Shown piece by piece: positions 1-64,000 of a stretch of 64,000 bases of DNA. The translations under genes were made by a program, and so were the position numbers. Location: NCBI GenBank assembly GCA_947490345.1, contig CANLGL010000011.1:1-64000 (forward strand), in the 5' to 3' direction. The notes beneath the pieces are model-generated. The model searched no databases and was not told the origin of the DNA. It saw nothing but the letters and a program-made list of their open reading frames with translations. Positions within the stretch are counted from its first letter, which is position 1; each line of letters begins with the position of its first letter. Origin of the DNA: Deltaproteobacteria bacterium. Its GTDB lineage: Bacteria > Myxococcota_A > UBA796 > SXON01.

Positions 1-2
1 CC

Positions 3-353
3 CGTTGGTTCACGGGCGAGGCCTCGGTTCCGACCTTTCGACTCGACGAGTTGCTCGGTACGAAGCTTCGCGCCCTCTACCAGCGGCGCAAGGGTCGGGA
101 TCTGTTCGACCTTCACCGCGTCGGCCTCGGCGGTGGCGTCGACCTCGACCGCGTTGTCGAGGCATTCCGGGCGTACACCGGGGCGCAGGGCATCCGGGTG
201 AGTCGGGCGGAGTTCGAGTCCAACCTCCTCGCAAAGCTCAAGGATCGCGATTTTCGGGCGGACATCGTGCCGCTCCTGGCACCGGGCTTCGCCTACGACG
301 TCGATGAAGCCGCGGCGTGGGTCGCCACTGAGGTGCTCTCTCGCCTGGCGTAG
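3..353 (+). CDS. AbiEii-like nucleotidyltransferase toxin, C-terminal part (5' end outside window)
   Basis: The reading frame is open from base 3 to a TAG at 351-353, so the gene starts upstream of the window. The visible 116 residues contain the stretch ELLGTKLRALYQRRKGRDLF. This matches the conserved block of the AbiEii/MNT-type nucleotidyltransferase family, in which a helix carrying K-x-x-A-L-x-x-R is followed by R-x-x-D-x-F-D. AbiEii proteins are toxins of abortive-infection or toxin-antitoxin systems that add nucleotides to tRNA, with AbiEi as the usual partner. The antitoxin would lie further left and cannot be seen. The catalytic GSxxxD motif should also be upstream. A TTG at 51 could be read as a start, but the frame upstream continues the family homology, so I regard the gene as cut by the window edge. 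Confidence 0.72.
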   Translation, partial: RWFTGEASVPTFRLDELLGTKLRALYQRRKGRDLFDLHRVGLGGGVDLDRVVEAFRAYTGAQGIRVSRAEFESNLLAKLKDRDFRADIVPLLAPGFAYDVDEAAAWVATEVLSRLA

Positions 354-376
354 ACTGGCGAGTTCGATAACCCCTT

Positions 377-419
377 GGGCCAGAAATGAAGAAGGCCCGT
401 AGAAGTTCATCACTTCCAC
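377..419 (-). terminator. Tandem small hairpins between tRNA 3' end and AbiEii stop
   Basis: Two hairpins lie just downstream of the minus-strand tRNA. At 377-381/394-398 GGGCC pairs with GGCCC around a 12-base loop. At 399-406/412-419 seven of eight positions pair around a 5-base loop. There is no clear U-run after either, so a rho-independent terminator is only a guess. They could equally end the plus-strand AbiEii transcript. Confidence 0.25.
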
Positions 420-433
420 GGTGCCTCAGATGT

Positions 434-510
434 TGGTCGGGGCGACAGGATTCGAACCTGCGACCTCCTGGTCCCGAACCAGGCGCTCTACCAGGCTGAG
501 CTACGCCCCG
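434..510 (-). tRNA. tRNA-Pro (anticodon CGG)
   Basis: Read on the minus strand, this 77-base segment folds as a complete cloverleaf. The acceptor arm CGGGGCG (510-504) pairs with CGCCCCG (444-438). The anticodon stem CCTGG/CCAGG holds the loop TTCGGGA, whose central triplet is CGG, so it reads the proline codon CCG. The T arm contains GGTTCGAATCC. The discriminator A and an encoded CCA end follow at 437-434. Its 3' end faces the AbiEii gene, the orientation in which tRNA genes commonly serve as integration sites. Confidence 0.95.
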
Positions 511-574
511 CTTCGGGCCGCATCTACTCCCCGTGCCCCTGCCCGTCAAGCGGCGCACCGAATAGACGGCGGCG

Positions 575-1837
575 ATGACGCCGCAGTCCCCGCTGGCCGC
601 TGATCCACGCAATTTCCCCGCTCGCGTCGATGTTGCGGTGATCGGTGCGGGCCCGGCGGGTACCAGCGCGGCGGCGCTGCTGCACGCGCGCGGATGGTCG
701 ACGGCGATCGTCGAAGCGGAGGCGTTTCCACGTTTCGTCATCGGCGAAAGTCTGCTGGCCCGATGCATGGACCTGCTTGATGAAGCGGGGCTGCTCGAAG
801 CGGTCAAGGCCCGGAACTACCTCGTGAAGCGGGGCGCACTCTTCGTGCGAGGCAACGAACGCGCGGACATCGACTTCGCAGAGCAATTCACCCCCGGCTG
901 GACGTGGACGTGGCAGGTCCCCCGGGCCGACTTCGACCTTACGTTGGCAAACGAAGCCTCCCGCCAGGGGGTGCCCATCTACTACCAACATCGCGTCACC
1001 GCGGTGACGCCCGGCGCCGAACCCACGCTCACGGTGGAATCGAAGGCCGGAAACCAAACGCTCCGCGCCCGCCACGTGATTGATGCCAGCGGGTACGGGC
1101 GGGTGCTCCCGCGGCTCTTGGGGCTCGACCGGCCCAGCTCCCTGATCGAGAGGAAGTCGGTTTTCGCTCACGTTCGTGGGGATATCCGGCCCCAAGGCAC
1201 GCTGGAGAATCGCATCTGGATCGTGATGCATCCACGCGGCGCATGGATCTGGCTCATTCCGTTCTCGAACGGGGTCACCTCGGTCGGCTTTGTGGCTGAA
1301 CCGTCGTTCTTCGACCACTTCACGGGGACCGACGAAGAGATTTTTCGTGCCGCGATGGCCGAGGACCCCAACACGCGGGCGCGCCTCGCCGACATGGAGT
1401 TCTGTTTCCCCCCTCGTACTCTGCGCGGCTACTCCGCTGCGGTGAGCGCGATGCACGGCCCGGGGTACACCCTCGTCGGAAATGCCACCGAGTTCTTGGA
1501 CCCGGTGTTTTCGTCGGGCGTCACCCTCGCACTCGAAAGTGCCAATCGGGCGGCAGGGCTCACCGACCGGGCGTTGCGTGGGGAGCCAGTGGACTGGGAC
1601 GCCGAGTACACGGCCTACATGATGCGTGGGGTCGAGACCTTCCGGGCCTTCGTGCTGGGCTGGTACAGCGGCGAGTTTCCGAAGATTCTGTTTTCTGCGT
1701 CCCAGAACGATCTGTTACGTCGACAGGTGACGTCGGTGCTCGCCGGCTACGTGTGGGACGAATCCAACCCCTTCGTTCGGCAGCCGGCGCGGCGAGTGCG
1801 ACAGGTGGCCCGCATCGTCAAGCACCTCGATGGCTGA
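575..1837 (+). CDS. FAD-dependent oxidoreductase of the tryptophan-halogenase-like family
   Basis: A 420-residue flavoprotein. An N-terminal dinucleotide-binding motif G24-A-G26-P-A-G29 follows a short beta strand, and the sequence RFVIGESLL after it corresponds to the GES/GEA segment of halogenase-fold monooxygenases. Residues 224-229 read WIWLIP, matching the W-x-W-x-I-P signature of FAD-dependent halogenases, and GNATEFLDPVFSSGV is the second FAD-binding block. I cannot place the halogenase catalytic lysine confidently, so halogenation is not proven; the fold also includes geranylgeranyl-reductase-like and polyene-cluster oxidoreductases. The next gene (MaoC hydratase) starts 8 bases before this stop, so the two are translationally coupled. 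A lipid, polyene or polyketide-like substrate is therefore likelier than free tryptophan. Confidence 0.8.
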   Translation: MTPQSPLAADPRNFPARVDVAVIGAGPAGTSAAALLHARGWSTAIVEAEAFPRFVIGESLLARCMDLLDEAGLLEAVKARNYLVKRGALFVRGNERADIDFAEQFTPGWTWTWQVPRADFDLTLANEASRQGVPIYYQHRVTAVTPGAEPTLTVESKAGNQTLRARHVIDASGYGRVLPRLLGLDRPSSLIERKSVFAHVRGDIRPQGTLENRIWIVMHPRGAWIWLIPFSNGVTSVGFVAEPSFFDHFTGTDEEIFRAAMAEDPNTRARLADMEFCFPPRTLRGYSAAVSAMHGPGYTLVGNATEFLDPVFSSGVTLALESANRAAGLTDRALRGEPVDWDAEYTAYMMRGVETFRAFVLGWYSGEFPKILFSASQNDLLRRQVTSVLAGYVWDESNPFVRQPARRVRQVARIVKHLDG

Positions 1838-2603
1838 GCGTACCGTCTCCTGGACCCAGGACGAGGAGCTTCTGCACGCGCTGGCGGCGGGCTCGATTTC
1901 GCCCATCCGGACCGTAGAGTCCACCAACCCCACGCCCTTCGCGAGTTTCCTCACCACCCTCGCGTTTCGGAGCGCACTGCCCCTCTTGGCACAGTCGCCC
2001 GCCCGCACCGATGACGCCATCATCGGCGAGGTGGAATTCGAGATCGAAGGTGCCTGGCCCTTCTCCCGCTCGTTACGGGTGTCAGGCAGCGTCGAGGGCC
2101 CCTGGGACCTCGGCAGCATGGCCCTTATCAGGGTTCGTCAGGCTTTTTTTGGTGACGACGGGTGGCTCGGCGAGGTGACCCTCGGCATCTATCTGCCGGG
2201 CCAAGGCGACTTTGGGGGAAAGCCGCCCCCCCGTGTGCCTCGCGCGCCCCTGCCGCGCACGGAGCCGCGCCGAATCCCGGTCAGCATCGCCGACAACGCC
2301 TCCTTGCTCTACCGGCTCCTGGGGGACCGCAACCCGCTGCATAGCAACCCGAACGCCGGCCCAGCAATCCTGCATGGGCTCCTAGGTGTGGCCAGCGTCG
2401 AGCGTGCCCTGGAAGACGAGTTGGGCGCAAGGCTGACGGCGCTTCGATGCCGCCTCAATCGGCCGCTCCGGACGGGTGAGTTGGCTGAGTTGGAGTTGTG
2501 GCCCAATCCGGAGTGGACGCGTCTCCGGCTCTCAGCGCGTGGCGAGGATGCATGGACCGTGGCGAGCGCAAGGCTCAGCCCCAACGCTGCTCTCGGGGGT
2601 TGA
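1830..2603 (+). CDS. MaoC-like enoyl-CoA/ACP hydratase (double hotdog)
   Basis: A 257-residue protein of the hydratase-2/MaoC family. The C-terminal hotdog holds the signature YRLLGDRNPLH at 161-171, with D166 and H171 as the expected catalytic pair, followed by AILHG at 179-183. The N-terminal half (about 25-130) looks like a degenerate second hotdog, as in two-domain R-specific hydratases. The ATG at 1830 lies inside the preceding flavoprotein gene (8-base overlap), so the two are expressed together. The family adds water to, or dehydrates, acyl-CoA or acyl-ACP intermediates. With the flavoprotein upstream and the methyltransferase downstream, it may act in tailoring a fatty-acyl-type metabolite; that role is inference. 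Confidence 0.8.
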   Translation: MAERTVSWTQDEELLHALAAGSISPIRTVESTNPTPFASFLTTLAFRSALPLLAQSPARTDDAIIGEVEFEIEGAWPFSRSLRVSGSVEGPWDLGSMALIRVRQAFFGDDGWLGEVTLGIYLPGQGDFGGKPPPRVPRAPLPRTEPRRIPVSIADNASLLYRLLGDRNPLHSNPNAGPAILHGLLGVASVERALEDELGARLTALRCRLNRPLRTGELAELELWPNPEWTRLRLSARGEDAWTVASARLSPNAALGG

Positions 2604-2624
2604 CCGCGCGCGATACGGGAGGGG

Positions 2625-3233
2625 GTGCATCGGCTGAGTCCCCGCTTTCTCGACTTGAGCGAACGCGTAGCCGTGCTGACGCTCTACGGGTGGCTCGTGT
2701 TTCGGGTGATCGACGGCAAGGGCGCCGAGTTCGGCAGCTTCCAACTGTTGAGCGAGGGGATGATCGTCGTCTTCCTCTTGTTTCGCCGACCGGCCGCGTC
2801 CATCAGTCTCCGTCCGACTGACTGGTTCCTCGCCTTCGCGGCCACGACCGCCCCGCTCCTGGCCACGGGCGGCCTCGGCGAGTATCACCTCCCCACGCGA
2901 CTGGTGACGGTCTTTTGGATCTTCGGCTTCCTCATCCAGACCGGGGCAAAGGTGTGGTTGGGGCGCAATTTCGGTCTGGTCGCCGCCCGGAGGCAGCTCG
3001 TCCTGGGTGGGCCGTACCGGTTTGTGCGGCACCCGATGTATCTGGGCTACCTGCTCACCCACATCTTCGTCCTGGGCATGAACCCCGCGCCGCTGAACTT
3101 CCTCTTCTACGCCATCAGTTGGGGATGTCAGATTCCGCGGCTGCTCGCCGAGGAGCGCGTTTTGGGCGAGGATCCGAGCTACGCGACCTACATGACCGAC
3201 GTCCGCTGGCGGCTCTTGCCAGGCATCTGGTAG
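2625..3233 (+). CDS. ICMT/PEMT-like membrane methyltransferase
   Basis: A 202-residue integral membrane protein with about five hydrophobic segments. Its C-terminus has the isoprenylcysteine-carboxyl-methyltransferase signature: GPYRFVRHPMYLGYLL, then RLLAEERVLGEDPSYATYM. The family uses S-adenosylmethionine to methylate carboxyl, amino or hydroxyl groups of lipophilic substrates in the membrane. The chosen start is GTG at 2625, preceded closely by a GGGAGGGG purine run. The gene lies 21 bases after the MaoC gene on the same strand, so the flavoprotein, hydratase and methyltransferase probably form one transcript. The substrate cannot be read from the sequence. Confidence 0.8.
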   Translation: MHRLSPRFLDLSERVAVLTLYGWLVFRVIDGKGAEFGSFQLLSEGMIVVFLLFRRPAASISLRPTDWFLAFAATTAPLLATGGLGEYHLPTRLVTVFWIFGFLIQTGAKVWLGRNFGLVAARRQLVLGGPYRFVRHPMYLGYLLTHIFVLGMNPAPLNFLFYAISWGCQIPRLLAEERVLGEDPSYATYMTDVRWRLLPGIW

Positions 3234-3238
3234 GCTCG

Positions 3239-3781
3239 TCAGCCGAGCGCGAGAAACAGCGCCACGATCGACTTCGCGTCGGTGATTTCGCCGCGACGGA
3301 TCATCGCCAGCGCCTCGGGGCCAAAGAACCGATGGCACTCGATGATCTCGTCGGCCTCAGGACGTGCCGGCACCTCGGAAAGCGCGGTGGCGACGTAAAG
3401 ATGGATGACCTCGTCGGTGAAGCCAGGGGTGGTGTGAATCGTGGTGAGGCGACGCAACGCGCCACAACGTAAGCCGGTCTCCTCCTCCAACTCACGGGCC
3501 GCACATGGCTCAGGGTCCTCGCCGGGTTCGAGCTTGCCGGCGGGGATTTCCCAGATCATGCCGCCAGCCGCGTGCCGGTGCTGGCGGATGAGCGTGACCG
3601 AGCCATCCTCATGCAGTGGCACCACCGCCGCCGCCCCCGGGTGGCGAAGCACGTCGAGGTCCACCGTCCGCCCGTTGGGCAGTCGTACGGTCTCGACTCC
3701 GTAGTCGCCGACCGGACCTCGGTGAACGGACCGGCGGGCGAGCACGGTCGATCGGGGGTCAATGGACGGGAAGGAGGGCAT
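3239..3781 (-). CDS. NUDIX hydrolase, ADP-ribose pyrophosphatase-like
   Basis: A 180-residue NUDIX protein. The box GX5EX7REUXEEXGU is complete: G-K-L-E-P-G-E, then CAARELEEETGL. An upstream IRQHRHAAGGMIWEIPAGKLE stretch is typical of the ADP-ribose pyrophosphatase/NudF branch, with the WEIPAG sequence just before the box. Such enzymes hydrolyse ADP-ribose or related nucleoside diphosphate sugars using Mg2+ bound by the REUXEE glutamates. It converges with the methyltransferase gene (5-base gap at 3234-3238) and is divergent from the nitrilase-family gene at 3861. Confidence 0.88.
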   Translation of the reverse strand: MPSFPSIDPRSTVLARRSVHRGPVGDYGVETVRLPNGRTVDLDVLRHPGAAAVVPLHEDGSVTLIRQHRHAAGGMIWEIPAGKLEPGEDPEPCAARELEEETGLRCGALRRLTTIHTTPGFTDEVIHLYVATALSEVPARPEADEIIECHRFFGPEALAMIRRGEITDAKSIVALFLALG

Positions 3782-3860
3782 CGGAGGAGTCCGCTATGCG
3801 CTTTTCATCGTTGCGGCACTGCGGGTGCGGTAGGATGCGGCCTTCCCAAGGAACCGAACC

Positions 3861-4733
3861 ATGCCCCGTATCGTAAAGGTCGGCCTGATCCAGGCCGGCA
3901 ACCCTGTCAATGACGAAAGCATCCCCGTCGCCGAAGTCCAGGAGGCGATGTTCCAGAAGCACCTGCCCTTCATCGAGAAGGCCGGCGAGGCCGGCGTCCA
4001 GATCCTCGGCCTGCAGGAGATCTTCAACGGGCCGTATTTCTGCCCCGGGCAGGACAAGCGCTGGTACCGCGCCGCCGAGCCGGCGAACGGCCCCACCGTG
4101 CAGCGCTTGTCGGCCTACGCCAAGAAGTACGCGATGGCGATGGTCATCCCGATCTACGAAGAAGCGATGGCAGGCGTGTACTACAACACTGCGGTCGTCG
4201 TCGACGCTGACGGCACCACCCTCGGCATCTATCGCAAGAACCACATCCCGCAGACCTCGGGCTTCTGGGAAAAGTTCTTCTTCAAGCCAGGTAATCTCGG
4301 CTACCCCACCTTCCAGACCCGCTATGCGCGCATCGGCGCGTACATCTGCTACGACCGCCACTTCCCCGAGGGCGCGCGCCTGCTCGGGCTCAACGGCGCG
4401 GAGATCGTGTTCAACCCGAGCGCAACGGTGGCCGGCCTGTCCCAGTACCTCTGGAAGCTCGAGCAGCCGGCCCACGCGGTGGCCAACGGCTACTTCGTGG
4501 CCGCGAGCAACCGCGTTGGCACCGAAGCCCCGTGGAGCATCGGCCACTTCTACGGCTCCAGCTACATCGTGGATCCGCGCGGCGCTTTCCTGTCGGTGGG
4601 AAGCGAGACCGACGATGAGCTGGTGATTGCCGACTGCAATCTCGACCTGATCCGGGAGGTCCGGGAGACCTGGCAGTTCTACCGCGATCGGCGCCCGGAG
4701 ACCTACGGCGATATCGCCAAGCAGCTGCCCTAG
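3861..4733 (+). CDS. Carbon-nitrogen hydrolase (nitrilase superfamily; beta-ureidopropionase/N-carbamoylputrescine amidase-like)
   Basis: A full-length 290-residue member of the nitrilase superfamily with the Glu-Lys-Cys triad: E53 in LGLQEIF, K126 in YRKNHIP and C163 in AYICYDRHFPEGAR. The ICYDRHFPE context and the Y-x-N-T-A-V-V-x-D element resemble N-carbamoyl-amidases such as beta-ureidopropionase and N-carbamoylputrescine amidase rather than true nitrilases. These hydrolyse carbamoyl amides in pyrimidine or polyamine catabolism. An arginine decarboxylase occurs in this window (40.9 kb) but far away, so a polyamine role is only a possibility. The GH25 gene follows after 9 bases. Confidence 0.88.
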   Translation: MPRIVKVGLIQAGNPVNDESIPVAEVQEAMFQKHLPFIEKAGEAGVQILGLQEIFNGPYFCPGQDKRWYRAAEPANGPTVQRLSAYAKKYAMAMVIPIYEEAMAGVYYNTAVVVDADGTTLGIYRKNHIPQTSGFWEKFFFKPGNLGYPTFQTRYARIGAYICYDRHFPEGARLLGLNGAEIVFNPSATVAGLSQYLWKLEQPAHAVANGYFVAASNRVGTEAPWSIGHFYGSSYIVDPRGAFLSVGSETDDELVIADCNLDLIREVRETWQFYRDRRPETYGDIAKQLP

Positions 4734-4742
4734 GCGGGGTCC

Positions 4743-6140
4743 ATGCTTCTCGCCCTGACCATCGCCGCCTGCACGGGCGGCGCCGACGAGGCGCGCCCGT
4801 TCCCGGACGCCGACCTCGCGCGCTACCAGCAAGTGTGCGCCGATGGCGCCGTGGTCGAGGGCATCGACGTTTCCTACTGGCAGGGCACCATCGACTGGGA
4901 TGCGGTGGCCGGCGACGGCATTGAGTTCGCGATCATGCGGGTGTCGCACGGCCTCGGCACCTACGACACGCAATTCACCCGCAACTGGTCGGAGAGCCAG
5001 CGGGTCGGTGTCCGGCGCGGGGTGTACCAATACTTCGATGGGAACGATGACCCGGTGGCCCAGGCGCAGCTCCTGCTGTCCGAAATGGGCCCGCTCCAGG
5101 ACGGGGACCTGCCGCCCGTTCTGGACGTCGAACAGGGCGACAACGAGGACGTCTCCACCGCCCAGATGGTCGCCAACATCAAAACGTGGATGGATGTGGT
5201 CGAGGGCGAGCTTGGTGTCGCCCCGATGATTTACGCCGGCGCATATGGGTGGACCTACCTGACCGGGGACGCCGATTACACCCGACATCCCCTGTGGACG
5301 GCGAATTGGGTGGACGACTGTCCGCTGGTGCCCAACCCGTGGACCGACTGGACGTTCTGGCAATACAGCGCCACGGGCCGCGTCGCGGGCATCAACGCCG
5401 ACGTCGATGAGGACCGCTTCAACGGGGATTCCGCGGCGCTCGAGGCGTGGGCGTGGCACGACGAAGAAGAGTGCTCGGGCGCGTGCGCCGTCGCCGCCGA
5501 CGGCGAGACGGTCATCGAGGAGGACGCTGCGTGCGCCTGTCCGGAGGGGCGTCTGTCGTCTATCGACGGCAACGGGGGCCACGCGTACTGGACACCCGCT
5601 GATGCGGGCGGCGACGATGCATTGGAATGGCCGCTTCGTTTGGAGCGCGCGGGCAGCTACGATGTGTGGGTGTGGATCCCTATGTTGGGTGCGCCAACGG
5701 CGGGTGCGGTCTACACCATCCAACACAACGGGGGTACCGATACTGTCACTACCGACCAGGCTTCGATGAGCGGTGAATGGTCTCTCCTGGGTAACTTTGA
5801 TTTCGCGGTGGCCGGCTCCCAATCGGTGCGCGTCAGCGACGGTTGGGACGATGAGGCAAATGCCGGTCGCGACATTGGCATTGACAGCCTGAGGTTGGTA
5901 CCGATCTCGAGTGCCTGCGAATGTGACCGCGACCAATCTGAAAGTCAGGAATGTTCGGACGGTGGCACGCGCGTTCGGGACTGCGACAGCTGCGACTGGA
6001 CCGCGTGGACGCCGTGTCGCGGTCCGGAGGAGGAGGACGCCGGTTGCGGCTGCGCCACCACCGGCGAGTCCACGGCGGCCTTGCTGGGTGTCGGCCTCGC
6101 GGCCTGGAGCGCCAGGCGCCGCGCGGGTCGCCGATCCTGA
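4743..6140 (+). CDS. GH25 lysozyme-family lipoprotein with golvesin-like domain and MYXO-CTERM tail
   Basis: A 465-residue secreted protein with three parts. A short signal ends at a lipobox-like IAAC (C10). Residues about 38-235 form a GH25 muramidase domain: GIDVSYWQGTIDW with D42, and LDVEQGDN with the D128-x-E130 catalytic acid region. Residues about 278-388 (YWTPADAGG... GIDSLRLVP) resemble the golvesin C-terminal/carbohydrate-binding module. A Cys-rich linker follows. The last 33 residues, GCGCATT then a hydrophobic helix and ARRRAGRR, form a MYXO-CTERM-like sorting tail. It may cleave peptidoglycan at the cell surface. Having both a lipobox and a C-terminal sorting tail is odd; the short N-terminus may instead be an ordinary signal peptide. 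Confidence 0.85.
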   Translation: MLLALTIAACTGGADEARPFPDADLARYQQVCADGAVVEGIDVSYWQGTIDWDAVAGDGIEFAIMRVSHGLGTYDTQFTRNWSESQRVGVRRGVYQYFDGNDDPVAQAQLLLSEMGPLQDGDLPPVLDVEQGDNEDVSTAQMVANIKTWMDVVEGELGVAPMIYAGAYGWTYLTGDADYTRHPLWTANWVDDCPLVPNPWTDWTFWQYSATGRVAGINADVDEDRFNGDSAALEAWAWHDEEECSGACAVAADGETVIEEDAACACPEGRLSSIDGNGGHAYWTPADAGGDDALEWPLRLERAGSYDVWVWIPMLGAPTAGAVYTIQHNGGTDTVTTDQASMSGEWSLLGNFDFAVAGSQSVRVSDGWDDEANAGRDIGIDSLRLVPISSACECDRDQSESQECSDGGTRVRDCDSCDWTAWTPCRGPEEEDAGCGCATTGESTAALLGVGLAAWSARRRAGRRS

Positions 6141-6143
6141 CTG

Positions 6144-7100
6144 CTAACGGAGCACCGACTCCATGCCATCGACCACAGCCGCGACGCGGGCCGGGTCGAT
6201 CACCCCGGGAAGGTCCGTGGGCTCGTGGTAATGCGGGTTCCGTAGCGGGGGCATGTCGGTCACCATCACCGCGGGCAGGCCGACGCGCCAATACTCGGCG
6301 TGGTCGGACCAATCGACCCCCTGGATCGAGCCCGGCACGCTCGCGCCCACGCTCGGAAGGGTGCTGCGCTCGCGGAACTTCCGGATGCCGCTTTGGACGA
6401 GGTCGGCCGACGCGGGGTTGCCCACCAAGAGGATGAAGTTGGCGGTGGTGGGCATGAACAGGCCAAACATCGGCGGCCACGTCTGGCTGCCGCTTTCGTC
6501 GGAGTAGAAGCCGATGGACTCCAAGACCCACGCGCCGACCACGGGCTCACCAGCAGCTTGGACGGAGTGGGCGTGTACCCGGCTTCCCATCCGCTCGGTC
6601 TGAAAGTAGGGCGGCTCCTCGTTCCCGTAGATGACGTAGCGAAGTGCCTGTCGCGACCCAAGGTCTGGGTTCCGCGCCAACTCCAAAAGCGCCGCGACCC
6701 CCGACGCGTTGTCATCGGCGCCGGGCGTGCCCTCCGCCGTGTCGAGGTGGGCGCCGACGATCACGATCTCGCGCCCACCAAGGGGCGCTCGCTCGGCGAT
6801 GAGGTTGTGGCCGACCCCGTCGATGTCCTGTACCGTCACCAACAGCCCCGCCGCTTCGAGCTCGCCCTTGGCCCACGCCTCCGCCGCCGCGAGCGCCGCC
6901 GGAGCTCGGTGATTGCGCTCTCCGATCGTCACCGACAAGTGCTCGATGTCGCGCCGGATTCGCTCGACCCGCTCGGGCGCCGGCGGCTCCGTTCCGCTGG
7001 TGCGCGCGGGAATATTGAGCGTGATGCGCGCCGGGCTGGCGAGTGCCGCTCCGCAGATGAACACGAGAATCCCGAGGCCGATCAGCAAGGTGCGCCTCAT
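6144..7100 (-). CDS. M28-family secreted metallopeptidase
   Basis: About 318 residues from the ATG at 7100, which begins a clean signal peptide (RRTLLIGLGILVFICGAALA); an ATG six codons earlier at 7118 is also possible. M28 zinc ligands are visible: H in VGAHLDT, D in GADDNASG, E-E in YGNEEPPYF, and H near the end in HYHEPTD. The family comprises aminopeptidases and glutaminyl-cyclase-like enzymes with two zinc ions. The E-E pair favours an active peptidase. It converges with the GH25 gene (3-base gap) and is divergent from the 2OG oxygenase gene, with only 58 bases between starts for both promoters. Confidence 0.85.
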   Translation of the reverse strand: MRRTLLIGLGILVFICGAALASPARITLNIPARTSGTEPPAPERVERIRRDIEHLSVTIGERNHRAPAALAAAEAWAKGELEAAGLLVTVQDIDGVGHNLIAERAPLGGREIVIVGAHLDTAEGTPGADDNASGVAALLELARNPDLGSRQALRYVIYGNEEPPYFQTERMGSRVHAHSVQAAGEPVVGAWVLESIGFYSDESGSQTWPPMFGLFMPTTANFILLVGNPASADLVQSGIRKFRERSTLPSVGASVPGSIQGVDWSDHAEYWRVGLPAVMVTDMPPLRNPHYHEPTDLPGVIDPARVAAVVDGMESVLR

Positions 7101-7158
7101 GGTGGTTTTCGGAGCCATCCACGATCGTAGCGTTATTGTGGGCCGAACGGGCCCGACA

Positions 7159-7791
7159 ATGAGCACCAACGACCCCTTCGCGCCGATTCCGCTTTTCGCG
7201 GTCCCCATCTTTCCGACCCAGATCAGCGGGTTCGATGAGCACCGCGACGCGCTCCTGGCCCACATCCTCGACCACAAGGCGCGCTACGCCGGCAGCCAGC
7301 GCAGCAACCGGAACGCGTGGCACTCGGGCGAAGAGTTCGTCCATAAACCCAACGAACACGTCGCGTGGGTGCTCAAGCGTGCGCTCAAGTTCGCTCACCT
7401 CGCGCTGGCCAAGTACTACAACAACTGGGCGACCATGGACATCAGCCTCGCTGGCGCCTGGGCGAACGTGGTCGGGCCGGGGGGATGGAACGCGCCGCAC
7501 CATCACTTTCCGCTGCACTGGTCGGGCGTCTTCTACGTCTCGGTCGGCTCCATGGCCCACAACCCGCCGGGCGATCCGTCAGGGCACATCGAGTTCCTGA
7601 ATCCGACGCCGTGGATGGGGCCCATGGGACAAGGGGGCAACTTCGTCATCTCGCCGAAGGACGGCATGGCGGTGTTGTTCCCGTCCTCGCTGTACCACTT
7701 CGTCCACCCGCACTCCAGTGAAGAAGAACGGGTGTCGATCGCCTACAATCTGAGCCTGCACCCCAAGAACCGGCAGCCCTTGGGGGTGTAG
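7159..7791 (+). CDS. Putative 2OG-Fe(II) oxygenase
   Basis: From ATG 7159 the product is 210 residues. NAPHHHFPLHWSGVFYVS, then HIEFLNP, then VLFPSSLYHFVHPHSSEEER match the family of putative 2-oxoglutarate-dependent Fe(II) oxygenases described as TIGR02466-like. Iron-binding histidines lie in the first and last blocks, and the final R in EERVSIAYN is the expected 2-oxoglutarate contact. The double-stranded beta-helix fits the length. A longer in-frame extension upstream overlaps the M28 signal peptide and lacks family similarity, so I start at 7159. The substrate is unknown; members often sit in phage or marine bacterial genomes. Confidence 0.78.
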   Translation: MSTNDPFAPIPLFAVPIFPTQISGFDEHRDALLAHILDHKARYAGSQRSNRNAWHSGEEFVHKPNEHVAWVLKRALKFAHLALAKYYNNWATMDISLAGAWANVVGPGGWNAPHHHFPLHWSGVFYVSVGSMAHNPPGDPSGHIEFLNPTPWMGPMGQGGNFVISPKDGMAVLFPSSLYHFVHPHSSEEERVSIAYNLSLHPKNRQPLGV

Positions 7792-7800
7792 GCTCGACGG

Positions 7801-9402
7801 CTATTCGGAGCAGTTGCCGTACAGCGCGTACTGCACTTCGATCGTCGACCCGCCCGCCGGGATGTGGTCGTCGTCGAAGTTGACCGAGTTGTCGACCGAG
7901 TCGTAGCTCCAGCCGCTGGTCTGCACCACGCCGTCCACCGTCACCACGATGGTGGTGGGAACGGGGAAGTCGCTGAGCTCGAAGCTGGACAGATCAAGCG
8001 TAGAGCTGTCGACCAGCGCCTTGAGGTGGCTGGCCCAGTCGGTGGCGCACACCGAGAGGTAAAGACCGCCGGTGGCGACGCTCAACTCGTAGACGTTGTT
8101 GGTCGCCGACGCCGAACCGCAGCCCGACGGCCAGTCGCCGGAGATGGCGTGGGCGATGAACATGTCGCTGTCGGACTTGATGCTCTGCGCGTAGGCCAGG
8201 TAGTTGGCCCAGGTGTCGGGGCTGGAGTCGGGCTCGTCCGACACGTAGATGTACGCCAAGAACGCGTCGTCCCGGAGGAAGTCGCTACCGGGGCCGGAGT
8301 CGCCGCCGGACTGGCCGGACTGATACGACATCTCGGTCGGCATCTCGTTACCGGACCCGAGGGTCCCGGCGACGGCCTGGGTGGTGAACTCGTCGACCAG
8401 GTTTGCGGTGGTCTCATCCATCATGTCGCCCCGGAAGTCGGGGTTGTCGGTGGTGATGACTGCCATCTGGAAGTCGACGTCGAGGGTCTCCAGCTCCTCG
8501 GCGAAGGCCGTGAAGTTGCTGGAGAGGTTGGACTGCTCCTCGGCCATCGAGCAGGAGTTGTCGACGATGAACAGGATGTCCGTGGCGCTCTTCAGGGCCT
8601 GCGCGAAGATGTCGAGGTTCTCGCCGTACAGCTCGCCCGCGGCGGTCTGGTGGGCGTAGGCTTCGGGCTGGGCAGGGTCGTCGGAGGAGACCACGACGGT
8701 ACCCTCGTCAGGGAAGTCGTCGAGCGGCGCGTACTTGATGTAGACCTCCTTGCTCTCCCCAGGGGCGATGGTCCACGGAAGCGCGCCGTTGACGGCCGCG
8801 TTCTCATCAACGTCAAGGTCGTTGCTGGCGGTGATGTACTCGAAGCCGGTGACCTGCAGATCGGCATTGCCGACGTTCCCGACGGTGATCGGCTGGGGGG
8901 ACTCGCAGCCGATGTAGATGGTGCCGAAGTCATATTCCGAAGGTGTGACCTCGATCTTCGGGGCGATGCCCTGGCCGAGGATCTTGACCTCGGTGGTGGC
9001 CTCGTCGGGGTCGTTGCTGTCCACCAGGACCTTGGTGTTGTACTCGAGCGCGGTGATCGGCGCGAAGGTCACGGTGAACGTGGTCTGGCCGCCCGGAGGA
9101 ACCAGAACCGAGCCAAGCGCGCTGATCTCGTACGGCATGGACTCGTCGGCGAGGCGCACATCATTGATGTTCAACGACGCGCCGGTCTCCGTGTCGCTGA
9201 CGTTGTAGATCGTCACGACTTCGGAGACGGGGATGCCGTCGCCAACCGATACATCGCCGAAGTCAATCTTCAGAGGATCGACCTCAATATCCGGCACGCC
9301 GTCTTCGACGTCTGCATCGTTGACCTTGCCACCGGCGGAGATTTCGTACTCAGAACAGCCGATCGCGGCGAGGGACAGCAGAAGCGAGGGGTAGAAACGC
9401 AT
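7801..9402 (-). CDS. Lipoprotein with two ASH-type domains and a von Willebrand A domain
   Basis: A 533-residue lipoprotein (signal MRFYPSLLLSLAAIGC, lipobox AIGC). Two consecutive ASH/choice-of-anchor-D immunoglobulin-like domains follow: IEVDPLKIDFGDVSVGD about 39-150, and IEVTPSEYDFGTIYIG about 150-245. They share the DFGxVxVG start and the TFAP/KYAP and SSNDP/SSDDP elements. Residues about 270-490 are a VWA domain with the MIDAS sequence DNSCSM (D-x-S-x-S form). No enzymatic motif is seen. The combination suggests a surface adhesin or scaffold whose VWA binds a partner through a metal ion. A GGAG lies just before the start codon. The 99 bases between it and metG hold no gene. Confidence 0.85.
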   Translation of the reverse strand: MRFYPSLLLSLAAIGCSEYEISAGGKVNDADVEDGVPDIEVDPLKIDFGDVSVGDGIPVSEVVTIYNVSDTETGASLNINDVRLADESMPYEISALGSVLVPPGGQTTFTVTFAPITALEYNTKVLVDSNDPDEATTEVKILGQGIAPKIEVTPSEYDFGTIYIGCESPQPITVGNVGNADLQVTGFEYITASNDLDVDENAAVNGALPWTIAPGESKEVYIKYAPLDDFPDEGTVVVSSDDPAQPEAYAHQTAAGELYGENLDIFAQALKSATDILFIVDNSCSMAEEQSNLSSNFTAFAEELETLDVDFQMAVITTDNPDFRGDMMDETTANLVDEFTTQAVAGTLGSGNEMPTEMSYQSGQSGGDSGPGSDFLRDDAFLAYIYVSDEPDSSPDTWANYLAYAQSIKSDSDMFIAHAISGDWPSGCGSASATNNVYELSVATGGLYLSVCATDWASHLKALVDSSTLDLSSFELSDFPVPTTIVVTVDGVVQTSGWSYDSVDNSVNFDDDHIPAGGSTIEVQYALYGNCSE

Positions 9403-9501
9403 GCGATGATTCTCCGATGGTCGGGGGCATTAACGACACGGACCGGGGGGGTGTGACAAGGGCCGCGTTGCAAAATCTAGGTGCGGTGGCGCCAGCGCAG
9501 T

Positions 9502-11508
9502 CTACTTCACGATCGAGCCGGCCGCGACCTCGTGCAGCGGCGTCAAGAGCGACGCCACGTCCGATCCCCCTGCCGCCAGGAGCATGCCTTGCGACTCGAC
9601 CCCGCGCAGCTTCGCGGGCGCGAGGTTCACCACGACGACGATGCGCTTGCCGACCAAGATCTCCGGTTCGTATACCTTGGCGATGCCGGCCACGATCTGG
9701 CGGGGCTCGGGCTCGCCCACGTCGACCTTGAGCACCAGGAGTCGGTCGGCGTTGGGGTGCTTCTCCGCGGAAAGCACGATGCCGATCCGCAGCGCGACCT
9801 TGGCGAAGTCGTCGTAGGTGATGGTCGAGGGTGCGAGGGCGGGTTCGGACATGGGGGTCTCCTTTTTTGGGGATGGCGGGGCGGTTGGAGGCGCAGCTGG
9901 GGCGCCTCCAAGGGCGATGAGCGTCGGTTCGTTGTCGAGCCGCATGAAGAGGGGGTCGCCGGGGCGCGCCCTCGAGCCGCTCGGGAGCACGTCGAAGGCC
10001 ACACGAAGGTCAGGGCCGTCGAGGCCCAGCCGGGCGAGCACGTCGGTGCAGGCGCGCGGACACACACAGGCGAGGTGAGAGACGACGATCCGCTGGGTCT
10101 CCCGCAGCGCGCGCAGCACCTCCGCCAGGCGCTCGGTGTTGCCTGCTTTGGCGAGGGCCCACGGCGCGTGGGTGTCCACGTACTTGTTGCCGGCGCTGAC
10201 CAGGGTCCACAAGGACTCCAGGGCGCCGCGAAACTGGTAGCGCTCGATCTGTTCCCGGAACCCGGCCGTTGCGCGCGCCGCCACCGTGAGCAGCTCGGCC
10301 TCGGGCTCCGCCAGCGGGCCCGGCGCGGCGAGCGCGACGTCCGACCACTTCACGATCCGGTGCACCAGGTTCGAGAAGTCGTTGACCAGATCACTGTTGA
10401 AGCGCAGGAGCGCCGCCTCCGGAGAGTAGTCCCCGTCGTAGCCGAAGGGGATCTCGCGGAGCAGGAAGTACCGGACCGCGTCCACCCCGAACACGCTCAC
10501 CAGCAGCTCGGGATCGATGACGTTGCCCACCGACTTCGACATCTTCTCCTTCTTGATCGTCCACCAGCCGTGCGCGTAGACCTGGCGCGGCGGCTCGAGT
10601 CCGAGCGCAAAGAGCATCGAGAACCAGTAGACGGTGTGAAAGGTGAGGATGTCCTTCCCGACCAGGTGGACGTCGGCCGGCCAGTAGCGCTGATGCAGCG
10701 GGCTTCCCACGGGGCCGAGAGCGCTGACGTAGTTGCTCAGCGCGTCGAACCACACGTAGGTGACGTACTCCTCGTCGAACGGGAGCGGGATGCCCCAGGA
10801 CAGGCGCGCGCGCGGACGGCTGATGCACAGGTCCTCAAGGGGCTTGCGGAGGAAGCCGAGCACCTCGTTCTTCCGACTCTCCGGTTGGATCGATTGCGGG
10901 TGGTCGGAAATCCAGGCCAGCAGTCGCTCCTGGTACGCGCTCATGCGGAAGAAGTAGTTGCGCTCGGTGATCCACTCCACCGCCTGCCCCGAGTCTGGGC
11001 AGCGGCCCACCAGCTCGCCCTGCTGTAGGCGTCCCACCGCTTCCTCCGCAGGGTAGCCCGGGTTCTTCAGCGCCAGCCACGCGGCGGCGGCAACCTCCTC
11101 GTTGGACCAGAACCGCTCGGCGCTGGTCGAATACCAACCGGAGTAGTCCTTGGCGTAAAGCTCTCCCTTGTCGTGGAGTTGCTGCAAGAAGCCGCGAACG
11201 ACCTCCTGATGACGCGGCTCGGTGGTGCGGATGAAGTCGTCGTACTGGATGTCGAGCGTCTCCCACATGCGCGCGAAGCGCTGCACCGTGATGTCGACAT
11301 GTTCCTGTGGCGTGCGGCCCAGCTTTTCCGCCGCGCGCATCACCTTCTGGCCGTGCTCGTCGGTACCGGTAAGGAAGCGGGTGTCGCGACCACAAAGGCG
11401 GTGCCAGCGCGCGATCGTGTCGGCCGCGATGGTGGTGTAGGCGTGCCCGATGTGGGGCACGTCGTTGACGTAGTAGATCGGGGTGGTGACGTAGAATCGC
11501 TCGGCCAT
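9502..11508 (-). CDS. metG: Methionyl-tRNA synthetase with C-terminal Trbp111-like domain
   Basis: A 668-residue class I aminoacyl-tRNA synthetase. The HIGH motif is H19-I-G-H22 (NDVPHIGHAYTT) and KMSKS is at 322-326, giving the Met-specific Rossmann core, followed by the anticodon-binding helical bundle. After a Pro/Ala-rich linker (about 535-553), residues about 560-668 form a tRNA-binding OB fold (HPNADRLLVLKVDVGE, RGVESQGMLLAA). The zinc knuckle region reads GWYSTSAERFW without the Cys pairs, so this is the zinc-less form. It charges tRNA-Met and initiator tRNA. A strong internal ribosome binding site lies in the linker (9850-9866). This is the only aminoacyl-tRNA synthetase in the window. 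Confidence 0.97.
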   Translation of the reverse strand: MAERFYVTTPIYYVNDVPHIGHAYTTIAADTIARWHRLCGRDTRFLTGTDEHGQKVMRAAEKLGRTPQEHVDITVQRFARMWETLDIQYDDFIRTTEPRHQEVVRGFLQQLHDKGELYAKDYSGWYSTSAERFWSNEEVAAAAWLALKNPGYPAEEAVGRLQQGELVGRCPDSGQAVEWITERNYFFRMSAYQERLLAWISDHPQSIQPESRKNEVLGFLRKPLEDLCISRPRARLSWGIPLPFDEEYVTYVWFDALSNYVSALGPVGSPLHQRYWPADVHLVGKDILTFHTVYWFSMLFALGLEPPRQVYAHGWWTIKKEKMSKSVGNVIDPELLVSVFGVDAVRYFLLREIPFGYDGDYSPEAALLRFNSDLVNDFSNLVHRIVKWSDVALAAPGPLAEPEAELLTVAARATAGFREQIERYQFRGALESLWTLVSAGNKYVDTHAPWALAKAGNTERLAEVLRALRETQRIVVSHLACVCPRACTDVLARLGLDGPDLRVAFDVLPSGSRARPGDPLFMRLDNEPTLIALGGAPAAPPTAPPSPKKETPMSEPALAPSTITYDDFAKVALRIGIVLSAEKHPNADRLLVLKVDVGEPEPRQIVAGIAKVYEPEILVGKRIVVVVNLAPAKLRGVESQGMLLAAGGSDVASLLTPLHEVAAGSIVK
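9850..9866 (-). promoter_or_regulatory. Internal Shine-Dalgarno and ATG inside metG linker
   Basis: On the minus strand the linker of metG reads AAAAAAGGAGACCCCCATG. This is a consensus AAGGAG six bases before an in-frame ATG (9852-9850), codon 553. Starting there gives a 116-residue protein consisting only of the Trbp111-like tRNA-binding domain. Separate Trbp111-type subunits are known, for example the beta subunit of Aquifex MetRS. The site could produce a second protein or be a relic of two fused genes. The A-run could also be a slippage site. Confidence 0.55.
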
Positions 11509-11567
11509 GGCGGCTCCAGCAGGAGGGCGGCAGCTATCATGCGGCGCTGAATGGGTTAGCCGCGCGC

Positions 11568-12494
11568 ATGGTCCGCGCCTTCGGCTACTGCAATGACACG
11601 GTGGATACCGCCCACCCCAGCCGCCTTTGCCGGGGCCGTGAGCGCTGGTTGGACGGCGTCCCCGAAACGCCGACCGGCACGGTGTTCCGGACGGTGTTTT
11701 CGGGCGCCCAGTTCACCGACGACAGCGCACGAGACGCGCTGCGAGGGTTTCGATTCGCGGGAGTGGCGGCGGGCACGCTGCTCGCCCAGCTCTTTCCGAG
11801 CGCGATCGTGTCGGGCTTCGCGCAGTCGGGCGACCCGCGCCACCTGCCGCCGGGCATGGTGCTCGAAGAGGATTGGACCGAGGCCCTGCAAGGCGGGGTC
11901 CGAACGCGGGCGTCGGTGCGCTGGATCGCCCCGGTGCTCGGCGCGCAGGTGGACAGCATGCTCAACGGCGAGGTGGATGGGTTCGGCACCCCGCGGGCCG
12001 AAGGCTTCGTCGTCACCGACGGCTCGCCCACCCCGGCCTTGGCGGACGCGCTCTACCACCTCTCCGGCTTTGCCGACGCCGGCCAGATCCCGGCAGAGCT
12101 GTACGCGGTCACCGCCATTCCTTCGGTGTTGGAGCACGCCCGGGCGCTGATTCTGCTGCACCTGGACAAACACGGCCCCGCGCTGGCGATCTACACGACG
12201 GAGCCGCTCGAAGCCGACGAGACCGCCTGCCGCGTCGCGACCGAGTCCGGTAGCTTTCCGGTGCCATTCGCCATCCCGCCGATGCTCGCCCGCTGGGACC
12301 GCGCGCTCTACGAGCTACGTCTGGACTGGGATGCGGAGCGCCTGGGCGAGTTCCCGGTGCCGCCCGCCGACGACGCTGGTGGGCGGTGGTCGGCGCGCTC
12401 CCGGCGGATCGGAAACATGCAGGAAGAGACGGAAGATGGCAGGGATGCCCCTGAGTCCGAGGTCGAGGCTTCAGCGGGCGGGGAAGAAGAGTAG
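11568..12494 (+). CDS. Hypothetical protein with gamma-glutamyl-cyclotransferase-unlike, unrecognised fold
   Basis: A 308-residue soluble protein that I do not recognise. It begins VRAFGYCND, has balanced hydrophobic/charged blocks without transmembrane segments or a signal peptide, and ends in a strongly acidic tail (EEETEDGRDAPESEVEASAG). GC-rich third codon positions and length support it over the shorter antisense frames of the same stretch. It is divergent from metG (59 bases between starts) and converges with the ubiquitin-like/zinc-finger gene (30-base gap at 12495-12524). The acidic tail may mediate protein contacts. No catalytic motif can be assigned. Confidence 0.6.
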   Translation: MVRAFGYCNDTVDTAHPSRLCRGRERWLDGVPETPTGTVFRTVFSGAQFTDDSARDALRGFRFAGVAAGTLLAQLFPSAIVSGFAQSGDPRHLPPGMVLEEDWTEALQGGVRTRASVRWIAPVLGAQVDSMLNGEVDGFGTPRAEGFVVTDGSPTPALADALYHLSGFADAGQIPAELYAVTAIPSVLEHARALILLHLDKHGPALAIYTTEPLEADETACRVATESGSFPVPFAIPPMLARWDRALYELRLDWDAERLGEFPVPPADDAGGRWSARSRRIGNMQEETEDGRDAPESEVEASAGGEEE

Positions 12495-12524
12495 CTCGTA
12501 CCGCCCGACGCAGCTCGGGCGGTA

Positions 12525-13424
12525 TCAGCCCACGCGGACGTTGCACACGGCGCAGCGTCCCTGGTCGCCCCGGTAGGTCACCGCCTTCGCCCGCTGACAT
12601 CCAGCGTGGAAGACCTTGCCGCATCCGTACGCGCACGGGTGCTTGACGTCGACCGCGACGGGCTGCCCGCAGATGGCGCAGTCCGCCAGGGTCTCTTGGA
12701 CGGCCTGCTTTTCTACCTGTTGCACCACCCGCGGCGGGAGGGCCTCGACCGCCCCCCACCAGGCCAACCACCCCAAGAACACCCCGCCCACCCCAAGGAC
12801 GAAGCCCGGCACCGCCCGCGCATAAACCTCCAGGAACTCGGCGTCGTTCACGATCACCGGGGTGAGAAACGCGATCGCCGTGATCATCACCACCAAAAAC
12901 AGCCCGGTCGCGGCGATGCGGACCCGGTTGGCTCGTCCACCCCAAGCATGTCGCGACAACGAGGCGCAGAGGAGGCCCAACGCGAGGCCTGGCACGGTGG
13001 TGATGAGCCAATCCAGGCTCACCGTCAGCGCCACCCCCCACAGGATCGCCCAGCCCATGACCCCAGCGAAAGCGCCGAAAAGGGATAGCCAGCCGGCGCC
13101 TGCGTAATCGTGGGTCTCTGGGTAGTCGGGCGGCTGCTCCACCACGCCGCTGCCATGGGGAGGCTCAGGGAGCAGGTAGACCAGCTCCCCGTTGATCACG
13201 CCGAGCTCGTCCAGGCGCTCACCCTCTTGCAAGAGGCGGCCGCGCGCGCGCAGGTAGTAGTTGCGCCGTTTCCCGTCGGGCCAATGGGCCTCCAGGCCGG
13301 CATCCCTGGCGATGCGCTGGGTGAGGTCCCGCGCTGGAAGGTAGGTGGGGACCTGCAGATCGAGGGTGAAGCTCTTCAGATCGATGACCTGCACGCGAAG
13401 GGCGACGACGGTGCTGGGCTCCAA
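12525..13424 (-). CDS. Ubiquitin-like/four-TM/C4HC3 zinc-finger membrane protein
   Basis: A 299-residue protein from a TTG start at 13424, chosen because GGAGG lies 8 bases upstream on the minus strand, spanning the stop region of the gp25 gene. Residues about 9-86 form a compact ubiquitin/YukD-like domain (RVQVIDLKSFTLDLQVP at the front, ELGVINGELVYLL at the end, like the beta-grasp finish DGDxLxLL). Four hydrophobic helices lie at about 112-135, 136-155, 168-190 and 203-224. The C-terminus is a binuclear zinc finger: C249-x2-C252-x11-C264-x3-C268-x4-H273-x2-C276-x14-C291-x2-C294, the spacing of PHD/RING-variant treble clefs. RING-like domains give E3 activity in eukaryotes and occur in some bacterial Ubl systems. 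Function here is unknown. A GTG at 13394 is an alternative start. Confidence 0.75.
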   Translation of the reverse strand: MEPSTVVALRVQVIDLKSFTLDLQVPTYLPARDLTQRIARDAGLEAHWPDGKRRNYYLRARGRLLQEGERLDELGVINGELVYLLPEPPHGSGVVEQPPDYPETHDYAGAGWLSLFGAFAGVMGWAILWGVALTVSLDWLITTVPGLALGLLCASLSRHAWGGRANRVRIAATGLFLVVMITAIAFLTPVIVNDAEFLEVYARAVPGFVLGVGGVFLGWLAWWGAVEALPPRVVQQVEKQAVQETLADCAICGQPVAVDVKHPCAYGCGKVFHAGCQRAKAVTYRGDQGRCAVCNVRVG

Positions 13425-13428
13425 GGGA

Positions 13429-13818
13429 CTAGCCTCCGAACGCGAGCGCCAAGCTCTGCACCGCGTCGGTGGCGCGCACCTTGTACTCGACCTCGACCCG
13501 GATACTCCCGGCCTGGTCAGGCTCGGCTTCCACCCGTACAACCTCGATTCGCGGCTCCCAACGAGTGAGGGCCTCGCGGACGTGGTGGGCGACGACCGCG
13601 CTGGTGTTTCGGGTGTTCGGGGCGAACATCAACTCGTGGATGCGGCAGCCGAACGCCGGCGACATCTGTCGCTCACCCGGGCGAGTACCAAGAATGATGG
13701 TGATGTTCTGCCGTATGTTCTCTTCGAACTCCGACCAGCCGACGCCGCCGGTCGCGGAGTCGAAACCGAAGGGGAAGGCCCAACCGCGGCCCAGGACCTC
13801 TCGCGGATCGTCACGCAT
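13429..13818 (-). CDS. gp25/GPW-family baseplate wedge protein
   Basis: A 129-residue protein from ATG 13818 (MRDDPREVLGRGW). GWAFPFGFD, EENIRQNITIILGTRPGERQ, and FGCRIHELMFAPN are the classic gp25-like (IraD/GPW_gp25) signature found in phage T4 gp25, TssE of type VI secretion and baseplates of extracellular contractile injection systems. The EENI...L.T..GER block and F-G-x-x-L/I-H-E are conserved; the basic 'RxP..GFG' end differs a little. The protein nucleates sheath assembly on the baseplate. No sheath, tube or spike genes lie in this window, so the gene is isolated here. The ubiquitin-like/zinc-finger gene follows within 4 bases and is translationally coupled. Confidence 0.85.
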   Translation of the reverse strand: MRDDPREVLGRGWAFPFGFDSATGGVGWSEFEENIRQNITIILGTRPGERQMSPAFGCRIHELMFAPNTRNTSAVVAHHVREALTRWEPRIEVVRVEAEPDQAGSIRVEVEYKVRATDAVQSLALAFGG

Positions 13819-13900
13819 GGCGTCAGCATAGCGCGAGGAGGCCGCCGCGGCCCTTCCCCCCGTGGCATGATAGATGGGCGCGTCAATCCCTGGGAGAACC

Positions 13901-14917
13901 ATGCGTCGTTTCCTGCTGGCACTCGTCTCGCTTTGCGCGCTCTTGCTGTTGCTGCCGCGGGCCCAGGCCGAGCCGACCTACACGCTGAAGATCGCGACCG
14001 TCGCGCCCGAGGGCACCCCATGGAGTGACGGCCTTGCCCAATTCAAGGCGATGGTGGAGAAGAAGTCGGGCGGCAGGATGGTCGTGAAGGTCTTCTTCGG
14101 GGGCATGCTCGGCGACGAGAACGAGACGGTGCAGCAGACGCAGCGCGGACAGATCCAGGGCGTCGCGGCCTCGACGGGCGCCATCGCCAGCTTGGTGCCC
14201 GACCTCAACGTCTTGGAGCTCCCGTTCCTGTTCCGCACCGCCGAGGAGGCGGACCATGTGCTCGACGGCGTCACCAGCGCGCCGTTGGAGAAGGCCTTCC
14301 GAAGCAAGGGCTTGGTGCTCGGCTTCTGGTCGGAGAACGGCTACCGCAGCTTCGGCACCAGCTTCGGCTTCATCAAGAGCCCGGCCGACCTCAAAGGGCG
14401 CAAAATGCGCTCGCAGGAAAACCCGGTGCATCTTGAGATGTACAAGGCATTCTCGGCCTCACCGGTGCCGATCCCCACCACCGAGGTGCTCACCTCGCTC
14501 CAGACCGGGGTCATCCAGGGCTATGACAATACGCCGCTGTATGCGTCCGCAGCGCAGTGGTTGTCGGCCACCAAGTTCTTCACCTTGACGGACCACATCT
14601 ATCAGCCGGCGGCGATCGTCTTCAACAAGACCTGGTTCGATGCGCTTCCCGCGGACGTCCAAGCCATCGTGCTGAGCGCGCGCGCTGATCTCGTCCCGCG
14701 CATGCGCAAGGAAATCCGGGCGCTCAACCCCATCCTCCTTGAGAACTTCCCGGCGATGAAGGTGCAGGTCTACCACCCGACCGCCGCCGAGCGGGCCAGC
14801 TTCGAAGGCCCGGCGAAGGTCGCGCGGGACTCCTACATGGCCAAGGCCTCGACCGGGGAGAAGGAGCTCTACAAGCTCATCACCGGCGAGCTGGCGAAGA
14901 AGCGCGGCGGAAAGTAG
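13901..14917 (+). CDS. dctP: TRAP transporter substrate-binding protein
   Basis: A 338-residue periplasmic protein starting at ATG 13901, with GGGAG seven bases upstream and a signal peptide ending ...PRAQA. The DctP/TAXI-type fold is indicated by IATVAPEGTPWSDGL, VFFGGMLGDENETVQQ, LELPFLFRT, and the conserved YDNTPLYA/TDHIYQPAAIVFNKTWFDAL region. It captures an organic acid or related solute in the periplasm for the DctQ-DctM permease. The substrate-contact Arg region lies in GRKMRSQENP. The permease genes follow only after a three-gene insertion (14923-18201), although all run on the same strand and could be co-transcribed. Confidence 0.92.
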   Translation: MRRFLLALVSLCALLLLLPRAQAEPTYTLKIATVAPEGTPWSDGLAQFKAMVEKKSGGRMVVKVFFGGMLGDENETVQQTQRGQIQGVAASTGAIASLVPDLNVLELPFLFRTAEEADHVLDGVTSAPLEKAFRSKGLVLGFWSENGYRSFGTSFGFIKSPADLKGRKMRSQENPVHLEMYKAFSASPVPIPTTEVLTSLQTGVIQGYDNTPLYASAAQWLSATKFFTLTDHIYQPAAIVFNKTWFDALPADVQAIVLSARADLVPRMRKEIRALNPILLENFPAMKVQVYHPTAAERASFEGPAKVARDSYMAKASTGEKELYKLITGELAKKRGGK

Positions 14918-14922
14918 CGCGG

Positions 14923-16545
14923 GTGGGCCCCGACCCTGTGGCGTCGGGCGCCCGCGCTCGGTTCGGCGCGATCGTTGCGCCCGGCCTGATCCTGGCCGCG
15001 CCGTTTCTGGCCTTCACCAGTCACAACCAGTATCCGCTGACCAGCCCCGCCCTGTGGTTGGCGTGTCTGGGAATGGTGGTCCCCGGCCTCCTGCTCGGGG
15101 CCCTCGGCAGCCTGGGCCATCGACGTGGCACGGCGGTCGCAATCGGCCTGTCCGTGGCCTTGGCGGCTGATCTTCATCTGCGGCTGTCGACTCCGGGTGA
15201 AAAGCTGCAGGTTGCGTTGGTGTGCTTTGGGCTCGTCGTGGCCGCTGCTGCAGCACTGGGTGAGCGCTTTGTGCCGATCATCAGTGCCTTTTTTGGGTTC
15301 CTGGTGCTGACGACCCCGTTGGCGCCCGGTGGTCGGCCGCTGATGCTCGAAACCGCGGCGGCCGACGCGCCGGCCCCCCGCTCCGATCTGCCCCCCGTCG
15401 TGCACGTGATCCTGGACGAGCAGGGCGGCGTCGCGGGAATCCCCCCCGAACTTGGCGAGGCCGCCCGCCTGCGCACGGCCCTCCGCGAGGACTACGTCGC
15501 GGACGACTTCAAGGTCTACACCCGCGCCTATTCCCGCTATTACGACAGCTACAACTCCATTCCCAACGTCCTGAATCTCTCGTCGCCGGCCAAGGAGTTC
15601 GCCCACCTTCGCGACACCGGGGACGAAGAGCTGCGCATCCTCGACGACAACGCCTATTTCCAAGCGATGTCGGCCAAGGGGTACCGGATTCGCGTCTATC
15701 AGTCTTCCTACATGGATTTCTCGCTCGCGCCGGCGACCCCGGTCGACTACGCGCTGACCTACGAGATCCACTCGATCGGGATCCTGGCCGACCTCCCGGC
15801 CTCTCCCCTACAGAAAGCCGCGCTTGTCTTGAATAGTTACACCCAGTCTTCCTGGGCCGTTGACCGGCTTCGCGATGGATACGCGAAACTCCGGCCCTTC
15901 GCGGCCAAGGTCGGCATCGCGCTACCCGCGGTCCCGCGGATCCCCGGCGGCGTCGGGGTACCCGCGGCGGCCACACTGAAGCGTCTGACCGCCGACCTGG
16001 CGCGGGGCGACAATCGCGGCACGCTCTACTTCGCCCACATCACGCTCCCCCACTACACCTACCTGCTCGACGAAAACTGCAAACCCTGGCCCGCCCTGGT
16101 CGACTGGATGGACCGGCGCGCGCACAAGGGTGTCCAGGAGAACAACACCGCCGAGCGATTGGCTCGCTACGACAAGTACGTCAGCCAGTCCTTGTGCACG
16201 CGCGCGCTGGTCGGCGAGCTGGTGGACGTGCTGAAGGCCAGTCCCGACTGGAAGGACGCAGTGGTGCTCATCCACGGCGACCACGGGTCGCGAATCACGC
16301 GGCACGCGCCCACCGGTCGGAACCTCACCAAGCTCACGCCCCAGGACCACCGCGACAGCTTCGCCACGTTCTTGGCGATCAAGTCGCCGCACGTTCCCGC
16401 CGGCGTAAGCGAGGTGCCCGTGGCGATCCAGGATGCGCTGTCGTTGGTGCTCGACGGCGAGGAGCCAGAACCGGCGCCAGCCGAGGTGTACATCCGCATG
16501 GGGAAGGGCCGGCTGGATCGGGTGCCCTTTCGCGGCTTTGAGTGA
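14923..16545 (+). CDS. Sulfatase/alkaline-phosphatase-fold membrane protein
   Basis: A 540-residue protein. The N-terminal 120 residues contain about four transmembrane segments. A large extracytoplasmic domain of alkaline-phosphatase-superfamily type follows: PVVHVILDEQGG (first metal Asp), YSRYYDSYNSIPNVLNL (nucleophile region, Ser/Thr candidate), FAHITLPHYTYLLD, and VVLIHGDHGSRIT with the metal-binding D-H-G. This layout resembles phosphoglycerol or phosphoethanolamine transferases and other membrane sulfatase-fold enzymes. It starts at GTG 14923, 5 bases after dctP. With the small YLDPGTGSY protein and a methyltransferase it forms a module commonly associated with surface polysaccharide loci (inference). 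Confidence 0.8.
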   Translation: MGPDPVASGARARFGAIVAPGLILAAPFLAFTSHNQYPLTSPALWLACLGMVVPGLLLGALGSLGHRRGTAVAIGLSVALAADLHLRLSTPGEKLQVALVCFGLVVAAAAALGERFVPIISAFFGFLVLTTPLAPGGRPLMLETAAADAPAPRSDLPPVVHVILDEQGGVAGIPPELGEAARLRTALREDYVADDFKVYTRAYSRYYDSYNSIPNVLNLSSPAKEFAHLRDTGDEELRILDDNAYFQAMSAKGYRIRVYQSSYMDFSLAPATPVDYALTYEIHSIGILADLPASPLQKAALVLNSYTQSSWAVDRLRDGYAKLRPFAAKVGIALPAVPRIPGGVGVPAAATLKRLTADLARGDNRGTLYFAHITLPHYTYLLDENCKPWPALVDWMDRRAHKGVQENNTAERLARYDKYVSQSLCTRALVGELVDVLKASPDWKDAVVLIHGDHGSRITRHAPTGRNLTKLTPQDHRDSFATFLAIKSPHVPAGVSEVPVAIQDALSLVLDGEEPEPAPAEVYIRMGKGRLDRVPFRGFE

Positions 16546-16592
16546 GGGGACGCGGCGTTTCGTGTTAGCACGCAGGCCGTCACCGGAAAGCC

Positions 16593-16814
16593 ATGCGGTC
16601 CCCTGAGCTATTGCCCGTCCTCGGCGCCCTGATCGTGCTCGTCACTCCGCGGCACGCGTTTGCGTATCTGGATCCAGGCACGGGGAGCTACCTGATTCAA
16701 ATGGCGGCGGCCGGGTTGTTCGCCGGCATGTTCACGCTGAAGATGTACTGGACTAACCTGAAGATGTGGATCCAGGGCAAGCGGGCTGCCGCGAAGACCG
16801 ATGAGCCAAAGTAA
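16593..16814 (+). CDS. Small membrane protein with YLDPGTGSY motif
   Basis: A 73-residue protein with an N-terminal signal-like segment ending HAFA, the motif YLDPGTGSYLIQ at about 25-36, one transmembrane helix, and a basic C-terminal tail (KMWIQGKRAAAK). Short proteins with this motif are a recurrent, functionally unassigned family often encoded next to polysaccharide genes and sulfatase-fold enzymes. The next gene starts inside its 3' end (14-base overlap), so translation is coupled. Confidence 0.8.
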   Translation: MRSPELLPVLGALIVLVTPRHAFAYLDPGTGSYLIQMAAAGLFAGMFTLKMYWTNLKMWIQGKRAAAKTDEPK

Positions 16815-18201
16815 CGAGCCCGGCCGAATCCCCGGATCGTTTCGGGACCCCGCCGGCTTCCTCTTCGTGCGCGACGGAACGCTCTATCGACAGATCAACG
16901 AGGGCTATGCGGCGTCCTACGAGCGGCTCTTGGCGTCTGGCTTGTACCAGGCCCTCGTCGACGCGGGCGAGTTGGTGTCGCATCAGGAATGCGATCCTGC
17001 TGAAGCCTCGGCCTCATCGGCCTGGAAGTTGATCCAACCGGAGCGCATTCCGTTTGTCAGTTGGCCCTTCGAGTGGAGCTTCGGGCAACTCAAGGCCGCC
17101 GCACTCCTGACCCTTCGCATCCAGCGCCAGGCCGTCGCCCGAGGCATGAGTCTGCGGGATGCCAGCGCCTACAACGTGCAGTTCCGGCGCGGGCGGCCGG
17201 TGCTCATCGACACCCTGTCGTTCGGGCCCTACGTCGAGGGCGAGCCGTGGGTGGCCTACCAGCAGTTCTGTCGCCATTTCCTGGCGCCGCTCGCGCTGAT
17301 GGCGATGACGGATGTGCGCCTGGGGCAGCTTTCGCGGGTTCACATCGACGGCGTTCCGCTGGACCTCGCGGTGAAGCTGCTGCCCTTCTCGTCCAAGCTC
17401 CGCTTCGGCCTCTTGATGCACCTGCATCTCCACGCGGGAAGCAGCACCCGCCACGCCGACGATGGGGTGGAGCCGACGAAGAAGCCCACGCCGGGCGGGG
17501 TCAGTCGTGCCGCCCTGCTCGGGTTGATCGACAGCCTCGAAGGCGCGGTATCGGGGCTGGACTGGGCGCCCGCCGGCACCGAATGGGCCGACTACTACGC
17601 GACGATGAGCTACACCGAGGCCTCCCACCAGCACAAGCGGGAGTTGGTGGCCAGGTTCCTGGCCAAGATCACGCCGAAGCAGGTGTGGGATCTCGGCGCC
17701 AACACCGGCGTTTTCAGTCGAATCGCCGCGGAGTCCGGCGCGCGGGTGCTTGCCTTTGACGTCGACCCCGGCGCGGTCGAGCGGCACTGGCGCGACGTCG
17801 TGGCGCGCCGCGACGAATCGGTCCTGCCGCTGCTCCAAGACCTGACCAATCCCAGCGGTGGTGTCGGATGGGGCAACGACGAGCGCGCGTCGCTCGGGGA
17901 GCGCGGGCCGGCCGATGCGGTGATGGCGCTGGCGCTCATCCACCATCTGGCGATCTCGAACAACGTCCCGCTCGACCGCGTCGCCGCGTTCTTCCGCACG
18001 CTGGGGCGGCAGTTGATCATCGAGTTCGTGCCGAAGAGTGACATTCAAGTGCGTCGCTTGCTCGCCACGCGCGAGGACGTCTTCCCCGACTACACGATCG
18101 AAGGATTCGAGGCGGCGTTCCGGTCGCATTTCCGGGTGGTGGAGCGCGAGTCCGTGCGGGAGTCCGACCGCGTCCTGTTCTGGATGGAAGCCCTTTCGTA
18201 G
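16801..18201 (+). CDS. SAM-dependent methyltransferase, NoeA-like two-domain
   Basis: A 466-residue protein. The C-terminal half is a class I methyltransferase: motif I VWDLGANTGVFSRIA about 297-311, motif II VLAFDVDPGAVE, and a motif IV-like DAVMALALIHHLAI. The N-terminal half (FLFVRDGTLYRQIN, IPFVSWPFEWSF, LRDASAYNVQF, PVLIDTLSF) has a kinase-like/nodulation-protein-type domain seen in the NoeA family of methyltransferases. It overlaps the small membrane protein gene by 14 bases. Together with that gene and the sulfatase-fold protein it may modify a surface glycan or lipid. The substrate is unknown. Confidence 0.8.
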   Translation: MSQSNEPGRIPGSFRDPAGFLFVRDGTLYRQINEGYAASYERLLASGLYQALVDAGELVSHQECDPAEASASSAWKLIQPERIPFVSWPFEWSFGQLKAAALLTLRIQRQAVARGMSLRDASAYNVQFRRGRPVLIDTLSFGPYVEGEPWVAYQQFCRHFLAPLALMAMTDVRLGQLSRVHIDGVPLDLAVKLLPFSSKLRFGLLMHLHLHAGSSTRHADDGVEPTKKPTPGGVSRAALLGLIDSLEGAVSGLDWAPAGTEWADYYATMSYTEASHQHKRELVARFLAKITPKQVWDLGANTGVFSRIAAESGARVLAFDVDPGAVERHWRDVVARRDESVLPLLQDLTNPSGGVGWGNDERASLGERGPADAVMALALIHHLAISNNVPLDRVAAFFRTLGRQLIIEFVPKSDIQVRRLLATREDVFPDYTIEGFEAAFRSHFRVVERESVRESDRVLFWMEALS

Positions 18202-18238
18202 GCGTGCTGGTGTAGACTCGCTTCCGCCCGAGGCTCCC

Positions 18239-19030
18239 GTGATCGACCCCCTGCTCCGCTTCGACGCCTGGCTGTACCGGATGGAGAAGCGCGTCGTCTC
18301 TACGATGTTGCTCGTCATGGGCCTCGTGGTCTTTTGCGACGTCGTGTACCGGGTCAGCGCCACGGCCGAGAGCCCGCTGGTGCCCGACTGGATCGAGGCT
18401 GCGTTGGGGGCAGCTGCCGTGCCGATGTGGGCGGCGTACGTCGGCGGTGTGGCGGGTGTCCTGGCGATGCGCAGCCGCGGGGACGACGACGCCGAGCTCA
18501 AGGGAATCTCGGTGGCTTGGGGATTTGCGCTGCTGCTGGCGCTCTACGTTCGCGTCCTGCCGAGCGGGCTGGTGTGGTCGCAAACCCTGGCCCTGTCGCT
18601 GACGTTGTGGATGGGCATGTCGGGAGCGTGCCTTGCGGCCTACCAGCGGCGTCACCTGGCGCTGGACATCGGCAGCAAGCTCTGGCCAGCGGCGATGGCC
18701 CCGAAGGCCGCGGCGATCGGTCACTTCCTTACGGCGGCGTTCTGTGTGCTCGTGCTCGTGCTCGGCTGGCGATCGATCTTCGGCGTCGGCGAAGGCGAGA
18801 CCCGGATCCCTGGCCACCTCGACACCTGGACCGACTCGGAGATGGCGGCCGGAACCATGACCGGCACGGTGATTCCGAAGTGGTTCGTGATGTTCTCGAT
18901 CCCTTTCGGGGCCGCGGTCCTGGCCTTCCGCTTCGCGCTCCAGGGCGTGCAGGTGTGGTCGGGTCGCGAGGGGCTTGGCGGTGACGACACCCTTCGACAA
19001 CTGGGTCTCGAAGACGAGGTGCCCTCGTGA
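18239..19030 (+). CDS. dctQ: TRAP transporter small permease
   Basis: A 263-residue membrane protein from GTG 18239, which is preceded by GAGG at a normal distance. Four main transmembrane helices are visible, with the DctQ features of an N-terminal helix ending in DVVYRV, a conserved AYVGGVAGV turn and ACLAAYQRRHLALDI (R-x-x-H-x-x-x-D block). An extended hydrophilic loop at about 190-225 (GEGETRIPGHLDTWTD) and a last helix make it longer than usual DctQ (about 160-200 residues). It overlaps dctM by 4 bases (ATGA-type), a typical dctQM arrangement. Confidence 0.85.
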   Translation: MIDPLLRFDAWLYRMEKRVVSTMLLVMGLVVFCDVVYRVSATAESPLVPDWIEAALGAAAVPMWAAYVGGVAGVLAMRSRGDDDAELKGISVAWGFALLLALYVRVLPSGLVWSQTLALSLTLWMGMSGACLAAYQRRHLALDIGSKLWPAAMAPKAAAIGHFLTAAFCVLVLVLGWRSIFGVGEGETRIPGHLDTWTDSEMAAGTMTGTVIPKWFVMFSIPFGAAVLAFRFALQGVQVWSGREGLGGDDTLRQLGLEDEVPS

Positions 19031-20574
19031 ACGGCCTCATCCTCCTGAGCGTGGTGCTGGCGCTGGCGCTGCTTGGTAGCCGCCTGTTCGTGGTGGTAGG
19101 CGTCGCGACGGCGCTTTGCTTCATGTTGTGGGTGGACGGGACGGGCACGGTGCTCGATCAGCTCGGTCGCATCGTGACGAAGATGGAGTCGCTGACCACC
19201 AAGAACGTCTTCTTGTCGATCCCCTTCTTCATCGCCGCGGGCAGCATCATGACCAAGGGGGGCATCGCGACGCGGTTGACCGCGTTGGCCAGCGCGCTGG
19301 TGGGCTGGATGCCGGGCGGGCTCGCGGTGGCCAGCATCGTCGCCTGCATCGTCTTCGCGGCGATCTCGGGCAGCTCGCCGGTGACGCTCGTCGCCGTCGG
19401 CGCGGTGATGTTCCCCGCGCTCTTGGACGCCGGCTACCCGAAGCGCTTTTCGATCGGCATCATCACCTCGGCGGGTTCGCTCGGGTGCATGATTCCGCCG
19501 GCCATCGCGATGCTGATCTACGCGATCAGCGTGCAGGGCACCGCCGCCGTCGACCCCGCGGACCTGTTCTTCGCCGGGCTGGTGCCGGCCCTGTTCATCG
19601 CCGGGCTGCTCGCGCTGTACGCGATTTTCGTCGGCCTGAGTGTTCCTGGCAGCCGGAGCCCCTTCGATGGCGGTGCGCTGTGGGTCGCGCTCAAGGGCGC
19701 CGCGTGGGCGCTCACGCTCCCGTTCCTGGTGCTCGGCGGCATCTACGGCGGCGTCTTCACCCCCACCGAAGCAGGCGCGGTCGCGTTCGCAGCGTCGGTC
19801 ATCATCTCCACGCTCATCCACCAGGACGTGCCCTTCCGGAAGTTGCCGTCGATCCTGGTCGAGGCCTCCACCCTGATGGGGAGCCTCATCCTCATCGTCA
19901 TCCTCGCCTTCGGCCTCAACGACTTCCTCGCCGAGATGGAGGCGCCGGAGGTGATTCGGGGCTGGGTCGAAGGCGCGAACATGCCGGCCTGGCAGTTCAT
20001 GCTCTTCACCAACCTCATCCTGATCGTGCTTGGCGCGCTGATGGACAGCATCTCGGCGACGCTGGTTTTCGCGCCGATCCTCGCGCCGGTGGCGATCAAC
20101 CACTACGGAATCGATCCCATCCACTTTGGGATCGTCTTCGTGGTGAACATGGAGATCGGGTACCTGGCGCCTCCGGTCGCGACCAACCTGTTCGTCGCAG
20201 CCGCCATCTTCCGGCAGCCCTTCGTCGAGGTGGCCAAGGCGATCATCCCGACGCTCACCATCATCTGTTTCGCGTTGATAGTGCTGATCTTCGTGCCGAC
20301 GCTGTCGCTGGGACCGCTGGCGCTGCGCGAAGGTCGGGAGCCCTGGTCGACCTTCCCGTGGGACGGGAAAGCGGCGGAAGCAGCGGTCGAGGGTCCCGCG
20401 GACCCCGAGCGCCCGCTCACGCTCGAAGAGATGATGAAGAAAGCGAAGGAGAGGGCGGCGGCGGAGCAGGCTGCGGCTCCTGTCGACGGGGAGGCTCCGG
20501 CGGAGGGGGAGGCTCCGGCGGAGGGGGCGGCTCCGGCGGAGGGGGCGGCTCCGGCGGAGGGGGCGGCTCCTTAG
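19027..20574 (+). CDS. dctM: TRAP transporter large permease with repetitive C-terminal tail
   Basis: A 515-residue protein of the DctM/SiaM family, with 11-12 transmembrane helices, the scaffold FIAAGSIMTKGGIATRL, GSSPVTLVAVGAVMFPALL, and SLGCMIPPAIAMLIYAI. It couples sodium or proton gradients to uptake of the solute delivered by DctP. The last ~90 residues are a soluble Glu/Ala-rich extension ending in four near-identical PAEGEA/PAEGAA units encoded by an 18-base tandem repeat. GTG 19027 overlaps the dctQ stop. A REP-like region follows. Confidence 0.92.
   Translation: MNGLILLSVVLALALLGSRLFVVVGVATALCFMLWVDGTGTVLDQLGRIVTKMESLTTKNVFLSIPFFIAAGSIMTKGGIATRLTALASALVGWMPGGLAVASIVACIVFAAISGSSPVTLVAVGAVMFPALLDAGYPKRFSIGIITSAGSLGCMIPPAIAMLIYAISVQGTAAVDPADLFFAGLVPALFIAGLLALYAIFVGLSVPGSRSPFDGGALWVALKGAAWALTLPFLVLGGIYGGVFTPTEAGAVAFAASVIISTLIHQDVPFRKLPSILVEASTLMGSLILIVILAFGLNDFLAEMEAPEVIRGWVEGANMPAWQFMLFTNLILIVLGALMDSISATLVFAPILAPVAINHYGIDPIHFGIVFVVNMEIGYLAPPVATNLFVAAAIFRQPFVEVAKAIIPTLTIICFALIVLIFVPTLSLGPLALREGREPWSTFPWDGKAAEAAVEGPADPERPLTLEEMMKKAKERAAAEQAAAPVDGEAPAEGEAPAEGAAPAEGAAPAEGAAP
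20494..20574 (+). repeat. 18-base tandem repeat at the 3' end of dctM
   Basis: Four copies of an 18-base unit (GCTCCGGCGGAGGGGGAG or ...GCG) run from 20494 to 20565, followed by a half unit containing the TAG stop. The unit encodes A-P-A-E-G-E/A. Copies differ at one base only, so the number may vary by slippage. Confidence 0.9.
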
Positions 20575-20689
20575 CGAGGGGGTCGATCGGGGCGATGCGG
20601 CAGGCCATGGCGTCTTGCCGTGGTGTCGTTCGCCCCGCATCGCGGCGGTGCCGGGGGGGGGGGGGCCGCCGGGGGGCGGCCGCCGCCGC

Positions 20690-20738
20690 GCGGACCAAGG
20701 TTGGGGGGGATGGTTTATCCTCCCCAAACATTGTCCGC
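20690..20738. repeat. REP-like palindrome, copy 1
   Basis: A 49-base imperfect palindrome. Left arm 20690-20711 pairs with right arm 20717-20738 at 18 of 22 positions plus a G-U pair, with GCGGAC/GTCCGC at the outer ends and a G-rich left and C-rich right core. It is the same length as copy 2 at 20860-20908 and shares its end hexamer and core, like a REP pair. A run of 13 G lies just upstream (20653-20665). Confidence 0.7.
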
Positions 20739-20818
20739 ACGACACTGTGTCGCGACAATATGTAGACCGGAACGCAGAGATTTTCCCGGCGTTCACCCGT
20801 GGCGCCGTCGGCCGTCAC

Positions 20819-20844
20819 CGCCCCTCTCCGCCTCGCGAGGGGCG
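20819..20844. terminator. Hairpin between the two REP-like copies
   Basis: CGCCCCTC (20819-20826) pairs perfectly with GAGGGGCG (20837-20844) around a 10-base loop. It lies in the region between convergent dctM and the RAYT gene. There is no U-run, so it may be structural or a bidirectional stop. Confidence 0.35.
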
Positions 20845-20859
20845 CGGACCCTACAAAAA

Positions 20860-20908
20860 GCGGACAAAGGTCAGGGGGGACAACTCATCCTCCCCGACCC
20901 TGGTCCGC
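20860..20908. repeat. REP-like palindrome, copy 2, overlapping the RAYT 3' end
   Basis: A 49-base imperfect palindrome. Left arm 20860-20881 pairs with right arm 20887-20908 at 17 of 22 positions, with GCGGAC/GTCCGC ends as in copy 1. The last codons and stop of the HUH transposase-like gene fall inside this palindrome (stop at 20885-20887), so the element and gene are physically linked. Confidence 0.7.
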
Positions 20909-21649
20909 GCGAACCGCCGCCAGGAGCCCCGACCAGCGCCGGACGGCGCGGATCAGCGCCGGGGGAACGTCGCCCGCGCCCCGGAGGCGGCGAACGCTAC
21001 GCGCGTCGATGCCCAGCACCGCTGCGAGCACGCTGGCGTCGGTGTTGCCGGCGGCGGCAACCGCCGCGCGTCGTGCGAGCGCGCGACGGGCGTCGCGCCC
21101 ATCGAGGTTGGCGAGCAAGAGCGCGGCGCAGGCGGCCTCGGCGAGGGTGTCGACGTGCGCGACCTCGCGAAGGGGTGCCGGAAGATGATGCAGGAGCTGT
21201 CGCCCTCGCAGTCGGGGCAACTCGTCGAGCACCCGCCGCACCACCGCCGACGCGCCGGGCCGGAGGCCGAGCAGGTCGGGCAGGACCGTCCCTTCCCGGA
21301 GAGGGTCAAGGTTGGCACCGTGCTTGCGGTCCTGGTCGATGACATAGTCGATGAGGCTGCGGAGGTGGTCCTGTCCGGCGATCTCGGTGATCAAAAGGGG
21401 TCGGAAGCCCTCGCAGCGCGGGATCCGTCCTTGGAGCGTGATCTCCAAACGACGGCCCAGCTCACCCGCGGCCTCGCGCCCACAGCGGACCAGCACGTGC
21501 GCGTGATCGTCGCCGAGCCCAAAGCCCAGGAGGCCGAAGCTCTCGGGCTGAGCGAGCAACGTCGCAACGAGCGCGCGACGCGACGTCGAGTCGGGCGCAA
21601 GCACTCGGTTGTCTCGCTGACGCAGGATGAGTTGAAACCCGAAAGGCAT
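20885..21649 (-). CDS. REP-associated tyrosine transposase-like protein (RAYT, Y1 HUH family)
   Basis: About 254 residues from ATG 21649 (MPFGFQLILRQ). FGLLGFGLGDDHAHVLVR carries the HUH motif as H-A-H flanked by hydrophobics, and LRSLIDYVIDQDRKHG matches the helix bearing the single catalytic Tyr of Y1 transposases (YIxxNP-like region). The C-terminal part is rich in helix-turn-helix-like segments (VLAAVLGIDARSVRRLRGAG), as often seen in RAYTs. It lacks the usual N-terminal R-x-x-H-V-T-x-R block, so the family assignment is not complete. RAYTs nick at REP palindromes; two such palindromes lie at its 3' end, one overlapping the stop codon. An in-frame extension to 21793 is not family-like. 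Confidence 0.68.
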   Translation of the reverse strand: MPFGFQLILRQRDNRVLAPDSTSRRALVATLLAQPESFGLLGFGLGDDHAHVLVRCGREAAGELGRRLEITLQGRIPRCEGFRPLLITEIAGQDHLRSLIDYVIDQDRKHGANLDPLREGTVLPDLLGLRPGASAVVRRVLDELPRLRGRQLLHHLPAPLREVAHVDTLAEAACAALLLANLDGRDARRALARRAAVAAAGNTDASVLAAVLGIDARSVRRLRGAGDVPPALIRAVRRWSGLLAAVRADQGRGG

Positions 21650-21801
21650 GGCGCCGGCAGCGATAGACACCGCCAGCGTCACGACAACCCTACGGGGACC
21701 GCGCGGCAGCGACCGAGCGGAGGGCCGCGGGCCCGGAGCGAGGGCGCGGCGCCGTAGGCGGCCGCCTCGCTCTGCGACTGAGCCATCTCGCACCGGGTCA
21801 G

Positions 21802-22011
21802 GTGCTCGTCGCCTTTGCAGCCGCGTTTGCCTTCGCGGCGATGTGGGTCACCGTGGCCGCCCGGGCCGACAAGGGGACGCGCGGCACGTTGGAGGCGGCG
21901 TTCGGACTCGGCGTCGGCCTGGCTGCGGGGGGCCGGGGGCATGGCGGTGCGGCGGTGGCCTTCGCCTGGCTGGCCAGAAACGACAACCCCGGAGAGCGCC
22001 TCGACACTTGA
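21802..22011 (+). CDS. Possible small Ala-rich membrane protein
   Basis: From GTG 21802 the frame encodes 69 residues with an N-terminal hydrophobic helix (VLVAFAAAFAFAAMWVTVAARA) followed by a Gly/Ala-rich segment. It sits between the RAYT start and the MBOAT gene, where a 400-base stretch otherwise has no gene. I recognise no family, and the same bases are open on the minus strand, so this may not be coding. Confidence 0.3.
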   Translation: MLVAFAAAFAFAAMWVTVAARADKGTRGTLEAAFGLGVGLAAGGRGHGGAAVAFAWLARNDNPGERLDT

Positions 22012-22049
22012 CACGTCAACCCCCATGGGCGATGACGTGAGCACCCCCG

Positions 22050-23453
22050 ATGCTGTTCTCCACCTTCGACTATTTCCTGTTCTTGCCGCTGGTGGCGGTG
22101 GGGCATTGGATGCTCGGAGGCAAGGGCGCACGGGCGACGTTCCTGCTCGTGACCAGCGCGGTCTTCTACGCCGCTTGGAACGCCCCGGATGCGCTGATCC
22201 TGGCCTGGGTCGCCACCGCAGGATTCGTCGCGAGTCACACCCTCGGTCGGCTCCCCGAACGTTGGCGCACGCCGCTCCTTTGGCTCGCGGCCGGCGCCAT
22301 GCTGGGCCCGTTGTGCTTCTACAAGTACGCCCACTTCGGCCTTTCCAACGTCGCAGTGCTGATTCCCGGCATCGAACCATGGGTACCGCCGAAGGGTCAC
22401 CTCCCCATCGGCATCAGCTTCTACAGCTTTCAGGCGCTGGCCTACCTCATCGACGTCCGCCGAGGCGAGACGCCCGAGCGCGACCCGATCCGGTACGCGA
22501 CCTTCCTGTGTTTTTTCCCGCACCTTGTCGCCGGACCGATCCTCCGCTCGTCCACCCTCCTCGCACAACTCGGCCAGGAGCGCCATCTTTCCCGAGCAGA
22601 CGTCGGCTATGCATGCTGGCGGCTGGGCGTGGGGCTGATCAAGAAGTTGCTGGTCGCCGACGTGCTCCAGCAGGGGATCGTCGACAGCGTCTTCACCGAT
22701 CCCGGCGCGTTCACGGGCCTGGAAGTGTTGGTGGCGCTGTACGCCTACACCCTCCAGATCTACGCCGACTTCTCCGGGTACACCGACTTCGCCATCGGCT
22801 CCTCGCGGCTCCTGGGCTTCCACATCCCCGAGAACTTCGAGCGGCCGTACCAGGCCACGTCGGTCGCCGACTACTGGCGGCGCTGGCACAAGACGCTGTC
22901 GAACTGGGTGCGTGACTACGTCTACTATCCGCTCGGCGGCAGTCGGGGAGCGGGGATCATGCCCTACCGCAACACGATGATCACCTTGTTGATTCTGGGT
23001 GTCTGGCACGGCGCCAACTGGACCTTTGTCGTGTATGGTGCACTGCACGGGTTGGCGGTTTCGCTCAACCGGTGGTGGCGTAAAAGGCCTGGGTGGGTGG
23101 AGCCGCACGGCCCCCTTGCGCTCGGTTGGCGCTGGGCGCTCACCTTCCAGTTCGTCGTGACTGCAAGGATACTCTTTCGCGCCGACGACCTTGCCCAGGC
23201 GGGCACCATCGTCGATGCGTTGACCTCGCGCTGGGAGGACCTGAGTCTTCCCCGGTATTCGTTCCATGCTTGGGGGGTTCTCTTCGTCGGGTACGCCGTG
23301 CACTTCACGCCACGCGCCTGGGCTGAGCTGGCCCGCGAGCGCTTCATCACCCTGCCCGCGCCCGTCTGGGGTGTGGTCCTGGCCGGCATCGGCTGGGCCA
23401 CGATCCGCTACGGCGTCGGCGACAGCCTCGCGTTCATCTACTATGCCTTCTGA
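22050..23453 (+). CDS. MBOAT-family O-acyltransferase (AlgI/PatA-like)
   Basis: A 467-residue membrane-bound O-acyltransferase with about ten transmembrane segments. LPIGISFYSFQALAYLID about 119-135, DYWRRWHKTLSNWVRDYVYYP with H280, and ILGVWHGANWTF with the invariant H320 are the AlgI/DltB-type signature. It moves an acetyl group from the cytoplasm across the membrane for O-acetylation of a polysaccharide or peptidoglycan. The following SGNH gene starts 11 bases before its stop, and a second SGNH gene follows, giving the usual transporter-plus-transferase pairing. The polymer is unknown. Confidence 0.92.
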   Translation: MLFSTFDYFLFLPLVAVGHWMLGGKGARATFLLVTSAVFYAAWNAPDALILAWVATAGFVASHTLGRLPERWRTPLLWLAAGAMLGPLCFYKYAHFGLSNVAVLIPGIEPWVPPKGHLPIGISFYSFQALAYLIDVRRGETPERDPIRYATFLCFFPHLVAGPILRSSTLLAQLGQERHLSRADVGYACWRLGVGLIKKLLVADVLQQGIVDSVFTDPGAFTGLEVLVALYAYTLQIYADFSGYTDFAIGSSRLLGFHIPENFERPYQATSVADYWRRWHKTLSNWVRDYVYYPLGGSRGAGIMPYRNTMITLLILGVWHGANWTFVVYGALHGLAVSLNRWWRKRPGWVEPHGPLALGWRWALTFQFVVTARILFRADDLAQAGTIVDALTSRWEDLSLPRYSFHAWGVLFVGYAVHFTPRAWAELARERFITLPAPVWGVVLAGIGWATIRYGVGDSLAFIYYAF

Positions 23454-24969
23454 AACCAGCGGACTCCGGGCGATCTTCGCCGCCTTCGGGACGGCCGGCC
23501 TGCTCGTCGCCCCGGCAATCGCTGCGGCGGTCGCGAGCGCTGGCACCGACGAGCCCAGCGACGACGAATCGGCATGGATCGCCACGGTCGCCGCCTCCTC
23601 CCCCTGGCAAGACGGCGACCCCTTCCCCCTGCTCAGCCAGCTCGTCCCCAACCTGACGCCGTCGGCACGGGTGATCGAGGACGAGCGCACCGGCCTGGTC
23701 GTCGCCAACGACGCGATCGAGCCGGCCCGGCCCATCGAGCCGCCCATGACCGTCGACGCCGCCGCGGCGCCGACGACCCCTCCCGACCCCAAAGCGCCGC
23801 CTCCCCTGCCTGCGCGCGCCCCCATGGTCCCGACGCCCCTGGTCGACCCCGACCACCGTGGGATGGCGCCCTTCTACGCGGCGCTGGCGCGCGGCACCGG
23901 GCTGGCACGCGCCGCCCAGTGGGGCGACTCCACGATCGCGGCGGATGGCATCACTGGCACGGTGCGGACACGCTTGCAGCAGCGGTTCGGGTACGGCGGC
24001 CCCGGGTGGATCGACGCCGGCCTGGACCCCCAGTGGAGCTTCCGCCCCGGCCTCGACACCCACCGCGTCGGCGAATGGGAGACCAAATCGATCCTCCTCG
24101 GCGGGGGCAACGGTCGCTACGGGTTCGGCGGCGTCGTGTCCACGGCACCGGACGGGGGCTACCTCACCGTTCGAGCACCGGCGGGTGCCGATGGGACGCC
24201 TCGGCCGCTGCAACACCTCGAGCTCTGGCTCCAGGCGGGGGCGGGCCACGGTTCGTGGTGGCTCAGCGCCGACGGTGCGAGCGCAGGCGAAGGCTCTGCG
24301 AGCGCGGAGACTCGCGACGATCGACGGCACGTGGTCGAGCTGCCGGGGGGCTTCACCAAGGCCGCGTTCGGCGCGACGGGCGGCCCCGTCCCGTTCTACG
24401 GCGTGGTGCTCGAGACCAGCGGCCCCGGGGTCGTCTGGGACGCGCTCGGCGTCGTCGGCGTCGGCACACGCTCGTTCAATTACTTCGCCGAAGGGCACCT
24501 CGCGGCCCAGGTCGGCCAGCGCGCGCCGGAGCTGGTGGTGTTGATGCTCGGGGGCAACGAGCTGGGGATTCCGGTTTTGGCCAAGGGGGACGGGATGAAG
24601 TACGCGCCCTTCTACAAGGCGGCTCTCCGCCGGCTCCGAGCGGGGGCGCCCGCGGCGGGGTGCCTCGTGGTCACGCCGCTGGACCAGGGGACGCGGGAAG
24701 GCGGGCGGCCGGGTACCAAGCCAGCGCTGTCGCGACTCGTCGGCGTGCAGCGCCAGATCGCCGCCGATGAGGGTTGCGCGTTCTGGGACGCCTTCGCGGC
24801 GATGGGAGGTGAGGGTAGCGTCGTGGCCTGGTCGAGGAAGAAGCCTCCCTTGGCGTGGGCGGACCTGCTGCACCTCAGCGCCGCCGGCCAGGACCTCGTC
24901 GGGCAGGCCCTCGCGGACGCGATCGAGGCCGGCTTCGACGACTGGCGCACGACGCGGGTGATGCCGTGA
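23443..24969 (+). CDS. SGNH-family O-acetyltransferase/esterase-like partner 1
   Basis: A 508-residue protein. An N-terminal transmembrane/signal segment (about 9-33) is followed by a Pro-rich linker (90-135) and an SGNH domain. Block I is WGDSTIAADG with S163, an Asn block is LGGNELG, and the C-terminal catalytic D474-x-x-H477 lies in WADLLHLSAAG. The middle (about 195-330) is beta-rich and may be a carbohydrate-binding insertion. ATG 23443 overlaps the MBOAT stop by 11 bases. In AlgJ/AlgX- and PatB-like systems such a protein receives the acetyl group and places it on the glycan. GC-rich antisense frames here are shadows. Confidence 0.82.
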   Translation: MPSETSGLRAIFAAFGTAGLLVAPAIAAAVASAGTDEPSDDESAWIATVAASSPWQDGDPFPLLSQLVPNLTPSARVIEDERTGLVVANDAIEPARPIEPPMTVDAAAAPTTPPDPKAPPPLPARAPMVPTPLVDPDHRGMAPFYAALARGTGLARAAQWGDSTIAADGITGTVRTRLQQRFGYGGPGWIDAGLDPQWSFRPGLDTHRVGEWETKSILLGGGNGRYGFGGVVSTAPDGGYLTVRAPAGADGTPRPLQHLELWLQAGAGHGSWWLSADGASAGEGSASAETRDDRRHVVELPGGFTKAAFGATGGPVPFYGVVLETSGPGVVWDALGVVGVGTRSFNYFAEGHLAAQVGQRAPELVVLMLGGNELGIPVLAKGDGMKYAPFYKAALRRLRAGAPAAGCLVVTPLDQGTREGGRPGTKPALSRLVGVQRQIAADEGCAFWDAFAAMGGEGSVVAWSRKKPPLAWADLLHLSAAGQDLVGQALADAIEAGFDDWRTTRVMP

Positions 24970-26354
24970 TCGTCCTCCTCGCGACCTTCGCCGCCGCCGC
25001 CGAGCCCGCGTGGGTCCAATCCTTCTTCATTCCTGCAACCACCTGGCCGCCCACCGACGAGTGCTCCACCAAGGCCACCGTCCGCGGGCCACGCGCCAAG
25101 GTCGAGGACGACGACAGCCGCCCCAGCACCGCCACCTCGGCCAAGCCGGAGACCCCAGCGCCGGAGCCGATGCCGACGCTCGACACCAAGGCCATGGGAC
25201 CGGCCTTCGACATGGCCGCCGTGCCGTTGGAGCCGCTGCGCGGTCGTGAGGTCGACATTGCTCGGGTACGTGAGGTCTTCTTGCTCGCAGCAGCCCAGGA
25301 GCGCACCACGCGCATCTCGTTCTGGGGCGCGTCGCATGTCGCCGGGGAGTTCCTCACCGGGCAGGTCCGACGCCTCTTGCAGAGCCGTTGGGGCGACGGC
25401 GGCCACGGTTTTGTGATGCCCGGTCCTCCCTGGAACGGCTACCGCGCCGGCGACACCAACCTCTGCGCCAGCGGCACCTGGGTCAGCGACTATGTCGAGC
25501 GGCGCGACGGCCGCGACGACGGCCGCCACGGTCCGGCGGGGATGGATGTCACCGCGGGGAAGGGCGCCTTCGGCTGGATACAGACCACCAAGACCAATCC
25601 CCAGGGTCGAGCGGTCAGTCGCTTCGAGGTCGCCTTTCTGCGCGAGCCCGCCGCTGGCACCCTCCACCTCTCGGTCGACGGCGCTGCCCCCATCGACGTC
25701 AGCGCCGCGGGCGAGAGTGGCCCCGGGCTCGTTTCACTGGCCGTCGTGGATGGCCCGCACCGCCTCCAGGTGAGCGCCGACGGGCCGGTGCGGATGTACG
25801 GCGTGTGGATGGAGCGCGACGAGCCGGGCGTCATCGTGGACGCCGCCGGAGTTTCCGGGCGCACCGCATCGAGCTGGCAGAAGTGGGACCCGACGCTGAT
25901 GGCGCCGTTCCTGGAACGGAAGCGCCCCGACCTCGTGGTCCTGGCGTACGGAACCAACGAGGCCAACGACAAGAGCCTCGACCCCAAAACGTACACCACC
26001 TCGTTACGACTGTCGCTCGCCCGGATGCGCGCGCTCCTGCCGGACGCCGCCTGTGTCCTCGTGGGCCCGAGCGACCGCGGCAAGAAGGTCAAGGGCAACA
26101 CCTTCGCCATCTGGACGCCAACGGCGTGGGTGGCGCACGTGCAGCGCGAGGTCGGCCCGGAATTCGGCTGCGCGACCTGGGACATGCAGGCGGCGATGGG
26201 CGGCTCGGGCTCGATGTTGCACTGGTACTTCAACGCGGAGCCGCGCCTCGCCGCCGGCGACCTGATCCACCTCAGCGTCGAGGGCTACAAGGAGATGGGG
26301 ACCAGGTTGGTGGCGGCGATGACGGGAGACGGGGCGACGGTGCCGCGACCGTAA
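24966..26354 (+). CDS. SGNH-family O-acetyltransferase-like partner 2 (GDS replaced by GAS)
   Basis: A 462-residue homologue of the preceding protein, beginning at GTG 24966 inside its stop (GTGA overlap). A signal peptide (IVLLATFAAAAEPA) precedes a linker and an SGNH fold: block I reads WGASHVAGE (G121-A-S123-H), the Asn block YGTNEAND, and the last block GDLIHLSVEG with D432 and H435. The usual Asp of GDS is Ala, though Ser, Asn, Asp and His remain. The two proteins may act on different acceptor sites or as donor and acceptor domains. Their shared layout suggests an old duplication. Confidence 0.8.
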   Translation: MIVLLATFAAAAEPAWVQSFFIPATTWPPTDECSTKATVRGPRAKVEDDDSRPSTATSAKPETPAPEPMPTLDTKAMGPAFDMAAVPLEPLRGREVDIARVREVFLLAAAQERTTRISFWGASHVAGEFLTGQVRRLLQSRWGDGGHGFVMPGPPWNGYRAGDTNLCASGTWVSDYVERRDGRDDGRHGPAGMDVTAGKGAFGWIQTTKTNPQGRAVSRFEVAFLREPAAGTLHLSVDGAAPIDVSAAGESGPGLVSLAVVDGPHRLQVSADGPVRMYGVWMERDEPGVIVDAAGVSGRTASSWQKWDPTLMAPFLERKRPDLVVLAYGTNEANDKSLDPKTYTTSLRLSLARMRALLPDAACVLVGPSDRGKKVKGNTFAIWTPTAWVAHVQREVGPEFGCATWDMQAAMGGSGSMLHWYFNAEPRLAAGDLIHLSVEGYKEMGTRLVAAMTGDGATVPRP

Positions 26355-26798
26355 CTACCGCGATAACGGACTCACGACCGAGACCCAAACCGAAAAGCGG
26401 AGGAAGTCGGCGCCGTTGAGCGTCAGTATCCGAGGGATCCGGTGGGCGATCATCGTCGCGGCGATGTTTGCGTCATGCACCTGCTTTCCGAGGCACGGTA
26501 CGGCCGCGAGCAGCGTGAAGAACGCTTCCCGGACCCGGGCGTCCTCGTCCAGACACAGCGCCCGGTCCAGGAACGCCCGCACGTTGGTCAACGCCGCCGG
26601 ATGCGGGAGCCCGAGCCCATTCTGCGCGGCAGGCCGTGTCGCGACGGAGAGGTACTCACGCACCACCTGGCCAGAGAGCACCAGCGTCCTGCCGCTGAAC
26701 CCGTCGTGCAGTGCGGCCAGGGCCGCCGCGTGCTCGGCCCGCGCGGGCGTCGTCGCGGCGACGAGCACGTTGGTATCGACAAAGGTCCTATCGGTCAT
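26355..26798 (-). CDS. PIN-domain toxin (VapC-like)
   Basis: A 147-residue PIN domain ribonuclease. Conserved acidic residues are D8 (FVDTNVLV), E48 (VVREYL), D109 (QVHDANIAAT) and N128/D131 (TLNGADF), which coordinate Mg2+ for RNA cleavage. It follows the antitoxin gene with an 11-base overlap (ATG 26798 inside the antitoxin), the normal order of VapBC/FitAB pairs. Its stop abuts the stop of the second SGNH gene. VapC toxins often cut tRNA or rRNA; the target here cannot be read. Confidence 0.88.
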   Translation of the reverse strand: MTDRTFVDTNVLVAATTPARAEHAAALAALHDGFSGRTLVLSGQVVREYLSVATRPAAQNGLGLPHPAALTNVRAFLDRALCLDEDARVREAFFTLLAAVPCLGKQVHDANIAATMIAHRIPRILTLNGADFLRFSVWVSVVSPLSR

Positions 26799-27018
26799 CG
26801 TCGCCGTACAGTTCTGCGCGCGACCACGTTCCGGTCGGGGCCGCCTTCGACAACGTCAGCTCCAATGGTGGCGGCGGAGCTTCGGGCGGCGCCAGGCTGG
26901 CGGCCTCCTCCAGCGCAACGAGAAGCTCACCCTGGAGCGAACGGCGACTGGCCCGCGCCCGTCGCTTCAACGCGGCGACGACGTCGTCGGGGACATCCCG
27001 GATGTGAAGTGCTTGCAT
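26788..27018 (-). CDS. Ribbon-helix-helix antitoxin (FitA/VapB-like)
   Basis: A 76-residue protein from ATG 27018. The N-terminal MQALHIRDVPDDVVAALKRR and ASRRSLQGELLVALEEA match the ribbon-helix-helix fold of FitA-like antitoxins, which bind the operator of their own operon. The C-terminal half (EAPPPPLELTLSKAAPTG) is the unstructured toxin-binding region. It overlaps the PIN toxin gene by 11 bases. A 12-codon longer frame is possible but lacks RHH similarity. Confidence 0.85.
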   Translation of the reverse strand: MQALHIRDVPDDVVAALKRRARASRRSLQGELLVALEEAASLAPPEAPPPPLELTLSKAAPTGTWSRAELYGDDDR

Positions 27019-27037
27019 ATCAGAATGATAGCACGGC

Positions 27038-29287
27038 TCAGTACTCCACACAAATCTCGTCGAAGTACGCAGTCACGCCCGTGTGCACCTGAAGCCCGAT
27101 GTCCCCCGTCCGCGTGAAGTTGTCACACCCCGCATTGCCTGAGTATTCCAATACCCCCGCGAAATACAAATCCACGTTGCTCGGGCTCACCTGCGCTTCG
27201 ATGTCGTAGTAGGTGCCGCTCGAATAGGACAACGATCCGACGACGCTCTCGGTGGTCGCCGAGTTCACCAGGTACAAGGTGCTGCCGCTCCAGAAGTGGA
27301 ACCCGCAGTGGGCGCTGGTCGAGCCGTAGCCGACAACGATGCCGAAACCATGCGCGCCGGCGCCGTTCATGTAGATGGTGTAGTCGGTGGTGGACTCGTC
27401 CATCCCCGTCGCGTGAACGAGGTCGGGGCCGGTGTGCGAGGCCGAAGAACCGTACACGATGCCCGACGACACCGCCCAGGTGCCATCGAGGATGGTCCAG
27501 TCGCTGATGTCGTTGTCGTCGAAGTTGTCGCTCCACACGCCGGTGCCGCTGTCGACCGCGCCGTCGCAGTCGTCATCGACGCCGTTGCAGAGCTCGCGGG
27601 CGTCTGGGCTCACCGCGGCGTCGGTGTCGTCGCAGTCCTCGCAGGCGGCCCACCCGTCGCTGTCCGCGTCGGCGAAGGTGACCGAGCCGTCGCAGTTGAA
27701 GTCCTCGGGGTCGGAGCAGTCCTCAGGCGCGCCGGGGTAGAAATCAGCATCGGCGTCATCGCAGTCACCACTGTCAGAAACATAGTCGGTGGGCGCGTCG
27801 CAGGTGGTGGAGGTGACCGCGGTCTCGCCGTAGCCGTCACCATCGGCGTCGCTGTACCACACGGTGCCGCTCGTGGCGTCGAGGCTGCCGTCGGCGTCGT
27901 CGATGTCGCCGTCGCAGTCGTCGTCGATGTCGTTGCAGATCTCGCTGGCGTCGGGGTTGATGGCGGCGTCGGTGTCGTCGCAGTCGGCGCTGTCAGCCAC
28001 GTAGCCAGCGGGTAGATCGCAGGCGCTGAGCCCACCCGAGGGGTCGCCGAACCCATCGTTGTCGTCGTCGGGGTACTCGGTGCTGGTGGTGGTCGCGTCG
28101 AGGGAGGCGTCGTTGTCGTCGATGTCGCCATCACAGTCATCGTCGACGGTGTTGCACACCTCGGTCGCGCCGGGGTTGATCGCGCCGACCGTGTCGTCGC
28201 AGTCGGTGCTGTCGGCGGTGTAGCCGGAGGGCACCACACAGGTCCACGCCCAGGTGGCACTGTCGCCGTAGGTGTCAGAATCGGCGTCGGCGTACCACAA
28301 CGAGCCGGTGAAGGCGTCCAGCCCCGCATCGTCGTCGTCGATGTCGCCGTTGCAGTTGTCGTCGACGCCGTTGCACACCTCACTCGCGTCAGGGTTCACC
28401 GCGGCCTCGCCGTCGTCACACTCCTCGCACGCCGCCCAGCCGTCGCCATCGTTGTCGGCATAGGCCACGGATCCATCGCAGTTGTAGTCGATGGCTTCCG
28501 TGCACAGCTCGCTGGCCGCCGGATTGAAGGCAGCGTCGCTGTCGTCACAGTCGCCCGCGTAGCTTGCGTAGCCGACAGGCTCGGCGCAGGCCTGGGTGGT
28601 GATGTCGTCGGCCCCGTACGTGTCAGCGTCAACGTCTTCGTAGTAGGTCGTGGTCACCCCTTCATCGACCTGGTCGTTGCAGTCGTTGTCGAAGGTGTCA
28701 CACAGCTCCGCATGACCGGGGTGCACGGTGTCCCTGGTGTCGTCGCAGTCGCTGTCGTCGGTGACGTAGCCGTCGCCGAGATCGTTGCAGGTGACCACTT
28801 CGGTGCCCGGATCGCCGTACCCATCGCCATCCGCGTCGGCGTAGTACGCGGTCGTGCCGTCCTCGTCCGTCTGCCCGTCGCAGTCGTTGTCGAGGTTGTC
28901 GCAGAGCTCAAGGGCGTCGGGGTAGACATCGTCGCGAGTGTCATCGCAGTCGGTCCCGTCGGTGATGTAGCTGGCATCGGGTGGTTCGCACGCGGCGAGC
29001 CCCCCGGTGAGGTCGCCGAAGCCATCGGTGTCGGCGTCGGGGTACCAGGTGCTGGTCAGCCCTTCGTCGACGAGGCCGTCGCAATTGTTGTCGATGTTGT
29101 CGCAGAGCTCGATCGCGCCGGGGCGGACGGTGTTGTTGGTGTCATCGCAGTCCCCCGCTTCGGTCGTGACGCCGTCACCGTCCTCGTCGGAGCCCGCAGT
29201 ATCGACAGTCTTGTCGAGCGGGATGTCGTCGTCGGCACGGCAAGCGAGGGCGCAGAGGGGGAAGACCGCGAGAAGGAGGAGTCGCAT
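27038..29287 (-). CDS. MopI-repeat lipoprotein with C-terminal LamG-like domain
   Basis: A 749-residue secreted protein. The start ATG 29287 gives the signal MRLLLLAVFPLCALAC with a lipobox (ALAC), then DxDGDG-rich sequence. Nine MopI-type units follow (C-x-x-x-D-N/D-x-C-D/N-G, paired with DCDDxxxxxxPGAxE), each carrying many Asp and likely binding Ca2+. The last ~165 residues (NFDDNDISDWTIL ... YFDEICVEY) form a beta-sandwich reminiscent of LamG/concanavalin or DUF1080-like domains, with one Cys pair. The C-terminal domain is nearly shared with the third paralogue (31480-33159); the N-terminus is shared with the second. Start-codon positions and the outer-membrane location are inferred from the lipobox. 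Confidence 0.87.
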   Translation of the reverse strand: MRLLLLAVFPLCALACRADDDIPLDKTVDTAGSDEDGDGVTTEAGDCDDTNNTVRPGAIELCDNIDNNCDGLVDEGLTSTWYPDADTDGFGDLTGGLAACEPPDASYITDGTDCDDTRDDVYPDALELCDNLDNDCDGQTDEDGTTAYYADADGDGYGDPGTEVVTCNDLGDGYVTDDSDCDDTRDTVHPGHAELCDTFDNDCNDQVDEGVTTTYYEDVDADTYGADDITTQACAEPVGYASYAGDCDDSDAAFNPAASELCTEAIDYNCDGSVAYADNDGDGWAACEECDDGEAAVNPDASEVCNGVDDNCNGDIDDDDAGLDAFTGSLWYADADSDTYGDSATWAWTCVVPSGYTADSTDCDDTVGAINPGATEVCNTVDDDCDGDIDDNDASLDATTTSTEYPDDDNDGFGDPSGGLSACDLPAGYVADSADCDDTDAAINPDASEICNDIDDDCDGDIDDADGSLDATSGTVWYSDADGDGYGETAVTSTTCDAPTDYVSDSGDCDDADADFYPGAPEDCSDPEDFNCDGSVTFADADSDGWAACEDCDDTDAAVSPDARELCNGVDDDCDGAVDSGTGVWSDNFDDNDISDWTILDGTWAVSSGIVYGSSASHTGPDLVHATGMDESTTDYTIYMNGAGAHGFGIVVGYGSTSAHCGFHFWSGSTLYLVNSATTESVVGSLSYSSGTYYDIEAQVSPSNVDLYFAGVLEYSGNAGCDNFTRTGDIGLQVHTGVTAYFDEICVEY

Positions 29288-29315
29288 CCGGGGACTGTAC
29301 CACGCGTTGACCGTT

Positions 29316-31451
29316 CTAGGGCCGGACGAGCACATCCGTATATGCGGTGCCCGGATTGTCCCCGATGGTGCACCCGGAGATCGCCTCGAGCGTGCCGAGC
29401 CGGATCGTGTCGGTGCTGGTGGCGCGGGCGACGACGAAATCGTACCCACCGATGTACGTGGTGGCGGTGGTGTAATCGGTGGTCGCCATCCCGCAGATGG
29501 AGCTTCCCCAGTTCAGCGGCACGCCCCAGCTTTCGCTGGCGAACTGGAAGCCGAGGTTGTTGCAACCGGTCAGCGAGCCTGGGTAGGTACAGTGGGCGTG
29601 GACCGTGCCCGAGGCGTACACAAAGAGCGTCTCCGCCCAGGTGAACCCTTCGGAGTTGTAGTAGGTCGTGTCATAGCTGGTGCCCCAGACGGCCAGGTCC
29701 TCCTTCACCTGCGTCCAGCCGCCACCGTCGGTGACCATGTCGCAATAGTAGAGGCCCGGGTCGAGGTAGTAGTTGCCACTCGCGGCGGTGGAATCCAAGG
29801 CGAGGATCTCGGCGCAGTCCTCGGCAGGACAACTGGCAGCGGTGCCCAGAACGCCTTCGTCCACGGCGCCGTCGCAGTCGTCGTCGACGCTGTTGCACGC
29901 CTCGACCGCGCCCGGGTAGACCGTGTCGTCGGAGTCGTCACAATCGCTGTCGTCGAGGACGTAGCCAAAGGGGGTGTCACAATCGGTGATCAGGATGCCG
30001 GAGTCGCCGTAGCCATCGGCGTCGGCGTCGACGTAGCTGATGACCGACAGCAAGCCGTCGTCCACCGTGCCGTCACAGTCGTCGTCGACGTGGTTGCAGG
30101 TCTCAGTCGCGGCCGGATTCACCGACGCGTCGGTGTCGTCGCAGTCGCTGAGGTCCGCGACGTAGCCGCTGGGCACCACGCAGGTGGGGATGGTGCTCCC
30201 GACGTCCCCGTACCCGTCGGTGTCGGTATCGGCGTACCATACGGTGCCGGTGCTTGAATCCAAGCTGGTGTCGTCGTCGTCGATGGCGCCGTCACAGTCA
30301 TCGTCGATGAGGTTGCACACCTCGCTGGCGGCGGGGTTGATGGCACCGTTGGTGTCGTCGCAGTCGGTGCTGTCCGCGGTGTAGGCGGCCGGCATGAGAC
30401 AGCTCCAAGCCCACGTGGCCGCGTCACCGTAGGCGTCGGAATCGGCGTCGGCGTACCACTGGGTGCCGCTGAACACATCGAGCCCGGCGTCGTCGTCGTC
30501 GATGGCGCCATCGCAGTCGTCGTCGATGGTGTTGCAGACCTCGCTGGCGCCAGGGTTCACGGCGAAGGCGGTATCGTCGCATTCGGTGCATGCGGCCCAG
30601 CCGTCCCCGTCAGCGTCGGCGTAGGCCACCGAGCCATCGCAATTGTAGTCGATGGCCTCGTCGCAAGACTCACTCGCCCCGGGGTTGAACGCCGGGTCGC
30701 CGTCGTCACAGTCCCCGCTGACGGCCGCGTAGCCAGTGGGCTCCAGACAGGCCTCGGTGGGGGCGGTGTCCACGCCGTACCCGTCGTCGTCGACGTCTTC
30801 GTAGAACGTGGTGGTCACCCCCTCGTCGGTCTCCTCGTTGCAGTCGTTGTCGAGGCCGTCGCAGAGCTCGGGGTTGCCCGGGTACACCACGTCGCTGTTG
30901 TCGTCGCAGTCGGTGTTGTCGATGACGAAGCCCTCGCCGGGGTCACTGCAGCTCAGCACCTCGGTCGCGGGGTCGCCGAACCCGTCCCCGTCGACGTCCT
31001 CGTAGTACGCGGTGGTGCCGTCTTCGTCGGTTTCCCCGTCGCAGTCGTTGTCGACCTCGTCGCAGAGCTCGGGCGCGCTGGGGTGCACGTCGTCGCGGGT
31101 GTCATCGCAGTCGGTACCGTCCTCGATGTAGGTGGTGTCGGGCGGCTCGCAGGCGGTCAGCTCGCCTGCGGCCTCACCGAAACCGTCGGCGTCGGCGTCG
31201 GGGTACCACGGCGTGGTGAGATCCTCGTCGACGGTACCGTCGCAGTCGTTGTCGATGTTGTCGCAGGCCTCGATGCCATCGGGGCTCACCGCATTGTCGG
31301 TGTCGTCGCAGTCGCCGGCTTCGGTGGTGTAGCCGTCGCCGTCTACGTCTACTGGGCCGGCGGTATCGGGGTCCTTGTCCAGCGGGATCTGCTCCCCGTC
31401 GTCACAGGCGAGGAGAGCGAGCGGGAAGAGTCCAGCGAGGAGGAGTCGCAT
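29316..31451 (-). CDS. MopI-repeat lipoprotein with fibrinogen-like C-terminal domain
   Basis: A 711-residue lipoprotein (signal RLLLAGLFPLALLAC from ATG 31451). Eight MopI-type repeats precede a C-terminal domain of about 165 residues: CAEILALDSTAASG, YYLDPGLYYCDMVTDGGGWT and later AISGCTIGDN. The C-x-x-I ... SGxYxLDP ... CDM-x-T-DGGGWT pattern is the start of a fibrinogen-related domain. In bacteria it is scarce, mainly in surface proteins, and may bind glycans or proteins. It is head-to-tail with two paralogues. The 3' end lies 28 bases before the start of the first paralogue; the operon runs minus. Confidence 0.87.
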   Translation of the reverse strand: MRLLLAGLFPLALLACDDGEQIPLDKDPDTAGPVDVDGDGYTTEAGDCDDTDNAVSPDGIEACDNIDNDCDGTVDEDLTTPWYPDADADGFGEAAGELTACEPPDTTYIEDGTDCDDTRDDVHPSAPELCDEVDNDCDGETDEDGTTAYYEDVDGDGFGDPATEVLSCSDPGEGFVIDNTDCDDNSDVVYPGNPELCDGLDNDCNEETDEGVTTTFYEDVDDDGYGVDTAPTEACLEPTGYAAVSGDCDDGDPAFNPGASESCDEAIDYNCDGSVAYADADGDGWAACTECDDTAFAVNPGASEVCNTIDDDCDGAIDDDDAGLDVFSGTQWYADADSDAYGDAATWAWSCLMPAAYTADSTDCDDTNGAINPAASEVCNLIDDDCDGAIDDDDTSLDSSTGTVWYADTDTDGYGDVGSTIPTCVVPSGYVADLSDCDDTDASVNPAATETCNHVDDDCDGTVDDGLLSVISYVDADADGYGDSGILITDCDTPFGYVLDDSDCDDSDDTVYPGAVEACNSVDDDCDGAVDEGVLGTAASCPAEDCAEILALDSTAASGNYYLDPGLYYCDMVTDGGGWTQVKEDLAVWGTSYDTTYYNSEGFTWAETLFVYASGTVHAHCTYPGSLTGCNNLGFQFASESWGVPLNWGSSICGMATTDYTTATTYIGGYDFVVARATSTDTIRLGTLEAISGCTIGDNPGTAYTDVLVRP

Positions 31452-31479
31452 CCGTCGACTATACCACGTTTTGGCAGGC

Positions 31480-33159
31480 TCACCATTCGACGCACACCTC
31501 GTCGAACCAGGCGACGTGATCCTGGTGCACCTGCAGCCCGATCTCCCCAGTGCGGTAGAAGTTGTCACACCCGGCATCGCCCGAGTAGACCAGCGCGCCG
31601 TCGAAGTACAGGTCGACGTTCTCGGGGCTCAGCTCGGCGCGCACGTCGTAGTAGACGGAGGCATCGTAGGCGGCAGTGCCGACGGTGACCTCGTCGCCGT
31701 TGCCATCGACCAAGAGCACGTCCTGTCCCTGGAGGAAGTGGAAGGCGCAGTGTTCGGTCGGCGACGCGTAGGCCACCACCAGGCCGAAGTCGTGGTTTCC
31801 GGCGGCGCGGATGTGGAGGACGTAGGCGTCCTCCGCACCCGTCATGGGCGTGGAGTGCAAGAAGTCGGGACCGATGTGGGAGGGGGAATAGCCAAGGACG
31901 ATCCCCGATGAAACGCTCCACCCGCCGGCGACCACCGTCCAGTCAGTGATGTCGTTGTCGTCGAAGGTGTCGTTCCAGATGCCGGTTCCGGCGTCGACGG
32001 CGCCGTCGCAGTCGTCATCCAGGTCGTTGCAGGTCTCTCGGGCGCCGGGATTGATGTCCGCGTCGGTGTCGTCGCAGTCCTGATCGTCGGTGATGGCGCC
32101 CGTGGGGGCCTCGCAGGAGGTTGCGGACACCGCTGACGCCCCGTATCCGTCGAGATCGTCGTCTTCGTGCCATCCCGTGGCGGTGGTGAGATCGAGCCCA
32201 GCGTCCGCGTCGTCGGTGGTCCCGTCGCAGTCGTCATCGCGCGTGTTGCAGTCCTCCGTCGCATCGGGGTGGACCCTGTCGTCGGCGTCATCGCAGTCGC
32301 CGGCGGTTGCGACGTAGAACGCGGGGGCCACGCAGGCCGAGCGCGAGCCGGCGCCGTAGCCGTCGGCGTCGCCGTCCCGGTACCAGATCGCTGCGGTCGA
32401 CAGGTCCAGGCTCGCGTCCTCGTCGTCGATGGCGCCGTCACAGTCGTTGTCCGCTTCGTCGCAGCGCTCGACGGCGTCGGGATGGACGGTGGCGTCGCCG
32501 TCGTCGCACTCGACACACGCCGCGGATCCGTCCCCATCGTTGTCGGCGTAGCCGACGAACCCATCGCAGTTGTAGTCGGCCGACTCGGTGCAGACATCGG
32601 CGGCAGCGGGATTGAACACCTTGTCGGTGTCGTCGCAGTCGCCGCCCCGTACCGAGGCGCCCGCCGGGAGCGTGCACGCGAGCACCACAGCGTCGCCGTA
32701 CCCGTCGCCATCGTCGTCGACGTAGAAGGTGGAGGCGCTCGCCGCGTCGACCTCAGAGTCCTCATCGTCGACGAGGTGATCGCAGTCGTCGTCGACGAGG
32801 TTGCACAGCTCCGGCGCGTTGGGATTGCGCGCCGCGTCGTCGTCGTCGCAGTCGCCGGCTATCGCGGCGAAGCCGTCGGGAATGGCACACGCGCTGGAGG
32901 TCGGCGAGTCGACCCCGAACCCGTCGCCGTCGTTGTCGGCGTAGCCGGTGACTCGGACGCCGTCGTCGATGCGCCCGTCGCAGTCGTCGTCGTCGCCGTC
33001 GCAGACCTCGGTCGCGGCGGGATGGCGGCTGGCATCGTCGTCGTCGCAGTCGCCGTCGGCCAGCGTGTACCCGTCGCCATCCGCGTCGCGCGGACCCCCG
33101 ACGTCGGTGTCCGTGGGGCAGCCCGCAAGCGTGAGGGTGAGCAGGAACATCGCCGGCAA
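31480..33159 (-). CDS. MopI-repeat lipoprotein with C-terminal LamG-like domain (third paralogue)
   Basis: A 559-residue protein with a short signal and lipobox (MPAMFLLTLTLAGC), six MopI-type repeats, and a C-terminal domain (DTFDDNDITDWTVV ... AWFDEVCVEW) that aligns almost block for block with that of the 27038-29287 product. It is the first gene of the three-gene minus-strand array, separated by 28 bases from the second. Its N-terminus differs from the other two. No enzymatic motif is visible; a Ca2+-dependent adhesin or scaffold is the likely role. Confidence 0.87.
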   Translation of the reverse strand: MPAMFLLTLTLAGCPTDTDVGGPRDADGDGYTLADGDCDDDDASRHPAATEVCDGDDDDCDGRIDDGVRVTGYADNDGDGFGVDSPTSSACAIPDGFAAIAGDCDDDDAARNPNAPELCNLVDDDCDHLVDDEDSEVDAASASTFYVDDDGDGYGDAVVLACTLPAGASVRGGDCDDTDKVFNPAAADVCTESADYNCDGFVGYADNDGDGSAACVECDDGDATVHPDAVERCDEADNDCDGAIDDEDASLDLSTAAIWYRDGDADGYGAGSRSACVAPAFYVATAGDCDDADDRVHPDATEDCNTRDDDCDGTTDDADAGLDLTTATGWHEDDDLDGYGASAVSATSCEAPTGAITDDQDCDDTDADINPGARETCNDLDDDCDGAVDAGTGIWNDTFDDNDITDWTVVAGGWSVSSGIVLGYSPSHIGPDFLHSTPMTGAEDAYVLHIRAAGNHDFGLVVAYASPTEHCAFHFLQGQDVLLVDGNGDEVTVGTAAYDASVYYDVRAELSPENVDLYFDGALVYSGDAGCDNFYRTGEIGLQVHQDHVAWFDEVCVEW

Positions 33160-33210
33160 GAGCGTACACCGCTTTTGCGGCGCGGGCGCGGGCCCGTACC
33201 CCCGAGTGCG

Positions 33211-34995
33211 CTATCGGCCGCCGGTGGAGGGGTCCCACAACGAGAGCACGTAGACCACGCCGTCATACGCCACGGCCGTGATGCCTCGCGCGGGCCAACT
33301 GTAGAAGGTCGACTCGCCGATGCGATTGGTCTGGCCGGGCTGCCCGAGCGTCGTGATCAGCTCGCCGGTCGCAACGGGCACGCCAAGGCCAGAGGCGGTC
33401 TTGACGGAGGACGGGTCGTTGATCCCGATCTCCACGACCTTTCCCTGGTGAACCACGACTTGCAGGTTGTGGGCGTACCAGAACTGCGAGACATCGACGG
33501 TGCCCTCGACCCCGGTCTCGTAGGTATCTTCGTAGTCGGAAGGGCCCAGCCCCGCGAGGACCGCTTCGGGCGCACCGGGGACGAGCGTGGTTGCGCCCAC
33601 CGTCAAGGTCTCCGCAGCGCCCACCGCCACTGCGGCCTTCTTCTTGGCGGCGGGCTTCGCCGCCAGCGCATCGAGGGCCGCCGACGCCTCCGCCGCCCAC
33701 TTGGGGTTTTCCGCGAGCGCGGTCCACGCCTCGACCGCCTTCTTCTTCATCTTCTTCTGCGTCCACGCCCGGGCCAGGTTCACCTTCGGCTCCGGCGCCT
33801 CCGGGAAGGCTTTGACCGCATCCTCCCAGTCCACCATTGCCGCCGCCAGCTTGCCTTCGACCGCGGCGAGGTTGCCGCGCGCGACGAGCAGCGGGACCGA
33901 CGTCGGACTCACGTCCAGACCCTGGTCGATGAAGCGCTTCGACGCCGCCAGGTCGCCCTCGCGTCGCGAAAGGATCGCCAGCAAGCCCAGCGTGACTGGA
34001 TCATCGGAGCCGAGCGCCATCGACTTGGCGAGGGCGTCGCGAGCGCGCTCCCGGAAGACGGTCGACGCGCTGCGGACGGCGATGCCCGAGTCACTGTGGA
34101 GCGGGATCAGATCGACCCACGGATCGGTCTTGTGCGCGGGGTCCTGGAAAAGCCACGCGGCGCCCAGGTTCGCCCAGCCCGCCTGGCTCTGGGGGAAGGC
34201 CGACAAAAACTCCTGAAACGCCGTCACCGCCTGCTCGTTGCGGCCCCCGAGCAACAGCCGCGTGCCCTCGTCGAAGCGGCCGGCAGCCTTCTTGAGTGCC
34301 TCGGTTCCCTTGCCCAGCTGCTCGATGCGGTCCGAGAACATCGGATGGGAGGCCCAGGCCAGGGTCAGCTTCGACTTTTCCCCGCCCGACGCCGCCTTGA
34401 GCACCTCCATCGTGCCGATGCCTCCCGACGACGGATACCCCGCCCGCACCAGGTACAACAGGCCATACAGGTCGGCCTCGAGTTCCAGTTGCCGGCTGTG
34501 TCCGGCCAACATCTGGTAGAGTTCGTCGGCGCGCGCGGCGGCCGTTGCGCGATCGGCGCCGGCCTGGGCACCCTGAAGCCCGGCGACCGACTTGGTCGCG
34601 GTCTGGAGGTTCGACTTGGCCGTCGAGTGGCGGAGCGTGACGTGTGACAGCTCGTGCGCGAGGACGAAGGCGAGCTGGTTGTCATCCACCTTTTCGAGCA
34701 GCCCCCGGTTCACGAACATGAACCCGCCGGGCAGCGCGCAGGCGTTGACCTCCATCGAGGCGAGCACCGTCACGTTGAACACCAGGTCCGGGCGGTCGCT
34801 GTTGGCGACGATGCGCCGGGTGATGCGCTCGACGCGGAGCTGCTGTTCAGGATTGTCCCAGGCGCCGACCAACCAACGACTCCCATCGACGTACGCCTTG
34901 CCGAGCGCGTACTCATCGGCGGTGGAGGACGCTTTGGTGGTGACAATGCCGTCGTAGGGACCGGCGAAGGCAAAGGTGAGGAAGAGGGCAAGCAT
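33211..34995 (-). CDS. M48-family metalloprotease with TPR-like region
   Basis: A 594-residue secreted protein (signal MLALFLTFAFAG). The zinc site is H114-E-L-S-H118 within LAHELSHVTLRH, with the third ligand Glu expected in the following LELEADLYGLLYL helix. VNACALPGGFMFVNRGLL is the family's substrate-cleft strand. This is the BepA/YfgC-like M48 form, whose helical C-terminal half is TPR-like and assists outer-membrane protein assembly or degradation. The last ~170 residues (after an Ala/Lys linker) are an extra beta-rich domain. A 46-base gap separates its start from the FG-GAP gene. Confidence 0.88.
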   Translation of the reverse strand: MLALFLTFAFAGPYDGIVTTKASSTADEYALGKAYVDGSRWLVGAWDNPEQQLRVERITRRIVANSDRPDLVFNVTVLASMEVNACALPGGFMFVNRGLLEKVDDNQLAFVLAHELSHVTLRHSTAKSNLQTATKSVAGLQGAQAGADRATAAARADELYQMLAGHSRQLELEADLYGLLYLVRAGYPSSGGIGTMEVLKAASGGEKSKLTLAWASHPMFSDRIEQLGKGTEALKKAAGRFDEGTRLLLGGRNEQAVTAFQEFLSAFPQSQAGWANLGAAWLFQDPAHKTDPWVDLIPLHSDSGIAVRSASTVFRERARDALAKSMALGSDDPVTLGLLAILSRREGDLAASKRFIDQGLDVSPTSVPLLVARGNLAAVEGKLAAAMVDWEDAVKAFPEAPEPKVNLARAWTQKKMKKKAVEAWTALAENPKWAAEASAALDALAAKPAAKKKAAVAVGAAETLTVGATTLVPGAPEAVLAGLGPSDYEDTYETGVEGTVDVSQFWYAHNLQVVVHQGKVVEIGINDPSSVKTASGLGVPVATGELITTLGQPGQTNRIGESTFYSWPARGITAVAYDGVVYVLSLWDPSTGGR

Positions 34996-35041
34996 AGGTC
35001 GATCTCAGCGCGAGGCGGGCAAGTAACCAACCCGGGCGCAG

Positions 35042-36601
35042 CTACATCCCGCCGAGCGCGGGCATCGGAGTGCCCGGCACTCCAATCCGGCGACGCGGGG
35101 CCACGGCATGCGCCTCGTAGACCGCCCCTTCCACGGTGACCACGCGAACCAGGTCGATCACGCTGGCCGTGCCGACCCCCACGTGAACCCGCGGGGCCGC
35201 GGAGGCGCCGTAGCCCTGGTCCGATGTCGCCCGACGACTCCACGTCCGACCGCCCGCGGAGACTTCGACCCGTGCCCCCTCCGGAGCGTCGACCGAAACC
35301 CAGCCGTTTGCGGTGCACCCGTCCGACAACAGCCATTGTGGGCGCCGCCGCACGTCCGACGCGAGCCAGTCCAGGATGCCGTCGCCGTTGACGTCGCGCG
35401 CGACAACGGAGCGCCAACTGCCCTCCGTGGGGAAGCCGACGGCCTCCCCGATGTCGGCGTAGTGTGCGTCAGTCCCCCGGCGCAGGACGCGTATCGGGCT
35501 CTCGTAGCGTGGCGCGTCATCCGGAAAGCTCGGGCCCCACCAGTCCCCCATCGGCAGGACGAAGTCGTCCCAGCCGTCGTTGTCGACGTCGGCAAAGGGG
35601 CTGTTTCCGCTCATTTCGAGTCCGAACCCCCCGTGGGCATCTGAAGCCTGGGCCACATCCACGAAGGTCCCGTCCGCGGCGCCCAGCAGCAGGGACTCCT
35701 GGTCGCCCCCGACGTACAGGTCGGCCCGTCCGTCCCCGTCAGCGTCGCCCGCGGTGACGGACATCGCGCTGCTGGCGAGGCCGCACGCACAGGTCGTGGT
35801 GCGGTCGGTCAGGCGGCCCTCCTCGACGCTGAGCAGGACGTTGCCACCGAACTCGGTGCCCATGTCGTTGGCGATGTAAATCTCGTCCAAGCCGTCGAGA
35901 TCGATGTCGATCGGGACGGCGTCGAATCCCCGGCGACCGTCGAGCGTGCTCGGTGTCGTCGGTCCCGGGACCAGCCCGTCGGGGCTACCCCAGAGTACCG
36001 TGCCGTTGGGAGCCGCCCCGTCCGGGCTCTGCGCCCCGACGATGAACACGTCCAGGGCGCGGTCGCCGTCGAGGTCTCCGAAGGTGAAGTCCTTGCGAAT
36101 TCCCCCTGCTCCGACGAGTCCGTCTGCCGGCGCCTCGCCCGGCTGGTGGGAACCGCTGGCATAGACGAGGTAGGGGAGGCCCGGTGTGGGGCCGCCGGCC
36201 AGCAGTACATCTCGCACCCCGTCACCGTCCATGTCGAAGAGGCCCATCGTCCCCGCCGGGGGCGCCGGTACGGGCGCGGCCAGGCCGTCCTCCCCCCCGA
36301 GGTAGAAGGAGTTGGTCCCCTGAAACCCGACCAACAGATCCAGCCAGCCGTCGCCGGTGACGTCGTCCAGGACCAGGAACCCGCCCTCCTCGTGCCCGCC
36401 GTCCGGCGTCGCGGACGCCTGGAGGCCGAAGTCCTCGCCGCCCTCGGCGAAGTGGATGGAGGCCGCCGGCGCGCGGCACGGCTGCTCGGGGCCGACTTCA
36501 AGCGCCAGTCCGGCGTCCACCGGCTCGCCAAGCCCGACACCGCCTACCAGACTGGCGCCGCAACCGCCGAGAATGGCACACACCACTGCGCGCATGGGCA
36601 T
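35042..36601 (-). CDS. FG-GAP/VCBS-repeat secreted protein
   Basis: A 519-residue protein from ATG 36601 (second ATG two codons later). The signal-like N-terminus contains LGGCG, then a beta-propeller of FG-GAP/VCBS repeats follows: VLDDVTGDGWLDLLVG, LFDMDGDGVRDVLLAGG, FGDLDGDRALDVFIVG, DIDLDGLDEIYIAND, AGDADGDGRADLYVGG, FADVDNDGWDDFVLP, and RDVNGDGILDWLASD. Each D-x-D-x-D/N-G-x-x-D loop binds Ca2+. The last ~90 residues resemble an ASPIC/UnbV C-terminal domain (SVDAPEGARVEVSAGG). It faces the GT-C-like gene with 39 bases between starts. Confidence 0.86.
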   Translation of the reverse strand: MPMRAVVCAILGGCGASLVGGVGLGEPVDAGLALEVGPEQPCRAPAASIHFAEGGEDFGLQASATPDGGHEEGGFLVLDDVTGDGWLDLLVGFQGTNSFYLGGEDGLAAPVPAPPAGTMGLFDMDGDGVRDVLLAGGPTPGLPYLVYASGSHQPGEAPADGLVGAGGIRKDFTFGDLDGDRALDVFIVGAQSPDGAAPNGTVLWGSPDGLVPGPTTPSTLDGRRGFDAVPIDIDLDGLDEIYIANDMGTEFGGNVLLSVEEGRLTDRTTTCACGLASSAMSVTAGDADGDGRADLYVGGDQESLLLGAADGTFVDVAQASDAHGGFGLEMSGNSPFADVDNDGWDDFVLPMGDWWGPSFPDDAPRYESPIRVLRRGTDAHYADIGEAVGFPTEGSWRSVVARDVNGDGILDWLASDVRRRPQWLLSDGCTANGWVSVDAPEGARVEVSAGGRTWSRRATSDQGYGASAAPRVHVGVGTASVIDLVRVVTVEGAVYEAHAVAPRRRIGVPGTPMPALGGM

Positions 36602-36640
36602 GGAGTATACACCCGCGCCGTCAGAACGATAGTCCCCGCC

Positions 36641-38428
36641 GTGCGCTGGACCCTCGCCGCCGTCGCCTTGGCCTTCGGTGGCGCCGCGCTGGTCATCGCG
36701 CCGGTGCTGGCGGCGCCGGGAAGCACCATCGTCTGCGGGTGGGTGCACCCCGATTGCCTCGGCAATCACTGGCTGCTGACGTGGGTGGCCGACCAACTCT
36801 CGCATGGGCGGAGCCTCGTCCACAACGATCGGTACTATTGGCCGGTGGGCGACTCGCCCTGGCTGGCCGGCAACGGGAGCGACGGCTTTTTGTACCTGCC
36901 TTGGCACCTGCTGCTGGGCTGGCCACGCGCCGCCGCCGCACACACTCTCACCATCCTTACGCTCAACGGCCTCGGCGCTTGGGCGCTGGCACGGGCCGCG
37001 GGGGCCTCTCCAGCGGCGGCGCTCACCGCCGCGCCAACGGCGGCAATGACGGTCTACGCCAGCTTCGAGCTCGGCGCGGGGCGCTTCTCCCAGGCCGACA
37101 TGGGTTTTTTGGCCTTCTTCCTGGCCAGCTGGCTGCGACTCTTGGATGCGCCGTCGATGCGGCGGTCGCTCATCAGTGCGCTCCTGCTTGCGGGGACCTC
37201 GGCACTCTACTGGTACTACGGGCTTTTCGCGGTGATCGCCGGCGCGGTGCTCCTGGCTTTCCGAGGGAAGGAGCTGCGAAGCTGGACGCTCTGGAAGCCG
37301 CTGCTGCTCTTCGCCGCGACGTTTTCGGCCGCGATCGGTCCGCTGTTGTGGGTTTTCCTCAGCAACTGGGCCTTGATCCCCGGCACCGGCGAGGCCGCGC
37401 TTTTCCCACACCCAGAGGCGACCGCCGATAGCTGTTGGCCGGGAATTCCCTTCGTCGCTGGGGCCGGACGTCACGCCGGACGCGCGCTTCCGCTCACGAC
37501 GGTCGCGCTGGCGTTCTTCCTGCTCGTCCGTCGCCGCGATCGCGTCACCATCGGGCTCGCAGCGCTAGGACTCGTCTTCGCCGCGCTCATGGCCGGCCCC
37601 CTGATTCCCCATGGCCCCTACGAGTGGCTCTACGGGCTGGCCGAGCCGCTCAAGCGCTTCTGGTGGCCCTATCGGCACGTCGTCGTGGTCAACTTCGTCT
37701 ACATCACGCTGGCGGCGCTGGCGGTGGATCATCTGCCGGTTGGACCGCGCGCCCGCACCGTGGCAAGCGTGGTCTTGGCGCTCTCGATCCCGCTGCAGCT
37801 CTCGCTGGGAAGGGCGCCCTACGGGGCACTGTTCTCCGAGGCGCACGTCCCAGTGGTGTTCTACCAGGAGGTCGGCGTGCTTCCGGGCACGGTGCTCATC
37901 GAGCCGCCGCTCACGCCGGACCTCGCCGCCTCGCAGGCGACGTTGATGTACCAACTCGACCACGGCAAGACGCTGCTGAACGGTCACGCGCTGTGGGTGC
38001 AGCGGGTCCGTCCCGCCGGCTGGGACACCTTCGTGGATGGCAACAGCTTCCTCGCCGCTTGTCGCCGTCTTGAGCGCGGTGAGCTCGATGGCCGCTTCGA
38101 GTTCGATGGGAACGATCTGACGGCGCTGTTCGACCAGGGCGTGCTGACCATCACCGTGAACCGGGAGTATTTTCCCGGGCGCTACAGCGAGCTGACCACC
38201 GCGTACGCGCGCGTGCTCGACGCCCTCTTCGGGGAAGCGGCCGTCAAAGGTCCGAAAGCGCAGGCCTGGGACATGGGGCGTTGGACGGGGGCCACCGAAG
38301 CGGAGTTCGAGCGCTTCGCCTGGCCGGACAAGCTCGATCACGGGGGGCCGACGCTCCCGGTGCGCGCGCCTTCGCCGCCGTCGGCGGCGTTCGCGATGCC
38401 GAATGGGCCGAATGGGCCAAAGAAGTAG
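36641..38428 (+). CDS. GT-C-like polytopic membrane protein
   Basis: A 595-residue membrane protein from GTG 36641 (VRWTLAAVALAF). About 11 hydrophobic helices occupy the first 400 residues, with conserved-looking HPDCLGNHWLLTWV and VHNDRYYWPVGDSPW in the first large loop and a soluble C-terminal domain (about 400-595). The layout resembles GT-C glycosyltransferases (GT39/GT87-like) acting on lipid-linked sugars; acidic residues in the first external loop are expected to be catalytic. No family can be named securely. An upstream in-frame extension (36146) runs over the FG-GAP gene on the other strand and is rejected. The C-terminal tail has repeated PNGPNG. Confidence 0.65.
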   Translation: MRWTLAAVALAFGGAALVIAPVLAAPGSTIVCGWVHPDCLGNHWLLTWVADQLSHGRSLVHNDRYYWPVGDSPWLAGNGSDGFLYLPWHLLLGWPRAAAAHTLTILTLNGLGAWALARAAGASPAAALTAAPTAAMTVYASFELGAGRFSQADMGFLAFFLASWLRLLDAPSMRRSLISALLLAGTSALYWYYGLFAVIAGAVLLAFRGKELRSWTLWKPLLLFAATFSAAIGPLLWVFLSNWALIPGTGEAALFPHPEATADSCWPGIPFVAGAGRHAGRALPLTTVALAFFLLVRRRDRVTIGLAALGLVFAALMAGPLIPHGPYEWLYGLAEPLKRFWWPYRHVVVVNFVYITLAALAVDHLPVGPRARTVASVVLALSIPLQLSLGRAPYGALFSEAHVPVVFYQEVGVLPGTVLIEPPLTPDLAASQATLMYQLDHGKTLLNGHALWVQRVRPAGWDTFVDGNSFLAACRRLERGELDGRFEFDGNDLTALFDQGVLTITVNREYFPGRYSELTTAYARVLDALFGEAAVKGPKAQAWDMGRWTGATEAEFERFAWPDKLDHGGPTLPVRAPSPPSAAFAMPNGPNGPKK

Positions 38429-38442
38429 GATACCGGAGCGGC

Positions 38443-38919
38443 GTGTGGTCCCTGCCGCTGCTCGCCTTCGCCTTCGGGGCCATGCCTACCGAGGCGGAGC
38501 TCTTCGCGGCGGTCCTCGGGCGCATCGACCTCGACGGGGACGGGAGCCTGTCGCGCGAAGAGTACGCCCGCGTCGATGCGGCCAACACCTTCGACACCAT
38601 CGATGCCGACCGTGACGCGGCGGTCACGGCGACCGAGCTGGGTGTGTGGGTGACCGTCACGCAGCCGCGGGCCGAAGACCGTGCGCCATCGCGGCTGGTG
38701 GCCGAGCCGGTGCCCGGCGTGGCGAACGGTCCGCCGCCAGTCGCGCCGCCGGCACCCCAGGCGAAGGCTTGGGCACGCGTCGCGCCGGCGCCGGCCCCCT
38801 CGCGCGTCTGGACGCGGGTGGCTGTCCTTGGCTCGATGAGCGCCGCTGCGGTGTTGGTCGCCTGGTTCATGTTCCGAGGCAGCGGCTCAGCGCGGACGGG
38901 GCGGCGGCGCTCCCGATAG
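38443..38919 (+). CDS. EF-hand protein with C-terminal transmembrane helix
   Basis: A 158-residue protein from GTG 38443 with GGAG 5-8 bases upstream. A signal peptide (WSLPLLAFAFGA) precedes two EF-hand loops, RIDLDGDGSLSREE (canonical D-x-D-x-D-G) and TIDADRDAAVTATE (second loop with R in place of a ligand). A Pro/Ala linker follows, then a C-terminal membrane helix (VAVLGSMSAAAVLVAWFMF). It starts 14 bases after the GT-C-like gene's stop. It may sense or bind Ca2+ at the surface. Confidence 0.78.
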   Translation: MWSLPLLAFAFGAMPTEAELFAAVLGRIDLDGDGSLSREEYARVDAANTFDTIDADRDAAVTATELGVWVTVTQPRAEDRAPSRLVAEPVPGVANGPPPVAPPAPQAKAWARVAPAPAPSRVWTRVAVLGSMSAAAVLVAWFMFRGSGSARTGRRRSR

Positions 38920-39087
38920 GGGCGGCCCTACCAAGCGCCGGACCAGGTCGGCCTCGATGGTGGCCGAGGGGTCGGGGCCCGGAAGCATCGGCGCAAGCGA
39001 GGTCACCGGGAGGCTCGCGCTCGGCGGAGGCTCGCGCGGAGGCTCGCTAACCGGGTCGCGACAGGACAGCAGTAGAAGGAACGTCAC
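38887..39087 (-). CDS. Small Pro-rich putative lipoprotein
   Basis: A 66-residue product from GTG 39087 begins VTFLLLLSCRDPVSEPPREP, a lipobox-like LLSC near the N-terminus followed by a Pro/Ser-rich tail. Its start overlaps the EF-hand lipoprotein stop by 4 bases and its 3' end overlaps the 3' end of the convergent EF-hand/TM gene by 33 bases. I recognise no family. The lipobox and coupling argue that it is real. Confidence 0.5.
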   Translation of the reverse strand: MTFLLLLSCRDPVSEPPREPPPSASLPVTSLAPMLPGPDPSATIEADLVRRLVGPPLSGAPPPRPR

Positions 39088-39578
39088 GGGAGCCCCTCGG
39101 GCCACACCCAGCCCTTGGCCTCCCACCGCGGCCGCAACTCCGCCAAGAGGGCCAGGCCCTCGGCAGAGTCCAGGCGCCCTCGCGCGACCGCGACGGCAAC
39201 GGCGTCGGGATCGAGCCCGGGATCGCCGACGTGCCGCAGCTCGTCGTTGAGCCACACGAGCACTTCCCATGCATCCCGCCCCCCACCCGTCGGTGCCGCC
39301 ACGACGCTGCCACGACGGAGCTCGGCCTCGGCCGAGATGCCGTCGAAGCTGGTTGGCTGTTGGGCGCGGACCAGGGCGGACAGCTCCGCGGCGGACAGCA
39401 CCCCATCGTGGTCGCGATCAGCGCTGCCGAACGGCGGCCCGTTCCACACGTGCGGATCGTACTCGGCGGCCCGCACGCGCCCGTCGCCGTCCGCGTCCAG
39501 GCGCGCCAGGTGCGGTGCCAGCGCTGCCGCCTCGGTCCAGCGCGGCGCGCACGCCAGGAGCGACCAGAGCGCGATCAC
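39084..39578 (-). CDS. EF-hand lipoprotein
   Basis: A 164-residue protein from GTG 39578, whose start overlaps the end of the sulfatase-fold gene by 4 bases. A short lipobox sequence (LWSLLACAP) precedes two EF-hand loops, RLDADGDGRVRAAEYD and SADRDHDGVLSAAELS, both with D-x-D/R-x-D-G. The C-terminal half is helical and not recognised. The gene is the second of a three-gene minus-strand unit (sulfatase-fold, EF-hand, small lipoprotein). Confidence 0.75.
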   Translation of the reverse strand: MIALWSLLACAPRWTEAAALAPHLARLDADGDGRVRAAEYDPHVWNGPPFGSADRDHDGVLSAAELSALVRAQQPTSFDGISAEAELRRGSVVAAPTGGGRDAWEVLVWLNDELRHVGDPGLDPDAVAVAVARGRLDSAEGLALLAELRPRWEAKGWVWPEGLP

Positions 39579-40918
39579 ATCCCCGCCAGGTGGCTGAGCA
39601 GCGCGGTGCGGAGCGGCTCGGGGTCGCCCGTGCCCACCCTCCGCAGGCTGACGCCGTCCAGCGGGGTTGCCGCCAGAAGCGCGGGCAGCCAGCGGTTGGA
39701 CACGCCCGCGCCCTCTGAGGTCAGGCGGCCGGCGTCGCCACGCGCACTCAAAAGCCGCAAGGCCCCCTCGCTCACCACCGCAGCGCGCGCATGGGCAGCG
39801 CCGCCGCGAAGCGCCGGAACCAAGGAGAACCCGTCGCCGTACAGGGCCTGCGGCACCTGTGCCAGCTCCAAGAGGGTCGGCGCGACGTCGACCAGCCCCA
39901 CTAGCTCCGTCACCCGGCGCCCCTGGACGCCGCCGGCGGGGCGCACCATCAGCGGAACCCGCGTGACCGCGTCGTCCAAGGACCCGCGGTGGCCGAACTG
40001 CCCGTTCTCGCCGAGCAGCTCGCCGTGGTCGGAGAGAACCACCACCGTCACCACGTCCAAGAGGCCTTGGTCCTCCAGCCCCGCCATGAACAGCCCGAAG
40101 CAGGCATCGGCCCACGCCACCGAGCCGTCGTACAATCGGGCCAGATGCGCCACGTCATCCGCCGAGAGCGGTGTGGCCGTCGGCGCCAGCTCCGGAAGTC
40201 GGCGCCCCCCCTCGAAGCGCGGCGCCGCCAGGCTCAACGCCTCGATCAGCCCCACATCATCGACGTGAACGCCACCAGCCACATGGCTGGTCCCGCCGGC
40301 TTCGCGCCCGATGCGGGCCCCCAGCCCCGGCTCGCGTGGGTCGGCGAAGGCGTACCCGAACGGACTCGGCTTGAGGTAACGGTCGTGGGCGTCGTAGCCG
40401 TGGACGAAGAGCAAGAAGGGGTCGGAGGAGGTGCGTGCGTCCAGCCACCGCAGCGCCAGCGCGCCCGTCTCGCGCAGCGAACCCCAGCTCGAGGTGTCGT
40501 CGTAGGTCCCAAAACCGCGGTCCAGCCCGAAGCCCCGCGACAAGTGCCCCCCGGCGACGAAGGCGGCCGTTTCCCATCCGGCGCTGGCCAACGTGCCGGC
40601 GAGCGTCGCGGCCCCCTTCGGCAGGCGGAAGTCTCCGTCAAGCGGGGCGATGCGGCCCGGCATCCGCCCGGTGAAAAGTGACGCGTGGCTGTAGACCGTC
40701 TCGTTGGATTGGGCGAAGGCCCGGTCGAAGACGACGGACTCACCGGCGAATCGATCCAGATTCGGCGTCAACGAGGCCTCGCTCGCGTACGCCCCGAGCC
40801 GGTCCGCACGGAGGGTGTCGAAGCTCACGACGATGATCCCGTGGGGCGCGGGGGCGCAGCCGAGCCCAAGAGAAAGCAACACCGCCAGCACGCGAGGACG
40901 ATCCCGGAGGGGCACCAT
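39575..40918 (-). CDS. Sulfatase-fold lipoprotein
   Basis: A 447-residue secreted protein from ATG 40918 (signal MVPLRDRPRVLAVLLSLGLGC, lipobox). IIVVSFDTLRADRLGAY is the first metal site; NETVYSHASLFTGRMP occupies the nucleophile region, with Ser in the C/S-x-P-x-R position but the context SHASL instead of the C-x-P-x-R motif; VVVLSDHGELLGENG is the second metal site with D-H-G. Sulfatases or phosphotransferases of this type are frequent in myxobacteria; modification of the Ser to formylglycine by a SUMF1-like enzyme is not certain. The gene is divergent from speA with 29 bases between starts. Confidence 0.82.
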   Translation of the reverse strand: MVPLRDRPRVLAVLLSLGLGCAPAPHGIIVVSFDTLRADRLGAYASEASLTPNLDRFAGESVVFDRAFAQSNETVYSHASLFTGRMPGRIAPLDGDFRLPKGAATLAGTLASAGWETAAFVAGGHLSRGFGLDRGFGTYDDTSSWGSLRETGALALRWLDARTSSDPFLLFVHGYDAHDRYLKPSPFGYAFADPREPGLGARIGREAGGTSHVAGGVHVDDVGLIEALSLAAPRFEGGRRLPELAPTATPLSADDVAHLARLYDGSVAWADACFGLFMAGLEDQGLLDVVTVVVLSDHGELLGENGQFGHRGSLDDAVTRVPLMVRPAGGVQGRRVTELVGLVDVAPTLLELAQVPQALYGDGFSLVPALRGGAAHARAAVVSEGALRLLSARGDAGRLTSEGAGVSNRWLPALLAATPLDGVSLRRVGTGDPEPLRTALLSHLAGM

Positions 40919-40947
40919 GATAACCGCGCGCACTCGGCGGGGCGGGC

Positions 40948-42846
<1,899 letters not shown>

Positions 42847-42847
42847 C

Positions 42848-44632
42848 ATGAGCTACGCCCCCTCTGAGACCTGGGACCTCGACGTCATCCTCCCCGGCGG
42901 CCCCGCCGGCGCCGCGTTCGAAGCGGAGTACGCCGCCCTCGAAGGGGCGCTCAAGGACCTCGTCGCTTCGGCGGAAGCGCTCCCGGCCATCCCGGATCCG
43001 GCGCGTCTGGCCGGGCTGCTCTTGGACCTCGAGCGCATCTCGCCCCGGGTGGACACGCTCTACGCGTTCATCGGCTGCCACGCCTCCGCCGCCAGCCGTG
43101 ACGAGAGCGCCATCCGCGCCGAAGCCCGCATGGCCGCGCTCGGCGGGCTCTCCGCGCGCTCCTGGGTCACGCCGCGAGACCGCGTGGCACGCATGCCCCA
43201 AGCCGCGTTCGACGCGCTCTTGGCCGAGCCGAGCATCGCGCATATGCGCAACATGCTCCTGAGCGATCGCGCCCAGGGGCGGCTGCGCCTGTCCGAGGCC
43301 GAAGAATCGTTGCTCGCGGGCCTCTCCCAGGACGGCATCGGCGCGTGGGGACACTTCTACGACGTCGAGTCTGGCGCGCTTTCCGTGACCATCGACCGCG
43401 GCAACGGTCCGGAGACCTTCTCGGCCGGGCAAGGCGAGCAGCTCATGTGGGACGCCGACCGCAGCGTGCGCCAGGCCGCGTACGTCGGCGTCCGCGCTGG
43501 CTGGTCGACGGCCGCCCGGCGCTGCGCCACCGCGCTGACGCACATCACCGGGCAGCGGGTCACGCTCAACGACCGCCGCGGCATCGACGAACTGGAAGAG
43601 CCGCTGGTGCAAAGTCGCATCGCTCGCACCACGCTCGACGCGATCATCGAAGCCTGTCGCGAGGCCCAGCCGGCGATGAAGCGCTACTTCCGCGCCAAAG
43701 CTGGGGCGTTGGGGCTCGAGAAGTTGGAGTGGCACGATCTCGCCGCACCCCTCGGCGAGTCCGGTCCCGGCATCACCTACGCCGCCGCCCAGGACGTCAT
43801 CGTGCGCGAGTTCGGCGCGTTCGCGCCCGGAATGGCGAGCTTCGCGGAGCGCGCGCTCAAGAATCGTTGGATCGAGGTCGAGGATCGGCCGGGCAAGCGT
43901 GCCGGCGGCTACTGCACCGAGGTCGCGGCGCGGCACGAAACGCGCATCTTCATGACCTGGTGCGCCAACGACAAGGCGCCCGCGACACTCGCCCACGAGC
44001 TCGGTCACGCCTTCCATGCGGAGGTCCTCTTCGGCAATCCGGTGTCCCAGCGGCGGCTGCCGATGACGTTGGCGGAGACGGCCTCCACGTTCGCGGAGGC
44101 GTTGGTGCGCGAGGCCACCCGAAGCGCGGCGACCACGCCCGCGGCTCGCCTGCGCATGCTCGACGGCTCCCTCCAGGACGCCGCCGCCTTCTTGTGCAAC
44201 ATCCCCGCCCGCTTCGAGCTGGAGCGCGAGCTGTACCGTCTCCGCCGCCAAGGCCCGCTCGAAGTCGACACCCTCTCCGCCGCCACCGCGCGGATCTTCG
44301 GCGAGTGGTACGGCGGCGAGCTCGCGACGGTGGATGACCTGTTCTGGGCGCGGAAGCTGCACTTCTATATTTCCGGCATGGCCTTCTACAACTACCCCTA
44401 CACCTTCGGCTACCTCTTCGCCGGCTTGGTGTACGAAGCGTTCAGGCCCCAGGGTCCCGCCGCCGAAGCGGCCTATCGTCGGCTCCTCGCGCGCACCGGA
44501 GACGACGACGCCGAGACCATCGCCCGCGAAGAGCTTGGCCTCGACCTGGGCGACGTCGCAACCTGGCGGCGCGCGGTGGCCGGGGTTTGGCGCGATGTGG
44601 ACGCGTTTGAGGGAGAGTTGAAGGCGGGCTAA
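42848..44632 (+). CDS. M3-family oligoendopeptidase
   Basis: A 594-residue cytoplasmic metalloprotease of the PepF/M3B family. The zinc site H383-E-L-G-H387 lies in ATLAHELGHAFHAE, with the third ligand Glu about 25-30 residues later in AETASTFAEALV. It hydrolyses short peptides. The gene begins one base after speA (TGACATG), so it is probably co-transcribed. Its stop (TAA 44630-44632) overlaps the stop of the convergent hypothetical gene by 4 bases. Confidence 0.93.
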   Translation: MSYAPSETWDLDVILPGGPAGAAFEAEYAALEGALKDLVASAEALPAIPDPARLAGLLLDLERISPRVDTLYAFIGCHASAASRDESAIRAEARMAALGGLSARSWVTPRDRVARMPQAAFDALLAEPSIAHMRNMLLSDRAQGRLRLSEAEESLLAGLSQDGIGAWGHFYDVESGALSVTIDRGNGPETFSAGQGEQLMWDADRSVRQAAYVGVRAGWSTAARRCATALTHITGQRVTLNDRRGIDELEEPLVQSRIARTTLDAIIEACREAQPAMKRYFRAKAGALGLEKLEWHDLAAPLGESGPGITYAAAQDVIVREFGAFAPGMASFAERALKNRWIEVEDRPGKRAGGYCTEVAARHETRIFMTWCANDKAPATLAHELGHAFHAEVLFGNPVSQRRLPMTLAETASTFAEALVREATRSAATTPAARLRMLDGSLQDAAAFLCNIPARFELERELYRLRRQGPLEVDTLSAATARIFGEWYGGELATVDDLFWARKLHFYISGMAFYNYPYTFGYLFAGLVYEAFRPQGPAAEAAYRRLLARTGDDDAETIAREELGLDLGDVATWRRAVAGVWRDVDAFEGELKAG

Positions 44633-44976
44633 CGCCGCCGCGACGACGTCGGCGGCACACCCGGCGACAGCGGATCTTCCCCGTTGTTGAACGGCGTCGG
44701 GAACACCCCGATCTCATAGGTCCACGGCGCCACGCGGCTGATCGTGAATCGCCGCCACTGGTCGGCGTCCGGGTCCTTGCCCGACAGGACAAACGCAACG
44801 TCTGAGGCCGGTGAACCATCGACCCAACCCACGACCACGTGGTCGAGGTACGGCCGAACGCGGTCTTCAGCGCGGATGATGAAGGACTTGCCCCCCTCCG
44901 ACGCCGCGCCGAGGCGCGGCTGGAGTTTTGCGAATGTGATCCCTTTGACCAGGGCGGAACCGAGCGCTTCACTCAT
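44629..44976 (-). CDS. Hypothetical protein in Rieske operon
   Basis: A 115-residue soluble protein from ATG 44976 (MSEALGSALVKGITFAKLQP), overlapping the Rieske gene stop by 4 bases (ATGA). It has no family I recognise; the middle is beta-rich (PYLDHVVVGWVDGS, QWRRFTISRVAPWTYEIGV). It is the third gene of a compact minus-strand operon and its stop overlaps the M3 peptidase stop. Co-translation suggests it works with the ferredoxin-like protein. Confidence 0.65.
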   Translation of the reverse strand: MSEALGSALVKGITFAKLQPRLGAASEGGKSFIIRAEDRVRPYLDHVVVGWVDGSPASDVAFVLSGKDPDADQWRRFTISRVAPWTYEIGVFPTPFNNGEDPLSPGVPPTSSRRR

Positions 44977-45509
44977 CGTCGTATGACCTCCAAACCGTCG
45001 TCGTGATCGCCGCCGCGTGCGTCGCTGCCGGCCGTCTTCTGGGGACCGAGCCACACTAACCCTTCGGCCTCGCGGACCTCGAAGGTGGCGCGCGGTCGTT
45101 CGGGATCGGTCAGGCAGGCCCCCGTCGTGAAGTCGTATTGCCAGTCGTGGTAGGGGCAGGCCACCTTTTTCCCAGTGATTGCGCCCTCACCGATGGGCCC
45201 GTCCTCGTGCGCGCAGGCGTTGTCCATGGCGTAGAGCGCACCGTCATGGCGGAAAACCGCCACCACTCGCCCGCTGTGGGCGAAGATTCCCGCCTTGCCT
45301 TCCCCAACGGCGCCAGTCGGTCCCACCGAACGGAACTCCGAGCCGACGACCGTCTGGGCGCCAGCAATCGTCGGTGTCGCAGACGGGGTCGCAGGCGCAA
45401 CGATCCTCATCGTTTCCGGGGGCGGCGCCGGCGGCGGCGAACTGGGCGTGGGTCGCGCGCCGAAAACGGCGGCCTTGACCTTGGCCTTGAGCGTGTCCCG
45501 CAGCCCCAT
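44973..45509 (-). CDS. Rieske [2Fe-2S] protein
   Basis: A 178-residue protein. An N-terminal basic/Pro-rich segment is followed by a Rieske fold at about 55-165: C99-A-H101 in DNACAHEDGPIGEG and C118-P-Y-H121 in VACPYHDWQYDF. Residues Cys/His bind the 2Fe-2S cluster, and the spacing of 16 residues between boxes is that of small ferredoxin-type Rieske proteins (NirD-, biphenyl dioxygenase ferredoxin-like). There is no oxygenase subunit adjacent, so its partner is elsewhere or is one of the flanking unknown proteins. It follows the 45510-46031 gene directly. Confidence 0.88.
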   Translation of the reverse strand: MGLRDTLKAKVKAAVFGARPTPSSPPPAPPPETMRIVAPATPSATPTIAGAQTVVGSEFRSVGPTGAVGEGKAGIFAHSGRVVAVFRHDGALYAMDNACAHEDGPIGEGAITGKKVACPYHDWQYDFTTGACLTDPERPRATFEVREAEGLVWLGPQKTAGSDARGGDHDDGLEVIRR

Positions 45510-46031
45510 CTACGCCAGCCACTCCGCGGACTTCGGCGGCTGCCACGCAATATTGCAGGCTTCGGTCGCGGCCCAGAGCATCAGGAAGACCAGCGCCGCC
45601 TGTTCGGGGGGCATCTCGACCTCCTCTTCCTTCTTGGTTTCCCGCTCGAAAAGCGCGTGCAACGCCTCGTCGAGGATGTGCGGCTGGGCGCGCTCGTCGA
45701 TGGCGCGGACCCGGTTGGGGAAGCCTGCGTCGGCGGGCATCAACAGCGCGGCGTGCGCGCCGATCTTCTTGGTGGCGGCATCGATCTCCTTGCCGCCGAT
45801 CCGGCCGATCCGCCCGCCCCCCCGTTCGAACAGCCGGATGACGACCGCCAACAGGTACAACGACACTTCGCCAGACTGGCCGGGCATGTCGGGAATGTTG
45901 GCCTTGAAGAAGCGGGCGAGGCGGCCCTGATCCTCGAGCAGCCGGCGCGCGACCGCCTGGAAGGCAAGGCCCTCCGCGGCACATTCTTCAGACCAACGGT
46001 GGACGACATCACGAGGGAGTACTGGATTCAT
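45510..46031 (-). CDS. Hypothetical helical protein upstream of Rieske gene
   Basis: A 173-residue, mainly alpha-helical soluble protein (EECAAEGLAFQAVARRLLEDQ, GEVSLYLLAVVIRLFERGG, EALHALFERETKKEEEVEM, ALVFLMLWAATEACNIAWQPP). No signal or zinc motif. The stop lies directly before the Rieske start (45509). I do not recognise the family. It is the first gene of the operon, so it could be a chaperone or partner of the ferredoxin, but that is inference from position only. Confidence 0.65.
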   Translation of the reverse strand: MNPVLPRDVVHRWSEECAAEGLAFQAVARRLLEDQGRLARFFKANIPDMPGQSGEVSLYLLAVVIRLFERGGGRIGRIGGKEIDAATKKIGAHAALLMPADAGFPNRVRAIDERAQPHILDEALHALFERETKKEEEVEMPPEQAALVFLMLWAATEACNIAWQPPKSAEWLA

Positions 46032-46090
46032 GGCGGGGCGGGGCTAACGCGCGGGCAGCCGCGCCGCGACCGGAGCGCTAGGACGTGTCG

Positions 46091-46774
46091 ATGCCAACCC
46101 TGGACGCCGTGCTCCTTCAGGTGGAGAAGCTACTCGCGCTCGCGACGTCGAACCACGTGCACGAAGCCGCCGCCGCCGCGGCGCGTGCCCAGGCGCTCAT
46201 CGCGCAGCACCGGCTGGAGTCTCTTGTCGCCGCGCGCGCCGCCGGCGCTGGGGCGGGCCCGGACCCCGTGGAGGACCAGCTGTTGGAGCGGGCACGCCGG
46301 CCGCGAGCCTGGCGGGGCGTGCTCGCGCAGGGCCTCGCGGAGGCCAACGCTTGCGTCGCGTACTCCGCGTCCGTGGGTCCCGAAACCGAACTGCGGCTGG
46401 CGGGCCGCGCCGAGGACCGGCGCGTGGTGATCGCACTCTTCGCCTGGCTCGCGCCGCGGCTGGAGTGGCTCTCCGCCAGCCACGGCGCTGGCCGCGACCG
46501 CGACTGGCACGACGCGTTTCGAGTGGGTGCGGCGGAAGAGGTCACGCGGCTGCTCGCGGCGGAGGGCGACGGGTCCCCAGCGCCGGTCTCGGACGACTCT
46601 ACCGCGGTGGCGTTGCTCGACGCCGACCGGATGCAGCGCGAACGGGGGGTGGACGCCTGGGCTGACGCCCACCTGCGACCGGGCCGGGCGCGGGCACTGC
46701 GCGTCGACGGGCGGGGGTACGCCAGGGGTCGGGCCGCCGCGCACGAGCTCCCGCTGCCCAAGGGGCGGGGTTGA
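46091..46774 (+). CDS. DUF2786-domain protein
   Basis: A 227-residue protein from ATG 46091, with AGGA seven bases upstream (a GTG at 46085 is possible). Residues 1-40 (LDAVLLQVEKLLALATSNHVHEA, then AQALIAQHRL) match DUF2786, a short helical domain with x-K-I-x-x-L-L-A-L-A followed by E-A-A-A-A-x-x-K-A-x-x-L. The remainder (WRGVLAQGLAEANACVAY, WLSASHGAGRDRDWHDAFRVGAA) resembles the companion domain of this family. Function is unknown; members occur beside phage or mobile genes and general housekeeping genes alike. It is divergent from the Rieske operon. Confidence 0.75.
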   Translation: MPTLDAVLLQVEKLLALATSNHVHEAAAAAARAQALIAQHRLESLVAARAAGAGAGPDPVEDQLLERARRPRAWRGVLAQGLAEANACVAYSASVGPETELRLAGRAEDRRVVIALFAWLAPRLEWLSASHGAGRDRDWHDAFRVGAAEEVTRLLAAEGDGSPAPVSDDSTAVALLDADRMQRERGVDAWADAHLRPGRARALRVDGRGYARGRAAAHELPLPKGRG

Positions 46775-46799
46775 CGGACGCCCCTCGCCCGCGCGGGAG

Positions 46800-47360
46800 C
46801 TACCCGCCGAGCAGCCGCGCCGCGACGGTCCTCGCTGAAGCCTCGACGGCAGCGTGGTTTCGGAGCCATTCGGCGTGGGCGTCGCGCCCGACCCGGTTGG
46901 CGATGCCGAGAACGGCCGCGAAGGGCACCCCTGCTTCCGCACACGCAAACGCCACCGCGTAAGCCTCCATGTGCTCGACCTCCCAATCCGCGCTGAATCG
47001 CGCCGCCAGCGCCTCGTCGGAGGTGATGGCCGCTACGGTCAGGACGCGGCTGGTGGGTCGGGCTGAGCGTGCGACCAGGGTTGCATCCGAGCGCAGCTCC
47101 GGCGCCCCCCGCGGCTGGTACCCGAGCCCGAGTGTCACCGCCGTCGACGCCATGCCCAGCGCCCCACTCACGATCACCGTACCCACCTCCGGACCCGATG
47201 CGTACGCGCCCGCAGAGCCGACGAACGCCACCGCCTCAGGACGTCTCTCCATCAAAAAGCGGGTCGCCGCGGTCGCCGCCGCCAGCGGTCCCACGCCCAC
47301 GGCGACGCCGGGGAGGTCGCCCAGCTCGTGGGGCACTGCGCTGCACAGGGTCACCCGCAT
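46800..47360 (-). CDS. Nucleoside phosphorylase/hydrolase superfamily protein (MTAN/futalosine hydrolase-like)
   Basis: A 186-residue protein from ATG 47360 (MRVTLCSAVPHEL). AFVGSAGAYASGPEVGTVIV and VEHMEAYAVAFACAEAGVP with AVLGIANRVG are the phosphorylase superfamily 1 blocks: MEA/G takes the place of the MEG that binds the ribose, and N-R-V-G is the catalytic Asp region in MTAN/MqnB (here Asn). The missing Asp and Ala in MEG are unusual. It may hydrolyse MTA, S-adenosylhomocysteine or futalosine, or be inactive. At 186 residues it is shorter than typical (~230). It converges with DUF2786 and is divergent from the YbaK gene with 31 bases between starts. Confidence 0.7.
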   Translation of the reverse strand: MRVTLCSAVPHELGDLPGVAVGVGPLAAATAATRFLMERRPEAVAFVGSAGAYASGPEVGTVIVSGALGMASTAVTLGLGYQPRGAPELRSDATLVARSARPTSRVLTVAAITSDEALAARFSADWEVEHMEAYAVAFACAEAGVPFAAVLGIANRVGRDAHAEWLRNHAAVEASARTVAARLLGG

Positions 47361-47391
47361 GGGGCGGCTTATCCGGATGGTAGGCTGCGCC

Positions 47392-47874
47392 ATGGCGCAT
47401 GGACACTCCGACGCGTTGGTGGCACTGCTGTCCGCGTCAGGGCGCCCGTTCTCGGTTTTGGAGCACGTCGAGGCGCGGTCGGCCGAGGACGCGGCCGCGG
47501 CGCGGGGAACACCGCTCTTGCTGGGGGGGAAGTCGGTGTTGATGCGGGTGGAGCGCATGGGCGAGGTGGTGGTGGTGGTGGGCTCCGATCGGAAGATCAT
47601 CGGGCGCCTGCTTCGCAAGGCGCTCGGAGTGCAGCGCTACCGCTTCTCGACGCCAGAGGAGCTGCGTTCGTTGACGGGCCTCGCCTACGGAGAGCTGCCG
47701 GCGTGGGCGTCACCGCTTTTCGCAGCGACGCTGGTGGTGGGGGAGGACTTCGCCGCCCGGGAGGAGCTGGTCTTCGCCGCCGCGAGTGCGACGCGCTCGA
47801 TTCGAATGCGGGTGTCCGATTGGCTGGCCGTGGCTCGGCCGCGGGTCGTGGCGCCGTTCACCGAGCCGGCGTGA
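47392..47874 (+). CDS. YbaK/EbsC-like aminoacyl-tRNA deacylase
   Basis: A 160-residue protein from ATG 47392. The YbaK fold is indicated by VLEHVEARSAEDAAAARGTP, GGKSVLMRVERMGEVVVVVGSDRKI and the tail RYRFSTPEELRSLTGLAYGELP with PLF. The K in GGKSVL corresponds to the conserved substrate-binding Lys of YbaK/ProXp-type deacylases, which clear mischarged tRNA. The end of the frame continues to a GTGA overlap with the next small gene. The tRNA substrate (Cys-tRNA-Pro, Ala-tRNA-Pro) is not determinable. Confidence 0.8.
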   Translation: MAHGHSDALVALLSASGRPFSVLEHVEARSAEDAAAARGTPLLLGGKSVLMRVERMGEVVVVVGSDRKIIGRLLRKALGVQRYRFSTPEELRSLTGLAYGELPAWASPLFAATLVVGEDFAAREELVFAAASATRSIRMRVSDWLAVARPRVVAPFTEPA

Positions 47875-48149
47875 CGCCGCCGCCGGCAGTCCGCCCCGCT
47901 ACTGCCCCCCGCCGAATCGCGGAGTTGACCCGGCCCCTTCGCGCCGCACGCGCACAGGCCTGTGCCCACGTCGAGGACGTGCTCCACGAGTTGGGCCGCC
48001 TGCGTGTGCAGATTGGCCTCGCCACCCTCGCGGACGAGGGCACCCAGGTGCGGCTCCGCCTCGGCGAGCTGGCGGCCCGCGTCGCCGCGATGGAGGAGGT
48101 GGCCGGCGTCGCGCTCAGGGGGGGGGCGTCACCGCGCTCTCGTCCATGA
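47871..48149 (+). CDS. Small coiled-coil-like protein
   Basis: A 92-residue frame starting at GTG 47871, overlapping the YbaK stop by 4 bases (GTGA), so coupled. IAELTRPLRAARAQACAHVEDVLHELGRLRVQIGLATLADEG followed by LRLGELAARVAAMEEVAG is a helical, coiled-coil-like stretch. Its 3' end overlaps the 3' end of the convergent carbonic anhydrase gene by 35 bases. No family recognised. The coupling is the best support that it is translated. Confidence 0.5.
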   Translation: MTPPPAVRPATAPRRIAELTRPLRAARAQACAHVEDVLHELGRLRVQIGLATLADEGTQVRLRLGELAARVAAMEEVAGVALRGGASPRSRP

Positions 48150-48768
48150 GCTCCACCAGCGGCCGAAAACGCCCCGCCTCCGGATCGTGCGCCAACACCT
48201 GGGCGTGGGCGAGGTCGAACCACCACGCGCGCAGCGTCAACTCGCCAGCCGCCACGCGCTGGGCGACCGCCGGGTAGGTCATCAGGTGGTCGATCTGCTG
48301 GAGCACGTGCGCCTGCGAGAGGCGGTCCTCGGGGTCCAGGGAGCCGTCCAAGCGGGGTTCTCGCTCCATTCGCCGCAGCGACGGCTCCACGTGGCCCAGC
48401 CAGCGGTCCAGGTTCGGCGCATCCGCGGGCCGATCGCCGAGCAACGCTGCCCGCATTGCACCACAGGCTGAATGGCCGCAGACCACGACGTCGCGCACGC
48501 CGAGGACCAGCGTCGCGAACTCGACGGCCGCCCCGGCGGCAACCCCGGCTTCCGAGCCGAGGGGCGGCACCACGTTGCCGACGTTTCGAGCGACGAAGAG
48601 ATCGCCCGGGTCGGTGGACGCGAATAGGTTCGGCACCACGCGGCTGTCGGCGCAGGCGATGAACAGGCAGTCGGGCGATTGGCCCAGCGCCAGTCGCGCG
48701 AAGCGCTCGCGGTAACTGGGCCGCACCCGCTCATGAAAGTCGCGGATGCCGTCGAGGAGCTTCTGCAC
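48115..48768 (-). CDS. Beta-class carbonic anhydrase
   Basis: A 217-residue enzyme. Zinc ligands are C39 in IACADSRVVP, H99 and C102 in VVCGHSACGAM, with the catalytic dyad D41-R43. It interconverts CO2 and bicarbonate in the cytoplasm; length and sequence match the CynT/Can group. It lies convergent to the small coiled-coil gene, whose 3' end it overlaps by 35 bases, and divergent from the multicopper oxidase gene (44 bases between starts). No other carbon-fixation gene is near. Confidence 0.95.
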   Translation of the reverse strand: MQKLLDGIRDFHERVRPSYRERFARLALGQSPDCLFIACADSRVVPNLFASTDPGDLFVARNVGNVVPPLGSEAGVAAGAAVEFATLVLGVRDVVVCGHSACGAMRAALLGDRPADAPNLDRWLGHVEPSLRRMEREPRLDGSLDPEDRLSQAHVLQQIDHLMTYPAVAQRVAAGELTLRAWWFDLAHAQVLAHDPEAGRFRPLVELMDESAVTPPP

Positions 48769-48812
48769 GAACGGGTCCTAACGCCGGCCGCGCCCGAGGG
48801 TAGACTGCCGCC

Positions 48813-50291
48813 ATGCGAACCGCGCTCTGGCTCTGGCTCTCCCTCTCCCTCTCCTTGCTTCTCTCGGCGGCGGCGTGTGATGCCGGACTCGACACGCGGG
48901 ACCCCGTCGGCGATGTCGGGGGTGACAGCGGCGACGACACCGGCGCCAACGCCCTTCCGGAGGCATGCGGCTACACCCCGATGACGGACCTCGACCCTGC
49001 CGACGGCGGGGTGGAGGTGGACCTGCGGGCCTCCGCCTTCGCGTGGGACCCGGGCACCGGTGTGCCGATCGCCGCGGGTCTCGCCTTCAACGAGAGCGTC
49101 CCCGGGCCGGTCTTGGAGGCCAATCTGGGAGACCGGGTTCGGGTGCACTTCACCAACGACACCACCATCGACATGAGCTTGCATTGGCATGGCTTGCGCG
49201 TCTCCCCCGAGATGGACGGCATCCAACAGATGCTGGGCGATCCGGTCAGCCCCGGCGAGAGCTTCGAGTACGAGTTCACCCTGGTCGACGGCGGCTTCTA
49301 CTGGTTCCACACCCACATGAACACCGCCACCACTATCGAAGCCGGGCTCTATGCGCCGATCATCATTCACGTGCCCGGCGAGGTGGCTCCCGACTGTGAT
49401 CTACCGGTGGTCCTCGACGACGTGCTCCTCGACGAGGACACCCAACAACTCGCTCCCCCCGACACCGACATGATGCAGCTCATGGGCCGGCTCGGCACCG
49501 TGCTGATGGCCAACGGGCGGAGCGATCGTTCGATTGGATGGACGGCAGGCCAGACCACGCTGCTCCGCCTCGTCAACGCCAGCAACGCCCGCTACTGGGA
49601 CTTGCGCCTCGAAGATCACGAGTTCACGGTCGTCGGGAGCGATGGTGGTTTCCTCGCGGAGCCGTACACCGCCGATCACGTTGTGTTGGCTCCCGGCGAG
49701 CGCACCATGCTCGTTGTCGAGGCCACCGGCACCCCCGGGGCCACCTACCGCCTGATGAATCGCCGGTTCCAGCTCCACGAAGAAGACGGCGACATGATCG
49801 AGTACGACCCCATGGGCGAGGGCGAAAACCCGGTGATGAGTTTTGTCTACGACGACCAAGCGCTCGCGGGGTCGGGCTGGACCCAACCTACGCCCGACGT
49901 CCCCAGCTGGACCGGCGCCGTGCCGAACCTCGGCCATCATTGGCTGCTCGAAGAAGACATGATGGGCGGCACCGTCACCATCGACGGGGCGAGTTTCCCG
50001 GACGTGCCCATGGTCGAGGTGATGACCAGCGTTGACACCACCTTCGAAATCGAAAACGCCTCGGAGATGCACCACCCCTTCCACATCCACGGCAACCGCT
50101 TCCAGGTGGTCGACGTCGACGGCGCTCCGCCGGCCCAGGCGCAAGGTTGGAAGGACACCTTCGATATTCCTCCTCGCACCACCGTCACGATTGTCTCAGA
50201 ACTCGACAATCCGGGCGAGTGGATGTACCACTGTCACATCCTCGAGCACGCCGACGAGGGCATGGCGGGGATGATGATGGTGGGGATGTAG
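48813..50291 (+). CDS. Multicopper oxidase lipoprotein (CueO/laccase-like)
   Basis: A 492-residue secreted oxidase. The signal consists of WLWLSLSLSLLLSAAAC (lipobox AAAC at C22), followed by a Gly/Asp linker. Copper ligands are visible: LHWHG, WFHTH, HPFHIHG, and the type 1/type 3 block MYHCHILEHADEGM. The last His-Cys-His contains the T1 Cys, and the E-H-A-D-E-G-M continuation gives the axial Met. It oxidises Cu(I), Fe(II), Mn(II) or phenolics with O2 reduction. The C-terminus carries MAGMMMVGM, a Met-rich end. The signal-peptide DNA is built of CTCT repeats. It converges with the radical SAM gene with no gap. Confidence 0.92.
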   Translation: MRTALWLWLSLSLSLLLSAAACDAGLDTRDPVGDVGGDSGDDTGANALPEACGYTPMTDLDPADGGVEVDLRASAFAWDPGTGVPIAAGLAFNESVPGPVLEANLGDRVRVHFTNDTTIDMSLHWHGLRVSPEMDGIQQMLGDPVSPGESFEYEFTLVDGGFYWFHTHMNTATTIEAGLYAPIIIHVPGEVAPDCDLPVVLDDVLLDEDTQQLAPPDTDMMQLMGRLGTVLMANGRSDRSIGWTAGQTTLLRLVNASNARYWDLRLEDHEFTVVGSDGGFLAEPYTADHVVLAPGERTMLVVEATGTPGATYRLMNRRFQLHEEDGDMIEYDPMGEGENPVMSFVYDDQALAGSGWTQPTPDVPSWTGAVPNLGHHWLLEEDMMGGTVTIDGASFPDVPMVEVMTSVDTTFEIENASEMHHPFHIHGNRFQVVDVDGAPPAQAQGWKDTFDIPPRTTVTIVSELDNPGEWMYHCHILEHADEGMAGMMMVGM

Positions 50292-51827
50292 CTACACCCC
50301 CGCATAGACCGGCGCCGGACCCACCCCCACGCTTTCGCCCGCCTCCAACCTAGCGCGAAAAGCAAGGTGGCGCCGCCGCGTCCACTCGACCAGCGGATGC
50401 CAGGCCGCGGCGGTGCTGCGGGTGCGGATCAACCCTTCCCACAGCGGGTTGCTGCGCTTGTAGAGCGCGCTCATGGCCAGGTAGGGCAACACGGACCGCG
50501 CATCTTCGGGTCGACGCGCCCAGATCGAGGCGGGGCTGGTCAGGCGCTGGTACAACCAGGCGTAGCCACGCTCCAGCTCGGCAGGCGTCATGTGTTTGGG
50601 TTGGAACACGGCGTGAGCGGTGTCGTAGAGCCGCCACTCGCGGGTGAGGATGCGCGCTTCGGCGGCCATCTGTCGGAAGAGCGGGGTGTTCGGGTAGGGG
50701 GTCAGGATGTGGTAGGTGCCCGACTCGATGTGGTTGTCCTCGACCCACTGGGCCAGCGTGGAAAAGACATCTTTGCGATCGTGGTCAAAACCAAGGACGA
50801 AGCTTCCGTTTACCTGGATGCCGTTGTCGTGGAGCAACTTGACGCGCCGGGCGTAGTCTTGGGGGCGAGGCGTGCGTTTGTGGGCGTCGTCGAGGTTCTC
50901 GCCGGTCAAGGACTCGAACCCGATGAAAACACCCGTGCAACCGGCACGCGCCATGTCGCGGACCAGCGATGGGTCGTCGGTGACGTCGATGGTCACCGCC
51001 GCGGACCAGATCTTCTCCAGCGGGCGGAGCGCCAGACACAGGCGACGGAGGTAGGCCTTGTTGGAGCCGAGGTTGTTGTCGGTGAACACCGCGTAGGGCG
51101 TGTCGTCGGCAGCCCACTCCGCCACGACCTGTTCGGGCTCACGCATCCGGTACGGCATGCGGAGGCCTTCGGTCGAGAGGTAGCAGAAGCCGCAGCGGTT
51201 GTGGCAGCCGCGCGTGGCGTTGATCGAGGTGGTGGTGAGGAAGGCCTTGCGGTCGAGCAGATCACGGCGCGGCGCCGGATGTTGCCGGTAGTCCCCATCG
51301 AAGTCGGCGTGGTACCGCGGTTGGAGCGTCCCCGCCTCGACGTCGGCGAGGATCCGTGGCCACAACGGGACCCCGTCGCCCAGCGCGAGTGCGTCGGCGT
51401 GCGGCGCGCACTCGTCGGGACAGGACAGCACGTGGAGCCCGCCGAGGATCACCTTGGAGCCCAGCTTCCGGTAGGCCCGAGCGAGAGCGAACGCACGTTC
51501 GGCGAAGGTCAGGTGCACCGTGATGCCGACGACCTCCGGCACCGGCGCCCACGGCGGCGGCCCCTGGAGCAGGTTCTCGTCCCAGTACGCCACGCTCCAG
51601 TGGTCGGGGGTGGCGGCGGCCACCGAGGTGAGCGCCAACGAGGGGGTGAGGACATGTTTTCCGAAGGAGGCGTGCGGATCCTTGGGGTAGAACGGGTTCA
51701 ACAAGAGCGCGGTCCGCCGCGCGAGGGGCGCGAAGAGCGGCGGGCTCAGCCGCGGCGCGTCGGTCATCGCGGAGGTGGCGCGGATCCGGGACGGAGGCGC
51801 GAGGAAGGGGGCGTCGGGGTGGAACAT
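50292..51827 (-). CDS. B12-binding-type radical SAM protein
   Basis: A 511-residue protein from ATG 51827 (GAGG five bases upstream); ATG 51767 and GTG 51854 are alternatives. N-terminal residues ~45-165 form a cobalamin-binding-like Rossmann domain (VVGITVHLTFAERAFALARAYRK, VILGGLHV). The radical SAM cluster motif is C-H-N-R-C-G-F-C within NATRGCHNRCGFCYLSTEG, and GFESLTGENL and VNGSFVLGFDHD are later SAM-domain strands. The C-terminal region (AYAWLYQRL, MSALYKRSNPLWEGLI) is seen in hopanoid or lipid-methylase-like B12 radical SAM enzymes. The H-x-x-D-H B12 motif is not evident. The substrate is unknown. Confidence 0.85.
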   Translation of the reverse strand: MFHPDAPFLAPPSRIRATSAMTDAPRLSPPLFAPLARRTALLLNPFYPKDPHASFGKHVLTPSLALTSVAAATPDHWSVAYWDENLLQGPPPWAPVPEVVGITVHLTFAERAFALARAYRKLGSKVILGGLHVLSCPDECAPHADALALGDGVPLWPRILADVEAGTLQPRYHADFDGDYRQHPAPRRDLLDRKAFLTTTSINATRGCHNRCGFCYLSTEGLRMPYRMREPEQVVAEWAADDTPYAVFTDNNLGSNKAYLRRLCLALRPLEKIWSAAVTIDVTDDPSLVRDMARAGCTGVFIGFESLTGENLDDAHKRTPRPQDYARRVKLLHDNGIQVNGSFVLGFDHDRKDVFSTLAQWVEDNHIESGTYHILTPYPNTPLFRQMAAEARILTREWRLYDTAHAVFQPKHMTPAELERGYAWLYQRLTSPASIWARRPEDARSVLPYLAMSALYKRSNPLWEGLIRTRSTAAAWHPLVEWTRRRHLAFRARLEAGESVGVGPAPVYAGV

Positions 51828-51915
51828 CGGGACCTCGATCCCAGCGTTAGCCACGGCGGGCGCGGCTTCGGTGCCCGCTCCGTGCAGGGTTGGTGCAAGG
51901 GCGTGGGGCTTTTTC

Positions 51916-54900
51916 CTACTCCCCCAACCCCATGAAGTACCACGCCGCCCCGCTGCTGCTGGCGTACGCCGAGGACGACACCGCGAAGTCGGCGAAGCCG
52001 TCGCCCTCCAGATCGCCGATGCCGATCGCGGCGCGACCGAGGTTGTCCGACGAGGTGGGCGCGGTCACCGTCCACTCGGCGTCGTCGGCGTCCAGGCTGC
52101 CCGAGAAGGGCCCGAGGAACAGGTAGGCCGTTCCGCGCACACTCGCGGAGTAGTCGTAGTAGGGTGCGGTCGCGACCAGATCGGTCTCCCCGTCGCCGTC
52201 GACATCTCCGGGGACCGCGACGGCGTACCCGAAATAAGGGCTCGTCGACGTCGTCGGGCCCCCGATGAGCGCGGTGGCGTCGGTGTACCAGTCGACGGTC
52301 CCTGACGGAAGCGTCGCCCCCCCCGACAGGATCACCACCCCGCCGCGGCGGCCACCGAGCGAGAGGCCGTAGCCGCCGACCACGAGGTCGTCGTAGCCGT
52401 CGCCATCGAGGTCCCCCGCCGCGTCGATGTCGAAGCCGAAGTAGTAGCCGCGCGACGCGAACGACGAGGTGAAGGTCGCGTCCGCAGTGCTGGCGAAGGT
52501 GCCGCTGGCCGCAAGCGAATCGCTCGCCATGTACACGTTTCCCGCATCGCCGGTGGCGGCGTACGGCGCCCCGACGAACAGCTCGTGGGCGCCATCCGCG
52601 TCGAAGTCCACGAAGGCCAGCCCCTGGCCGAGGGAGTCGTTGCTGGCGGACCCGCGGAGCAGCGCGCCGACCGTGCCGTTGGTGTAGGCGCCGGCGGGCG
52701 ACTCCACCCACACGATGGCCCCCACGCCCGTTGACGTCGAGTAGTCGTATTCGGTCCCGCCGACCACCATCTCGAGGTTCCCGTCGCCGTCGATGTCGCC
52801 GCCGAGGACGCTCACCGCGCCGAATTCGTCGTACGTCCCGGTGGCGGTGAAGGTCGCCGTGGCCGCGGACATCGCGGTCAATGAGGTCATCGGCCCATCG
52901 AACAGGTAGGCGCCACTGCCGCCCGCGCTGGTGTCCAGCATCACCAACAGGTCGTCATCGCCGTCGTTGTCGATGTCCCCGGACGACAGCCCCTCTGCGG
53001 GTTCGGAGCTGCTCGAGCCGCCGAGGAGCTGGTCGAGGTCGGCCAGCGCGGTACCGGTGGCGCTGTCGTTGTAGACATAGATGCCATTCGTGGAATTACC
53101 GGCGCTCCGGTTGTAGGCCCAGTACACCAACAGATCGTCATTTCCGTCGTCATCCATGTCGCCGGCGCCGATGCCGTAGCCCAGGTAGTAGCCGGTCCGA
53201 TCGCCGAGGAAGCTGGCGCTGGCCTCGGTCGAGGCATCGACGCCCTCCCATTCGCAGGCGTCCCGATCGCCACTACAGTCGTTGTCCAGGCCGTCGTTGC
53301 ACACCTCGGTCTCGCCGGGGTTCATGGTCGCTTCGGCGTCGTCACAGTCTCCGCCTGACGAGACCTGCCCGACGACGGGCTCGCAGCTGATGGTGGCGGT
53401 GCCGGTGCCGTAGCCGTCGCCGTCGCCGTCGGTGTACCAGCTGTTCTCGCCGGTGACGCCGGGGTCGTCATCGTCGCTCAGCCCGTCGCAATCTTCGTCG
53501 ATGTCGCCAGCGTCGCAGACCTCGGCCTCGCCGGGGTTGAGGTCGGCGTCGGTGTCGTCGCAGTCGCCGGCTAGTGCGGCGTAGCCACCGGGGCGGTCAC
53601 AATCGAGGTCGGTGGTGGTGCTGACGCCGTAGCCGTCGGCGTCGACGTCGCGGTACCACGTCGCGACATCGATGGCGCTATCCTCGTCGGTGGAGCCGTC
53701 GCAGTCGTCGTCCTCGCCGTCGCAATATTCGTCGGCGCCCGGATTGACGCCGGCGTCGCCGTCATCGCAGTCGGTGCTGACCGGGGCGTAGCCGGCGGGC
53801 TGGGTGCAGCCGGAGGTAGTGGGGCGTGCGACCCCGTAGTTGTCCCCGTCGCCGTCGGTGTACCAGGTGGGCGCGTCGACGGCGGTGTCTTCGTCGACGC
53901 TGCCATCGCAGTTCTCATCAGCCCCGCCACACACTTCGTCCGCCGCGGGATTGGTCGTCGCGGCGGCATCGTCGCAATCGCCGGCGGTGGCGAGGTAGCC
54001 GCTGGGGAGCGAACAGGCCCGCGTGCTGACGTCGTCGGAGCCGTACCCGTCGGCGTCGCTGTCGGCGTACCAGGTGGAGGCGTCTTCAGCGCTGTCTTCG
54101 TCTACGACACCGTCGCAGTTGTCATCGTCACCGTCACAATACTCGTAGGCCCACGGATTCTCGTTGGCGTCGGTGTCATCGCAGTCGCTGTCGTCGGAAA
54201 GGTAGCCGGCGGGCGCGCTGCAGGCGGTCATCCCCGACGCGGCATCGCCCCATCCGTCCAGATCAGCGTCGGCATACCAACTCGTGGCATCGAGGGCTGC
54301 CTCCTCGTCCGTCTCGCCATCGCAATTGTTGTCGACGCCGTCGCAGTACTCGACCGCGCCAGGGAACGCGTCGCCATCGACGTCGTCGCAGTCGCCGCCC
54401 ACCTCCACAAAGCCGCTGAGGGGATCGCAGGACACGCTACTGGTGTCGTCGTCGCCGTAGCCATCGCCGTCGTCATCCACGAAGTAGGTGAAGGCGTCTA
54501 CCGCATCGTCCTCGTCGATCTCTCCGTCGCAGTCGTCGTCGCTGCGATCGCAGTACTCCGGGGCGCCGGGGTAGGTCGTGGCGTTGGCGTCGTCGCAGTC
54601 GTCGGGATCGTCGGCGTAGCCGGCGGGTGCGGAACAGCTCACCAGCACGGACACCGTGGTCCCGGAGCCGTCCCCGTCGGTGTCGAGGTACCAGGTCAGG
54701 GCGTTGGCGGCGTCGTCCTCGTCGATGGACTCGTCGCAGTCGTTGTCGATCCCGTCGCACAGCTCCAACCCGGCCGGGGAGACGGCGGGGTCGTCATCGT
54801 TGCAGTCGCCGCCGACCTCGATCTTGCCCTCCACAGGGTTGCAGTTACGCTCCTCGGTGGCCGGATCGCCGTAGCCGTCGCCGTCGGCGTCGGTGCTCCA

Positions 54901-55155
54901 CGCGGGCGCCCGCGCGGCGCCGGGTTCGTCGACCTCACCGTCGCAGTTGTCGTCGATTTCGTTGCATTCCTCCGGCTCGCCGGGGTTGATCTCGTTGTCC
55001 CGCCCGGCCGCAGAGGGGCGATCGCTTGGGGGAAGAGGCCTGCGGCCCCTTCCCCTACCGCGCCGTTCCCGCCCGGCCGCAGAGTGGTGGGTCGCGTGTG
55101 GGCGGCGGGCCGGGCTACGCCTCATCCACCACCCGGTTGGGCTACCAGCGCCCAC
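51916..55155 (-). CDS. MopI-repeat/FG-GAP protein with aberrant 5' end
   Basis: The frame spans 1079 residues. From about residue 54 (55000) to 655 it holds nine MopI-type units (CDGxDNDCDExIDED alternating with DCDDxxxxxxPGAxE and WYxDxDGDGYG). Residues about 660-1079 form an FG-GAP beta propeller with D-x-D-x-D-G loops (GAGDMDDDGNDDLLV, AAGDLDGDGYDDLVVG, PGDVDGDGETDLVATAP, GIGDLEGDGFADFAVSS). The first ~53 residues (GAGSPTGWWMRRSPARRPHA...) are not family-like, lack a signal peptide, and fall in the repeat element at 54999-55084. The genuine coding resumes mid-repeat at NEINPGEPEEC, so the native N-terminus with its lipobox seems lost, and an original start is not visible. The C-terminal 25 residues end normally. 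Confidence 0.75.
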   Translation of the reverse strand: MGAGSPTGWWMRRSPARRPHATHHSAAGRERRGRGRGRRPLPPSDRPSAAGRDNEINPGEPEECNEIDDNCDGEVDEPGAARAPAWSTDADGDGYGDPATEERNCNPVEGKIEVGGDCNDDDPAVSPAGLELCDGIDNDCDESIDEDDAANALTWYLDTDGDGSGTTVSVLVSCSAPAGYADDPDDCDDANATTYPGAPEYCDRSDDDCDGEIDEDDAVDAFTYFVDDDGDGYGDDDTSSVSCDPLSGFVEVGGDCDDVDGDAFPGAVEYCDGVDNNCDGETDEEAALDATSWYADADLDGWGDAASGMTACSAPAGYLSDDSDCDDTDANENPWAYEYCDGDDDNCDGVVDEDSAEDASTWYADSDADGYGSDDVSTRACSLPSGYLATAGDCDDAAATTNPAADEVCGGADENCDGSVDEDTAVDAPTWYTDGDGDNYGVARPTTSGCTQPAGYAPVSTDCDDGDAGVNPGADEYCDGEDDDCDGSTDEDSAIDVATWYRDVDADGYGVSTTTDLDCDRPGGYAALAGDCDDTDADLNPGEAEVCDAGDIDEDCDGLSDDDDPGVTGENSWYTDGDGDGYGTGTATISCEPVVGQVSSGGDCDDAEATMNPGETEVCNDGLDNDCSGDRDACEWEGVDASTEASASFLGDRTGYYLGYGIGAGDMDDDGNDDLLVYWAYNRSAGNSTNGIYVYNDSATGTALADLDQLLGGSSSSEPAEGLSSGDIDNDGDDDLLVMLDTSAGGSGAYLFDGPMTSLTAMSAATATFTATGTYDEFGAVSVLGGDIDGDGNLEMVVGGTEYDYSTSTGVGAIVWVESPAGAYTNGTVGALLRGSASNDSLGQGLAFVDFDADGAHELFVGAPYAATGDAGNVYMASDSLAASGTFASTADATFTSSFASRGYYFGFDIDAAGDLDGDGYDDLVVGGYGLSLGGRRGGVVILSGGATLPSGTVDWYTDATALIGGPTTSTSPYFGYAVAVPGDVDGDGETDLVATAPYYDYSASVRGTAYLFLGPFSGSLDADDAEWTVTAPTSSDNLGRAAIGIGDLEGDGFADFAVSSSAYASSSGAAWYFMGLGE
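54999..55084. repeat. Hairpin flanked by 17-base direct repeats
   Basis: Direct repeats CCCGCCCGGCCGCAGAG lie at 54999-55015 and 55068-55084. Between them a near-perfect inverted repeat (55029-55040 GGGGAAGAGGCC with 55044-55055 GGCCCCTTCCCC, 11 of 12 pairs, 3-base loop) forms a strong hairpin. The left repeat is exactly at the point where coding homology of the MopI/FG-GAP gene stops. Confidence 0.75.
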
Positions 55156-55298
55156 GGGCGGCCGCCGCTACGCCTCGCCAGGCTCTCGCTCCGGGCCCCA
55201 TGTGGCCCTCCACTCGCTCCCTGCCGCGTCGGGACTGAAACACATCAACGTCGCGACAAACCGCCAACTTGTCATGAATATGTCAAGCCGTTGGACAT
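55085..55298. other. Non-coding stretch with gene-end remnants
   Basis: No gene is supported here. It contains CTACGCCTCATCCACCAC at 55115-55132, identical to the 3' end of the FHA-like gene (60080-60097), where it encodes the final VVDEA and the stop on the minus strand. An adjacent CTACGCCTCG lies further right. The base composition becomes less GC-rich toward 55250. A lone GGGACTGAAAC occurs near 55235 but there is no array. Confidence 0.6.
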
Positions 55299-55316
55299 AG
55301 AGAGAGAGAGAGAGAG
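55299..55316 (+). repeat. (AG)9 microsatellite upstream of the 55340 gene
   Basis: Nine AG units lie 23 bases before the ATG at 55340, between a promoter-like TTGTCA (55269-55274) and a GAGG ribosome binding site just before the ATG. Dinucleotide tracts of this length are uncommon in such GC-rich sequence and slip easily. Confidence 0.9.
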
Positions 55317-55339
55317 TACGCAAACGATCGAGGTGTACG

Positions 55340-55741
55340 ATGGTTCGTCGAGGTTTCAGCCCGTTCGCATGTGTGTTCACCCGCGCCGACATCAGTCCCA
55401 CCACTGGCATCCGGTTCTTCCCGTGCACGATGGCGCGGCCGACCGCCGACATCAAGTCGGTGCACGCGATGATGGACGCGCTGAACATCACCGGCGACAT
55501 GCGGCTGACGTTCGGCTACCTGGAGAGCGACGAACCCGACATCTTCACCGGTGCGCCAACGGTCATCGACGCAAACTTTGCCCGGACGACGGATGGCTTC
55601 AGTGGGACCGCAGGCTACATCGGCGTGACCTTCACCAAAGCCCATGTGGTCTTTGGGGTCATCACGCGGAACAACTCCGGCGATCCGGCGAAGATCGAGC
55701 TCTGCTGGGTCTCGACGCGCTTCGACACCCGCGCCTGCTGA
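55340..55741 (+). CDS. Hypothetical beta-rich protein
   Basis: A 133-residue protein from ATG 55340, with GAGG seven bases upstream. It begins MVRRGFSPFACVFTRADISPTT, is rich in beta-type segments (DMRLTFGYLESDEPDIF, GYIGVTFTKAHVVFGVIT), and has no clear signal, membrane helix or motif. It precedes a 540-residue unknown protein by 8 bases. The (AG)9 tract lies in its leader. Codon use is less GC-rich than the neighbours, compatible with acquisition. I do not recognise it. Confidence 0.6.
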   Translation: MVRRGFSPFACVFTRADISPTTGIRFFPCTMARPTADIKSVHAMMDALNITGDMRLTFGYLESDEPDIFTGAPTVIDANFARTTDGFSGTAGYIGVTFTKAHVVFGVITRNNSGDPAKIELCWVSTRFDTRAC

Positions 55742-55749
55742 GCGGCGGG

Positions 55750-57372
55750 ATGGCCGCCGTCTTCCAGTCGTCGATCGAGCTTGACGACGCGTGGGTCGAG
55801 GGCGGCCCGGCGTTGGTCGTCGTTCCCGAGACGGCGACGAGCGCGGCCGCGGGCGTGGTCACCACGTCGGATTGCACGGTTGTGGTGAGTGGGACCAGCT
55901 ACACCGGCGGCACCGATCCGGGGGGCATGGGGGGCGGTGGCGGGGCCGTTCCATTGCCCGGCCAGCCAACCTATCAGCTATGGATGTACGGTGTGGGAGC
56001 GGGGAGCGTGGCGGCGGCGGTGTCAGGAACCGGAGTGTCGTCCCAACCGCTGCGGCAGACGGCCAACATCTTGGCGACCTACCTCCCGGCACCCCTGAAG
56101 GCGGGGCAACTGAACATCGCCTACGCCGTGTCCAATACGGTTCGGGATCCCGGCCTCGTCAAGGGCGCGGCCGCGTACGCGTTCGACCTCAGCTTCAGCT
56201 ATTATCCCCTTATCAGCACCGCGATCCCGAGCCAGACCGAGCCGCGCTCGTTCGACGGCCACGACGCCAGCATGGCCAACTACAAGGACGCCCATGTGTT
56301 GGAGTTGAAAAAGGGGCGGGGCTGGCTGATGTTGCTGGCGCGGTACACGGCGATCGATGGGGACTACCTTTTCGGACCGGGTGCAGCCGAAGGCAAGGGC
56401 ATCCCCGGCCCGGACAACAGCTCGGCGGCGATTGTCGGTTACTGGTGCAGTGACCCATCGTTCCAGAAGGACATCAAGGGACCCTATTTTCTGGTGGCCC
56501 GGTACCATGACAACTTCGACGGCGTGAACCCGGATCAGGTGCCGTTGTGGATCGGAGTGCCGGCAGCGTGTGAGATCGAGGTCGACGGCGTGGAGTATCT
56601 GTACATCTACTACGCCGCTGAGCTTACGGACTACGCCAACTCGACCGAGTGGGGCCCCGACCGTCGGGGCAACTTCATCCCCGGCACCCATGTCAAGCGG
56701 ATCCCCACGGAGCATCTCCCTTGGGGAAATACTTGGGGACGGGCGGTCGCGCTGTACATGGGCTGGTACTACCTCACCTCCACGTACGAGCCGAACTGGA
56801 ACAGCAAGAGCGGCCTACACGAGGTCGCCGGGGAGAAACTCGGCAAGGTGAACATCTGGGTGGCCGAAGGCCGCCCCTGGAAGGCCGGCGACTCCCCGGC
56901 GACCAAAGGCAACCGGCTGATCTGGGACGTGTACGTCAAGCTCAAGGACGTGGATGCCGTGCCGGTAGTCTTCGACGAGAGTGTGGCCCTTTACTTCGCG
57001 GGGAACCTCAATGAGGAGGGGACAGGGACCCAACAGTATGCCTGGGGGATATGGCGGAGTGTGCTCGGGCCGGCCGCCAAGGACCGGGTGTACGGAACCG
57101 ACTTTGTCGTTCGTACGGTGACCGACGCCGACCTCGGCGGCAAGGACGATCTGGTGGCTCGTTCGAACCCTACCAACACCGTGGCGCACTGGTCCGGCAA
57201 CTCGCAGATGCGCCTCGATCCCGATCCGGTGCCGCTGCCGTCCGGAGAGTGGCTTGTCTTTGCCGGCTCGGAGCCGGCTGAGGAGCTCAAGAAATTGGGA
57301 TACAAATTCCCTCTGGAACGGTTCGCCACGACGCAGGATACCGCTGAGCGCAGCTTCAGCGCAGCATGGTGA
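55750..57372 (+). CDS. Large hypothetical protein
   Basis: A 540-residue protein starting at ATG 55750, 8 bases after the preceding stop. Features are: an N-terminal ~100 residue segment with a Gly-rich stretch (GGMGGGGGAVPLPG), then a beta-rich core with many aromatic residues (YPLISTAIPSQTEPRSFDG, LVARYHDNFDGVN, IDYYAAELTDYAN-like, WYYLTSTYEPNW, YAWGIWRSVLGPA). The pattern of repeated beta blades would suit a five-bladed propeller, as in GH43-type or similar folds, but I see no catalytic motif I would trust. It overlaps the following FG-GAP gene by 7 bases, so it is part of a coupled operon. An upstream extension to 55084 is rejected. Confidence 0.6.
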   Translation: MAAVFQSSIELDDAWVEGGPALVVVPETATSAAAGVVTTSDCTVVVSGTSYTGGTDPGGMGGGGGAVPLPGQPTYQLWMYGVGAGSVAAAVSGTGVSSQPLRQTANILATYLPAPLKAGQLNIAYAVSNTVRDPGLVKGAAAYAFDLSFSYYPLISTAIPSQTEPRSFDGHDASMANYKDAHVLELKKGRGWLMLLARYTAIDGDYLFGPGAAEGKGIPGPDNSSAAIVGYWCSDPSFQKDIKGPYFLVARYHDNFDGVNPDQVPLWIGVPAACEIEVDGVEYLYIYYAAELTDYANSTEWGPDRRGNFIPGTHVKRIPTEHLPWGNTWGRAVALYMGWYYLTSTYEPNWNSKSGLHEVAGEKLGKVNIWVAEGRPWKAGDSPATKGNRLIWDVYVKLKDVDAVPVVFDESVALYFAGNLNEEGTGTQQYAWGIWRSVLGPAAKDRVYGTDFVVRTVTDADLGGKDDLVARSNPTNTVAHWSGNSQMRLDPDPVPLPSGEWLVFAGSEPAEELKKLGYKFPLERFATTQDTAERSFSAAW

Positions 57373-58670
57373 CGACCCTGCTGCTGGCGGCGTTGGGTTG
57401 CGCGGTGGAGGCGCCCGACGATTCCGACGCTCACCCCGCCGACTCAGATACAACCACGCCGACCGACCAGGACGGCGACGGGTGGTTCACGCCCGAGGAC
57501 TGCGACGACACCGACCCGAACACCTACCCGGGGGCGTTTGACAGCGCCTATGACGAGGATTCCGACTGCAACGGAAACGGGGGACCGCTCGCGTGGGGGT
57601 GGTCGTCATACGGGCCCTGGCAGCCGGCCGGCGACGTTGACGGGGATGGCGGCGCGGACATCGTCTACAGCTACCACTACAAGACCGACGACAGCGAGTA
57701 CGTGCTCCTAAGCGGTCAAAGCTGGGCGACCCCCCTGTGCTCGCTCGGCCGCGGCTATGCCGGCACCGGGATCGGCGACCTGGACGGCGAAGGCCACGGC
57801 GACCTTGTCGCGTATCGTGACGGCGGGCTCGGCGTGTACGATGGCGCCGTGGTCGGCGACCACATCGGGCTGCTCAACCTGCTGGCGCTGCCGACGATGC
57901 GCCAAAGGGCCCTGGGCGAACTGGGGGACATCGACGGCGACGGGGCCATCGAGGTGCAGGTGGGCGACCATGTGTTCACCGCCGCCCACCTTCTCGATTC
58001 AGGGTCCGTGGTCGCCGACTCGCGCTGGTTGTTCCCCGACCTGCCGATTCCCGACATCTTCAATTACTCGTGGAGGTACAACGACAGCCTGCTGCGGCCT
58101 GGCGACCTCGACGGCGACGGCCTCCTGGAGCTGCGGATCGGCGAGGAGGTGTTCGTCGGTGCGGCCCTGCTGGACGGCGGCACCTTCCTGCTGGCTGACG
58201 CGGTAAACGTTCCCGGGCTCGGAGGGTTCCTGGGGGACGTCTCCGGCGACGGTCGTGACGACGTGTGGCTCTACGACGGCACCGCCGCGGGCTCGGTGGA
58301 AGTGGCGAGCTTCCCCGCTGTCGTCAGCGCCGAACCGGTGGTATTTGCCGCTATCGTCGGCTCGGCCGTGACGTTCGTGCCCGCAGCGGCGGGCGACATC
58401 GGCGATCCGGACCAGGATGGACACGCCGATCTCGGCACTGGCGTGGGGACTGGCGTCCTCAACGGCTTCGACGGCGAGAGCCGCCTCTTTCGCGGTGCGC
58501 GCCTGGTCGGGAGCCTGGACATCGACGACGCCGACCGCCGGATCGCGTACTACGCAACGCGGTTCGACCACCTCGATTTCTACGGCGACGGCGAGGACCA
58601 GCCGATTGTCTCCTACGAATACTCCTACGCGGGCGTCATCGGCGGCACCGACGTCTTCCCGACGCCCTGA
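57366..58670 (+). CDS. FG-GAP-repeat lipoprotein
   Basis: A 434-residue lipoprotein from ATG 57366, overlapping the previous stop by 7 bases. The signal VTTLLLAALGC has a lipobox (ALGC), followed by a Thr/Asp linker with DQDGDGWFTPEDCDDTDPNT (a MopI-type unit) and a propeller of FG-GAP repeats (PAGDVDGDGGADIVYS, GIGDLDGEGHGDLV, LGDIDGDGAIEVQVG, PGDLDGDGLLELRIG, GDVSGDGRDDVWLYDG, GDPDQDGHADLG). Integrin-type D-x-D-G-D/E-G loops bind Ca2+. It is the third gene of the 55340 operon; it may anchor or display the unknown proteins. Confidence 0.85.
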   Translation: MVTTLLLAALGCAVEAPDDSDAHPADSDTTTPTDQDGDGWFTPEDCDDTDPNTYPGAFDSAYDEDSDCNGNGGPLAWGWSSYGPWQPAGDVDGDGGADIVYSYHYKTDDSEYVLLSGQSWATPLCSLGRGYAGTGIGDLDGEGHGDLVAYRDGGLGVYDGAVVGDHIGLLNLLALPTMRQRALGELGDIDGDGAIEVQVGDHVFTAAHLLDSGSVVADSRWLFPDLPIPDIFNYSWRYNDSLLRPGDLDGDGLLELRIGEEVFVGAALLDGGTFLLADAVNVPGLGGFLGDVSGDGRDDVWLYDGTAAGSVEVASFPAVVSAEPVVFAAIVGSAVTFVPAAAGDIGDPDQDGHADLGTGVGTGVLNGFDGESRLFRGARLVGSLDIDDADRRIAYYATRFDHLDFYGDGEDQPIVSYEYSYAGVIGGTDVFPTP

Positions 58671-58815
58671 GGGCGCTCGCGTCGACCCGCCTCGCAAAAA
58701 ACCCCCAGCGATCGGTCAGACTGCGATCAGACACGGGGGCTGACTTCCGGGAAGCGGTGCCGTACATGATGGGGGCGGCAACCAAACAACCAAGCCGCCG
58801 CAACCGGAGCCCCCC

Positions 58816-59349
58816 ATGTTCAGCCTCGCCCTCGCCTCCCTGGTCTCCTTCGCCTCTGTCGCCCTGGCCGAGGAGGCCGCTCCCGAAACCTTCGGCGACG
58901 CTCACCCCTCCTCCGCGCAGAAGTGGGACGGCGTCCGGCACGGCGTCCGCACCGGCTACGTGTTCGTCAACGACGCCGCGGAAGTCGGCCTCCGGGACCC
59001 CAACCTGTTCGCCCTCGGGTACGAGATGGAGTTCGTCGTCGCCGGTGACCGCAAGCTCGACTTCATCGTGGTCAACAACTTCCTGGTCCTCGGCATCAAC
59101 CAGGGCGAGTTCATCCCGACCTCCAACGTGCTGGTTGGCCTCTCGATGTACGACTACGTGAAGTTCGGCGTCGGCGCCAACGTGACGCCCGACTTCAGCG
59201 GCAACTCCTGGGTCCACATGGTCGCCGCGGTGGAGGTCGCCCCCACCGTCGGCAAGCTCCAACTGCCCGTCGCCGTGAGCTACATCCCCGACGTCAACGG
59301 CCACTTCCGCGTCGGCGCCACGGTCGGCGTGAACTGGCCGCGCAAGTAG
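58816..59349 (+). CDS. Secreted hypothetical beta-rich protein
   Basis: A 177-residue protein from ATG 58816 with GGAG eight bases upstream and a clean signal peptide (MFSLALASLVSFASVALA, cleavage after ALA). The mature part is beta-rich (TGYVFVNDAAEVGLRDP, MEFVVAGDRKLDFIVVNNFLVL, GLSMYDYVKFGVGANVTPDFSG, VAAVEVAPTVGKLQLPVAVSYIP, HFRVGATVGVNWPRK) with alternating residues and a final aromatic region, as in small outer-membrane barrels. I do not recognise the family. The 145 bases before it hold no gene. Confidence 0.65.
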   Translation: MFSLALASLVSFASVALAEEAAPETFGDAHPSSAQKWDGVRHGVRTGYVFVNDAAEVGLRDPNLFALGYEMEFVVAGDRKLDFIVVNNFLVLGINQGEFIPTSNVLVGLSMYDYVKFGVGANVTPDFSGNSWVHMVAAVEVAPTVGKLQLPVAVSYIPDVNGHFRVGATVGVNWPRK

Positions 59350-59357
59350 GCCGATGG

Positions 59358-59509
59358 CCTACGCTTCATCCACCACCTGATCCCGCCCGCCTCGCGCAAC
59401 CGGGTGCGCAGGCGGCGGAGGGCGCGGTCCCAGCTCATCCGGTGGCGGCCGGGTCGCGCTTTCCCCAGTGCTCGCCCGCGACCACCGGAACGAGGTCGGG
59501 CTCGGGATC
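59358..59509 (-). pseudogene. Rearranged remnant of the FHA-like gene at 60080-60973
   Basis: Three blocks match the intact FHA-like gene in the same order. 59358-59384 matches 60079-60105 (24 of 27), 59385-59487 matches 60167-60270 (four mismatches and one deleted base), and 59487-59509 matches 60585-60607 (22 of 23). Segments 60106-60166 and 60271-60584 are missing. The one-base deletion (GGGG to GGG near 59450) shifts the frame, so no full protein can be made. Confidence 0.82.
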
Positions 59510-59964
59510 TAGGGCACCATGTCCGCCAGGCCCGCATCGTAAGCAGAGTCGTATGGCGTGGTGGTGTACAACGCAGGATCGACCGGGCCCGTCCACGCAT
59601 CCGGAGGGGCGCAGGGCCCGGTGGCTGTGCCGGTGTCAGTGTCCGTACCCGTGTCGGTGTCGCCGCCCGTGTCGCCACCGGTGTCCGGGGGGCGTGGGCG
59701 TCTCACGGCGATCAGCGTTGGCCCAGCAGGCTCAGCGGGGGCGACTGGCAAGCCCAACCTGTGCGGCGGACTCGCCTCAACCGTCGTCATCGGAACCGTG
59801 ATGGAATTGGCGTCTCGCAGGGCGGCACTCACGACGGGATGACTCACGTCGTCTCCGGGCAGCCGAAATTTGACGCCGGCGAGCGGGCGCTCGCTTTTCC
59901 TCTCCGGAGGTGCTCGCGGCGACGTGCGCCGCGAATCCCGGCGGGATCTACTACAAAATAACAA
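59509..59964 (-). CDS. Possible Thr/Asp/Gly-repeat protein fragment
   Basis: A 151-residue frame. Its middle carries DTGGDTGGDTDTGTDTDTG, a linker common in myxobacterial surface lipoproteins, and ends GPCAPPDAWTGPVDPALYTTT... The N-terminal half is Pro/Arg-rich with no signal peptide, so the true start may be internal or lost. The stop abuts the FHA-like pseudogene. It may be a gene fragment or noise; the DTG repeat is the only positive evidence. Confidence 0.3.
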   Translation of the reverse strand: MLFCSRSRRDSRRTSPRAPPERKSERPLAGVKFRLPGDDVSHPVVSAALRDANSITVPMTTVEASPPHRLGLPVAPAEPAGPTLIAVRRPRPPDTGGDTGGDTDTGTDTDTGTATGPCAPPDAWTGPVDPALYTTTPYDSAYDAGLADMVP

Positions 59965-60079
59965 AATTCAATCTCGTCATCCCTGGCTCTGTGCTGAGCC
60001 GGAATGCCGGGTCGGCGTTCGATCAACTGCTCTTCGGGCCACCCGACGGCGCGGGTTCGCGGTGAAACTTGCTCGTCAC

Positions 60080-60973
60080 CTACGCCTCATCCACCACTCG
60101 ATCCCCCGGGTACAGGAAAACCTCCACGTTCCCCTTGCCATCCGCGCGCACCAGGTCGTCGCGGATGCCCGCCTCGCGCAACCGGGTGCGCAGGCGGCGG
60201 AGGGCACGGTCCCAGCTCATCCGGTGGCGGCCGGGGTCACGCTTTCCCCAGAGCTCGCCCGCCACCACCGTCCACGGTGCCGGAGCCCCGATGAGCGCCA
60301 GCTCGCTGAGCAGATTCGCGGGCAGCCCGTCGAGGGTGACGGGCGGCTTCCGGGCGCGCTGCAGGTGCACCGTGCTGGTGCGCGCCACGATGGTGAGTGG
60401 CTCTACGAGACCCGTGGTGGCGGCACTTCCGACTTCGGCAAGGGTCACCTCCACTGCTTCGACCGTCATGCCCAGGACCTCCCAGCTCCGGCCCACGCGC
60501 ACCGCCTCCGGACCCCGACCGAAGTCCGCCGCCCAGCCCTCGGCGGTGCTCCAGACCCGCGCCGGAGCGCCTTCGACGTAGGCAGGAACGAGGTCGGGCT
60601 CCGGATCGGCCACGAACGAGTAGACCGGGGCACACAGCTCGCGTAGCTGGCCCGGAAAGCGCAAGGCGGTCACCCGCTCGGGCAGGTCCACCTTGCCCAC
60701 CTCGACGTCGATGATGCCGGCCAGCCGCACGACCAGGCCCTCCTCCAGGATCACGTCGTCTTCGGGGTGGCCGTCCACCTCGAACGCGCCGCGTAGCGCG
60801 AGAAGGTGCAGCTCGCGGCCGCGCAAGGACACCAACGCCGCCGCCTCAGCCACGCGCGGATCGGGAATGCGGAGCGCGGCGGTGTGGAGACGGCCGACGA
60901 TGCCCCCCGGCGCGACGAAGATCGCCGCGGCCGGCGCGACACGAAGCTGTACCTGAGGGCGCGTTAGGCTCAT
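60080..60973 (-). CDS. FHA-like domain protein with C-terminal winged-helix-like region
   Basis: A 297-residue protein. Residues 20-90 (GGIVGRLHTAALRIPDPRVAE, then LVSLRGRELHLLALRG, FEVDGHPEDDVILEEGLVVRL) follow the FHA topology. The Ser and His that bind phosphothreonine (S-R-x-H in active domains) are replaced (VAEAAAL), so phosphopeptide binding may be lost. The C-terminal ~60 residues (MSWDRALRRLRTRLREAG, then LVRADGKGNVEVFLYPGDR) resemble a winged-helix DNA-binding tail, like OmpR-type ends. It is divergent from a Ser/Thr kinase, with start codons only 4 bases apart. A rearranged copy and a 3' tail copy exist at 59.4 and 55.1 kb. Confidence 0.7.
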   Translation of the reverse strand: MSLTRPQVQLRVAPAAAIFVAPGGIVGRLHTAALRIPDPRVAEAAALVSLRGRELHLLALRGAFEVDGHPEDDVILEEGLVVRLAGIIDVEVGKVDLPERVTALRFPGQLRELCAPVYSFVADPEPDLVPAYVEGAPARVWSTAEGWAADFGRGPEAVRVGRSWEVLGMTVEAVEVTLAEVGSAATTGLVEPLTIVARTSTVHLQRARKPPVTLDGLPANLLSELALIGAPAPWTVVAGELWGKRDPGRHRMSWDRALRRLRTRLREAGIRDDLVRADGKGNVEVFLYPGDRVVDEA

Positions 60974-60977
60974 CGAG

Positions 60978-62282
60978 ATGTCGGGAGTATCTCGCTACCT
61001 CGGGGACTACCGTCTGCTCGGCGAGGTGCGGCGCGGCGGCTGCGCCGAGGTCCAGCGGGCGGTTGGTCCCGACGGGGACGAGGTGGCGCTCAAGATCGCG
61101 CTCGACGATGCGGACAACGGCGCGCGGCTGTTGCGCGAGATCGCCACCTTGGCGTCGCTGTCAGCCCGCGATCCGGCCCTCGCGGAGTGGTCGGTCGTGC
61201 CGTTGTCGAGCGGCGTGGGCCCGGACGCCCGTCCGTGGGTGGCGATGCGTTGGTACCCGCACTCCCTCCGCAGTTGGGTTCAGACGACGGCGCCCTCGCT
61301 GCCCGAGCTCGTCTCGGCGCTACGCCAGGCCGCCACCGCGGTTTTACGACTTCAGGGGACGGGCGACACCCCCGGGACGCCGCGGCTCCACCGGGACGTC
61401 AAGCCCGACAACTTCCTCGTCGACGCGGGCAACCATCGTGTGCGGGTGGTGCTCGCGGACTTCGGCGGCAGCCGGGCCGACCATCTCGCCACAACCTCCC
61501 GGCCGACGCTCCACTACACGCCCCGCTACGGCCCTGCGGAGCAGACACTGACACGCGATGCCCCACCCGACCCTTCGCTCGACGCCCACGCGCTCGCGGT
61601 CACGATGTACTGGTGCCTCACCGGTCGCGAGCCGGACAGCAAGGGCAGCGTGGTGGCGTACACGTCCGATGGGCGCCGATTGCTCGATCTGCAAGCTGCC
61701 ACGCGCCTGACAGAGGGAGAGGCAACCGAGTTGCGACGGCTCCGGGGCGTGCCGCTCGGGCAGTTGCTGGACTTCGAGGAGATGGTCCCGCTCACCGCTG
61801 CGGACGAGGCTCGACTCGGCGCGACGCTGGAGGACGAGCTTCGCCGCATCGGCGGGGACCCGAGCCTCGTGCCGACGCTCATCGCGCCGCTGGTGTCGGC
61901 GCTCCGTCGCGCCCTCCACCCCGACCCGGAGCGCCGCGACGCCGACCTGCGCAAGCTGGTCGCCGCCACCGAGGTGATGGAGGGGACGTTGCGGCTGGCG
62001 GGGCTTGCGGCCGAACTGCCGCGCGTGGCGCCGCCATCCGTCGAGCCGGCGGAGCCCCCCGTCCATCTGCGGGTGGCCGGCGCGCCGACAGGCGCCTGGG
62101 TCCCGGGCCTGTCCACCGTGCCGCCACCCCCGCCCACGGCCGCGGGCTCGCCCCCCGCGCCGCCAGACGCCCCGATCGCCGACGAAGCGCGCACGCTCGA
62201 TCCCGCCGGGATCGCGTTCGCGGTGGGGGCGGTCGTTCTCGCGGTGCTCGTGGTGGGTTGGGTGGCGAGCAGGGCGGGGTGA
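60978..62282 (+). CDS. Ser/Thr protein kinase with C-terminal transmembrane helix
   Basis: A 434-residue Hanks-type kinase. The ATP-binding Lys is K39 (VALKIA), helix-C Glu E54 (LLREIATL), catalytic loop H138-R-D-V-K-P-D-N145, and D161-F-G. The Gly-rich loop reads GEVRRGGCAEV, slightly altered from GxGxFG. The activation-loop and the APE region are changed (TPRYGPAEQ with A-E). Residues about 355-405 are Pro-rich, and a membrane helix (FAVGAVVLAVLVVGWVASRAG) ends the protein. It phosphorylates Ser/Thr on target proteins; the FHA-like neighbour is the obvious candidate partner. Confidence 0.9.
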   Translation: MSGVSRYLGDYRLLGEVRRGGCAEVQRAVGPDGDEVALKIALDDADNGARLLREIATLASLSARDPALAEWSVVPLSSGVGPDARPWVAMRWYPHSLRSWVQTTAPSLPELVSALRQAATAVLRLQGTGDTPGTPRLHRDVKPDNFLVDAGNHRVRVVLADFGGSRADHLATTSRPTLHYTPRYGPAEQTLTRDAPPDPSLDAHALAVTMYWCLTGREPDSKGSVVAYTSDGRRLLDLQAATRLTEGEATELRRLRGVPLGQLLDFEEMVPLTAADEARLGATLEDELRRIGGDPSLVPTLIAPLVSALRRALHPDPERRDADLRKLVAATEVMEGTLRLAGLAAELPRVAPPSVEPAEPPVHLRVAGAPTGAWVPGLSTVPPPPPTAAGSPPAPPDAPIADEARTLDPAGIAFAVGAVVLAVLVVGWVASRAG

Positions 62283-62324
62283 CGGCCGCGTCGCGCCGCC
62301 CCCGGTGTGGTTACCGGGGCCCCG

Positions 62325-63551
62325 ATGCTCGTCGCTGACCGGTGGTACCGCGAGTTCGCTCGGCGCCCCGACCTCCCCTGGGGGCTGCGCGCGGCGCTGG
62401 TGTACATCGCCGTTCTGACCCGAAAAATGAGTCGAGACGCCGTCTTCGTGCGGGCGGGCACCCTGTCGTACTGGTCGTTGGTGGCGCTCGTTCCGGCGCT
62501 CGTGCTGACGGCGCTGGTCCTCCGCGCGCTCGGACTCGAAGCCTGGTTGGACTTCCAGACCTTCGCGGGAAGGGCGTTGGCCACCTTGCTTCCCGAGTGG
62601 AACGACGTCGGGCTGCCGGCCGAGTTGGATGCCCGCAGCATCGGTGTGGCCGGTTTTGTGGTTGCCTTCGGCGCGAGCACCCGCATCTTCCTCGCGGCAG
62701 AGGAGGCCTACACTCGCATCTGGAACTCCCGCGTGCGTGGTGCGCTGACGACCCGTCTCGCGCTGTACTACGCGACCCTCACCGCTGGTCCCGCGGTCGT
62801 CGCGCTGGGGCTCTCGCTCACAGCGCAGGCCGAAGCGGTCACGACGCCGGCGCTGCACGTGCTTGTGCCCGTCTTCGTATCGATGGCGGCGTTCTCGTTT
62901 GCCATCCGCGCCCTTCCGGACGCCGATGTCCGCTTTCGCAGCGCGCTGCTGGGCGGCGCGGTGTCCGCAGTGGCTTTCGAGTTGGCGAAGGCTGGCTTCA
63001 ACGCCTACGTCGAGATTTTCAGCGGCGAGGGCGCGGCCACCCTCATCTATGGCTCGCTGGCCTTCGTCCCGGTGCTGCTGTTCTTTGTATTCGTCCTGTG
63101 GTTGATCGTGCTCGCCGGGGTCGAGGTTGCCAGCGTCGATCAGCGCTGGCCGGAGCTGTCCAGGGCCGAGGAGCGCATCGTCGAGGGCGCCGAACATCGC
63201 AAGTCGGACGGCTTCTTCGCCTTGCAGGTGATGTTGGTGATCGTACGCAGGTTCCTCGAGGGCGCCGGCCCGACGACGTTGCCTCAGGCCACCGAAGCCC
63301 TGGTTTCCGATGCCGACCACGTGGCGTCGGCCCTCCGCACGCTCGAGGCCGCCGGGCTCATCGACACCACAGCGCGCGGATTTGCGCCCGCCGGCCCGCC
63401 ACAGGAGCTCACCGCCGCCGAGGTGGTGCGCCGCTATCGCGACCACACTCGCCCGTTCACCGAGCCCAACGCCTCTGGTGGCGCGCTCTTCGCCGCCGCC
63501 GTGGACGCGCCGGAGCTCTCGCTCTCCCTCGCCGTCCTCGCGACGAAGTAG
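62325..63551 (+). CDS. YihY/BrkB-family inner-membrane protein
   Basis: A 408-residue membrane protein from ATG 62325 (GTG 62307 also possible). About six transmembrane helices in the first 280 residues follow the YihY/BrkB pattern: AGTLSYWSLVALVPALVL, then SIGVAGFVVAFGASTRIFLAAEEAYTRIWN, and IYGSLAFVPVLLFFVFVLWLIVLAG. The C-terminal ~120 residues are cytosolic with a winged-helix-like region (LPQATEALVSDADHVASALRTLEAAGLI). The family was once called ribonuclease BN, but is now regarded as a transporter or envelope protein. The gene follows the kinase by 42 bases. Confidence 0.88.
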   Translation: MLVADRWYREFARRPDLPWGLRAALVYIAVLTRKMSRDAVFVRAGTLSYWSLVALVPALVLTALVLRALGLEAWLDFQTFAGRALATLLPEWNDVGLPAELDARSIGVAGFVVAFGASTRIFLAAEEAYTRIWNSRVRGALTTRLALYYATLTAGPAVVALGLSLTAQAEAVTTPALHVLVPVFVSMAAFSFAIRALPDADVRFRSALLGGAVSAVAFELAKAGFNAYVEIFSGEGAATLIYGSLAFVPVLLFFVFVLWLIVLAGVEVASVDQRWPELSRAEERIVEGAEHRKSDGFFALQVMLVIVRRFLEGAGPTTLPQATEALVSDADHVASALRTLEAAGLIDTTARGFAPAGPPQELTAAEVVRRYRDHTRPFTEPNASGGALFAAAVDAPELSLSLAVLATK

Positions 63552-63557
63552 CGACGG

Positions 63558-64000
63558 ATGCGACGCTCTACGATCGCCGCGGGGGCCGTGCTGGCGGCGC
63601 TGGTTCCGATCGGGGTGATGCTGCCGCGGCTGGTGCCCACGGTCGTCCGCTCCCATGGTGTCGCGGTGAGCGAGGCCGGCTGGTGCCGGAAGGGCCTGTG
63701 CATCGGAGGCGCCAGCACGGGACGGGTCACCGCGCGGTCCGCCTACCTCGGCTGGGACGGCGTGCTGCACTTGACCGATGTGACGGTCGCCGACGAGACG
63801 GCCCGCGCTGGCGTGGTCGCGCGGGCGCAGCCCTCCGCCGAGCTGAGCGCTGCCCGCCTTTCGGACATTCCGTTCGTGCGCCGGGTTGACGTCGAGAATC
63901 TCGTCATCGAGGGCACCCCGCTCCCACCGCTGTCGGGTCAGGTGCTTCCGGAGCGTCACCTGGTCGGCCAGGATGCCCGCGTCGACGGGGATCAGGCGGA
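63558..64000 (+). CDS. Membrane-anchored protein (AsmA-like?), cut by window edge
   Basis: From ATG 63558, with GACGG upstream, the frame stays open to the window end (147+ residues, no stop). It starts MRRSTIAAGAVLAALVPIGVM, a single N-terminal membrane helix, then a beta-rich extracytoplasmic region (GVLHLTDVTVADETARAGVV, DVENLVIEGTPLPPL). The pattern of LxxVxV and VENLVIEGTPL resembles AsmA/DUF748-type proteins with repeated beta segments, but the visible part is too short for certainty. It begins 6 bases after the BrkB-family gene stop. Confidence 0.6.
   Translation, partial: MRRSTIAAGAVLAALVPIGVMLPRLVPTVVRSHGVAVSEAGWCRKGLCIGGASTGRVTARSAYLGWDGVLHLTDVTVADETARAGVVARAQPSAELSAARLSDIPFVRRVDVENLVIEGTPLPPLSGQVLPERHLVGQDARVDGDQA

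Follow-up and report, generated by a model that had tools for sequence, protein, structure and literature searches.

The window, that is, the whole stretch of 64,000 nucleotides that was analysed, encodes a 299-residue protein that joins an N-terminal ubiquitin-like (Ubl) domain, four predicted transmembrane (TM) helices and a C-terminal RING-like zinc finger. In most of the order to which the genome belongs, its gene stands last in an operon for a contractile injection system (CIS). We lean toward the interpretation that this Ubl-4TM-RING protein is an inner-membrane docking adaptor of the CIS, which probably arose by fusion of a Ubl with a four-span RING-like protein and loss of the matching E1-like and E2-like enzymes. 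In sister lineages these parts are the products of separate genes and have look-alikes of ubiquitin-attaching enzymes for neighbours, so the protein is likely a stripped-down ubiquitin-type system that has been reused to tie the machine to the membrane. What appears to be new is a CIS variant with a new kind of membrane module; the machine itself is not of a new kind.

Domain architecture of the Ubl-4TM-RING protein

The gene lies on the reverse strand at 12525..13424, with a TTG start at 13424, and was defined by the ORF call, profiles, an alignment and a structural model. The open reading frames, gene order, coordinates and 299-aa length agreed with the initial annotation. The protein search returned 427 homologues at E<=1e-3, a number that argues against a chance architecture. 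The alignment contains 39 rows, namely the window protein, 13 rows from the loci and 25 of the 427 homologues (taken among the 120 matches listed). The whole protein is covered by no Pfam, NCBIfam or PADLOC family.

The ubiquitin/YukD beta-grasp domain occupies residues 7-89 (13158..13406, reverse strand). Pfam YukD matched residues 11-84 with 29.3 bits (cut-off 27), and the Ubl domain is the best-conserved part of the protein, with a mean column identity of 0.84 over residues 7-95. It is N-terminal and runs on into the TM region, so that it has no free C-terminus for conjugation. The AlphaFold2 model built from the 39-row alignment (mean pLDDT 81.9, pTM 0.49) has a beta-grasp domain N-terminally and a hairpin followed by a helix C-terminally; the pTM value leaves the placement of the domains open. 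Foldseek searches with this model matched ubiquitin-fold proteins and chains of ESX complexes.

Four TM helices are predicted between residues 112 and 222 (12759..13091, reverse strand) by both the model and hydropathy, and the modelled helices span residues 112-135, 139-160, 167-193 and 197-222. The loop between helices 2 and 3 is positively charged and the loop between helices 3 and 4 is negatively charged. Together with the four spans, these charges indicate that both ends should face the cytoplasm, and an N-in/C-in topology is predicted. Because the residues flanking helices 1 and 4 carry a net negative charge on average, this topology rests on the loops.

The C-terminal finger (residues 245-297; 12534..12692, reverse strand) carries the ligands C249, C252, C264, C268, H273, C276, C291 and C294 in RING/PHD order, and all eight are invariant in 39 of the 39 aligned rows. 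Matches of RING/PHD models to residues 234-295 were all below cut-off. A separate alignment of the RING-like finger took in 34 of 56 finger fragments, with the row of L024 shifted at one ligand column. The C4HC3 arrangement is one toward which prokaryotic RINGs tend, according to the part of PMC11354881 that was available. The ubiquitin/YukD-like fold, the four predicted membrane helices and the C4HC3 RING-like finger, all three of which the initial annotation had proposed, are supported, the RING fold of the finger being a prediction.

The CIS operon and its distribution

Upstream of the Ubl-4TM-RING start, across a gap of 4 nt that follows the gp25 stop codon (13425..13428, reverse strand), is the gene for a 129-aa gp25-type CIS baseplate wedge protein (13429..13818, reverse strand; PF04965, 99 bits), the sole PF04965 match in the window's genome. 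The initial annotation had labelled this gene gp25/TssE-like; the gp25 part of the label stood, and the TssE part did not, as the protein scored 37.3 bits against TIGR03357, under the cut-off of 53.2. A type VI secretion system (T6SS) identity was rejected on this score and on the absence of TssM (PF06761) from the window's genome.

The two genes had also been taken as a coupled pair. The adjacency is real in the window, but gp25 is one of seven syntenic genes and no special partner. Across the order the operon runs CIS tube/LysM, hub, gp25, baseplate J, Tail_P2_I and a conserved ~310-aa protein, with the Ubl-4TM-RING gene last in most of the order. The survey of relatives that had been suggested found gp25 alone directly paired with the Ubl-4TM-RING gene in 5 of the 11 genomes of the window's genus and the longer CIS operon in most of the order; outside the genus, the distance from gp25 to the Ubl-4TM-RING gene in these operons is ~6 kb, with gp25 upstream. 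Since the CIS operon is found in most of the order and is scattered in the window's genome, the gp25-only pairing is a genus-level remnant of a larger CIS operon.

Among 57 named loci, the nearest upstream CIS gene was the ~310-aa gene in 41 and gp25 in 6. Measured from the ends of profile matches, the distance was no more than about 300 nt in 36 of the former and 4 of the latter. No upstream CIS gene was found in 8 loci despite at least 5 kb being available, and 2 loci had less than 5 kb upstream. The titles of 56 of these records begin with MAG and the remaining one is a bin; several of the contigs are short. As a separate matter, six MAG records that hold contigs of this order (L061, L062, L063, L101, L104 and L068) have titles that look wrong, five naming Klebsiella pneumoniae and one Bifidobacterium breve.

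In the window's genome, contig 11 holds gp25 and the Ubl-4TM-RING gene, contig 13 holds baseplate J, Tail_P2_I and the ~310-aa gene, and contig 48 holds the genes for Pvc16_N protein, sheath, gp19 tube, tube/LysM and hub. An assembly break is unlikely, since none of the pieces is at a contig end and since other genomes of the genus (L005, L007) repeat the pairing with gp25, flanked by the same genes. The genes of an eCIS-type set (sheath, tube, hub, gp25, baseplate J, Tail_P2_I) are all present in this genome. The link to a contractile machine, as first proposed, is supported by the operon context in the order and by the sheath, tube, hub and Pvc16_N genes elsewhere in the genome. Within the genus (the three contigs above and genomes G001-G010) the CIS operon is splitting into pieces, and the manner of splitting varies between species. 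Two neighbouring open frames in the CIS cluster of contig 48 (L036:1694-3493 and L036:3992-5308) both match the sheath family PF04984. Elsewhere in the window, positions 7801-9402 of the reverse strand encode a 533-aa protein with HYDIN/ASH-type Ig-like domains (Pfam PF22544, PF15780).

The Ubl-4TM-RING protein occurs in 36 of the 38 genomes of the genus, family and order, the window's genome included, and is single copy in 35 of the 36 carriers, G012 having an extra short fragment. Of 282 genomes drawn from the phylum, 49 belong to the order, and 44 of these had the protein; the 233 others gave one weak match. In the 49 order genomes, 43 had both the protein and the orthologous baseplate J, 1 the protein only, 1 baseplate J only and 4 neither, a co-occurrence with a one-sided Fisher p of 1.2e-4, uncorrected for kinship. 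A baseplate J match was present in 131 genomes of the phylum, and the 77 of these outside the class had no Ubl-4TM-RING protein. Absence calls here rest on draft genomes, and the window's own genome is a draft that is 92% complete.

The exceptions were inspected individually. G021 (79% complete) has the protein, with baseplate J and sheath undetected. G008 has baseplate J without the protein, and its ~310-aa gene runs to the contig end. Three of the genomes with neither (G079, G089 and G169) keep a sheath gene with baseplate J at best distant, and therefore appear to hold another CIS type, or phage. The fourth, G026, is 80% complete with sheath genes present, and may merely be incomplete. Genomes that lack this CIS type thus mostly lack the Ubl-4TM-RING protein too.

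A split-gene cassette in sister families

In f7 and f8, which are other families of the same class, the CIS operon has the same genes as far as the ~310-aa gene. Four further genes then follow, whose products are, with sizes as in f7, a ThiF/E1 (~450 aa), a four-TM protein with a cysteine-rich C-terminal finger (~228 aa), a standalone Ubl (~97 aa) and an E2 of the UBC fold. The split cassette is present in seven genomes, in four of which it is linked to the CIS operon (L123, L127, L128 and L129); E1, E2 and the YukD-type Ubl are adjacent in these four and in L155. The last locus belongs to G153 (f7, 90% complete; contig 22, L155:12224-15479), which has the full cassette of E1, 4TM-RING, Ubl and E2, with baseplate J and sheath undetected; in this genome the CIS may have been lost, or the cassette may function by itself. 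CIS linkage cannot be judged for G258 and G263, whose cassettes lie on short contigs.

The cassette enzymes resemble those of ubiquitin systems. Pfam ThiF matched cassette E1s with 141 and 134 bits, and the nearest PDB entry to the E1 was eukaryotic Uba1 (E=1.4e-24), with ThiF at 1.3e-15. UQ_con matched cassette E2s with 29.7, 30.8 and 32.2 bits (cut-off 27) and a fourth with 24.0, below the cut-off; the HPN motif and the cysteine are kept in 4 of 4 aligned E2s, whose profile was nearest to E2-25K in the PDB (5.4e-8). YukD matched one standalone Ubl with 29.4 bits and a second with 23.3, below cut-off. A relationship between the four-TM parts of the f7 protein and of the window family is detectable (E 0.0014-0.065 in three proteins), and six f7 proteins scored 19-38 bits against the full-length profile of the window family. 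For the split 4TM-RING protein 59 homologues were found, with no Pfam domain listed for any of them, and its alignment was made from 22 of the 59 database matches and five locus rows.

The f7 parts depart from the canonical pattern at two points. The second ligand position of the f7 finger is not a cysteine, so this finger may bind less zinc. The C-terminus of the f7 Ubl is HIPA in 6 of 6 sequences instead of two glycines, which makes conjugation in f7 hypothetical. We also noted that, whereas the standalone Ubl ends in HIPA, the E1 C-termini are EVMGG (L127:8088-9461 and L129:7564-8940), EVMGGGDG (L128:8197-9537) and EVIRGG (L155:12224-13633).

E2 genes of the PF00179 type are rare in the order of the window. 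PF00179, the one E2 family searched, had no match at E<=0.01 in the window's draft genome (G000) or in 61 of the 63 order genomes. Matches at this threshold were found in 2 of 63 order genomes versus 7 of 8 other genomes of the class, and matches over the curated cut-off in 1 order genome and 3 other class genomes. The two order genomes are G020 and G024, the latter with a weak match (E=0.003). E1-profile matches in the order are partial, mostly to profile residues ~83-231, and none is better than 9.7e-21 except that of G020 (3.1e-60). G020, which also holds the fused protein, carries on contig 156 (L154:7937-13749) a separate operon of Ubl, E1 (with one internal TAG), JAB, Prok-RING_1 and E2, and the 20 kb examined there showed no CIS gene.

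The direction of change was approached with a tree of 29 chosen baseplate J rows, rooted at the midpoint. All 17 of the 17 fused-type rows fell in one clade (100/100), the f7 split form was sister to it and the f8 split form came next, and eight CIS without the module formed the other side. This branching supports, short of proof, an order in which the split form came first and the fusion later. The very long f8 branch makes both the placement of f8 and the order of events unsure.

Proposed role and relation to known systems

Two further observations bear on the proposed inner-membrane adaptor. Among the products of the seven genes of the L019 operon, the Ubl-4TM-RING protein is the only one with TM segments predicted from hydropathy (sheath, gp19 tube and Pvc16_N were outside this check), and the T6SS component TssM (PF06761) is missing from 37 of 38 genomes, the window's genome among them. 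In the proposed mechanism both end domains would face the cytoplasm and the four helices would hold the protein in the inner membrane. The conserved Ubl domain would contact the baseplate on the cytoplasmic side, with the adjacent ~310-aa protein, Tail_P2_I or gp25 as the most likely partner, and the RING-like finger would be a second protein-binding or oligomerising face, not a ligase. When the parts were still separate, E1 and E2 would have attached the Ubl, in a regulated manner, to the machine or to the membrane protein of the machine, and the Ubl-4TM-RING fusion would then make the Ubl link permanent. A more specific version, which we put forward only tentatively, is that E1, E2 and the membrane RING of the sister-lineage CIS operon attach the Ubl to the baseplate or to its membrane receptor and so license docking and firing, the window lineage having hard-wired this signal by the Ubl-RING fusion and discarded the enzymes.

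The initial annotation had offered two roles, an anchor or regulator of a contractile machine at the membrane, or E3-like marking of proteins. The former is the reading that survived best. Its regulatory half, in which the protein would be no structural anchor but a membrane regulator or sensor that responds to stress by setting off CIS firing or cell death, is a minority possibility that still carries some weight. CisA of Streptomyces is a precedent, and the gene is unlinked from the CIS in some genomes, as a regulator might be. On the other hand, no sensory or enzymatic domain was found in the protein with Pfam and NCBIfam, and the gene follows baseplate genes in the operon. It is rather unlikely that the protein is a cellular membrane protein with a role of its own and a secondary link to the CIS. 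G021, G153 and the CIS-unlinked loci would fit such a role, but synteny with CIS genes is conserved, and the protein is present together with orthologous baseplate J in 43 and absent together with it in 4 of the 49 order genomes.

The E3-like idea fared differently for the present and for the past. An active membrane RING-type E3 ligase that attaches a ubiquitin-like modifier to proteins of the CIS or of the cell would agree with the eight-ligand finger and with the E1, E2 and Ubl of the sister-family cassette. In the window's own genome, however, we regard this as improbable, because no E2 of the PF00179 type was found there, as in 61 of 63 order genomes, and the Ubl is N-terminal without a free end; the E1-profile matches of the order are also partial, except in G020. 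As an account of ancestry the idea gained ground, since the sister families have E1, 4TM-RING, Ubl and E2 at the same operon position. Least probable of all, given its retention across the order as a single copy in 35 of 36 carriers in synteny with baseplate genes, its four predicted TM helices and the full enzyme set of the sister cassette, is a CIS cargo that acts in eukaryotic prey through its eukaryote-like Ubl and RING-like folds, although eCIS do deliver effectors.

If the docking-adaptor reading is true, a ubiquitin-conjugation cassette with an E1 near Uba1 was wired into a phage-tail machine and decayed into one structural protein. Little is known of how CIS that are neither T6SS nor released attach to the cell membrane; the cases named in the available part of PMC12237407 are Streptomyces CisA and the cyanobacterial baseplate extension. 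The Ubl-4TM-RING protein is a sequence-defined candidate for such attachment in an order that goes under record titles such as Deltaproteobacteria and Myxococcota, and the split form offers a natural comparison. The available text of PMC11937823 reports that in seamount water the gp19 tube gene was the top-expressed gene of two Myxococcota MAGs, and that the uncultivated class UBA796 accounts for most of the MAGs in which it was expressed. Neither ubiquitin nor YukD is mentioned in the main texts of PMC12210884 and PMC11937823, as far as these were available. In the open-licence literature searched, which does not include Burroughs 2011, no paper was found that joins a CIS with YukD, or with a ubiquitin-like protein together with an E3 ligase or E2 enzyme.

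Four known systems bear comparison. The first is prokaryotic conjugation operons; Burroughs 2011 reportedly describes E1-E2-RING-Ubl(-JAB) operons and would be the likeliest prior account of bacterial operons with E1, E2, RING and YukD. Both the sister-family cassette, in which E1, E2 and Ubl accompany a RING-like protein, and the separate G020 operon with JAB and Prok-RING_1 are like these. The cassette differs in that it is embedded in a CIS baseplate operon (four loci) and that its RING-like protein has four predicted TM helices and, in the order of the window, is fused to the Ubl. A ubiquitin-like conjugation cascade is also known from archaea (PMC5654768, in the part available).

The second is YukD/EsaB with its membrane-fused form, EccD. 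As in that form, the 299-aa protein begins with a YukD-type Ubl and continues into several membrane spans, and both are associated with secretion machines. EccD of ESX we take to be the actinobacterial protein in which YukD is fused to ~12 TM helices. ESX-3 and ESX-5 chains were among the Foldseek matches of the model, with a large overall rmsd of 14-21. In contrast with EccD, the 299-aa protein has four predicted TM helices instead of ~12 and a RING-like C-terminus, and its gene goes with a contractile, not a type VII, machine. The fusion of a YukD domain to ~12 TM helices in actinobacteria is described in the available part of PMC1779556.

CisA, in the available part of PMC12237407, is a membrane protein needed for the firing of the Streptomyces CIS, with one TM helix, a disordered N-terminus and a periplasmic, C-terminal solute-binding-like domain. 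CisA and, by prediction, the 299-aa protein have in common a place in the membrane and an association with CIS genes, and the proposed role of CisA is to recruit the machine to the membrane. Whereas the 299-aa protein has four predicted TM helices and a C-terminal zinc finger, neither a Ubl nor a zinc finger is described for CisA in that part of the text. The adaptor role suggested here would parallel that proposed for CisA, by unrelated means.

The machine itself resembles eCIS of the Afp/PVC type, with sheath, gp19 tube, Pvc16_N, CIS_tube/LysM, GPD hub, gp25, baseplate J and Tail_P2_I. It differs from them in the addition of a predicted membrane protein with Ubl and RING-like domains.
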